From Candidatus Kuenenia stuttgartensis (GTDB lineage: Bacteria > Planctomycetota > Planctomycetia > Pirellulales > UBA1268): a DNA stretch of 37,405 nucleotides. The DNA is taken from positions 1 to 37,405 of the forward strand of contig CAMDDJ010000030.1 in assembly GCA_945891385.1 (NCBI GenBank). Reading direction: 5' to 3'. Below the pieces are notes generated by a model that was not told the origin of the DNA, searched no databases, and saw only the letters and a list, made by a program, of their open reading frames with translations. Positions 1-37,405 of the stretch are shown one piece after another; the stretch's first letter is position 1; the number at the start of each line of letters is the position of its first letter. A program made the position numbers and the translations under genes.

Positions 1-1
1 G

Positions 2-1165
2 GGCGAGCGGGCGGAACTCGTCGCCGGGCTGCGGGCGGCCGATCCGGATCTGCTCTTCTTTGCCGGCGACCAGACCTACCGGCATACGCAGCACACCGTG
101 GGCTGGCTCGAGTTTGGCCTGCAGTTTCGCGAGGTGCTCCGCGATCGTCCCACGGTCACGATTCCCGACGACCACGACGTGGGCCATCCGAACCTCTGGG
201 GTGAAGGGGGTGTGAGGGCTCTGCCCGACAAGAACGGCGCCGACGGTGGCTACATCTACCCCGCGGCCTACGTGAACATGGTGCAGCGGCAGCAGACCTG
301 GCATCTGCCAGATCCGGTCGACGCTCCGCCCGTGGCCCAGGGGATCACGGTTTATTTCACCCGGCTCGTGCTCGGTGGCATCGACTTCGCGATCCTGGAA
401 GACCGGAAGTTCAAGACCGGGCCGCTGGGTGCGATTCCGCCGCTGGGGCCGCGGCCCGACCACATCCTCGATCGCGGCTACGACCGGCAGGCGATCGACC
501 TGCCCGGCTTGGAATTGCTCGGTCGGCGGCAACTCGCCTGGCTGGCCCGCTGGGCGACTGACTGGGAGGGTGTGCGGGCCAAGTGCTGTCTGTCGCAGAC
601 GGCCTTCTGCGGCGCGGTGCACCTCCACGGGAAGCCGACCAACCGCCTGCTCGCCGACCTCGACTGCAACGGCTGGCCGCAGTCGGGCCGCAACGCCGCC
701 CTCCGGATCCTGCGGGATGCCAAGGCGCCGCATCTCTGCGGCGACCAGCATCTGGCCGTCGTCGTGCAGCACGGCATCGACGAGCATCGCGACGGTCCGT
801 GGGCCTTCACGGCGCCGGCGCTGGTCAACGCGACCTACGGGCGGTGGTGGCATCCGCTCGACGAGCAGCCCGGCCGGAACCCCGTGCCCGAAACTCCCTT
901 GCCCTGGACGGGCGACTACGAGGACGGCCTGGGCAACAAGATCACGATGGTGGCCTACGCCAACCCGGCCGAGCTCACCGATCCCCGTCAGCGGGGCGAC
1001 GGTTACGGCGTCGCGCGGTGGGAATTTTCCGAGCCGGGCACCGGGCGACCGATGCCCGGCCGGCTGGAATTCGAGTGCTGGCCGAGATTTCCCCAGATCG
1101 GCCCGGAGGGCAAGCCCCGGCAGTTTCCCGGCTGGCCGGTCGTAACGGAACTGCCCGTGGACTGA
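2..1165 (+). CDS. PhoD-like metallophosphatase, 3' portion (5' end outside window)
   Basis: This frame is open from the first bases of the window to a TGA at 1163-1165, so the gene starts upstream; the GTG at 98 is internal. The visible part (about 387 residues) has the metal-site pattern of PhoD-like alkaline phosphatases: GDQ near the start (FAGDQTYRH), DDHD about 30 residues on, and a late CGDQH motif near residue 245. PhoD enzymes are secreted, Ca/Fe-dependent phosphomonoesterases or phosphodiesterases that release phosphate from organic esters. The signal peptide and first metal ligands would lie outside the window. A phosphate-scavenging role is family knowledge. Some planctomycete PhoD-like proteins have no tested substrate, so the substrate is unknown. 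The only phosphate-related neighbour in the window is the distant pstS-like gene at 35.4 kb. Confidence 0.85.
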   Translation, partial: GERAELVAGLRAADPDLLFFAGDQTYRHTQHTVGWLEFGLQFREVLRDRPTVTIPDDHDVGHPNLWGEGGVRALPDKNGADGGYIYPAAYVNMVQRQQTWHLPDPVDAPPVAQGITVYFTRLVLGGIDFAILEDRKFKTGPLGAIPPLGPRPDHILDRGYDRQAIDLPGLELLGRRQLAWLARWATDWEGVRAKCCLSQTAFCGAVHLHGKPTNRLLADLDCNGWPQSGRNAALRILRDAKAPHLCGDQHLAVVVQHGIDEHRDGPWAFTAPALVNATYGRWWHPLDEQPGRNPVPETPLPWTGDYEDGLGNKITMVAYANPAELTDPRQRGDGYGVARWEFSEPGTGRPMPGRLEFECWPRFPQIGPEGKPRQFPGWPVVTELPVD

Positions 1166-1315
1166 AGGACCGCCCCCGGACGATCCGAAAAAACCCCAGA
1201 TCTTCGGCGAATCGGCCCGGACCACTCGACCGCGGCCCCTTCGCCAGCTACCCTACAGGGCTCCGGCCAGGGCTGTTTCCTGGCGTCCGTTCCTTCCTTC
1301 CGACTCAGATCCGTT

Positions 1316-1666
1316 ATGGCCGACTCCGCTGCCAGCATGAAGAATGCCGACCACACCTACGCCGTCGTCGTTGACGGCGGCCGTCAGTACCGCGTGATGG
1401 AGGGCCAGGAACTCGAGATCGACTTCCGGCATCTGCCCGCCGGCAGCGAGGTCGTCTTCGACGACGTGCTGGCGGTGAGCACGTCGGGCAAACTCACCCT
1501 CGGCAAGCCCAAGGTGCAGGGCGCGACGGTCAAGGCCGAAGTGCTCGGACTCGTGCAGGGTGAGAAGATCTATGTGCAGAAATTCAAGCGGCGGAAGAAT
1601 TACCGTCGCCGCACTGGCCACCGGGCGCTGACAACGAAGATCCGGATCGCCAGCATCAAGGCCTGA
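1316..1666 (+). CDS. rplU: 50S ribosomal protein bL21
   Basis: The 116-residue product matches bL21 along its length: a YAVVVDGGRQYRV start, the GSEVVFDDVLAV and GATVKAEVLG segments, and the basic tail KIYVQKFKRRKNYRRRTGHR. bL21 binds 23S rRNA in the large subunit. E. coli bL21 has about 103 residues, and the excess here is N-terminal. The ATG at 1316 gives 116 residues and an in-frame ATG at 1337 gives 109. Neither has a clear ribosome-binding site, so the start is unresolved. In most bacteria rplU is followed by rpmA (bL27). Here the next gene is a convergent ubiD-like gene 13 bp away, so the usual rplU-rpmA pair is broken. The 150 bp upstream hold no promoter I can defend. Confidence 0.96.
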   Translation: MADSAASMKNADHTYAVVVDGGRQYRVMEGQELEIDFRHLPAGSEVVFDDVLAVSTSGKLTLGKPKVQGATVKAEVLGLVQGEKIYVQKFKRRKNYRRRTGHRALTTKIRIASIKA

Positions 1667-1679
1667 TCCCCTCGCTCAC

Positions 1680-3575
1680 TCAGCCTCCGAGAATCCCGGA
1701 GAGCGGTCCGCCGGCCTTGCAGAGCTCATCCACGCGGGCTGTGACCGCTGGATCTTCTTCTACGGGCGGAGCGTGGTGCGGCTTGAGCCGGGCGTCGATC
1801 ACGAGTGGCCCACCACAGCCCCAGTGCTTGTGATGGATCCCGGCTTCGACGCCGTGCACGTCCACCGCCGGGTTCGACCGCGTGAATGTGAGCCAGAGGA
1901 AGTTTTCGAGGCTCGCCGCAGCGAAGTCGGCGTCGTCGACCACGACCATCAGCGGAAACGCCCGCAGCGGGTGGTTTGGCCCGATCGCTTCGCAGAGCCG
2001 TTCGACGTCGGCGGCCCAGGCGGCCTCGGCGGTTGGGGCCCAGATCGCCGCGTCGCTCTCCGCCTCGAGCCTCGGCCGCGGTTCGATTCGCGGGCCCGTC
2101 ACCGCCACGATCCCCGGCAGGCAGAGCCGCGGGTGGGCGAAGCCGGGCGGCAGGCCGATGCCTGACGGCAGTTCCCGCGGCAGCGGGCGTCGCGGTTCGC
2201 CCCGCGCTGCTACGACGAGTTTCGAGCCGGCGTTGAAGCCTTGACCCGAGTAGTCGAGCGTGTCGATCGTGGTCTGGGTGTGGAAGTGGCAGTCGCGTCG
2301 CCAGTCGACGCGGGCGAGCAGGTGGGAGAGGAATTCCCGCACGTCGTGGGCGTCGAGACCGGGACAGTCACCGCCATTGACGATGAACAGATACTTGGCG
2401 AGCGAGAGCTGCCCCTGGCCGAGAATCGCCGAGGCCTGGGTGAGGAGCTCCGCCGGCCGATCCGACTTCTTCCAGGGGAGGTATCGCTCGCTCCCCACGG
2501 CCAAGAGCAGCGGATGCACACCCGAGGCGTCGACGGCGTGAACACTCGACACGCCCGGCAGCACGGTCGGGATCACAGGCCCGGTGAGTTCATGCACGAG
2601 CCAGCCGAACAGGGTGTCTTCCTGGGGCGGACGGCCGACGACCGTGACCGGCCAGATCGCGCCCTCGCGATGCCAGACGTGGTCGACCCTGAGCAGGGGA
2701 AAATCATGCTGTCGGGCGTAGTAACCGAGGTGATCGCCGAAGGGTCCCTCGGGCTTCGTGGCCCCGGGGTGCACGGTGCCCTCGATCACGAAGTCGGCAT
2801 CGGCGTAGATCGCAGGCCGGCCGGCTCGGCGGATCATCGGGATCCGGTGGCCCGCGAGCACGCCGGCGAAGGTGAGTTCCGCGAGTCCTTCGGGCAGCGG
2901 CATCACGGCCGAGACGGCCATCGCCGGGGAGCCGCCGAGGAAGATCGCCACCTTGAGGGGTTCGCCGCGGGCGAGCGCCGCCGCGTGGTGTAGGCCGATG
3001 CCGCGGTGGAGCTGGTAATGGAGCCCGGTCTCACGGTCGGGCTCGTAGTCGTTGCCCGCCAACTGCACCCGGTACATCCCGAGATTCGAGTGCTTCGGGC
3101 CGGGCCGGGCCGGGTCTTCGCTGTAGACCGCTGGGAGCGTCACGAAGGGACCGCCATCGCCCGGCCACGACACCACCTGGGGCAGGGCCGAGAGCCGTGT
3201 TGAGCGGGCCAGCACCGGTCCGGTTCGCACCGAGCGGGGGAGCATCGAGAGGGCGTCGTAGGGACTCCGCCAGTAGCGGCCGGGCCTGCGTAGGGCCGCG
3301 GTGGGATCGATCTTGAGTTCGACCAGCCGCCGCACCCGGTCGAAGGTGTCGGCGAAGATCCGTTCGATCCGCCGCTTGGTGCCGTAGAGATTGACGAGCA
3401 CCGGAAAGGCGCTGCCCCGCGGCTGCGTGAACAAGACCGCCGGCCCGCCGGCCCGGAACAGCCGCCGCTGAATCTCCGCGATCTCGAGGTGGGGATCGAA
3501 CGGGTGGTCGATGACCACGCATTCCCGTTCCCGACGCAGGGCCTCGACGCAGTCGCGGAGAGAACGAAATCCCAT
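1680..3575 (-). CDS. UbiD-family (prenylated-FMN-dependent) decarboxylase
   Basis: The product has 631 residues, longer than E. coli UbiD (about 497). UbiD enzymes reversibly decarboxylate aromatic or alpha,beta-unsaturated acids using prenylated FMN made by UbiX. Family signatures are clear: NLGMYRVQL, the GLHYQLHRGIG region, FLGGSPAM, and the active-site segment EGPFGDHLGYYARQ, nearly the same as in UbiD. A C-terminal block (MVVVDDADFAAASLENFLWLTFTRSNPAVD) matches the UbiD C-terminal domain. Start ATG at 3575. The likely pathway is menaquinone or related quinone synthesis, as planctomycetes use menaquinone, but no other quinone gene is nearby, so the substrate is open. It is divergent from rarA across about 126 bp and convergent with rplU. 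Confidence 0.9.
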   Translation of the reverse strand: MGFRSLRDCVEALRRERECVVIDHPFDPHLEIAEIQRRLFRAGGPAVLFTQPRGSAFPVLVNLYGTKRRIERIFADTFDRVRRLVELKIDPTAALRRPGRYWRSPYDALSMLPRSVRTGPVLARSTRLSALPQVVSWPGDGGPFVTLPAVYSEDPARPGPKHSNLGMYRVQLAGNDYEPDRETGLHYQLHRGIGLHHAAALARGEPLKVAIFLGGSPAMAVSAVMPLPEGLAELTFAGVLAGHRIPMIRRAGRPAIYADADFVIEGTVHPGATKPEGPFGDHLGYYARQHDFPLLRVDHVWHREGAIWPVTVVGRPPQEDTLFGWLVHELTGPVIPTVLPGVSSVHAVDASGVHPLLLAVGSERYLPWKKSDRPAELLTQASAILGQGQLSLAKYLFIVNGGDCPGLDAHDVREFLSHLLARVDWRRDCHFHTQTTIDTLDYSGQGFNAGSKLVVAARGEPRRPLPRELPSGIGLPPGFAHPRLCLPGIVAVTGPRIEPRPRLEAESDAAIWAPTAEAAWAADVERLCEAIGPNHPLRAFPLMVVVDDADFAAASLENFLWLTFTRSNPAVDVHGVEAGIHHKHWGCGGPLVIDARLKPHHAPPVEEDPAVTARVDELCKAGGPLSGILGG

Positions 3576-3701
3576 CGGGGAAACCTCGGGCGGGAAACTC
3601 TGCCAGCCACCGGATTTGGGTACAACGCGGACTCTGGGTTATAGGCACCTGGCCCAGACTTGGTGGCTAGCACCTTTTTATTCTCGCCGAGGACGCTCGT
3701 C

Positions 3702-5033
3702 ATGGCCGATCTGTTTGCCGCCTCCCGGGCCGCCAACGTGGCCCGGGCCGCCCCGTTGGCCGCTCGGATGCGGCCCCGCCGGTTGGCCGACTACGTGGGC
3801 CAGGAGCAGACCGTCGGCCCAGGCAAACTCCTCCGGCGGCTGATCGAAGCCGACCGGCTCGGGTCGGTGATCCTCTACGGGCCGCCGGGAGTGGGCAAGA
3901 CGACGCTGGCCGAGATCATCGCCCACGAGACCCGCCGACGGTTCGTGGAACTCTCCGCGACGGCCTCCGGCGTGAAGGACGTTCGCGACGTGCTCGAGGC
4001 GGCCCGCCGCCGACTCGAGGACGACGGCCAGAAAACCTGCCTCTTCATCGACGAGATCCATCGGTTCAACAAGGCCCAGCAGGACGTGCTCCTGCCCGAC
4101 GTCGAAAACGGCGTGATCGCCCTGATCGGGGCGACCACGCAGAATCCCTTCTTTGCCCTCACCTCGGCGCTCGTCAGCCGCAGCCGGCTCTTCGAACTCG
4201 AGCCGCTTGGGCCCGAGCATGTCGCTGCGATTCTCGACCGGGCGGTGGGCGATCGGGAGCACGGCTTCGGCCGCGAGTCGATCACGCTCGCCCCGGAGGC
4301 GCGGGCGTTTCTCGTCGAGACCTCCGATGGCGACGCCCGCCGGGCGCTCGGAGCGCTTGAAGTGGGCGTGCTCTCGAGCCCTGAGCGGCCGCTCGTCGTC
4401 ACGCTCGACCTGGCCCGCGAGAGCGTGCAGCGGAAGGTGGTGGCGTACGACTCGGGCGACACCCACTACGACTGCGCCAGCGCCCTGATCAAGAGCATCC
4501 GCGGCAGCGATGCCGACGCGGGCCTCTATTGGCTGGCCCGGATGCTCGAGGGGGGCGAGGACGTGCGGTTCCTCACCCGCCGGCTCGTGATCCTCGCGAG
4601 CGAAGACATCGGCAACGCCGACCCGCGGAGCCTGATGATCGCGGTTGCCGCGATGCAGGCAGCCGAATTCGTGGGATTGCCGGAGTGTCAGCTCACGCTC
4701 GCCCAGGCTGTGACCTACCTGGCGCTCGCGCCCAAGAGCAACGCCTGCACGCTGGCGATCGCCGCAGCCCGCCGCGATGTCCGCGAGCAGGCGGTGATCC
4801 CCGTGCCCCGGCACCTGCAAGACAAGCACTACGCCGGGGCCAAGCGGCTCGGCCACGGCCAGGGCTACGCCTATGCCCACGACGCTCCCGATGCGATCGC
4901 CGCCCAGGACTACCTCGGCGTGGAGAAGACCTACTACGAGCCGACCGACCGCGGCCTGGAGCGGGATCTCGGCGAGCGACTCCTGGAGATCAGGCGGCGG
5001 CTTCGAAATGGGCCGCCCACCGAGGCTCCCTGA
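3702..5033 (+). CDS. rarA: Replication-associated recombination protein A (MgsA/RarA AAA+ ATPase)
   Basis: RarA is a clamp-loader-like AAA+ ATPase that acts at stalled replication forks and single-stranded DNA ends. The product has about 443 residues from the ATG at 3702, a normal length. Visible motifs, in order: MRPRRLADYVGQEQ (N-terminal RarA/RuvB-like signature), Walker A GPPGVGKTTLAE, Walker B CLFIDEIHRFNKAQQD, sensor 1 GATTQNPFF, an arginine-finger segment SRSRLFELEPL, and the C-terminal MgsA domain (YDCASALIKSIRGSDADAGLYWLARML, ASEDIGNADPR). A longer frame starts at 3660, but the conserved N-terminus MADLFAASRA begins at 3702. It stands alone, convergent with the subtilase gene, and the two stop codons are about 10 bp apart. 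Confidence 0.95.
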   Translation: MADLFAASRAANVARAAPLAARMRPRRLADYVGQEQTVGPGKLLRRLIEADRLGSVILYGPPGVGKTTLAEIIAHETRRRFVELSATASGVKDVRDVLEAARRRLEDDGQKTCLFIDEIHRFNKAQQDVLLPDVENGVIALIGATTQNPFFALTSALVSRSRLFELEPLGPEHVAAILDRAVGDREHGFGRESITLAPEARAFLVETSDGDARRALGALEVGVLSSPERPLVVTLDLARESVQRKVVAYDSGDTHYDCASALIKSIRGSDADAGLYWLARMLEGGEDVRFLTRRLVILASEDIGNADPRSLMIAVAAMQAAEFVGLPECQLTLAQAVTYLALAPKSNACTLAIAAARRDVREQAVIPVPRHLQDKHYAGAKRLGHGQGYAYAHDAPDAIAAQDYLGVEKTYYEPTDRGLERDLGERLLEIRRRLRNGPPTEAP

Positions 5034-5045
5034 GTGGGCAGCCTC
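5022..5045. terminator. Possible bidirectional hairpin between rarA and the subtilase gene
   Basis: GAGGCT at 5022-5027 pairs with AGCCTC at 5040-5045. The inner CCC (5028-5030) and GGG (5036-5038) can extend the stem across a bulged C. The hairpin contains the TGA of rarA and the TGA of the minus-strand subtilase gene. There is no U-tract on either side, so it is at best a weak or Rho-assisted terminator. Confidence 0.3.
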
Positions 5046-8000
5046 AGTCGCGCGGATCGTGCTTGTCGGAGGCTGCCAGGAGCGCGATGCTCTGGAACAG
5101 GCTCGGGGCACTCGGGCCTTGGGCAGGGGAAGCAGCCGACCTCGCCACCGCGGCGAACAGGGACACCGAAGCTGGCGCTGGCGTGATTGTTACGCCCAGT
5201 TGGTATTCGCCGGTCGAGCCTGCCCTGCCGCTGCCGGCCGTCAGGGCCGAGTACCGTCCGTTGCCATAGCCGGAGAGTCCGACATAGAAGGTGTCACTCG
5301 CAGGAGCGGCGAATCTGAGGAAGCTGTCGCGAGATCCGGCCGAATCGTCATTGGCGGCCAATTCCCGGCCGCTGCTGTCGAAGATCCGGAGGTAGCTGTC
5401 GAGATTGCTGCCAGTGTCCCAGGCATTCACGTCCAGCGTGACGATCTGACCGACTACGAGAGTCAGCGCGAACAGGTCGACGTCGCGAGTGCCATGAACC
5501 CCGTCCCCGATGGCGCCGCTGAAGGTCGCCGCACCCGATTGAAGGACTACGGGGGTGGCATCGGCCAGGCGGTCGTTGGGCTCCAGCGGGGGCGTCACGC
5601 GGCGGAGATCGAGCTGATACGCTCCAGAAAAGTTGCTGTTCCGCGTTCCACTGCCGTCGATGGGAGCGTAGCGGGAGTTGCCAAACCCCGATACGCCCAC
5701 GTAGTGGATGCCATCGACCATGGCCGTAAAGGACAGCCGGCTATCGGTCGTGCTTCCGGCGTCGTCGTTGAAGGCGACCTCGGTTCCTGCTGCGTCGAAC
5801 ACGCGGAGGTAACTGTCGAGCGTCGATCGATTGACGCGGGCCAAGACCGCGGCGTCCAGTCGATCACCGGCCGCCAGGACGACCGAGAATATGTCGACGT
5901 CGGCCTGATTCGCCCACCCGTCGCCGACGAAGCCGGTCAACAGGGCCGCGTCGTCCGTCGTGCCGAGGCCGACCGTGGCCGTCGCCAAGGTGTCGTTTGG
6001 CTCCGGCAGAACGGGAGCCGGACGGGACGCGACACCGAAGGCGATTTCATACCGTCCCGTGGAGCCTCTGGCTCCGCTTCCCGCGACGAGCGGCGAATAC
6101 CGACTGTTGCGGAAGCCGGACACTCCCACGTAGTAGGAGCCCCGAGCGGGTGCTGTGAATTCCAGGTAGCTGTCGAGCGACCCGCGGGCATCGTCGTTGG
6201 ACGCCACCTCATTGCCGGCGGCATCGAAGAGCCGGAGATAGCTGTCGAGCGAACTGCCAAGGTCACGTGCCGAGATGTCGATTGTCAGCGTGTCGCCTTC
6301 AGCGAGCGGCAACGCGAAGAGATCGACATCCCGGTCGCCAAACTCTCCGTCGCCGATCAGCCCTTCACTCGCGGCAGCTCCGTCGAGCAGCACGACCGAC
6401 CGGGCAGTGGCAATCGTGTCGTCCTTCTCGATGGGAACGAGCGGAACTGGCACCGTTCGCCGCAGGACAAGCTGGTAGTCACCGGCCGAACCGGAGGCGA
6501 GGTCGGTGCCAGTCGTCGGGGTGTAACGGGCGTTCCCGTAGCCGGAGACACCCACGTAATACGAACCGGCATCCGGGAAGGTAAACGTCAGTCCGCTGTC
6601 GAGCGAGCCGTTGAAATCATCGTTCGCAGCCAATTGCCGGCCCGTCGAATCGAACAGGCGGAGGTAGGAATCGAGTGACGAGCCGATCGACTCGGCCCGG
6701 ATGGCGACTTCCACCAGATCCCCCGCCCCGACTTCGATTGAAAAGATATCGACGTCGCGTCCGGCATTCACGCCGTCACCGATCGCCGCGCGGAGCGTCA
6801 CGTCGTCACTCGCACCGTCGAGTCCAACGGCTGCGGTGAGAAGCGTGTCGTTGGGCTCGAAGGGTGCCGCCGGAGCCGGAGTCACGACAGGAATCGTCAC
6901 GCGAAACGAGAAGAGGGCATCGCTTCCGCCGAGCAGGGGCTCCCCGGAAAGACTTCGGAGAGGATCGGACCCCGTCCCGACGAGCCGGAGGCGGTACACC
7001 CCGTCACGGAGTGGCTCAGTCGGCGAGAGCGAGACGGTACCGGCTGGCGACTGACTGATGCCTGCGGCAGGCACGACGATGGAGGAGTCATCGACGGTGT
7101 CCAAGAGGCCATCCGCACCGGCATGGACCACGTGAAAGTTCTCCGGCCTCAACGATGCCGCGAGGATCTCCTGGTCGAACACGACCTGGATCGTCTGCAC
7201 AGCGGTCTCGACGACACCCCCGGGACTCACCGACAGCACGACCGGGCCGGCGACGGGCGCTTCGGCCAGTCTGCCGACCGCCGCCGCGGCGTTTAGCAGG
7301 CCGCCGGTGACCATCCGTCCCCCGAGTTCGGCCATCGGAGCGACCGTTTCCAGGATCGCCGTCCGAATGTCAGCTGCGGTCGCCGAGGGAGCGGCCGCAG
7401 CCAGCAATCCGACGACGCCGCTCACATAGGGAGCCGCCATGGAGGTTCCACTGTACGTAGCGTACGAATTGCCCGGCGTGGTCGAATAGATCGACACGCC
7501 GGGAGCGGCAAGGTCGACCGCTGTCTGCCCGTAGTTGGAGAAACCCGCCAGTCGGCCCTGGCGGTCGATCGCCGCCACGGAAATCACGTTCGGAAGGTCG
7601 TAGCTTGCCGGGTAGGCGGGAGTGGCGTCACTATTCGTGCCCTCGTTACCAGCGGCGGCCACGAAAGTGACATCCAAGTCACCCAGCCTCGAGATCGCAC
7701 TCCGCATGGCGGACGAGAACCCACCCCCGCCCCAGCTGTTGTTGGCCGCCACGATGTTCACGCCCTGACCTCGGAGCGTGGCAACGTAGTTCATCGCGGC
7801 AATCGCATCGGCGGTGGATCCTGAACCGGAGTCATCCAGGAACTTGAGCGGTAGGATCGAGACCTGCCAGTTCACCCCCGCGATTCCGGCGGCATTGTTG
7901 CCGACAGCGCCCAGGATGCCGGCCACATGCGTGCCGTGGCCATTGTCATCCTGGGGCCGATTGTCATTCGAGACGAAGTCCCAGCCGCTGACGTCGTCGA

Positions 8001-8619
8001 CAAAGCCATTGCCGTCGTCATCGATTCCGTTTCCTGGAATCTCACCAGGGTTTTGCCAAATGTTGCCGGCCAGGTCGGGATGGTTGACGTCCACACCCGA
8101 GTCGATAACCGCGATCACCACGGTTCTCGATCCGGTGGTAACGCGCCACGCCTCCGGAGCATCGATATCGACGTCGACGACACCCCCCGACTGTCCCAGG
8201 TTTGAAAGCCCCCAGAGCTGGCCGTAGGCCGAATCGTTCGGCAGGAGGGCCGACCCGAGGGCGAAATCCGGCTCGATGGAGGTGATCCCTGGGGTGGATT
8301 CAGCCCAGGAAACGATCTCAGCGACGCCGGCACTCGGGGTTCGCAGGGAGTAGAGACCGACTCCGAGGCCGCTCACCGACCACCCATCACTGCCGGCCGT
8401 CGTAACCAGCGAATCGAGCGACTGACCGGCCGCCGCCTCGTCGAAGTCGAGGATCCATCGATCGACAAAGGCATCGACCGAGTGACCTTGCCACGATATC
8501 TCGGCGATTCCCTCGGAGGCGGTTCCACCCACGTCGATCGCCAGAGCGAGCCGCTGTTCCAGCTGTTCGGCGGCGGGGTTGATTCGGCTCCGAGACCGAC
8601 GCAGGGTACGGCTAGGCAT
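5044..8619 (-). CDS. Secreted S8 subtilase with Ig-like domain and four PPC domains
   Basis: This is a 1191-residue serine protease of the subtilisin family. The catalytic triad reads Asp173 (VIDSG), His228 (NGHGTHVAG) and Ser393 (SGTSMAAP), with oxyanion Asn294 (NNSWG). After the protease domain comes a bacterial Ig-like segment (about 460-580). Four tandem pre-peptidase C-terminal (PPC) domains then run to the end, each with a DSYLRxFDxxG core (DSGLTF-type variants follow), an NDD turn and YYVGVSGxGNxRY. There is no classical signal peptide. The N-terminus (PAAEQLEQRLALA) resembles the planctomycete LEPR-XLL surface-protein signal, so export or wall attachment is inferred. GAGGAG lies 8 nt before the ATG, supporting the start at 8619. 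It follows the SPFH/ABC operon on the same strand after a 199-bp gap and may have its own promoter. Confidence 0.93.
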   Translation of the reverse strand: MPSRTLRRSRSRINPAAEQLEQRLALAIDVGGTASEGIAEISWQGHSVDAFVDRWILDFDEAAAGQSLDSLVTTAGSDGWSVSGLGVGLYSLRTPSAGVAEIVSWAESTPGITSIEPDFALGSALLPNDSAYGQLWGLSNLGQSGGVVDVDIDAPEAWRVTTGSRTVVIAVIDSGVDVNHPDLAGNIWQNPGEIPGNGIDDDGNGFVDDVSGWDFVSNDNRPQDDNGHGTHVAGILGAVGNNAAGIAGVNWQVSILPLKFLDDSGSGSTADAIAAMNYVATLRGQGVNIVAANNSWGGGGFSSAMRSAISRLGDLDVTFVAAAGNEGTNSDATPAYPASYDLPNVISVAAIDRQGRLAGFSNYGQTAVDLAAPGVSIYSTTPGNSYATYSGTSMAAPYVSGVVGLLAAAAPSATAADIRTAILETVAPMAELGGRMVTGGLLNAAAAVGRLAEAPVAGPVVLSVSPGGVVETAVQTIQVVFDQEILAASLRPENFHVVHAGADGLLDTVDDSSIVVPAAGISQSPAGTVSLSPTEPLRDGVYRLRLVGTGSDPLRSLSGEPLLGGSDALFSFRVTIPVVTPAPAAPFEPNDTLLTAAVGLDGASDDVTLRAAIGDGVNAGRDVDIFSIEVGAGDLVEVAIRAESIGSSLDSYLRLFDSTGRQLAANDDFNGSLDSGLTFTFPDAGSYYVGVSGYGNARYTPTTGTDLASGSAGDYQLVLRRTVPVPLVPIEKDDTIATARSVVLLDGAAASEGLIGDGEFGDRDVDLFALPLAEGDTLTIDISARDLGSSLDSYLRLFDAAGNEVASNDDARGSLDSYLEFTAPARGSYYVGVSGFRNSRYSPLVAGSGARGSTGRYEIAFGVASRPAPVLPEPNDTLATATVGLGTTDDAALLTGFVGDGWANQADVDIFSVVLAAGDRLDAAVLARVNRSTLDSYLRVFDAAGTEVAFNDDAGSTTDSRLSFTAMVDGIHYVGVSGFGNSRYAPIDGSGTRNSNFSGAYQLDLRRVTPPLEPNDRLADATPVVLQSGAATFSGAIGDGVHGTRDVDLFALTLVVGQIVTLDVNAWDTGSNLDSYLRIFDSSGRELAANDDSAGSRDSFLRFAAPASDTFYVGLSGYGNGRYSALTAGSGRAGSTGEYQLGVTITPAPASVSLFAAVARSAASPAQGPSAPSLFQSIALLAASDKHDPRD

Positions 8620-8818
8620 GGATGGATCTCCTCAACAAGAAGAATCGGATCAAATCGCATCCGTCGGCGGTCTTGCCGCCGATGGATCGCATGCCTTGCC
8701 TTATCGGCAGCATACACCGAAGCTCCGGCCGCGGCCGGTTCGAGGGCATGAGAATCCGGCGAGGCGACAATGAGAATTACGTCAGGATTCCGTGAGGCCG
8801 TGGTCGCAAGGACCTGAC

Positions 8819-10681
8819 CTACGTGGCCTCGGGCTCGGTTGTCTCGTCCGCCGACGCCGGGGGCGGGAACGCCCGGTTCGGGTCGAGTCCGGCGGCCTCT
8901 GCCTGGGACATGAGCGTTTCCGCTAGTCGGGGCCAGACCCGCGTCTTGATCGAGTCGGGTGCCCAGGCCCAAATTCGGGCGCGAACCAGCAGCGGGTTGC
9001 CCTCCTGCTTCATCGCGCTTTCAAAGGAGGCGTCGAGAATCTCGGGAAACGGGGGAAGCTGCGCCTCCTTGTTGACGTGTTTCGTGCCCGGCGCCCCGGC
9101 TGCGTAGCGCCGGTCATAGACGCTCCAGGCAAGCTTCAGGAATCGGTTGAAGGTATCGAGGCGGCCCTTCGCCAGGCCGTCGAGCATCGCCCGCTGGATC
9201 ATCGCATCGAGGAATTGTCGGGTGTTGGAAATGTCGAGTTCCATAACCTCGCCAAGCCGCAGTGCCAGGAACGCCTCCAGTCCCTCCGAGTACAGGGGCT
9301 CGTCACCTCGGCCTTCGCCTTCGGCGATCTGCCGCAATTTGGCAAAGCAGCCGGCGGCGGTCGTCTCGTCGCCATAGAGGTAGGCGAAGACGGTCGCCTC
9401 CTGGAGGAAGGTCTCGTAGCCACCCAGGAGGTCGGCCACGGTGGCCCGACCGAATTCTGCGGCTGAGACACCCTCCTCGGATTGAACCTGGGCGACCGCG
9501 TTCTGCATCCCCCGCTCGTAGCCGTCGATGAATCGTGGGTCTGGAAGGAGATCGATCCGATCAGCGAGCGGGTCGAATTCGATCCGGCCTCCCTGCATCA
9601 ACTGCCGCAGGGTGTTGAGCCGCGTCCGAATGATCATTAACTCGTTGAGTTTCTCTCTCCGCAGCGCCCGGCTCCCCAGGGCGATCCCCCGCTCGGACCA
9701 ATAGATGCCGTGCGCCTGAGGATGCCCCCAATCGAGCGGGCCGAAACGCTCCATCTGCTCCAGCATGAAGTTCGGGTCCATGTGGTAGCGGTCGATCAGG
9801 ACCCGTCGTTGCAGGTGGGGGACGATCACCTCGAAGATCGCCTTCGACAGGCGGTGATCGGCGGTCATCGCGGCGACCAGATCACGGTTGGTGCCGGCAG
9901 GTAGTACGCGGCCTTCCCGAATCCGCACATCGGTCGAGCCGTTGTAGAGGACCACCCGCCCGAGCATTCGGAGAAAGTCTTCGTCGGGCGTCGCTCCGTG
10001 CTCTGCCAGCGCGGCGAGCGCTGATTGGACGTCCCGATCGGCCGCGTTCTCCAGAGAATCGGGGGCTGTGGCGATCACGCGAAACCGCTCGATCGCCTCC
10101 GCGGCGGTCCGCCCGCCGGTTGTGTCACCGAGGAGTTCCCGGAACTCTCGTGCCAGCCGTACCTTGTAGTACCAATGCTCGCGGTCGGTCTTTCCCCCGA
10201 CCTTGTGAAAGAAGATCCAGGCAAGTTCGAGCGGGAGGTTTGCATCGTCGGGGTTGAGGGGTATGCCCTGGACCCTCAGGAGATCGATTCCTCGATTGAT
10301 CCAAGCCCAGCGTTCGCTCGGCACGGTCGTCGAGGCGGAAATGTTGTAGGCGAGATTCCAAGCCTGAAACGCCCAGACCCGGGGAAAACGAGGCTGGAGC
10401 GATGTGATCCATTGACTGAGGGTCTGCGCCTCGAAGTACTGGCCCTGGTCCTGGAGCGCGTCGGCCCGCACCCAGAGTGCGTCGACCGCCAGGCCGCGGA
10501 AGGTTCCCAGCGCCGCGGTCGCCAAGGCGACGTGGGGCGGCATGCCCGAGGCTCCTTCGGCCGAGACCACGAGCCGCAGATCGTCCCGCTGAGTGGCGAT
10601 GGATCGGCTTAGCCCCGTGGCTCCCAGCAGAGCCAGCAGAAACAAGGCCGCCGCGGTTCCATCGGTCAATCGATCGGACAT
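8819..10681 (-). CDS. Membrane-anchored protein of unknown function, last gene of the SPFH/ABC operon
   Basis: The product has about 620 residues with one N-terminal hydrophobic segment (TAAALFLLALLGATGLSRS), so a signal anchor or uncleaved signal is likely. The rest is soluble and mostly helical. The early part (QGQYFEAQTLSQWITSLQPRFPRVWAFQAWNLAYNIS) looks TPR-like, and the later part is rich in Arg, Glu and Leu. I recognise no catalytic motif. The frame extends to an ATG at 10738, but that would overlap the preceding permease gene by 50 bp. The ATG at 10681 is preferred because a GAGG follows the upstream stop and sits just before it. The 7-bp spacing to the permease gene suggests it works with that ABC transporter, perhaps as its extracytoplasmic partner. 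That role is inferred from position only. Confidence 0.72.
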   Translation of the reverse strand: MSDRLTDGTAAALFLLALLGATGLSRSIATQRDDLRLVVSAEGASGMPPHVALATAALGTFRGLAVDALWVRADALQDQGQYFEAQTLSQWITSLQPRFPRVWAFQAWNLAYNISASTTVPSERWAWINRGIDLLRVQGIPLNPDDANLPLELAWIFFHKVGGKTDREHWYYKVRLAREFRELLGDTTGGRTAAEAIERFRVIATAPDSLENAADRDVQSALAALAEHGATPDEDFLRMLGRVVLYNGSTDVRIREGRVLPAGTNRDLVAAMTADHRLSKAIFEVIVPHLQRRVLIDRYHMDPNFMLEQMERFGPLDWGHPQAHGIYWSERGIALGSRALRREKLNELMIIRTRLNTLRQLMQGGRIEFDPLADRIDLLPDPRFIDGYERGMQNAVAQVQSEEGVSAAEFGRATVADLLGGYETFLQEATVFAYLYGDETTAAGCFAKLRQIAEGEGRGDEPLYSEGLEAFLALRLGEVMELDISNTRQFLDAMIQRAMLDGLAKGRLDTFNRFLKLAWSVYDRRYAAGAPGTKHVNKEAQLPPFPEILDASFESAMKQEGNPLLVRARIWAWAPDSIKTRVWPRLAETLMSQAEAAGLDPNRAFPPPASADETTEPEAT

Positions 10682-10688
10682 CACCGCC

Positions 10689-12707
10689 TCATGTGGAGGA
10701 GGGAAGGAGATCGCGGCGGGCCAACGCAGCCCAGCCAATCAGGCCGAAGACGAGCGGGTAGAGCAGTCCCAGCCAGCCACAGCAGGCCGCCACGGTGCTG
10801 GTCGAGATCGCGAGTCCGGTCGCTAGTTGCGACACGGCATCGTAGTCCGAAAAGGCCGGCACGACCGCCAACACCGCGTCGCCCACAAACCCCAAAAGCA
10901 TCCGCCACGCCTCGTACAGCCGGGCCTGGCCTGCCAGATCGGCGGCAGCCGAGAGCCGCTCCAAGACCGCAGCCAGCGGCGTATCGGCCACGACGTTGTA
11001 TTCCCCTTGCGCGTCCCGCAGAAATCCGCTCCCGGCCGCCGTCGCGTAGACCACCAATGAAAGCAAGACGGCGGTTGGAAAGCCGAGCATGGTGGCGGCT
11101 GCGACGGCAGCGGCCGCCACGAGCCCGAGCTTGAGCCACATCACGAGGAGGCAACGCAGGAAATTCGCGGTAAATCCCCCCGCTCGGAAATAGAGTCGCA
11201 TCCCGTCCCCCGGTGAAAACGAGATCGCCGTGGGGCGGGTCTCACCGGCAGGCACGAGGTTGCGGTTTGCGATGGTGATTTCGAGCCGGCCCTCGTCATC
11301 GACCTCTTCGGCCGGCAGCTCGATCACGTGGGCCGCGTTGCTGGCGAGCACCTGATCCTGATGGTCCCCGTCGCGAACCGGCCACGGCCGGCCGTTGAGC
11401 CAGAGCGCGAAACGGACCTCGGCAAGGTCGACGTCCACGTTGTTGACGCGGGGCTTGAGTTGGAGTTGGAGTGGCACACCCCGACGCTTGGCCTCGGCGA
11501 GATCGTGAAACACGAAGGTCGAGACCATGTCAGGGGAGACCGTGTGCCACTGCCAGCGGAAGTCAAACCGCACCTGCTGGCGGACGGCTGCTCGATTGCG
11601 GGCGAAGTAGTCGGGCTCGTCCCGCTCCAGTCGTGCCGTCGCTTCGGCGATTGCGGCCTCATACTCGGAGGGATTCTTCGGACTTGGCTCGCGGGCGACT
11701 CGTGCCGTGAGAACCTGCCGGTCGACGGCGTCGCGGTCCTCTGGGTCCGTCGCGGTCGTTCGGGCGAGGAGCCGTGTGAAGGTGTAGGTGCCGACGCCCG
11801 CCAACGCGACCAGCAGCAGGTTGAAGGCCATGATGCCGAGCCATTTGCCGAGGACGTACTGCCACCTCGGAAGCGGCTTCGTGAGCGTCATATGGATGCG
11901 GAACGAGTCGATGTCTCCGCAGATGCTGCCGCAACTCATCAGAATGGTGAGCAGGGCGAGAATGAGTCCAGTTCCACCGAGCGCCCACGAGAGCAGAAAC
12001 TGGACGCGGTATTCGAGCCGCTCGTCGATGTCGAGGATGAGCGGCAGCGTGGGAACCATCACGACCAACAGAACGAGTAAGACGAGGGCCGCCCGCATTC
12101 TCACCGCCTCGTCGACCGCGGCCCGAGCGACGGCTGCAATCCCGGAGGGATACGACAGCACGCGACGAATCACCGCCAGGCCGGCCGCGCAGCCCACGGC
12201 CATGCCAGTCACGCCGAGGAGTCCCGTGGCCTCCAGGGGGCGTCCGTGGCGGTTGAGGAACCACACGCACGCGAGGGCACCGAGGGTCGCCGCCAGGCTG
12301 GTCGCGAGGCCGCGAAGCTGTGGCGCCCGGCGGAACGATCGCCATGTCCACCAGACGCTGGTGCCGCTACCCAGCAGCACGAGCGGCAGGCCGACGGCTG
12401 CTCCACCGAGCCTCGCTGCCACCTCGGCCAGGGCCGGTCCGCCCACCGCTGCCGAAAGGAAGACCGCGGTCGTTCGCCAGGCTGAGAGTTGGTCGGCCTG
12501 CAGAAACATCCCGTGACTCGCCGTCGCAAGACAGGTCAGGCCGGTGGCGACCCGCACCGCCGTCGCCAGGCCGGCTCCGCCCTGCGCGTCGAGCAAAAAC
12601 GCCACTCCGAATCCGACGGCGGCGATGCCAAACGTCCACGCCGCCGCCAACGCGGCACGGCGCCAGGCTGAGCCGTGGCGGCGAGGCATCAGGGGCGTGG
12701 CGGTCAT
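10689..12707 (-). CDS. ABC-2 type transporter permease with large extracytoplasmic domain
   Basis: This 672-residue polytopic protein has about eight hydrophobic helices in the first 310 residues. A soluble domain follows (about 311-525, with an immunoglobulin-like or jelly-roll beta pattern), and further helices lie at about 530-575 and 635-665. The segment GDIDSFRIHMTLTKPLPRWQYVLGKWLGI is the cytosolic motif of ABC-2 permeases (compare REIENRTVLTVVSKP in the divergent permease at 18.3 kb). It lies 21 bp downstream of the ABC ATPase gene on the same strand and is presumably its membrane partner. The substrate cannot be told from sequence. Members of this group are often linked to export or envelope remodelling. 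The start ATG at 12707 has no strong ribosome-binding site, consistent with coupling to the ATPase gene. Confidence 0.85.
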   Translation of the reverse strand: MTATPLMPRRHGSAWRRAALAAAWTFGIAAVGFGVAFLLDAQGGAGLATAVRVATGLTCLATASHGMFLQADQLSAWRTTAVFLSAAVGGPALAEVAARLGGAAVGLPLVLLGSGTSVWWTWRSFRRAPQLRGLATSLAATLGALACVWFLNRHGRPLEATGLLGVTGMAVGCAAGLAVIRRVLSYPSGIAAVARAAVDEAVRMRAALVLLVLLVVMVPTLPLILDIDERLEYRVQFLLSWALGGTGLILALLTILMSCGSICGDIDSFRIHMTLTKPLPRWQYVLGKWLGIMAFNLLLVALAGVGTYTFTRLLARTTATDPEDRDAVDRQVLTARVAREPSPKNPSEYEAAIAEATARLERDEPDYFARNRAAVRQQVRFDFRWQWHTVSPDMVSTFVFHDLAEAKRRGVPLQLQLKPRVNNVDVDLAEVRFALWLNGRPWPVRDGDHQDQVLASNAAHVIELPAEEVDDEGRLEITIANRNLVPAGETRPTAISFSPGDGMRLYFRAGGFTANFLRCLLVMWLKLGLVAAAAVAAATMLGFPTAVLLSLVVYATAAGSGFLRDAQGEYNVVADTPLAAVLERLSAAADLAGQARLYEAWRMLLGFVGDAVLAVVPAFSDYDAVSQLATGLAISTSTVAACCGWLGLLYPLVFGLIGWAALARRDLLPSST

Positions 12708-12728
12708 GGTGACGACGAGTCTCGCTGG

Positions 12729-13775
12729 TCAACGACGTGTGAGGCTGTCGATCAAATTCGTATCGACTGCGGGCGCAGCCTTGTCTCGCGGGCTCGCGTC
12801 CGCGTCGGTAATGGCCTCAACGGCCGATTCGGATTCGGTGGCATGCTCTTGGAGAAACGCCGCCATCGGGCCTCCCGAGCGGGCGCCGCTCGTATGCGTG
12901 CCCGCCGCTCGCGCCTGCTCGACCACCTCGAGGAACAGCGACTCCAGCCGCCGCCGCGGCTGCTCGATCGTGATCTCGTCGATGCCGTGCCGCCCGAGCA
13001 CCCCGCGGACCTCGTCGACCACGCCCACGGGAAGGAGTGGCGTCTCGATCGAAGTGCGGTCGCTCCGAGCCAGGAGTTCGTCGCATGTGCCGGCCGCCTG
13101 CACCCGTCCGCCATACATGATCGCCATCCGGCCGCAGAGATCCTCGACGTCCGACAGTTGGTGCGTGCACAGGAGGACCGTCTTGCCGCGACTGCCAAGT
13201 TCGGCGATGAGATTCTTGATCTGCCGGGCCGCAACCGGATCCATGCCGCTGGTGGGCTCGTCGAGGATGAGCAATTGAGGATCGTTGATCAGGCTCTGGG
13301 CCAGACCAACCCGCCGTTGCATGCCCTTCGAAAACTCCCCCACTGGGCGATGCTCCACTGCGTCGAGGCCTACCATCTCCAACAACTTGTCGACCCGCTG
13401 CCGGCGCATGCGGGCGGGCATGCGGAAGAGCCGACCGTAGTAGTCGAGGGTTTCACGGGCCGAAAGAAAGCGATACAGGTAGCTTTCCTCCGGAAGGTAG
13501 CCGACGTGTTTCTTCGTGGCGACATCGCGGGGACTGCGGCCGAGGACCGCGATTCGGCCGCGGGTCGGGGCGAGCAGGCCGAGCAGCATCTTGATGGTCG
13601 TGCTCTTGCCCGATCCGTTCGGACCCAGCAGCCCGAACACCTCACCGCGGCGGATTTCCAGATCCACCCCCTCGACCGCTCGTACCCGCGGACGCATCCA
13701 GAAGTCGCGGAACGTCTTGGTCAGGCCGACACACTTGATGTCGATGCCTTCCCCCGACGGGGAGTCTCCACTCAT
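12729..13775 (-). CDS. ABC transporter ATP-binding protein
   Basis: This is a 348-residue cytosolic ATPase of the ABC-2/DrrA-like class. Walker A is GPNGSGKST (51-59), the Q-loop region is VGYLPEESYLYRF (Glu where many families have Gln, as is common in this class), the signature is FSKGMQRRV (148-156), Walker B is LLILDEPTSGMDP (168-180), and the switch His is in CTHQL (205). A C-terminal extension of about 100 residues (after 240) is typical of exporters with a regulatory tail. Its ATG overlaps the stop of the HflK-like gene by 4 bp (ATGA), which indicates translational coupling. It should energise the permease encoded immediately downstream, and possibly also the divergent permease at 18.3 kb, which has no ATPase beside it. 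Confidence 0.95.
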   Translation of the reverse strand: MSGDSPSGEGIDIKCVGLTKTFRDFWMRPRVRAVEGVDLEIRRGEVFGLLGPNGSGKSTTIKMLLGLLAPTRGRIAVLGRSPRDVATKKHVGYLPEESYLYRFLSARETLDYYGRLFRMPARMRRQRVDKLLEMVGLDAVEHRPVGEFSKGMQRRVGLAQSLINDPQLLILDEPTSGMDPVAARQIKNLIAELGSRGKTVLLCTHQLSDVEDLCGRMAIMYGGRVQAAGTCDELLARSDRTSIETPLLPVGVVDEVRGVLGRHGIDEITIEQPRRRLESLFLEVVEQARAAGTHTSGARSGGPMAAFLQEHATESESAVEAITDADASPRDKAAPAVDTNLIDSLTRR

Positions 13776-15040
13776 GACTTGAACTCCGATTGTCGCTCCT
13801 TGAGCGCCTCGATCTGCTGCTTCTGCCGCTCTTTCTGGATCAGCGGGTCGCGATTGATCTGGAGTTCGAGCTTTCCGGGCACGGTGTAGAAGGTCTCGAC
13901 GTCGCCGCTCAGGATCCGCTCGCGGGCGTCCTCCCAGAGCCGTGAAAGGATGATCCGCGGGTTCCGCTCGAATTGCGGCAGCAGCCGCTCGAAGGTCTCC
14001 CGGTCTCCCTTGACCCGTTCGACGACTTGCGTGCGATAGGTCCGAGCGGCGTTGTTGATTTCCGCCACCTCCCCGCTGATGCCGATGCCATCGACGACCA
14101 GTTCATCGAAGGCGGACTCGATCTGCCGCTCGAACGCGGCCAACTCGTCGGCCGTGCCGGTCTCCCGGGCTCGCTCGTAGGCATCGAGGAGGGCGAGGAG
14201 CGGCTCGCTCGCTTCGCCTGCCGTCTCGCCGAGAATTCTCGCGCGATCCTGCTGCGCCTCGACGATCCGTCTCGAGCGGTCGGTTTCGGCGGTGGTCACG
14301 GCGTCGAAACTCCGAGCGACACTGGCGGGCGCCGAAACCTGATCGAGCGTCAGTTGCACGATCGAGATGCCGGTGCCCATGTCGTCGAGGGCAGTCTGCG
14401 CCACGGCCAGGGCTGTCTCTCGATTGACCACGCCCTTGAGCAACTCGTCGGCCGGCAGTTGGGCCACCGCCCCCACGATGCCTTGGGCTGCGGTGCATCG
14501 CACGAGCCGTTCCGCCAGCGAGCTATCGCCGACGTTTGTCACGAAGGCCACCGGATCTTCCACGCGATAGGTGACCGACCAGCGAGCGTGGGCGATGTTC
14601 ATATCACCGGTCAACAACGAGCCGTCCCGAAGTGGATTGAGGGGCCGCGCCCGTGAATTCCGAATCTGGTCGCGGGTGAGGCCACGATCGGTGTCCGCCG
14701 ATTCGAACCAAAACTCGCGGTCGAGAGCGACGGTCATCGGCCGCGTGTCGACCTTGATCACCTGCTCCAGCGGAAACGGGGCCGCGAAGTAGGTTCCACG
14801 CTCCAGAACTCGGGAGCCGGGATCGCCGACGTAGTCTCCGAACCTCAGCCGCAGGGCTACCTCGTTGGAGCCGACGCTGAAGATTCCGCTGGCCGCATAG
14901 GCGACGAGCATTGCGAGCATCGCGAATTTGAGGATCGCGAAGCTCACCCGCAGGGCGTCGGCCAAGGACTGCTGGGCGGGGTCGAACGGCGGCTCGATAT
15001 CGGGTTCCGCCGAGGAAGCCGAGGGCAGGGGTGTCGTCAT
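13772..15040 (-). CDS. SPFH/band-7 protein, HflK-like
   Basis: The product has 422 residues: one transmembrane helix near 38-55, then a band-7 (SPFH) domain starting at GIFSVGSNEVALRLRFGDYVGD. The HflK-type segments RGTYFAAPFPLEQVIKVDTR and GDMNIAHARWSVTYRVEDPVAFVTNV follow, and then a long coiled-coil-forming region. In other bacteria HflK and HflC form a membrane cage that controls the FtsH protease and organises membrane microdomains. Here no ftsH is present, and the pair is co-transcribed with an ABC transporter instead. It overlaps the HflC-like gene by 4 bp (ATGA at 15037-15040) and the ABC ATPase gene by 4 bp. The symbol hflK is withheld because three paralogous SPFH proteins occur here and orthology is uncertain. 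Confidence 0.88.
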   Translation of the reverse strand: MTTPLPSASSAEPDIEPPFDPAQQSLADALRVSFAILKFAMLAMLVAYAASGIFSVGSNEVALRLRFGDYVGDPGSRVLERGTYFAAPFPLEQVIKVDTRPMTVALDREFWFESADTDRGLTRDQIRNSRARPLNPLRDGSLLTGDMNIAHARWSVTYRVEDPVAFVTNVGDSSLAERLVRCTAAQGIVGAVAQLPADELLKGVVNRETALAVAQTALDDMGTGISIVQLTLDQVSAPASVARSFDAVTTAETDRSRRIVEAQQDRARILGETAGEASEPLLALLDAYERARETGTADELAAFERQIESAFDELVVDGIGISGEVAEINNAARTYRTQVVERVKGDRETFERLLPQFERNPRIILSRLWEDARERILSGDVETFYTVPGKLELQINRDPLIQKERQKQQIEALKERQSEFKS

Positions 15041-15978
15041 CGTCCGCCGCCCTCGAACCCCTCCGTCGCGGATCGTGACGCCGGGGCAGGGGAGGCCGGG
15101 TCGCGACGAAACAAGTCGAGAATCCCCAGGCTGTCCGCCGAGAGGACGAAGGTGGTGTTATGGTCGAGCATCTGCTCGAGCGCCTGGATCTTCCGGAGAA
15201 AGATCGCGAACTCCTCGTTGCGGGCGAAGCTAGCGTATTCCTGAGAGGCATCTCGGTCGCCCTCCGAGCGGATCGCCTGGGCGCGACGCTCGGCGAAGGC
15301 GAGGATGCGATCCCGGGCGCTCTTCGCCTCGCTGCGGATGGCAGAGGCCTGGGCCTGCCCCTCCTGCAACGCGTTCTCGGCCAGTCGCTCACGGGTCGTG
15401 ATCATGGTCTCGAAGACTTTCTCCGTGGTCGCCTCGGGGAGGACGAGTTTGGAGATCCCCACGCTTTCCACCTGCAGGCCGTAGCCGGACTCCGCCAGGG
15501 AACTCGCCAGGGCGTCTCGTGCTTCGGTCTCAATGGCCGACAGCTTGAGCTTTGCGCGATCGAGATTGACGAGCTCATCGAGGCGATAGCGGCTGATGAC
15601 TCCGCGGATTTCACGGAGTCGGCTCGACAGTTGCCGCTCCGCCTCGTCGGGATCCTTGAGTGTGACGTAGAACTTGAGCGGATCGTCGATTCTCCACGTC
15701 AGGAACGTGCGGACGATCACGCTCTTGCCGTCGGCAGTCTGCAACTCCTCGATTTTGTCTTCCAGAAGTTGAAGTCGCTTGGAGTAATGCGTCACCTTGT
15801 GGATCGGCCAGGGCAGTCGCCACTTCAGTCCCGGGGTGTTCTGCACGCTGCTTGCGTCGGCCCGGTCGAACGTCGTGCGGACGGCGACCTGGTCGTACCG
15901 AACCTGGTAACAAAACATGTACGCCAGCAGGGTGCCGGCGATGACGGTCGCGACGAGCGTCGTGAAGGAGTTTTTCAT
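15037..15978 (-). CDS. SPFH/band-7 protein, HflC-like
   Basis: The 313-residue product is close to classical HflC in length and order. An N-terminal helix (FTTLVATVIAGTLLAYMFCY) precedes YQVRYDQVAVRTTFDRAD, PGLKWRLPWPIHKVTHYSKRLQLLE, the Arg-rich SSRLREIRGVISRYRLDELVN, and VESVGISKLVLPEATTEKVFETM. A coiled coil (ERLAENALQEGQAQASAIRSEAKS) follows. The protein probably sits with its SPFH domain on the outer face of the cytoplasmic membrane and oligomerises with the HflK-like neighbour, as in E. coli. ATG at 15978 with AGGA about 9 nt upstream; 30 bp separate it from the stop of the larger SPFH gene. It overlaps the next gene by 4 bp, so equal synthesis of the two subunits is likely. Confidence 0.92.
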   Translation of the reverse strand: MKNSFTTLVATVIAGTLLAYMFCYQVRYDQVAVRTTFDRADASSVQNTPGLKWRLPWPIHKVTHYSKRLQLLEDKIEELQTADGKSVIVRTFLTWRIDDPLKFYVTLKDPDEAERQLSSRLREIRGVISRYRLDELVNLDRAKLKLSAIETEARDALASSLAESGYGLQVESVGISKLVLPEATTEKVFETMITTRERLAENALQEGQAQASAIRSEAKSARDRILAFAERRAQAIRSEGDRDASQEYASFARNEEFAIFLRKIQALEQMLDHNTTFVLSADSLGILDLFRRDPASPAPASRSATEGFEGGGR

Positions 15979-16008
15979 CGGGATGGTCCTGGTATCGGAG
16001 GCCGGAAG

Positions 16009-18060
16009 TCACTCGCCGAGGAGCGTGTCGAGGGCCGAGGCCGCATCGCTGAAATCCATCTGGAGCGAGGGAAGCTCGTGGTCCCCGGCCAGGATGAATT
16101 TCCGCCGGGCCGAGAGTCCGTTCGCCAACACTTCGAGAAACCGGCGGGTGCGGTAGTAGCGGGGCGCCTGCTCGAAGGCCAGGAGTTCCCCACCAAACTG
16201 TTCCCGGGAACTTCGCTCCCCCACCGCTCGACTCCAGCGGTAGCCGCGGGCGGCATGGATGATCTCGGCCGCTTCGCCCCTGGCCTCGCCGAGCAGCGAC
16301 TCGATGTCGAGTTCCTGGCGGGCGATGTCTCGGGCGACCGTCGCGGCCGCGTCCGGGCCGACGGAGGCATCCTGACGGCGGAGGGCGTCGAGTTCCAGAA
16401 TCGCATCGTTGATGCGGCGGCTCCGTTCGACCGACCCGGCGACGGTGGCGAGCATCGTCACGGCGGCGAGGCGACCCCGCTCGATCAATGTCTCCCGCTC
16501 CTGCTGGGCTCCGATCTGGCGGTGGAAGGCCCGGGCGACCTCGCCCCCGGGCGGTGTGAGCGAGGTGATCGAGACACCCACCACGTCGAGTCCCAGGGCG
16601 AGTGAATCGAGCCGCTCCTGGATCGCCCCGGCGAGGACGTCACCGCCGGCGGTGCGGCCGCGGGTGAGGAGCCAATCGAGATCATGGCTGGCGAAGAATC
16701 GGGTTGCCTCCTGGCTGGCGATCGATCGCACGGCGTCCTGCGGGGCCATCGAGCCCTTGAGGAACGAGACCAGGTCGCGAACCCGATATTGGACGACGAC
16801 GTCTGCATTGACGAGGGCCAATCCGGAGGCACCGGAGCCCGTGTCGAGGGCCGTGGGGTAATACTCGATGCCCAGGGTGGCGAGACGATCGTCGTCCGTC
16901 GTCCAGAGGATCGCTTCGGCGGAGCGGTTTCGCTGGGCCGGGTCGCTCGACACGGTAGTCTGAAGCACCTTGCCGACGGGAAGGGTCGCGGCCGTCTCGA
17001 TCGGCCACGGCAACTTGAAATGGAGACCGGGCGGCCGGGCAGCCGCCTGGATTTCACCGAACCGCATCACCACGCCCTGCTCATCGGGGCCGACGACCAC
17101 GATCGTCGAGAGTGCGAGCAGCGCCGCGGCCCCGAGGATCGTCAGTGGCGTCACCGCCCGGCCGAGAAGTTGGTACAGCCAACTCCGCGAGACCTCGACG
17201 CCGAATTGGTAGTGGATCAACTCCCCCACGATCTTCCCGAGCGACTCGGGGGCTGTGAGGAGTCCCAGCACTCGGCTGTCGAAGGCCGGTCGCGGCAACT
17301 CGCCCGGGCGTTTCGGGCGGTAGACGGCCAGCAGCGCCGTCAGGAGCATCTCGCCGCCCACGAGAAGCATCAGAACCGGCACCGCAACCGCCACGCCGCG
17401 GAAGAAGCCGGTGTCGCCGGCGACAGCCGCCACGATCGCACCGGCGAGAATGATGGCCGCCAGCACGAAGCAACTCATCAGGTAACTGGCACCGCCCCGC
17501 AGGAGTTGCCAGGCCCGAACCCGGGTGTAGCCGCTGATCCAGCGGGCAGCGACGAACGCCACGAACGCGATTCCCGCGGCAACGAACAACAGGCCGACCG
17601 GATTGACCCCCTCGCGGAGCGTGAGCACCGTGGCGGGATCGTCGTCACCCACGAGCTGTCCGAACCGCCAGAGCAGGCAGCCGCCGGCCACGATCAGATA
17701 GGCGGCTACCAGGAAGCTAACTCCGGAGAGGCCCCAGGACAGCAGATTCGACAGCCGGCTTCGGGACCGCTGGAGTTCGTCCGACTGGTCTCCGAAGAGC
17801 GCGGCAGACGCCGCGTCCTGCGCGGCCAATCGTTCCGATGCCAGCGACTCCCGCCGCTCCGCCTCGTACTGACCGTAGACGAGTGCCAGCACGATCCAGA
17901 TCGGAAGCCCGCCGAGCATGTGCCATGTGGCCGACTGGACCGCAGGACTTTCAGTCCAGAGCCCGGCCAGCGCCATGGCCAGGGTGAGCACTACCTGAAT
18001 CACGAGGCCGGCGATGGCAGCGGTGGTGCCTCGGCGGTATGTAAGTTGCTCGTCGAACAC
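16009..18060 (-). CDS. Polytopic SPFH/band-7 protein, first gene of the SPFH/ABC operon
   Basis: The 683-residue product is a fusion-like architecture. Six predicted membrane helices occupy about 13-35, 49-65, 110-132, 152-172, 192-214 and 224-246. A seventh at about 303-323 leads into an HflK-like SPFH domain (VVVGPDEQGVVMRFGEIQ, PPGLHFKLPWPIETAATLPVGKV). The coiled-coil region ends near the C-terminus with RKFILAGDHELPSLQMDF. Classical HflK has one helix, so the N-terminal polytopic module is an addition of unknown function. The start codon is GTG at 18060 with no strong ribosome-binding site, and no earlier in-frame start fits the promoter proposed at 18118-18171. This gene leads the six-gene minus-strand operon. 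Confidence 0.87.
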   Translation of the reverse strand: MFDEQLTYRRGTTAAIAGLVIQVVLTLAMALAGLWTESPAVQSATWHMLGGLPIWIVLALVYGQYEAERRESLASERLAAQDAASAALFGDQSDELQRSRSRLSNLLSWGLSGVSFLVAAYLIVAGGCLLWRFGQLVGDDDPATVLTLREGVNPVGLLFVAAGIAFVAFVAARWISGYTRVRAWQLLRGGASYLMSCFVLAAIILAGAIVAAVAGDTGFFRGVAVAVPVLMLLVGGEMLLTALLAVYRPKRPGELPRPAFDSRVLGLLTAPESLGKIVGELIHYQFGVEVSRSWLYQLLGRAVTPLTILGAAALLALSTIVVVGPDEQGVVMRFGEIQAAARPPGLHFKLPWPIETAATLPVGKVLQTTVSSDPAQRNRSAEAILWTTDDDRLATLGIEYYPTALDTGSGASGLALVNADVVVQYRVRDLVSFLKGSMAPQDAVRSIASQEATRFFASHDLDWLLTRGRTAGGDVLAGAIQERLDSLALGLDVVGVSITSLTPPGGEVARAFHRQIGAQQERETLIERGRLAAVTMLATVAGSVERSRRINDAILELDALRRQDASVGPDAAATVARDIARQELDIESLLGEARGEAAEIIHAARGYRWSRAVGERSSREQFGGELLAFEQAPRYYRTRRFLEVLANGLSARRKFILAGDHELPSLQMDFSDAASALDTLLGE

Positions 18061-18117
18061 GGATCTGCCGAGGCGGGGCGGGGGTGGCCGCCGGAGCGGG
18101 TCGCACCCAACGAATCG

Positions 18118-18171
18118 TTGATACCCTCAGATTGTGAGCGTTCCGTGAGCCGGACGTGAGCAGCGTGTAAG
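18118..18171 (-). promoter_or_regulatory. 11-bp direct repeats plus -10 box upstream of the SPFH/ABC operon
   Basis: On the minus strand the pentamer CTCAC begins at 18160, 18149 and 18138, exactly 11 bp apart. CTTAC at 18171 continues the same phase. The last core starts 15 nt before TATCAA (18123-18118), a good -10 candidate, which would place transcription start near 18111 and give a leader of about 50 nt. No -35 box is visible where one is expected; the repeats occupy that place, as at promoters activated by PhoB/OmpR-type regulators. The same layout recurs at 22595-22648. The rest of the 217-bp gap to the divergent permease shows nothing I can name. Confidence 0.6.
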
Positions 18172-18277
18172 GGGGTGAGTCGCTGCCTGTGGAACCTGGG
18201 CGGTGGGCAGGGCGGGCGTCTGGCGGCGGCCATGGTGGCGGGCTACGATCCCCGACCGAGGCCCGTTCGACCGAGCC

Positions 18278-19261
18278 ATGCTTTCCATGACCGTTCTCGC
18301 CATCGCCCGTAACGCCTTTCTGGAATCGATCCGACAACCGGTCTTCGCGGTCGTGCTCGTGGCCGGAACGTTGGCGCTGGTCTTCAACGTCAACCTGGCC
18401 GCCTTTACGCTCGAAGACGACAACAAGTTGCTGGTCGATCTGGGCCTGAGCACGCTGCTTCTGACAGGGCTGTTGCTCGCGGCTTTTACGGCCACCAGCG
18501 TGTTGGCGCGGGAGATCGAAAACCGGACCGTGCTGACGGTGGTGAGCAAGCCCGTGTCCAGGGCCGCCATGATCGTGGGCAAATACCTGGGAGTGTCGGC
18601 TGCCCTGTTGGTGGGCTATTGGGCGTTGGCGGTCGTGTTTCTGTTGACGGTACGGCATCGCGTGCAGGCGGGCGTGCGGATGGAGGACACCTTCGACCTG
18701 CCTGTCCTGACGTTTTCACTGTTGTTTGGGGGGCTGGCGCTCGGATTCGCCGCGTTGATGAACTACCTCTACCGCCGACCGTTTCCCAGTGTGTTCGCCG
18801 TGTCCTTTGCCCTCTGCCTGAGCCTTGCCCTCGGAGTCGTGTGGTGCGTTGATCGGGAGTGGCGATTTCAGAGTCCACTGACGGATTGGAATCCGCAACT
18901 GCTGACCGCCTTGGGACTCATCTTCCAGGCGATCCTGGTGTTGGCGGCCGTCTCACTCGCGGCCAGCACGCGGTTGGGCCAGATCCAGACGCTGCTGGTG
19001 AGTCTTGGCGGCCTGCTGCTCGGACTCGTGATCGAGTCGTTCCTCGGTCGCATCCCTGGCGGGTCTGTGACGGGCGGGCTGGTGCGGTTCGCGGCGGGCA
19101 TCGTCCCGAACCTGCAGTTTTTCTGGCCGGCGGATGCCCTGACCCAGGGCCATGCAATCACGCCGGCCTATTTCGCCACGGTGAGTCTCTATGCGGCCTG
19201 CCTGATCCTGGCCCTGATCAGCCTGGCCGTCCTGATGTTTCAACACCGGGACGTGGGTTGA
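18278..19261 (+). CDS. ABC-2 type transporter permease, stand-alone
   Basis: The product has about 327 residues from the ATG at 18278 (an ATG at 18287 is also possible; the open frame continues up to 18203 but that extension is not membrane-like). At least six hydrophobic helices are visible, with the cytosolic motif REIENRTVLTVVSKPVSRAAMIVGKYLG after the second. The same motif type occurs in the permease at 10689-12707. No ATPase gene adjoins it. It is divergent from the SPFH/ABC operon, so the ATPase at 12729-13775 is a candidate partner. Its 3' end overlaps the P-type ATPase gene on the other strand by 44 bp. Substrate unknown. Confidence 0.85.
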   Translation: MLSMTVLAIARNAFLESIRQPVFAVVLVAGTLALVFNVNLAAFTLEDDNKLLVDLGLSTLLLTGLLLAAFTATSVLAREIENRTVLTVVSKPVSRAAMIVGKYLGVSAALLVGYWALAVVFLLTVRHRVQAGVRMEDTFDLPVLTFSLLFGGLALGFAALMNYLYRRPFPSVFAVSFALCLSLALGVVWCVDREWRFQSPLTDWNPQLLTALGLIFQAILVLAAVSLAASTRLGQIQTLLVSLGGLLLGLVIESFLGRIPGGSVTGGLVRFAAGIVPNLQFFWPADALTQGHAITPAYFATVSLYAACLILALISLAVLMFQHRDVG

Positions 19262-21251
19262 CGCCCCTCGCGTCGGCCTCGGCCTGCTCGAGGTCTTCTC
19301 CGCAGCGGACCAGGCGGGCCGAATTGAAGACCACCGCCAAGCCGCTGGCGATGTGAAGCGCCGCTGCGGTGACAGGGGAGACATATCCCGCGCCGGCCAA
19401 TGCCAGAAAGACCGCGATGAAGAGTCCTCCGACCACCATGTTCTGACGGATCACGGCGATCGTCCGACGGGAGAGCTCCACAAGAAAGGGAATCCGATTG
19501 AGGTTGCTGTTGAGCAGCGCGATGTTCGCCGAATGAATCGCGACATCGCTTCCTGCCGCGCCCATCGCGATGGAGATATCACCGGCCGCCAAGGCGGGGG
19601 CGTCGTTGACGCCGTCGCCGATCACGGCGACGCGATACCCCTTGGCCTTGAGCGCATCGACCATTTCCAGTTTTTCGTGGGGCAGCACCTCCGCCTTGAA
19701 CTCTCGGAAGTGCATCTGCGCCGCGATCCGACGGGCCACGCTCGTGCGGTCACCGGTGAGAATCACGAGCCGGTCGATGCCCAGCATTCGGAGGCGGTCG
19801 ACCGCCTCCGCCGCCTCGGGCCGGGCGTTGTCCTCGAGGCCGATCCAGCCGACCAGTTCGCCATCCCGGACGACGTACAAGAGGCTGAGTCCATCGGATT
19901 CCTGACTGGTCTGAATCCCGTCGATCTGCTGCGCCTCGCCCGGCCGGAGCGCCATCTCGGGCGATGTCAACCATGACGCTCGCCCGACCGCGACCTGAGA
20001 ACCGTCGATCGTCACCCGAACGCCTCGACCGGCCACTTCCTCGAAGGTGGCGGGTCGTTCCAATTGAATGTTGGCCCGCCGGGCCATCTCGGTGACCGCC
20101 CGGGCCACTGGATGCCGGCTGTCCTGTTCGGCGATGGCGGCGAGCCGCAGCAGGTCGGCGGCATCGATCCCTTCCACGGGGGCCAGGCGACTCACGGAAA
20201 GCACGCCGGTGGTCAGCGTGCCGGTTTTGTCGAACACGATCGCCGTCAAATTGCGGGCGGCTTCCAAGGTCACAACACTCTTCACCAGCACGCCCAGGCG
20301 GGCAGCGGCCGAGAGTGCGGCCACCATCGCGGTGGGGGTGGCGAGGATCAGGGCGCTGGGACAGGCCACGACCAGCATCGCGATCGCCCGGCTGAAGGCG
20401 GTGTCGGGATCGTTGCGAAGCGCGAAGAACAGCACCACTCCAACGATCATCAACACGGTCGGCACGTACCAGGCGGCGTACTGATCGATGAGCCGCATAA
20501 TCGGCGTCCGGGTCTGTTCCGCCTGGAGGATCAGATCCTTGACCCGACCCAGGAGCGTGTCGGCGCCGGCCTTTGTGACCTCGATGTCAAGGACACCTGT
20601 GAGATTGATCGTACCGCCGAAAGCCTCGTCTCCGAGTTGCTTGTCGACCGGGAGCGACTCGCCGGTGATGCTGGCCTGATTGACGGTGCTCGAGCCGGCG
20701 AGGATTCGCCCATCGGCAGGGATATTGTCGCCCGGCCGCACCCGCACCACGTCGCCCGGACGGAGTTCCTTGGCTTCCACGAGCTCTTCCTCGTCACTGC
20801 GGTGGCCGCCGCGGAGTCGATGCGCCTTCGTCGGAGAGAGCTTGATCAGTGACTCGATGCTGGCCTGTGCCCCGATCGCCGTCCGCTTCTCGATCAATCC
20901 GGACACGATCATGAACAGCGCGATCGACGCGCTCTCTTGGTACTTGCCCGTGGCGGCGGCTGCGACCACCGCCAATGCCACGAGTGAATTCATCCCCGCT
21001 TCACCGCGAATGAGCTCCCGAGCGGCCGCCAGCACGAGGGGGCCGCCGAGCAGGAGCACCGCCCCGGCAGCGGGCACGGCCGGATAGAACGGCTTTGCCC
21101 ACAGGAGTTGGGCCACGAGCGCACAGCCCAGCAGGGTTGCCCCCACGAGCGTGACGACGATCTGGACCCGCAGCGACCGGTCGCTCGCGGTCGCGGCGGC
21201 TGCGGACATGCGTTCGTCGATCGGAACCGTGGTCGGTGAAACCGTGCTCAT
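19218..21251 (-). CDS. Heavy-metal translocating P1B-type ATPase with CPS motif
   Basis: The product has 677 residues from the ATG at 21251; a longer frame to 21305 is less likely. It is a P1B ATPase that pumps soft or transition metal ions across the cytoplasmic membrane. Motifs: TGES (196-199, actuator), ACPSALILATPTAM in the metal-site helix (CPS at 297-299), DKTGTLTTG with the phosphorylated Asp341, a nucleotide-binding HP (RHPVARAV), and GDGVNDAPALAAGD (hinge). The terminal helix ends in FNSARLVR, closer to the Zn/Cd exporters than to CopA. There is no N-terminal metal-binding HMA domain. CPS in place of the usual CPC is unusual and leaves the metal uncertain. Its 3' end overlaps the permease gene on the other strand by 44 bp. 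Confidence 0.92.
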   Translation of the reverse strand: MSTVSPTTVPIDERMSAAAATASDRSLRVQIVVTLVGATLLGCALVAQLLWAKPFYPAVPAAGAVLLLGGPLVLAAARELIRGEAGMNSLVALAVVAAAATGKYQESASIALFMIVSGLIEKRTAIGAQASIESLIKLSPTKAHRLRGGHRSDEEELVEAKELRPGDVVRVRPGDNIPADGRILAGSSTVNQASITGESLPVDKQLGDEAFGGTINLTGVLDIEVTKAGADTLLGRVKDLILQAEQTRTPIMRLIDQYAAWYVPTVLMIVGVVLFFALRNDPDTAFSRAIAMLVVACPSALILATPTAMVAALSAAARLGVLVKSVVTLEAARNLTAIVFDKTGTLTTGVLSVSRLAPVEGIDAADLLRLAAIAEQDSRHPVARAVTEMARRANIQLERPATFEEVAGRGVRVTIDGSQVAVGRASWLTSPEMALRPGEAQQIDGIQTSQESDGLSLLYVVRDGELVGWIGLEDNARPEAAEAVDRLRMLGIDRLVILTGDRTSVARRIAAQMHFREFKAEVLPHEKLEMVDALKAKGYRVAVIGDGVNDAPALAAGDISIAMGAAGSDVAIHSANIALLNSNLNRIPFLVELSRRTIAVIRQNMVVGGLFIAVFLALAGAGYVSPVTAAALHIASGLAVVFNSARLVRCGEDLEQAEADARGVNPRPGVETSGRPG

Positions 21252-21312
21252 GCCGGAGACTGTACCAGACGAATGGTTGGGCACCGCGCTCGGGAACGGA
21301 GGCAACGGACGC

Positions 21313-21345
21313 GAAAAAACCGCGGCCGCCCGAAGGCGGCCGCGG
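21313..21345 (-). terminator. Rho-independent terminator of the prepilin gene
   Basis: CCGCGGCCGCC (21320-21330) is perfectly complementary to GGCGGCCGCGG (21335-21345) around a 4-nt loop (21331-21334). On the minus strand the 11-bp stem is followed directly by six T residues. It lies 33 bp past the stop codon of the prepilin-like gene at 21379. The U-tract is on the minus-strand side only, so it serves that gene. Confidence 0.88.
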
Positions 21346-21378
21346 CACGAAACGTCATCGATCCGACCCGGGCGAGGC

Positions 21379-22533
21379 TCAGTTGCCTTCGTTCACGCTG
21401 CCGGAGGCCGACTGGCGGTTCCGGAGTCGCTTGATCCAGATCTTGTCGCTGATCTCCTGATACGACGGGGCGTCGATGCCCACGGACGTGATCTTTCCGT
21501 TCGAGTCGCGGCCAACGCCGTTTCCGATGAACGAATCGCCCTTGCCGGTCGGATCATTGTAGGAGACGGTGTCGAAGACCTTCTCCACGTGCATGTCGGC
21601 GAAGAGGATCGGAGCGTATCCACCCGTGCCGGCCTTGGTCTTCGGCTGGTGGAGCGGCTCGATGTCGCCGAACTCATGGACCTTGACGCCGGCCGCTCCG
21701 CCCAAGGTGACGTCTTCGAACGCGACGTTCATGCCGTCGTTGAAGCTCTCGACCAGGAGGTCATTGGGCTTTACGATCGTCTGACCCGCAAACGCGTTCA
21801 TGACACTGGCGACGGCGCCGACACCGGTATCGGGCGCGAATTCGGCTCCGGCACCGACGAGCGCATCGAGACCGTCACCAGCACGAGCGGGACCCATCAG
21901 GGCCACCCGCGCGGCGGTCGTGAGGGCTTGGGCAAGATGACCTTCGCTCAACGGGCCGTCTCCGTCCGAGGGGATCTTCTTGTTGGAGGCATATCCATCG
22001 ATGGCCGACGGATCGCCGCGGCTGAAGTGCCAGGTCGTGGCATAGTTCGAGTTGTAGCCGTCGTTCCAGACGTCCTTCGAGGCCTGATCGCCGCCGAAGT
22101 AGGTCTCACCGCTGACGGTTGCATCTTGGACCGCCGAGCCCCAGACGAGGGCATTGGTCTTGTTCCGTGAGGCTCCCATGTAGTCGGCGACCTTCTCGTT
22201 GACCTTGTTTCGGCTGGCGAGATCGATGGCCTTGCCCGGTGCCGTGACCTTCAGGGCGATCATGTCGGCGACCCACCCCTTTTCCCGGATGTCACCATCG
22301 CGGAGATGGTCGAACGCAGCCGATGAAAACTTCCCGTCATTCTGGGAAGCGTACACGGTAAAACCGCGGCCGAAACTGCTGAGATTGCTCGAACTGGCCG
22401 ACGCATTGGCCGAGGCTCGGGCGGACGAAAGGGCCGGCAGCAGCAAGGCGACCAGCACACCGATGATGGCGATCACGACGAGGAGTTCGACGAGCGTGAA
22501 GCCGCGTCGACTCAGTGTGGCATGACGAGACAT
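21379..22533 (-). CDS. Prepilin-type N-terminal cleavage/methylation protein
   Basis: The 384-residue product starts with a type IV prepilin signal: MSRHATLSRRG, then cleavage before FTLVELLVVIAIIGVLVALLLPALSSARA, with the Glu at +5 of the mature chain. This leads to processing by a prepilin peptidase and assembly into, or interaction with, a pseudopilus. The remaining 340 residues form a large globular domain ending with YAPILFADMHVEKVFDTV, a position similar to where the H-X9-DG block of DUF1559 proteins lies, but the motif is not intact. The open frame continues upstream to 22992. The ATG at 22533 is chosen because GGAG lies 6 nt before it and the leader is then of normal length. A strong terminator follows, and four 11-bp repeats with a -10 box precede it. 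Confidence 0.9.
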   Translation of the reverse strand: MSRHATLSRRGFTLVELLVVIAIIGVLVALLLPALSSARASANASASSSNLSSFGRGFTVYASQNDGKFSSAAFDHLRDGDIREKGWVADMIALKVTAPGKAIDLASRNKVNEKVADYMGASRNKTNALVWGSAVQDATVSGETYFGGDQASKDVWNDGYNSNYATTWHFSRGDPSAIDGYASNKKIPSDGDGPLSEGHLAQALTTAARVALMGPARAGDGLDALVGAGAEFAPDTGVGAVASVMNAFAGQTIVKPNDLLVESFNDGMNVAFEDVTLGGAAGVKVHEFGDIEPLHQPKTKAGTGGYAPILFADMHVEKVFDTVSYNDPTGKGDSFIGNGVGRDSNGKITSVGIDAPSYQEISDKIWIKRLRNRQSASGSVNEGN

Positions 22534-22594
22534 GGATAACTCCAGGATGAAAAAACCGGGATGAGGTGAACCTGCGAGGTTCTCACACGGGGGA

Positions 22595-22648
22595 GTTATA
22601 GGAACCCGTTGTGAGTCGATCGTGAAAAGGGCGTGAGAATCCCGTGAG
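22595..22648 (-). promoter_or_regulatory. 11-bp direct repeats plus -10 box upstream of the prepilin gene
   Basis: On the minus strand CTCAC begins at 22648, 22637 and 22615 and TTCAC at 22626, a run of four cores exactly 11 bp apart. The last core starts 15 nt before TATAAC (22600-22595), an excellent -10. The predicted start near 22588 gives a leader of about 55 nt. This layout is the same, to the base, as the one upstream of the SPFH/ABC operon. It lies inside a 313-bp gap (22534-22846) between two divergent genes. The rest of that gap shows no further gene or element I can support. Confidence 0.65.
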
Positions 22649-22846
22649 CGAGGGAGGCTGGCGGAATCCCGAGATCCGACTGCCTGCTGGAGTCCATGGG
22701 CAGCGGCCCTATAATCGAGTGGTAGGCAGGCGATGGACCGTGTCCTCACCGCCGCGACCAGCCTCATATGTGAAGCTTTTGAGCGGCGTGAGCCCCACAG
22801 TTCGCAGCACCCGAGAGGCCACAGCATGTTTTTTGAAAGGTCTTTC

Positions 22847-24442
22847 ATGAATGCGTGTTTGACCGGGCGGAGGTGGCTTTGTGTCGCTCTCGCCGTCACG
22901 AGCGGCTGGTCGCGGGTCGCCGCGACGCCGTTCGTGGAGTACGACAGCGAGGGATCCTTCGTTGCGGCCCTGGCAACGCCCTTTTTCAACAACGAGTTCG
23001 CCAGCTTCGGGCTGGGGGGGAAGGCCTCGCCCCAGAGTTTCTCCGGGTCTGGCTATGGCTACGAGATCGGTTCGAGCGACGGCCTCTTGGTAGGGATCGC
23101 GGGATTCCCGGACTTCGCGATCCAACCGCTGAACGCCACCTCGACGTTGACGGTGACCGGATTTCTGCAACCCTCCAGCGGCTTCGGTGGACGGTTCTAC
23201 GTCACGGACATCAGCGAGGAATTTCAGCCCCAGCCGATCACCGTCGAGTACACGTTTTCCGACGCCGCGACCGTCACGAGAACCTACACGCCCGCATCGG
23301 TAGGGACGTTTTTCGGCATCGTCGCCGAGTCCTCCATCGCAAGCATCCGAATTTCGAGCGGAGGATCCTTTTTCCCCACGATCGATCAGGCGATCGTCGG
23401 TTCATCCGCTCCCCGCGACATTACGATCGATGTTCCGGCGGGCAGTCGGACTCAGGCCGAGGCTGGGTACCCGACGATTTCCACGGCCGAGTCGGTCACC
23501 AAGACCGGCGGCGGCACGCTCATTTTCGATGCGGTCAACGGCTATACCGGGCCCACGACGGTTGCCGGCGGCACGCTGAACGTGGCGAACCCTCAGGCTC
23601 TGTCGGCGACGGCCGTGACCGTTCACACGGCCTCGACCTTGGAGATCGCCTCCGGGACGACGATGCAGGGGCCGTCCGTGATCGTCGACGGTGGCACGCT
23701 TGCCGCCTCGATGGTGGCGATCGACGCGACGACCGGCATCGCTTCGGTGGCGGTGAATGCCGGTACGCTGAGTGGTGGTCCGGCCATGACCATCGGCGGG
23801 GGCGGGGCTTTCTCGCTCGCCCAAAACGCTCGTGTCACCGTGGGGGTCGGGAGCCTGTCCGTGGCGGAAGCCTCGAATGGGGGACGTCTCGATCTCGGTG
23901 CCGGGGCCGTGACGGTCGCCGCAGGCGGCATCACGCCAGCCGCCTTGCGGGCTGACATCATCGCCGGACGCAGCGGTGGAAGCTGGAGCGGGAGCACTGG
24001 AATCACGTCGAGTGCGGCGGCGTCGGCGGGTGGGACGCGAGCGGTGGGATACGTCGTGGCTGCTGACACGACGTCTACCGTCTCGTTCGCTGCTCCCGGC
24101 GATACCAACCTGAATGGAGTCGTCGACGTGTTCGACCTCGTGGCGATCAATAGCAGTGGAACGTATGGATCGGGTCGATCGGCGGTCTGGAGCCAGGGCG
24201 ACTTCAACTACGACGGCGTGACCAACGTCTTCGACCTGGTGAGCATCAATTCGGCCGGCGTGTATGGCCGAGGCAACTACTTTCCGGCAGCCCCGACGGT
24301 GTCCGGCGGAATTTCCAACGTGTCCGTCGTGCCTGAACCGGGGGTGTCGGGGCTTTCGATCATGATCGCGGCAGCTGCGTGCGGGCTGAGGGCGGCGGGT
24401 GCCCGTCGATCCTCACCGGGCCTCCGGATTCGCCCCCGCTGA
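22847..24442 (+). CDS. PEP-CTERM surface protein with autotransporter-type and dockerin-like repeats
   Basis: The product has 531 residues. The ATG at 22847 has AAAGG 6 nt upstream and is followed by a signal peptide (TGRRWLCVALAVTSGWSRVAATP), so it is preferred over the in-frame ATGs at 22733 and 22826. The N-terminal half shows no known fold. The GGGTLIFDAVNGYTGPTTVAGGTLNVAN segment is an autotransporter-associated beta-strand repeat. Two dockerin-type calcium-binding half-repeats begin near residue 418 (GDTNLNGVVDVFDLVAIN and GDFNYDGVTNVFDLVSIN). The C-terminus has the PEP-CTERM sorting pattern: VPEPG at about 495, a hydrophobic helix, then an Arg-rich tail. The last feature predicts export and processing by an exosortase/PEP-CTERM system. 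The protein is probably extracellular and structural or adhesive. Confidence 0.9.
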   Translation: MNACLTGRRWLCVALAVTSGWSRVAATPFVEYDSEGSFVAALATPFFNNEFASFGLGGKASPQSFSGSGYGYEIGSSDGLLVGIAGFPDFAIQPLNATSTLTVTGFLQPSSGFGGRFYVTDISEEFQPQPITVEYTFSDAATVTRTYTPASVGTFFGIVAESSIASIRISSGGSFFPTIDQAIVGSSAPRDITIDVPAGSRTQAEAGYPTISTAESVTKTGGGTLIFDAVNGYTGPTTVAGGTLNVANPQALSATAVTVHTASTLEIASGTTMQGPSVIVDGGTLAASMVAIDATTGIASVAVNAGTLSGGPAMTIGGGGAFSLAQNARVTVGVGSLSVAEASNGGRLDLGAGAVTVAAGGITPAALRADIIAGRSGGSWSGSTGITSSAAASAGGTRAVGYVVAADTTSTVSFAAPGDTNLNGVVDVFDLVAINSSGTYGSGRSAVWSQGDFNYDGVTNVFDLVSINSAGVYGRGNYFPAAPTVSGGISNVSVVPEPGVSGLSIMIAAAACGLRAAGARRSSPGLRIRPR

Positions 24443-24491
24443 CCGACCTGACCGACGCATGGAATCAGCCACCGACCCCTGCAGGAGACGA

Positions 24492-26777
24492 ATGCCACCC
24501 GTACGGCGGAATGGCCACGCCATGTCCTTCCGATGCCCTGTGATTCTCTGGGCGATCATCGGGATCGCCGGGTCGGGTGGGATCGGTTTCCACCCGGCTG
24601 CGGCGGCGGACGCGGATGGCACGCAGACGGTCCTGCGGCGGGCTTCCGCGTTGCGTGCCGAGGAGAAGCCTGAGGAAGCCCTCGAGGAGCTCCGCCAGGC
24701 GGCACGGGATCTCAAGGAGTCGCAAGGGGACGACTTCCCCGGGTTGCTGCCGCTCTACGACCTGGCCGCCGAGATTCTCTTCGAGACTGGTCAATTCGAG
24801 AAAGCGGAACCGTTGCTGGCGCGGGTGATCGATCTCCGCGAGACCTTGATCGAGTCAGGCCGCGTCGAGGAACGCGGTCCGCTGGCGTCCTCGCTTCTCT
24901 TGATCGGGAAAGTGCACGCGTCGCAGGGTGAAGTCGGCGACGTCATCGATTCGATCAAGCGAGCCGTCATCTTGTACGGAACGACGCTGGGACTCCGGCA
25001 CAGCGAGACGATGAGGGCCCAGGCGGAGCTCGGCCGTGCCGTGCAGTTGTACGTCGATACCCTGGGGCCCGAGCACGAAGCGACCCTGGTGGCACGGCGG
25101 GCCCTGGCCGACGTTCAGGAGTCGCTGGGCGACTACGCAGCAGCGGTGGAGACCTGGCAGAAGGTGTACGCGATCAGTTCGGCCGCGCTTGGAACGGAGT
25201 CTGGCGAAACCTCGATGGATGCAGAGCGGCTGTCCGAGGCGATGGTGTGTGCGGGAAGGGCTTCGGCGGCGGTCGAGTTTCTGACGGAACGCCTCGAGAA
25301 GCTCGTTGCCGCTCCTGGGGATACGAGCGCAAGCCGGGCCCGGGTCTGGCGAATCATCGGAGAACTGCACCTGGCTTTGGAGCGATTCACGCCCGCCACG
25401 AATGCCTTCCGGGAGGCCCTCCGCCTCGATGAGACGCTCGCGGGGCGGGAGCGGAACGCCTCCGTGCTCCTCGATCGGATCCTCCTGGCGCGGGTGGACA
25501 GCAGTCGGGGCGACGATCCCGACTGGGACGAGATCGACGGGATGCTCCGCGGTCTCAAGACAGCCACAGGTGATCGAACGACCGTCGCCGAGGCATGGGC
25601 CGCGGCTGGAGCTTTGCTGATCGATCTCGGAGACTCGGCCCAGGCGCTTCCTGCCTTGGATCGGGCGAGTGAGGCGATCGAGTCGGTGGACGAGCCGAGC
25701 CGGTTTCTCGACCGGCTCGCGTTGGAGTGTCGTCGGCACCGGGTGCGGGCCCTCCTCGATGCAGGCCAGTTGGAGAAGGCCCGCGGCGTGGCGGAGGATG
25801 TCGCTGCGGCAGCCGAGTTGGAGTATGGACCTGCCGGCTGGAAGACCCTTCAGAGCCTCATGGAACTCCTCGAGTGTGCGACCCTGGCGAGCGATGCTGA
25901 GCTCTCGCGGCGTCTGGCCAAACTGATCGTAGACCGCAGAGTGCCTCGGACGGACATGCCGACGGAGGAGTTGCTGACCCGACTCCTCGTCCAGGCATCC
26001 CAGACGGGCGAGCCCTCCGACGCGGGCGATCAGGCGGGGGTCTTGAAGCAGTTTGAAGAACTCCGCATCGCCCAGTTTGGGTCTGACAGCCCCGCGGTGG
26101 CCCAGTCACTCGTCTGTCTGGGAAATGCCTGCCAGCAGCAGCGAGATTGGGCTGCGGCCGTCGCGTATTACGAGCAGGCGTTGAGCCTGCAGGAGCGGGT
26201 CCTCGATCCCCAGCACCCCGACATCGCGGCCACGATTCTGCCGCTGTCCCGGGCGTATCGGGCGGTGCGTCGGCTGGACGACGCCGAGCGAGTTCTCGAG
26301 CGGGCGTTGGGAATCTGGGAGCAGGCGGTGGGGCCCACGCACCCTGCAACGCTGGCAACAGTGAAGGCGCTCGCCCTCGCTCAGTTGGCGATGGACCGCC
26401 CGCGTCAGGCCATTCCTTTGATGGAACGACTGCAGGCGGCGCTGATGGCCGACCCCCGCGTCGATGACGAAGAGTTGGCACGACTGCTTGTCCGTCTCGC
26501 CCAATTGCATGTCACGACGGGCGAGCGTTCCGCGGTGATCCGAATTCTCTCCCAAGCCCTCGAGTTGGATTGGTGGAACATGACCGCCGCGGCGCCGGTG
26601 GAGCGGATCACGAGCGCAGCCAAAGTGCTCGCGGAGATCGCGGCCACCTTCGATCGCATCAACGACCCGACGGCCGCTCGCAGTGCGGAACGGCGGGCCC
26701 GCAAACTGGCGTCACTCGTCGCCGAACCGCAAGGCATTCTTGACGCGATCGACGAGATCATCGCCGGCGGAACGTGA
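24492..26777 (+). CDS. Secreted TPR-repeat protein
   Basis: The product has 761 residues from the ATG at 24492, which has AGGAG 4-5 nt upstream; the open frame reaches back to 24399. A signal peptide with a long n-region (FRCPVILWAIIGIAGSGGIGFHPAAAAD) suggests export. The mature protein is almost entirely alpha-helical with tetratricopeptide repeats. The clearest are two C-terminal ones (WAAAVAYYEQALSLQERVLDPQHPDIAATILPLSRAY and LDDAERVLERALGIWEQAVGPTHPATLATVKALA), which match the kinesin-light-chain-like TPR subclass. TPRs bind partner proteins, and no enzymatic domain is seen. It lies 49 bp after the PEP-CTERM gene on the same strand, so co-transcription is possible. It is convergent with the gene at 26792, which also looks TPR-like. 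Confidence 0.85.
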   Translation: MPPVRRNGHAMSFRCPVILWAIIGIAGSGGIGFHPAAAADADGTQTVLRRASALRAEEKPEEALEELRQAARDLKESQGDDFPGLLPLYDLAAEILFETGQFEKAEPLLARVIDLRETLIESGRVEERGPLASSLLLIGKVHASQGEVGDVIDSIKRAVILYGTTLGLRHSETMRAQAELGRAVQLYVDTLGPEHEATLVARRALADVQESLGDYAAAVETWQKVYAISSAALGTESGETSMDAERLSEAMVCAGRASAAVEFLTERLEKLVAAPGDTSASRARVWRIIGELHLALERFTPATNAFREALRLDETLAGRERNASVLLDRILLARVDSSRGDDPDWDEIDGMLRGLKTATGDRTTVAEAWAAAGALLIDLGDSAQALPALDRASEAIESVDEPSRFLDRLALECRRHRVRALLDAGQLEKARGVAEDVAAAAELEYGPAGWKTLQSLMELLECATLASDAELSRRLAKLIVDRRVPRTDMPTEELLTRLLVQASQTGEPSDAGDQAGVLKQFEELRIAQFGSDSPAVAQSLVCLGNACQQQRDWAAAVAYYEQALSLQERVLDPQHPDIAATILPLSRAYRAVRRLDDAERVLERALGIWEQAVGPTHPATLATVKALALAQLAMDRPRQAIPLMERLQAALMADPRVDDEELARLLVRLAQLHVTTGERSAVIRILSQALELDWWNMTAAAPVERITSAAKVLAEIAATFDRINDPTAARSAERRARKLASLVAEPQGILDAIDEIIAGGT

Positions 26778-26791
26778 GGCGGCGTGCCGAG

Positions 26792-28459
26792 TCAGTCTGA
26801 AACGTCGTCATCACTCTGCGGCGCCGGCTTCGGCCGCTGAGGTCTCGCGATTCCATCCTGACGGCGGATCACGGACAGGGCCCGGGCGGCCGCCGCATCG
26901 GCGGCGTCCTTGGCGGCAACGGCATCGGCGGTTTCCGCCCGCTGCTGATCGCCTGAGTCGAGCAGGCTGGCCAGCAAGGCGTGAAGGGGTGACTCGGCCG
27001 CAAACTCGGAGTGCTCAGACTCGACGAGTTCCTTCGCCAGCCTGAGGTCGCTGACGGCCAGATCGGCCTTTTCCTTGGCAAGCCGTGGCTGCTGGGCCTC
27101 GATGGCGAGCCCCGCCTCCCGCATCGCGATTTCCGCGGACAGGATGGAGGCACGCGCGAGTTCCGGATGGGAGTCGCCCCGGGCCGCCCTCCGCAGCGTG
27201 AGAGCCAGGTCGATGCGTTCACGAGCCAAAGGGATGCGATCATCGAGCCAGTAGGCCTCGGCGAGGCACTCCTGGAGTTCTGCGTGGAGCATCGCAATTT
27301 CTTGTTGGCTGCCGGTGAGCGTGATGCGGGAGGCCGGCTCCGACGCTCCGGTCTCGGGCTTCGCCGTCTGGCTGATCGATGGGGGCTTGAAGAGTCGCCC
27401 GAGATCTTCTTCGGCCTGCTCCAGGGCCGTGATCGCACGACTCCTTTGGCGAGTTGCCGTTCGGCTCCGCTGCTCCGCTGATTCGGTCACCTCGGTTCGC
27501 TTGGCCTTGCTGGCCCCGTCGTCACCCCCAGGCATGGGGTCAGCGACCGACCAGGGGAGCTTGCTCGACTCGAGGAGCCGCAGGCCGGCATACATCCTGG
27601 GCCGACACTGCGACCCGATCGTCTGGATGAAGGGAGAGAGGCTGCCGCTGGTACCCTTCGCTTTGGCGGCCGGGCTGCCGCCCGGGCTTTCCTGGATCGC
27701 CAGCGAACGGAATGTGATCTCATCCAAGCGATCGATCCAACGGTCGACATCGTCGCTCGTCGACACCTCGAAGCCGACCGCGGGCTGAAGGCTTTGCGCC
27801 GGCGGCTGCTCGTCGTCGCCGGAGGGCTCGACGGTGGGGCTTGGTCGTTGGCCGACGACGACCGTTGGATCGACCCGAAATTGCTGATTCGCCTGTCGCA
27901 GTCGCTGCACATGGAGTTGCGCCGTGGCGTCAGTTGCGAGCCGTCCCAGCAGGTCGAGGGCGGCGGTCGCCTCGGTCGGCCGGGCGACCCGGCCGCGGGA
28001 ATGCCGCCAGGTGGCCACCAGCGTGCGGTACGTCTCTTCGATCAGTCGATTCGCCTCGCGCAGGGTCTTCTCGGCGTCGTCAAGGTTTCCAGTGCGTGTC
28101 TGCAGGACACCGCGATAGAGGAGCACCTCCGCGTGGGCCGTCGCCCGGGCGGCGTATTCGGCGTCTTTCTTTCGGGGCCGGACGAGCTTCTCGAGCCGGT
28201 CGGTCTCGGCGATGGCCTGGTGATAGTGCCCATCGGCCAGCAACTGAGCGAGGAGGTCTCGTTCGACGGCCAAATCGAGTTCGGGCCGGGGTGAGTCGGC
28301 GGCGAGGACCATCGGTGGCCCGCCCAGGACAGCCCCCATGAGCAATGCCATGCCCGTGAGGAGAACACGGGCCGCGGTCACGTTCTTGGAACTCTGAAGC
28401 ACGGTGCGGATCAAGGTTGGGATCAGGATGGGTGGCATGGCATCGGTCTCACTCGACAC
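26792..28459 (-). CDS. Exported helical/TPR-like protein of unknown function
   Basis: The product has 555 residues from a GTG at 28459, or 548 from an ATG at 28438. It has an N-terminal hydrophobic segment (VLLTGMALLMGAVLGGPPMVLAADS) compatible with a signal peptide. The body is rich in Ala, Arg, Glu and Gln, with TPR-like helical pairs near 70-150 (LADGHYHQAIAETDRLE and TRTGNLDDAEKTLREANRLIEE) and again at about 400-480. A low-complexity middle region (about 180-360) and a Lys/Pro/Asp-rich tail are probably disordered. It is the last gene of a minus-strand cluster behind the GspE- and CvpA-like genes, 24 bp after the latter. A role in organising the secretion apparatus is inferred from context only. 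It has no recognised catalytic motif. Confidence 0.75.
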   Translation of the reverse strand: MSSETDAMPPILIPTLIRTVLQSSKNVTAARVLLTGMALLMGAVLGGPPMVLAADSPRPELDLAVERDLLAQLLADGHYHQAIAETDRLEKLVRPRKKDAEYAARATAHAEVLLYRGVLQTRTGNLDDAEKTLREANRLIEETYRTLVATWRHSRGRVARPTEATAALDLLGRLATDATAQLHVQRLRQANQQFRVDPTVVVGQRPSPTVEPSGDDEQPPAQSLQPAVGFEVSTSDDVDRWIDRLDEITFRSLAIQESPGGSPAAKAKGTSGSLSPFIQTIGSQCRPRMYAGLRLLESSKLPWSVADPMPGGDDGASKAKRTEVTESAEQRSRTATRQRSRAITALEQAEEDLGRLFKPPSISQTAKPETGASEPASRITLTGSQQEIAMLHAELQECLAEAYWLDDRIPLARERIDLALTLRRAARGDSHPELARASILSAEIAMREAGLAIEAQQPRLAKEKADLAVSDLRLAKELVESEHSEFAAESPLHALLASLLDSGDQQRAETADAVAAKDAADAAAARALSVIRRQDGIARPQRPKPAPQSDDDVSD

Positions 28460-28483
28460 GCTCGAAGGGTCTCAAAGGAACGA

Positions 28484-29518
28484 CTAAAAGTCGTCGAGGG
28501 GTTCCTGTTGCTTCCGCGGCGAGGGCGTGGCCGACCCTTCCTCGGACGGAGTCGGTTCGGTGGAGGGTTGCTCCCCCTTTGCATCCTCGGCCGGCCGAGG
28601 GGCAGCGGTTTCAGCCGCGGTGCTGCTGTCAGCCGATGGCTGCCGGGCGACCGCTGGCTTCGCATCCTGAGCCTCATCCGCGGGCTTCGCCGAGACGTCC
28701 GGGGCACTCATGTCGTCGGCATCAGACTCCGCCGTCGGCTGCGGCTGATCTGGTCGCACGCGGCTGTTGGCTCGGAGTTCATAATCCCAGCATCCCGCGA
28801 CGTATTTAGCGATGAGTCCAATCCGACGGGATCGGTCGCCGTCGAGATCGAGATAGTAAAGATCGGCCGTGAATGAACCCCCACCATCTTCGTCGCGATA
28901 CCGGTCAGCTTCGGTGGGCTTCGAGTCGGCATCGACGTCGAACCAGGGTTCGCTCGTCAGCCGAGCCGCCGCCACCGCAGGCGTGGAGATGGGTTCGCCG
29001 AACAGCACCAACGAACGACCCTCGTGCATGTCGCCGGCGAAACTGCCGGCCGTGAGGAGCGACAGTTTTCCGGCATCGAGAAACATGCGATCGCCATAGG
29101 GCTTGAAGCCGGGGAACAACGGGAGCATCGAAAGTGTGACGAGCGCGGCACCCATGACGAACGTGCCTCCGACCAGGCCGTTCGCAAGGCCGACGAATCG
29201 ATCGACCGGAGCCAGGTTGACGTCGGCAGCCTCGTTTCGGTGAAGTCCGAAGCGGAAGGCCGCGAGGGTTCCCCACACCAGCAACGCGAACGCCAGAAAG
29301 ACGCCCCAGGCCTCGAATCGGAAGCCCTGGGGAATGATCGGCTCGATGGCGAATCGCAGCCCGTCGGCAAGGAGCGAGGCCAGCGGCTCGAACAGGAGCA
29401 CGCCTCCGACGAGCGCCACCAGCATCTCCAGGGCGGCCAGCCCAGCCGCGGCCGCTCCCTGCCGGTAGCCCAGCCAGCCGCAGCCGATGATTCCTATGAT
29501 GACGATCAGATCGAACAT
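28484..29518 (-). CDS. CvpA-like polytopic membrane protein with disordered tail
   Basis: The product has 344 residues. The first 160 residues hold about four hydrophobic helices (LIVIIGIIGCGWLGYRQG, AALEMLVALVGGVLLF, FLAFALLVWGTLAAF, VGGTFVMGAALVTLSMLPLF) with the VDRFVGLANGLVGG stretch typical of CvpA-family proteins. A soluble acidic domain follows (about 170-250, EPWFDVDADSKPTEADRYRDEDGGGSF). The last 100 residues are rich in Ala, Pro, Glu and Ser and predicted disordered. CvpA proteins are poorly understood membrane proteins linked to colicin V production and envelope stress resistance. The ATG at 29518 lies 15 bp after the GspE-like gene, so they are co-transcribed. Confidence 0.75.
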   Translation of the reverse strand: MFDLIVIIGIIGCGWLGYRQGAAAAGLAALEMLVALVGGVLLFEPLASLLADGLRFAIEPIIPQGFRFEAWGVFLAFALLVWGTLAAFRFGLHRNEAADVNLAPVDRFVGLANGLVGGTFVMGAALVTLSMLPLFPGFKPYGDRMFLDAGKLSLLTAGSFAGDMHEGRSLVLFGEPISTPAVAAARLTSEPWFDVDADSKPTEADRYRDEDGGGSFTADLYYLDLDGDRSRRIGLIAKYVAGCWDYELRANSRVRPDQPQPTAESDADDMSAPDVSAKPADEAQDAKPAVARQPSADSSTAAETAAPRPAEDAKGEQPSTEPTPSEEGSATPSPRKQQEPLDDF

Positions 29519-29533
29519 GAATCGCTGGCCCGG

Positions 29534-31369
29534 CTAGGTGGTCACCCGGAGAACTTCGCTGACGCTGGTGACCCCCTCGATGACCTTCATCAGGCCATCG
29601 ATCTGGAGTGTGTGTGTGCCGTTTTTGACCGCCGCAGCCTTGAGGTCGTTGATCGAGGGCTGTTCCGTCATCAGACCACGGATGTCATCGTTGACGGTGA
29701 GCAATTCGTGAATGCCCAGGCGGCCGCGGAAGCCCGTGCCCCCACAGGCATCGCAGCCCTTCTCTTTGTAGATGTGATCGACGACGCCGGGCTTGAGATT
29801 GAATTTCTTGATCAGTCCCGGCGGCGGCGGGCAGGGTTCCCGGCATTCGAGGCACAGCCGCCGTGCCAGCCGTTGTCCCAGCACCGCCGTGATGGCCGAC
29901 TGAAGCAGCGTCGCGTCGAGGCCGAGGTCGAGAAGCCGCGTGATCGTCGCAACGGAGTCGTTGGCATGGAGGGTGGAAAACACGAAGTGCCCGGTCAGTG
30001 CGGCCTGGCAGGCGATTTCAGCGGTCTCGCGGTCGCGAATCTCCCCGATCAGCAGCACGTCGGGATCCTGCCGCAACACGCTGCGAAGAATGCTGGCAAA
30101 CGAGACGTCGGCCTGCTTGTTCACCGCGATTTGCGTGATGTTTTCCAGGCGGTATTCGACGGGATCTTCGATCGTCGTGATGTTGTGCTGTTTGGCGTCA
30201 ATTTCGCTGAGCGCCGCATACACCGTGGTCGTCTTGCCGGAACCGGTGGGGCCGGCGACGAGAAACATGCCGTACGGACGGTGGATGATCTCACGCAGCG
30301 GTTCCAGGAGTTTCCGCCGGAGACCGATTGCGTCGAGACCGGAGGACAGAATGCCGCCGGAGGTCTGGAGCAGACGGAGAACGAGTTTTTCCCCGTAACT
30401 CGTCGGCGTCGAGGCGACACGAATGTCGTATTTGTCGTCGCCGTTCAGGACGGCGAACGTTCCATCCTGTGGCCGGCGTCGCTCCGCGATGTTCATATCG
30501 GAGATCACCTTGATCGCCGAGATCACACCCCGTGCCACTTCCTGGGGGACTGGGTCGGCGTCGATCAGCACTCCGTCCACTCGCAGCCGGACTGCGTATT
30601 GTTTGTCGTGTGGATCGAAATGCAGGTCGGTAGCGCCGCGCCGCATCGCGTTGGCGAGCATCAGATGGGCGCTGCGGACATTGTCTGAAACACGGGCCTG
30701 GCCGCCAGGCTGGATGACGATCGCAGGCGTGCCGTCTTTCTTCAAAAACGTGAACGTGCCGTCGGGTTCCGCCGCCTTTGGAGTCGCGGGCTTGCTGCGA
30801 GTGTCGGACTTGCTCGGCTTGGTCGCGGACCTGCGGAGGAGCGTTCCAAGGTTACGGAACCGATCCTTGAGCGACTCAGGTGCGGCGGGCGGCTGACTGC
30901 CGACGAACGCCCGAGCCCACTGCGTGCGGCACTCAGCCGCAATGTTCTTCATGCCGCCGGGACCGAGGAATCGTTTTGTTTCCGGCACCAGCCGATCCCG
31001 GCGGCGGGCGAAGAGAAAGAGTTCGGCCGAGAGCAAGGCCGCCGCCCCGGGCAGCGCCCACCAGCCAACGGCCATCGCGCCTGCGAGCAGCGCTCCGCAC
31101 GTGCCCCCGAAGACAAGCACCCACCAATCCTCGTCAACCATCTCCAGGGCATCGACGGTGTCCCGAACCCAGTGGATCACGCCGACGAGCACCAGCACCA
31201 GCACCAGCAGGACCAGCCAGCCAACCAGGCCGAGCCAAGGGAACTGGGCGAAGGAAGGGATATCGATCGCCGCGACCGGCGGAACCCAGCCTTGGACGTA
31301 GGGCACGATCGCGAACACGCTGATATCCGTGGGGTGGCTCAGGGCCGGGGCACAGGATCGATCCGGCAC
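29534..31369 (-). CDS. GspE/PilB-family secretion ATPase with N-terminal membrane segments
   Basis: The product has 611 residues. GspE/PilB ATPases power pseudopilus or pilus assembly at the inner membrane. The C-terminal motor is complete: Walker A GPTGSGKT (373-380), Asp box EDPVEY (401-406), Walker B VLLIGEIRDRETAEIA (about 438-453), and His box HFVFSTLHANDS (461-472). The C-terminal zinc finger has two Cys pairs (CLECREPC and GCDACGG). Instead of the usual soluble N1/N2 domains, the first 125 residues carry two or three hydrophobic stretches (about 46-67 and 84-121). The start is a GTG at 31369. The gene is the first of a minus-strand cluster with the CvpA-like and TPR-like genes and is divergent from the DUF1559 gene. 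Confidence 0.92.
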   Translation of the reverse strand: MPDRSCAPALSHPTDISVFAIVPYVQGWVPPVAAIDIPSFAQFPWLGLVGWLVLLVLVLVLVGVIHWVRDTVDALEMVDEDWWVLVFGGTCGALLAGAMAVGWWALPGAAALLSAELFLFARRRDRLVPETKRFLGPGGMKNIAAECRTQWARAFVGSQPPAAPESLKDRFRNLGTLLRRSATKPSKSDTRSKPATPKAAEPDGTFTFLKKDGTPAIVIQPGGQARVSDNVRSAHLMLANAMRRGATDLHFDPHDKQYAVRLRVDGVLIDADPVPQEVARGVISAIKVISDMNIAERRRPQDGTFAVLNGDDKYDIRVASTPTSYGEKLVLRLLQTSGGILSSGLDAIGLRRKLLEPLREIIHRPYGMFLVAGPTGSGKTTTVYAALSEIDAKQHNITTIEDPVEYRLENITQIAVNKQADVSFASILRSVLRQDPDVLLIGEIRDRETAEIACQAALTGHFVFSTLHANDSVATITRLLDLGLDATLLQSAITAVLGQRLARRLCLECREPCPPPPGLIKKFNLKPGVVDHIYKEKGCDACGGTGFRGRLGIHELLTVNDDIRGLMTEQPSINDLKAAAVKNGTHTLQIDGLMKVIEGVTSVSEVLRVTT

Positions 31370-31444
31370 CCTTCAGCATGAACCCCGAGCGGCCGTGAGA
31401 GCCTAACATTTCCGGGGCGAAACCCGATTCGCCCGGGAGCCGCG

Positions 31445-31491
31445 CTCACTGAAAACTCACAAACAATCTGCTCGTCATTCACGGTTACTCT
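31445..31491 (+). promoter_or_regulatory. 11-bp direct repeats upstream of the DUF1559 prepilin gene
   Basis: On the plus strand CTCAC begins at 31445 and 31456 and TTCAC at 31478, all on one 11-bp phase. The unit that would begin at 31467 is degenerate (TCTGC). The orientation matches the downstream gene at 31640. The -10 is less clear than at the other sites: TACTCT (31486-31491) and TCTAAA (31489-31494) are both possible. The region lies in the 270-bp gap between the divergent GspE-like and DUF1559 genes, and nothing else in that gap is recognisable. Confidence 0.5.
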
Positions 31492-31639
31492 AAACGGAGA
31501 AGTTGCCTGGCTTCACATTCATCCCGCAGTCAGTCGGGTGTCGAAAACAACTCTTGTTTCCGACCCGCCCGACGCATCACTGCGATCCCGCCCTGCGTCG
31601 ATCCCGCCAATCGTCGACCAACCAGCCGAGAAGCCTCCC

Positions 31640-32743
31640 ATGGAAGCCGGAATCCGATCGAATCGTACGCGGTTTCTGCAAGACTGCACCCCTCCCGTGT
31701 CTGGTTTCACCCTCGTGGAGCTGCTGGTCACCATCGCCCTGATCGCGGTGCTGGCCGGCCTGCTGCTGCCGGCCCTGGGAATCGCCCGAGAGTCGGCCAG
31801 GCGCAGCACCTGTCTCAACAACGCCTCCCAGATCGGCAAGTCGTTGATCGGGTATGAATCAGATCGTTCAGCGCTCCCTGGCTGGAGGAACACGGTCGAT
31901 AAATACTCCGCCTCCATGGCAGCCGATGCCGCGACCAGGCCGAAGGCGTGCGTTGCCTGGACGGTCGCCATGCTTCCCTACTTCGATCAGCGGGAGATCT
32001 TCGCCTGGTACGAATCGTTCGTCTCGTTCGACGGGGTCGATGACGTGACCAAGAAGCGAATCCCGTCGTTCGTCTGCCCGTCCTCCGTCGACAGCGCGGG
32101 AACATCGTCGCGTCTCTGCTATGCAGGCAACGCCGGGACGGGAGCCGAAGTGCTCAACGGTCGTCGGCAGTATCGAGGGGACGGCGTTTTCCTCGACGCC
32201 GCCGGCAATCTCGCGTCGGCAGCCTGGTACGGAGGAACGGCGGCTCCGGAGTACGAACCGGCCAGGTCGTCCCTGGCCTACGTCGCCGGCGGCGATGGCG
32301 CCTCATGCACGCTTTTGATCGCCGAACGCAGCGGGCTCAACTCCCCGAGCGATGTCTCGTGGGCCGCGAACCCGGCGGCGTCCCGGCCGTCCGGCAACGC
32401 GGTGCTCGAGAGTCTCGTGATCCTCCATCCCCCCGCGCTTGCAGCGGGCCGGGAACCGCCGACCGGCGTCAGGTTTGTCAATCCAACCGGCGACGACGAG
32501 GCTGCCGGGGGCGATTGGGGGCTGCGGTATCCCTCCTCCACGCATCGCGGGGGAGTGGTCGTGACATTCTGCGACGGGCACACCGCGTTTCTTTCGGACG
32601 GTATCGCGCCCTGGGTCTATTGCCAGTTGTTGACGGCGGACAGGCGAGCCCGTTCACCCAGGGCGATGCAGTGGGAGCGATACTCCGCCAAGGATGGGCA
32701 GTGGGTTCATTACATTTTCGATGAGAGCGATCTCCGGCCCTGA
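31640..32743 (+). CDS. DUF1559-family prepilin-like protein with H-X9-DG motif
   Basis: The product has about 367 residues from the ATG at 31640. This is a DUF1559 protein, a group greatly expanded in planctomycetes. A 22-residue leader ends in Gly, then FTLVELLVTIALIAVLAGLLLPALGIARESARRSTCLNNASQIG, the type IV prepilin helix with Glu at +5. The central domain is globular. Near the C-terminus the H-X9-DG motif is complete (HRGGVVVTFCDG). A GTG at 31538 would add 34 residues and an over-long leader, so the ATG is preferred; no strong ribosome-binding site settles it. The 11-bp repeat array at 31445-31491 lies upstream on the same strand. The next gene is GspF-like. The product may be the substrate or minor pseudopilin of that machinery. 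Confidence 0.9.
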   Translation: MEAGIRSNRTRFLQDCTPPVSGFTLVELLVTIALIAVLAGLLLPALGIARESARRSTCLNNASQIGKSLIGYESDRSALPGWRNTVDKYSASMAADAATRPKACVAWTVAMLPYFDQREIFAWYESFVSFDGVDDVTKKRIPSFVCPSSVDSAGTSSRLCYAGNAGTGAEVLNGRRQYRGDGVFLDAAGNLASAAWYGGTAAPEYEPARSSLAYVAGGDGASCTLLIAERSGLNSPSDVSWAANPAASRPSGNAVLESLVILHPPALAAGREPPTGVRFVNPTGDDEAAGGDWGLRYPSSTHRGGVVVTFCDGHTAFLSDGIAPWVYCQLLTADRRARSPRAMQWERYSAKDGQWVHYIFDESDLRP

Positions 32744-32895
32744 ACGGGCCTCGGCCTCGCTCCAGACGTCTTCGGGGACGACAAGCGAACGAAATCTGAA
32801 TCGGCGACGCTCATCCGATTCGCATATCGCGGCGTTAGGCTCCCGGCCAACGCAGGACGTCAGCAGCGTGTCTGCGTCTCCCCCGGGTCGTCAGT

Positions 32896-33951
32896 ATGCT
32901 CGCCACGCGTATTGGGAACCGTGAACTCGGCGTGCTCTGCGAGCGGGTGGGCATCGCGTTCGACGTCGGTCACGATCCCTACCGGATCTTTGATCGCGAG
33001 AGCGAGAACGGCGGGCGGCAACGGCGGCAGCACATGAGGTCCGTCGCCGAGCGGGTTCGCGGAGGCACGTCACTGGCCGAGGCGGTTCGGGCTCAGGGCA
33101 ACTACTTCCCTCCCAACTTTGCCCGACTGATCGAGGTCGGCGAAGAGACAGGCCGGCTGGAGACCGTGCTCAGCCGCATGGCGGGCTACTACAAGGAGCT
33201 CGCCGATCTGTCCGACGGGTTTCGCGGTGCGATCATCTGGCCGATGATCCAACTGGTGCTCGGGCTGATCGTGGTATCGGTGCTGATTTATGTGCCGGCT
33301 CTCGTGTCGCCTGAAGACGCAGAGGCCGCGGATATGCTCGGCATCGGCCTCGTCGGGCTGTCGGGGCTCGTGACGTTTTGGGCGCTTATCGCCCTCGCGG
33401 CCGGTGGGCTGGCGGGGGCGTATTTCCTCTATCGCAATGGGAAGCTTGGATTTCTCGGCGATGGTCTCATTCGCGTTCCGGTCGTAGGGAAATCCCTGCT
33501 GAAGTTTGACGAGGCGACCTTCATTCAGGCCTTGGGACTCGCGGTGGAATCGGGCGTCGATGCCTGGAACGCCGTGGGACTGAGTTTCCGGAGTTCGTCG
33601 TCGGTCGCCTTCAAGTCGCGGGCGGCGGCGGCTCAGCAGGCGATTCGGCAGGGGCGAGAGATGCACGCCGTGCTCCAGGAGACCGGCCTCTTCTCGAAAG
33701 ACACCATCGAGGCCGTCCAACTGGGCGAGGAGTCGGGGCGGCTCGCCGAGACGCTCGACAAGCATTACGAGTTCTTGCGGATGCAGGTGCGATTCGCCAT
33801 GACCGCGATCACCCAATTGGCGTCGTCGATCGTCTGGATCGTCGTCGCCGGGATCCTCATTCTGGTCATTTTCAGGGTGTTTGGCCGATACGTGACCATG
33901 CTCAGCCCCGAAGGCCTGGAGCGCATTCTGAACCGCGGCCAACCAGGCTGA
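32896..33951 (+). CDS. GspF/PilC-family inner-membrane platform protein
   Basis: The product has 351 residues, slightly shorter than typical GspF (about 400). GspF/PilC is the inner-membrane platform on which the ATPase assembles pseudopilin subunits. Two copies of the T2SSF domain are visible, each with its Gly-Glu-Glu motif: VGEETGRLETVL (81-92) and LGEESGRLAETL (276-287). Three membrane helices lie at about 112-137, 151-180 and 306-328. The N-terminal cytosolic extension of the longer homologues is reduced. The ATG at 32896 lies 152 bp after the DUF1559 gene stop, and the next gene (GspE-like) begins 37 bp after this stop, so the two are co-transcribed. Confidence 0.9.
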   Translation: MLATRIGNRELGVLCERVGIAFDVGHDPYRIFDRESENGGRQRRQHMRSVAERVRGGTSLAEAVRAQGNYFPPNFARLIEVGEETGRLETVLSRMAGYYKELADLSDGFRGAIIWPMIQLVLGLIVVSVLIYVPALVSPEDAEAADMLGIGLVGLSGLVTFWALIALAAGGLAGAYFLYRNGKLGFLGDGLIRVPVVGKSLLKFDEATFIQALGLAVESGVDAWNAVGLSFRSSSSVAFKSRAAAAQQAIRQGREMHAVLQETGLFSKDTIEAVQLGEESGRLAETLDKHYEFLRMQVRFAMTAITQLASSIVWIVVAGILILVIFRVFGRYVTMLSPEGLERILNRGQPG

Positions 33952-33988
33952 TCACCATGCGTCTTGATATCCCGATCACGAGGCTTCG

Positions 33989-35251
33989 ATGACGACCGAT
34001 GCACTGGAGCGAGAAGTCGTGGCGGCGGCGAATGAGCCGCGGCCGGAACCGCCTTTCGACCGGGCCGTGAGCCGCCTGCGTGGCCTGAACCCTGCCTTGG
34101 GATCGTATGCGACGGACGCAGTCGATGTGATTCTCGAATTCGCCAATGCCGTCGGTACAAGCGACGTGCACATTCAGCCGACCCGCGACGGCCTCGAGGT
34201 GCGGTATCGACACGATGGCGTGTTGCACTTGTTGGGAACATTTTCACCGGGAGTCGGCTCTTCGGTCATCGCCCGGCTCAAGGTGCTCTCCGGTCTGTTG
34301 ACCTACCAGTCCGACATTCCGCAAGAGGGCCGCGTGGAGTCGCCGCGGCATGGGCGTGAGATCCGGGTCAGCACCTTTCCCACGCTTCACGGGGAACGGG
34401 GTGTGCTGCGATTCTTCGGCCATGCGCGGCAGTTCACGCTCCTCGAAGAACTCGGCAATACCGCGGACGTCACCGCCAAACTGCGGGAGGTTCTCGACGA
34501 GACGAGCGGCGCGCTCCTCATCTGTGGCCCGGCCGGTAGCGGAAAATCGACGACGCTCTACGCCTGCCTGCGGCATCTCGTTACCGATCACGATGGAGCC
34601 CGCAGCATCGTTTCCATCGAGGACCCGATCGAGGTGCCGGTCGACGGCGTTGCCCAGAGCCAGGTCGACCTATCTGCCGGATTCGACCTCAAAACCGGCC
34701 TGCGATCGCTGATGCGACAGGATCCGGAGGTGATCATGGTCGGTGAGATACGCGATCGCGAGACCGCCGAATTAGCCATCCAGGCCTCGCTGACGGGGCA
34801 ACTCCTGATGGCGACCTTCCACGCCGATAGTGCCGCCTCGGCGATCACGCGGCTGATTGAAATGGGCATTGAGCCCTTTCTCGTGCGGAGCGGCGTGATC
34901 GCCGTGGTCTGCCAGAGACTGCTCCGGCAACTCTGTCGGTGCGCCCGCGAGACCACCGACCCGGCTGAATTTCGGGGGCTCCCGGTCGAGAGGGCCAGCC
35001 TCCCGGTCGGCTGCCCGAGGTGTCATGCAACCGGCTATGCCGGTCGGATGATCATCAGCGAGTTCCTGGATGTGAGGCAGAGCGAACTCGGTCCTCCGAT
35101 CCTGCGAAAGGCCGACAATCGAGAACTCCACGACCTGGGCGTGGCACTTGGGATGAAATCGTTGAAGCAACAGGCCGTCGATCTGGTTCGGTCAGGCCGT
35201 ACAAGCCCCGCGGAAATGGCCCGTGTCTTGGGGACGGCGTTCAGAGCCTGA
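33989..35251 (+). CDS. GspE/PilB-family secretion ATPase, short form
   Basis: This 420-residue cytosolic ATPase has the second half of the GspE fold: DVHIQPTRDGLEVRYRHDG (61-77), Walker A GPAGSGKS (180-187), Asp box EDPIEV (211-216), Walker B IMVGEIRDRETAELA (249-263), a His box with FHADS (277-281), and a zinc-finger-like Cys set (CRC and CPRCHATGYAGR). It lacks the long N-terminal region of the other ATPase at 29.5 kb, so it is closer to PilT-like or minimal GspE forms, yet the Cys finger is PilB/GspE-like. GAGG lies 5 nt before the ATG at 33989. It follows the GspF-like gene and probably forms a matched pair with it. Confidence 0.92.
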   Translation: MTTDALEREVVAAANEPRPEPPFDRAVSRLRGLNPALGSYATDAVDVILEFANAVGTSDVHIQPTRDGLEVRYRHDGVLHLLGTFSPGVGSSVIARLKVLSGLLTYQSDIPQEGRVESPRHGREIRVSTFPTLHGERGVLRFFGHARQFTLLEELGNTADVTAKLREVLDETSGALLICGPAGSGKSTTLYACLRHLVTDHDGARSIVSIEDPIEVPVDGVAQSQVDLSAGFDLKTGLRSLMRQDPEVIMVGEIRDRETAELAIQASLTGQLLMATFHADSAASAITRLIEMGIEPFLVRSGVIAVVCQRLLRQLCRCARETTDPAEFRGLPVERASLPVGCPRCHATGYAGRMIISEFLDVRQSELGPPILRKADNRELHDLGVALGMKSLKQQAVDLVRSGRTSPAEMARVLGTAFRA

Positions 35252-35283
35252 GGTCGGCGGCAGCGGCGGCGATCACCGAAGCC

Positions 35284-35315
35284 CTCATGAAAACCTCACG
35301 CTCGTCAAGTAGCGT
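35284..35315 (+). promoter_or_regulatory. 11-bp direct repeats upstream of the pstS-like gene (weak)
   Basis: CTCAT begins at 35284 and CTCAC at 35295 on the plus strand, 11 bp apart. TAGCGT (35310-35315) starts 15 nt after the last core, the same spacing as at the two strongest sites. TATGAC at 35315-35320 is an alternative -10. Only two cores are in phase, so this site is weaker than the others, but the downstream gene is pstS-like, which is where a phosphate-regulator site is expected. Confidence 0.4.
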
Positions 35316-35349
35316 ATGACAAGCGGGTGATCGGAACTCGGTGCCCGTT

Positions 35350-35400
35350 GGGAACGCGGCAATCAATCGTTTCGTTCCCGGCCGGAGGCTCCCCGCCTCC
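35350..35400 (+). other. Two hairpins in the pstS-like leader
   Basis: GGGAACG (35350-35356) can pair with CGTTCCC (35373-35379), loop 16 nt. GGAGGC (35384-35389) can pair with GCCTCC (35395-35400), loop 5 nt. Both lie in the predicted 5' leader of the pstS-like transcript. There is no U-tract, so a terminator is unlikely; a stability or translation-control element is possible. Confidence 0.3.
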
Positions 35401-35451
35401 TGCTGACTTTCCAGAGCCGGGTTCGGTCCCTTCGCCTACTCGAGGCCCCCG

Positions 35452-36438
35452 ATGATTCGCTTGATGATCACCTCTGCCGCCCTTGTCGCGATGACGTTGT
35501 CCGCCAACGCGGGCCGAGCAGCGGACACCGCCACATTCGAGTTGCCCGCCTACGAGAAGATTTCGGGCGAAGTGGCCGGTTCGCTCAAGTGCGTTGGCTC
35601 CGACACGATGAACAATCTGGTCGCCCTCTGGGCCGAGGGCTTCAAAAGGTTTTACCCGAGCGTGCGGGAAGGGATCGAAGGCAAGGGTTCGGCGTCCGCC
35701 CCACCGGCGCTCGCTGCAGGAACCTGCTCCTTCGGACCGATGAGTCGCGATTGGAAGCCATCGGAGATCGATGCCTTCAAGGCCAAGCACGGCTACGCTC
35801 CGACGGTCGTGCCTGTGGCTCTCGACATGCTGGTGGTGTTCGTCCACAAGGACAATCCGTTGCAGTCCCTCTCGCTTCAGCAGGTCGACGCCATCTTCTC
35901 GAAGAATCGAACCGGCGGCGCTCAGTCGGACATCCGAACCTGGGGTGACCTCGGCCTCGAGGGTGAATGGAAGGATCGGCCGATCAGCCTGTACGGTCGC
36001 AACGCGACGAGCGGTACGTATGGCTATTTCAAGGAATTCGCCCTCTTCAAGGGCGACTTCAAGACCACGGTGAAAGAACAAGCGGGGAGTTCGGCCGTGG
36101 TTCAGGCTGTGGCGACCGATCGGTTCGGCATCGGCTATAGCGGAATCGGGTATATGACGGCCAACGTGCGGGCAATTCCCCTGGCAGGCGACGCCACCAG
36201 TCAGCCGGTCGCCCCGAAGCCCGATGCGGCCTATTCGGGCGACTATCCGCTTTCGCGGTTCTTGTATTTGAGCGTGAACCACCGGCCGGGCGCGGAACTC
36301 GACCCGTTGCGGAGGGAGTTCCTCCGCTATGTACTCAGTAGCCAGGGCCAGGCGGATGTCGTCAAGGATGGCTACCTGCCGGTGCCCGTCTCCGTAGCCA
36401 CCGAGGCTCTGGCGGAGGTTGGGATCGTCGAACCTTAG
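35452..36438 (+). CDS. pstS: PstS-family phosphate-binding protein
   Basis: The product has 328 residues with a signal peptide (SAALVAMTLSANAGRAA). PstS is the extracytoplasmic phosphate receptor of the PstSCAB importer. Phosphate-binding segments are present: GSDTM (49-53), MSRD (97-100) and the GRNATSGTYGYF loop (182-193), where the Arg/Ser/Thr side chains and backbone amides bind phosphate. ATG at 35452 with GAGG 6 nt upstream. No pstC, pstA or pstB follows; the next gene is convergent and overlaps the stop by 4 bp. The gene is therefore a solitary receptor here, and the permease must be elsewhere. Some PstS-like proteins act as secreted phosphate binders rather than transporter subunits, so that alternative is open. 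Confidence 0.9.
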   Translation: MIRLMITSAALVAMTLSANAGRAADTATFELPAYEKISGEVAGSLKCVGSDTMNNLVALWAEGFKRFYPSVREGIEGKGSASAPPALAAGTCSFGPMSRDWKPSEIDAFKAKHGYAPTVVPVALDMLVVFVHKDNPLQSLSLQQVDAIFSKNRTGGAQSDIRTWGDLGLEGEWKDRPISLYGRNATSGTYGYFKEFALFKGDFKTTVKEQAGSSAVVQAVATDRFGIGYSGIGYMTANVRAIPLAGDATSQPVAPKPDAAYSGDYPLSRFLYLSVNHRPGAELDPLRREFLRYVLSSQGQADVVKDGYLPVPVSVATEALAEVGIVEP

Positions 36439-37217
36439 GCGGCGTGCACGGACGGTGCGTGGGGCGCGGCGGTCGGCCGACTGAGAAGCTCCATCCGGAG
36501 TTCACGTTGCAGCACCTGCTCGAGCCGTTCGAGCGCCCGGGCCACCGTAACGCCGTCGAGCACACGGTGGTCGGCGATGATCGTCACCCGGCAGCGGCCC
36601 GACTGGTCGAGCGGACCCTGGCAGAGGCTGGTGGTGCAGAGCGTGGGGTGGAAGTGGTTGCCGGCCTGGAAGCCCGCCAGCGACGACATGCTGAAGGTGC
36701 CGATCCGTCCGGGCCGCTTGGGAGAGGCCGACCGCATGTTCCAGCCGAGGATCGTCCGTCGCAGCCAGCCGGGCACCATTTCGAGTTCCAGCTGACGCCG
36801 GAACACCTCGTCGATCGGCGCGGTCGCATGGCGGTCGATGAAAGCCTGGATCGCGACGAGCGACATCGCCTCGGGCCGCGGCAGCCGGGCGAAGAACAGC
36901 CGGTCGGCTCCGTCGTCGGTTCGATTGATGGCGAGCGTCGCGACGCTCGCGCTGGCGGTGGCCAGCCGCGGCCTGAAACCCCCGGCGAGCCAGCTTCGCA
37001 GCAGCGGCATCTCACGGGCCACCAGCCCGTAGGCCTTGATGAACAGGGCTGACCAGCCGATCCGCACGGCGCCGGCTGCTCGCGCCGCGGCCACGTCGGC
37101 GAGGTCCATCTCACGGTCTACCGGAAACAACGGGATCGCCCGGGCGAGCAGGGCGACGTCGTTGACGGCCGCACGACCGGCGGGCAACGGGGCGGTGGTG
37201 ACGGCGAAGCGAGGCAT
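36435..37217 (-). CDS. Stand-alone 2-oxoacid dehydrogenase E2-type acyltransferase domain
   Basis: The 260-residue product consists of the catalytic (CAT) domain of the E2 subunits only. The active-site motif is at the C-terminus, ADHRVLDG, with His217 and Asp221 as the expected catalytic pair (the HxxxDG box). Other matches are SVATLAIN and GTFSMSSLAGFQAGNHFHP. E2 subunits normally carry N-terminal lipoyl and subunit-binding domains; neither is present, and no E1 or E3 gene is nearby. It may be a stand-alone acyltransferase with another acyl donor. ATG at 37215-37217. Its 3' end overlaps the pstS-like gene by 4 bp in a convergent arrangement. Bases 37218-37405 hold no gene I can support. Confidence 0.8.
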   Translation of the reverse strand: MPRFAVTTAPLPAGRAAVNDVALLARAIPLFPVDREMDLADVAAARAAGAVRIGWSALFIKAYGLVAREMPLLRSWLAGGFRPRLATASASVATLAINRTDDGADRLFFARLPRPEAMSLVAIQAFIDRHATAPIDEVFRRQLELEMVPGWLRRTILGWNMRSASPKRPGRIGTFSMSSLAGFQAGNHFHPTLCTTSLCQGPLDQSGRCRVTIIADHRVLDGVTVARALERLEQVLQRELRMELLSRPTAAPHAPSVHAA

Positions 37218-37405
37218 GGCCGGATCGTAGGCGAGAGGACATTTTGGAAGGTAGGGCGATTTGGGCCGCGATTGGGACGGAGGTTGCCGATGTGACGAGC
37301 CGGCAATCTGGGAAGGGAGGCGAGCGGGTCGGCGAACGCCCGCGGAGCAACTGGGGCGTATCTTCGCCCGCGACGCGACTTTTGCCGCCCCCGAGCCGGT
37401 GCAGC

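Follow-up and report, generated by a model that had tools for sequence, protein, structure and literature searches.

Predicted PHO boxes upstream of prepilin, SPFH and pstS genes in a planctomycete genome

PHO boxes described in other bacteria

The PhoP box of Bacillus subtilis and the Pho boxes of cyanobacteria are built of TTAACA-like units with a period of about 11 nt. In Escherichia coli, the core of the PHO box is CTGTCAT, and PhoB binds in tandem, head to tail, on 11-nt units, according to the passages of PMC4415409 that deal with the subject; a passage of PMC3348028 places the PhoB site over the -35 region. The former source also describes, for PhoP of Streptomyces coelicolor, a PHO box with the core GTTCACC, likewise in 11-nt units, that occurs in simple and complex operators (PMC4415409). 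A passage of PMC2996285 reports, for Caulobacter crescentus, a type II secretion locus beside ElpS, made under phosphate starvation. That passage mentions no PHO box at pseudopilin promoters, whereas prepilin genes of the planctomycetes studied here carry the predicted box themselves. PhoR-PhoB is widespread in lake Planctomycetes according to a passage of PMC6461901, which gives no box. Among the matches listed from the open-licence PMC literature, we found no description of a planctomycete PHO box, and the single match for planctomycetes together with PHO boxes was a review of Agrobacterium lipids. An earlier, sequence-only reading of the DNA analyzed here knew of no described planctomycete box of such form.

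The planctomycete element shares with the E. coli PHO box its 11-nt direct repeats, the TCA-to-TA distance of phoA and a location upstream of pst and phoB-like genes. At phoA, TCAC is followed by TATAGT, whose first base lies 14 nt past the T of TCA, and the planctomycete TA likewise lies at 14 nt. However, the planctomycete core is CTCAY (CTAAC in other families of the order) and not CTGTCAT: our 56 training sites have CTCAY, and GTCAY pairs in the 36 closest pstS homologues show 2-3 mismatches. Also unlike the E. coli box, the prepilin arrays reach four or more units. The likeness to the Streptomyces PHO box that had been suggested earlier holds for the TCAC core and the 11-nt unit, but not for the flanking bases; planctomycete pst promoters have GAAA after the core, and the phylum and the target genes differ as well. 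The boxes of B. subtilis and cyanobacteria resemble the CTAAC form of the order's other families, and differ from that of the window's family, which has C at core position 3.

Arrays and genes of the window

The window is the whole stretch of DNA that we analyzed, 37,405 nt from a genome labelled Candidatus Kuenenia stuttgartensis (contig CAMDDJ010000030.1). Two arrays and the genes behind them were read as follows.

22611..22648, minus strand: site A, four 11-nt units with cores CTCAC at 22648, CTCAC at 22637, TTCAC at 22626 and CTCAC at 22615
22595..22600, minus strand: -10-like TATAAC of site A, beginning 15 nt after the start of the last core
21379..22533, minus strand: prepilin-type protein A behind site A, 384 aa (Pfam N_methyl, 1.3e-07)
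18134..18171, minus strand: site B, four 11-nt units with cores CTTAC at 18171 and CTCAC at 18160, 18149 and 18138
18118..18123, minus strand: -10-like TATCAA of site B, beginning 15 nt after the start of the last core
16009..18060, minus strand: SPFH/Band_7 protein behind site B, HflK-like, 683 aa (Pfam Band_7)

On the minus strand, site A reads CTCACGGGATT CTCACGCCCTT TTCACGATCGA CTCACAACGGGTTCC TATAAC from 22648, and site B reads CTTACACGCTG CTCACGTCCGG CTCACGGAACG CTCACAATCTGAGGG TATCAA from 18171. The sequence-only reading had reported four cores 11 bp apart at site A, a TATAAC 15 nt after the start of the last one and no -35 box. Direct reading bears out all of this: core positions and period are as reported, TATAAC begins at 22600, and a 17-nt spacer would place ACGATC at -35, so site A has no hexamer of the kind that an ordinary sigma-70 promoter carries about 17 nt before its -10. 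A recurrence with the same spacing had also been reported at 18118-18171. Its 11-nt period and 15-nt distance are indeed the same, but the first core deviates (CTTAC), and therefore three of the four cores of site B are perfect.

The SPFH protein scores under the cut-off of the HflK model. It belongs to a minus-strand cluster (12729-18060) of three consecutive Band_7/SPFH genes followed by an ABC transporter ATPase gene, which site B would drive. A gene for a PATR-repeat protein (22733-24442, plus strand) is divergent from prepilin A, and arrays in other genomes also precede PATR-repeat genes (L026, L146, L149).

Two further candidate boxes lie among the following genes.

29534..31369, minus strand: second type II/IV secretion ATPase, GspE-like, divergent from the site D gene (Pfam T2SSE)
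31445..31482, plus strand: site D (candidate), with CTCAC at 31445, CTCAC at 31456, a degenerate slot at 31467 and TTCAC at 31478
31640..32743, plus strand: GspG-like prepilin behind site D (TIGR02532 above cut-off, TIGR01710 below)
32896..33951, plus strand: type II secretion F-type protein (Pfam T2SSF)
33989..35251, plus strand: type II/IV secretion ATPase, GspE-like (Pfam T2SSE)
35284..35311, plus strand: site C, perfect two-unit box CTCATGAAAACCTCACGCTCGTCAAGTA upstream of pstS (matrix score 24.9)
35452..36438, plus strand: PstS-family phosphate-binding protein, 328 aa, the genome's second pstS (TIGR02136, 222.1 bits, cut-off 206.6)

The other pstS copy of this genome is on contig C11. The start of the GspG-like prepilin, ATG at 31640, was chosen by us. 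At site D the nearest TAAAC lies 13 nt, not 15, from the start of the last core, and the TA is out of phase; we regard the site as a weaker array that is perhaps a PHO box.

Recurrence of the pattern and its targets

We scanned for the arrays with degenerate patterns, using reversed patterns as controls. YTCAC-N6-YTCAC-N6-YTCAC-N10-TATNA with at most 3 mismatches gave 6 matches in the 3.77-Mb genome and 2 when reversed. Only A and B matched with 0 mismatches; the other four have 3, and one of these is site A itself in a shifted register. With at most 1 mismatch, three CTCAC units gave 48 matches versus 5 reversed in 22 genomes of the genus, and three CTCAY units plus TA gave 75 matches, in 42 of 72 family genomes, versus 4 reversed. 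At the same tolerance, the YTCAC form was found 9 times in the 72 family genomes and once in 74 genomes from the order's other families (0 reversed). The strict two-unit form, CTCAYNMAWNNCTCAYN10TA, had 38 matches in 30 of the 72 family genomes, and 0 when reversed. It had been considered that the arrays might be no more frequent than chance allows; the genome, genus and family scans instead show an excess over the reversed-pattern controls.

One promoter family, CTTGACTCAC...CTCACGCTACATTCAC, mimics the array pattern, with TTGACT and TACATT at promoter spacing. As a different promoter type, it was excluded from the regulon (7 of the 48 genus matches, and 3 of the 61 sites into which the family matches were merged). 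It is conserved in L021, L022, L028, L031, L035 and L053, and is followed by a conserved CACAACAT(C/A)TTGCGATAGCA stretch, which we take to resemble an NrdR box; the gene behind it presumably encodes a ribonucleotide reductase, from the look of its N-terminus.

The PstS gene behind one array (L135) provided a test of the phosphate link. PstS relatives are present in 64 of the 72 family genomes. We evaluated cores and TA upstream of 64 close pstS homologues, excluding matches that begin beyond residue 60 of the query and those with under 60 nt of upstream DNA: 29 are perfect, and 20, 3, 9 and 3 have one, two, three and four mismatches, respectively. At most one mismatch is therefore seen in 49 of 64, compared with shuffled values, per 70 regions, of 0.05 at 0 mismatches and 0.1 at 1 mismatch. 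Distant PstS paralogues scored 3 to 5, and 0 of 6 had at most one mismatch. Sites from other genomes, 56 in all, yield the consensus CTCAY-GAAA-NN-CTCAY-AAT, the TA lying at +15. All of sites A and B and the pstS boxes have at least two 11-nt direct repeat units, and at A, B and most pstS boxes the repeats lie at a constant distance from the -10 and stand in for a -35. Most pst promoters have two units, and prepilin promoters often three or more.

Of the 38 strict-form sites, 27 precede pstS (67-341 nt upstream of the pstS match) and 2 precede pstC-like genes; prepilins that combine N_methyl and DUF1559 domains follow another 8, and a lamin-tail/PATR protein follows the last. The enrichment at pst genes for which the sequence-only reading had proposed a check is thus present, at 29 of 38 sites. 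One of the pstC-like genes was compared with its counterpart in the pst operon of the window's genome: identity is 51% over 494 aa. In that genome the strict form occurs twice, before pstS of the pstSCAB-phoU operon and, at 35284, before the second pstS. The operon's pstA, pstB and phoU score above their model cut-offs, and its PstC-like protein just below that of PstC. The PstC-like protein of the window's family, of about 880 aa, has a long N-terminal part that precedes the permease region (L231, 12186-14849). Genome G018 has a tandem pstS pair with a perfect box before each gene (L232, 5732-7956).

Among named records, we collected 57 PstS loci and dropped two (L392, too short; L435, without an N-terminus). 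All 36 evaluated homologues with at least 70% identity have a core pair with 0 or 1 mismatches, a set that is not independent, because 36 of the 57 loci are DNA already among the scanned genomes. The records nearest to the window's PstS are planctomycetes from lake metagenomes. As a positive control, the gammaproteobacterial L424, L425, L427 and L430 show perfect GTCAY pairs in the same place and no CTCAY pair; some of these control records are titled Klebsiella, and are probably mislabelled.

A close PstS was found in 22 of 40 genomes from the order's other families. In 24 pstS upstream regions from these families there are 10 perfect CTMAY pairs with TA at +15 (shuffles 0) and 2 with a score of 1 (shuffles 0.06). 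Eight of the ten perfect pairs are CTAAY, one is CTCAY and one is mixed. Two of 16 pst regions contain a close phoB relative, in both cases with CTAAY pairs upstream.

A matrix built from the pstS boxes of other genomes ranked site B first in the window (28.7) and site C second, followed by position 29712 (11.6), site A (9.6) and site D (7.3). In 20 shuffled windows the maximum was 10.4, and sites A and D are thus inside the shuffle range. The match at 29712 lies inside a gspE-like gene and was taken as chance. Given its low matrix score, the case for site A rests on its four cores, their phase and conservation.

With regard to conservation, 21 A-like prepilin upstream regions, including that of A, were available as distinct sequences from 30 loci. 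Thirteen score at most 4 (shuffles 0.1) and 11 at most 3 (shuffles 0), and the 11 best have the TA in phase, as at site A. The remaining 8 show no trace of an array at the thresholds used. The sequence-only reading had been prepared to give way if the arrays were not conserved at orthologues; they are present at 13 of these 21 prepilins, though not at the other 8, and the reading was not refuted. A related-locus search with prepilin A as query found no relative. Among 28 SPFH relatives of the site B gene, including B, a two-unit box with a score of at most 2 was found in 9 (shuffles 1.1) and was absent from 19; the TA is in phase only in B and one other.

We merged the 75 family-scan places into 61 sites, of which 57 could be located in the DNA examined. 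Four sites were left out, another two stop within 90 nt, and for the G047 site we used an identical string from G069. A prepilin-type N-terminus lies within 700 nt downstream of 31 of the 57 array sites; the genomes that bear arrays are related, and such target counts are therefore not independent events. Other genes behind arrays encode lamin-tail proteins, PATR-repeat proteins, amidohydrolases, a small one-genus family, sigma-54 activators and one PstS. The window genome has 60 prepilin matches, 3 of which were dropped as being without a readable motif. In the 57 readable upstream regions, a perfect core pair occurs in 3, site D included, and a fourth prepilin has an array of three units with 2 mismatches (each 0 in 10 shuffle runs). 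The idea that every prepilin has the array was rejected on this count of 4 in 57.

Several target genes recur. CTCAC arrays precede a sigma-54 activator gene in two genomes (L140; L378, G000:C34:8553), and the G000 contig of L378 also holds an array-bearing prepilin (L341). In one genus, an array precedes a small protein of about 127-140 aa, in one case longer (L142, L143, L144, L145, L146, L147, L128); the member searched has no Pfam match, and in several cases the same contig carries array prepilins too. In two genomes of a single genus, the genes behind CTCAY arrays include amidohydrolases with an RR-type N-terminus (L118, L158).

A PhoB-like regulator and alternative readings

The NCBI PhoB model gave one clear best response regulator in each of 10 genomes, at 245-259 bits, with the next best at 198.3. 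All ten are under the curated cut-off of 296.2, which just 2 of 14 passed in control genomes. A histidine-kinase motif lies downstream of the phoB-like gene in 10 of 10. Nine of 10 carry a CTCAY pair, one mismatch allowed, in the 610 nt before the gene (shuffles 0.86 per run), the arrangement expected of autoregulation; no core pair was found upstream of 7 other OmpR-type regulators (shuffles 0.46). The TA at +15 is missing from all 9 of the phoB-like gene boxes. With the DNA-binding domain alone, the best PDB matches are E. coli PhoB (1qqi, 3.9e-16) and another OmpR-family regulator (8hml, 4.3e-16); for the full-length protein, the best solved relative is MtrA and not PhoB.

The recognition helix, SVDVQVAGLRKKL, is identical in all 10 PhoB-like proteins. 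It has S194, Q198, A200 and G201, where E. coli has T, H, R and R, as well as K184, while V197, R203, T217 and R219 are retained. Base-specific residues in PhoB are T194, V197, R201 and R219, according to a passage of PMC3264566. A changed helix was considered as the reason for CTAAC versus CTCAC, but this is unsupported: G089, which has CTAAC boxes, shares the helix of G000, so the helix does not account for the C/A difference at core position 3.

We conclude that A, B and C are very probably PHO boxes, the predicted operators of PhoB, and that D perhaps is one too. The PhoB/OmpR-type activated promoter proposed for site A in the sequence-only reading is supported by the excess, the conservation and the association with pst and phoB-like genes. 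The phosphate link, at that stage a mere resemblance, has gained support from the boxes at pst genes and the core pairs at phoB-like genes. Several points count against PHO boxes. The phoB-like boxes lack the TA at +15, and scores of 3 or 4 are seen at 12 of the 64 close pstS homologues. Arrays are lacking at 8 of 21 A-like prepilins and 19 of 28 B relatives at the thresholds used, and just 4 of 57 prepilin upstream regions in the window's genome have one. The PhoB-like proteins score under the PhoB cut-off and at full length match MtrA best, and site A is inside the shuffle range of the pstS matrix.

If these sites are PHO boxes, phosphate shortage would lead the histidine kinase encoded alongside to phosphorylate the PhoB-like response regulator (G000:C3:105778-106449). 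In its phosphorylated form, this protein would occupy the 11-nt units in head-to-tail order, two units at most pst promoters corresponding to one dimer, and four at A and B to two dimers. The promoter-proximal unit would replace the missing -35 and recruit the sigma factor to a -10 starting 14 nt after TCA, as at E. coli phoA. We infer this binding, phosphorylation and activation, and also that prepilin, SPFH cluster and extra pstS are expressed more strongly under phosphate limitation.

It might be that only the pst boxes are PhoB sites, and that a different member of the OmpR family, with overlapping specificity, recognizes the prepilin and SPFH arrays to control surface or secretion functions and not phosphate. 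These genomes have several OmpR-type regulators, arrays at prepilin genes often exceed the pst boxes in number of units and in variety of linkers, and site A is low on the pstS matrix. However, core, period and -10 phase are shared, 8 prepilins lie behind the strict form with its pst-type linker, the matrix score of site B is like that of a pstS box, and the window itself contains a pstS with a perfect box. We consider a second regulator unlikely. It is less probable still, and by some way, that A and B bind PhoB while leaving the genes behind them largely or wholly unaffected. PHO boxes have been reported at genes without obvious phosphate regulation (a passage of PMC4415409), and PMC10294691 reports many inert PhoB sites in E. 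coli, but A and B have the layout of an activator site, with fixed -10 phase and no -35, as do the pst genes and E. coli phoA, and this layout is conserved at related genes. Least credible of all are chance repeats in GC-rich intergenic DNA before ordinary promoters, which would fit the shuffled-window range of A and D on the pstS matrix but were rejected on the reversed-pattern and shuffle controls.

Taking the sites as PHO boxes, we can tentatively propose that the window is a phosphate-scavenging secretion island, although we are readier to doubt this than to accept it. PhoB would turn on a type II-like pseudopilus, the SPFH-ABC cluster and the extra PstS under phosphate starvation; prepilin A, the GspG-like prepilin and GspE/F would form a dedicated pseudopilus, with which the extra PstS would work.

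While this kind of element is known, the box sequence, the host group and the prepilin targets appear to be new. The consensus for the planctomycete order, CTMAY units 11 nt apart with the -10 at +15, provides a PHO box with a testable regulon. Because the PhoB-like protein has Gly for Arg201 while repeat spacing and promoter phase are as in E. coli, the change in specificity could be dissected in vitro. The predicted boxes also suggest that this group of lake planctomycetes may switch on some little-understood surface and secretion genes at phosphate shortage. A subset of the DUF1559/prepilin family is tied to predicted phosphate control, and if the island proposal is true, part of this expanded planctomycete family would act at the cell surface, capturing or digesting phosphorus compounds.
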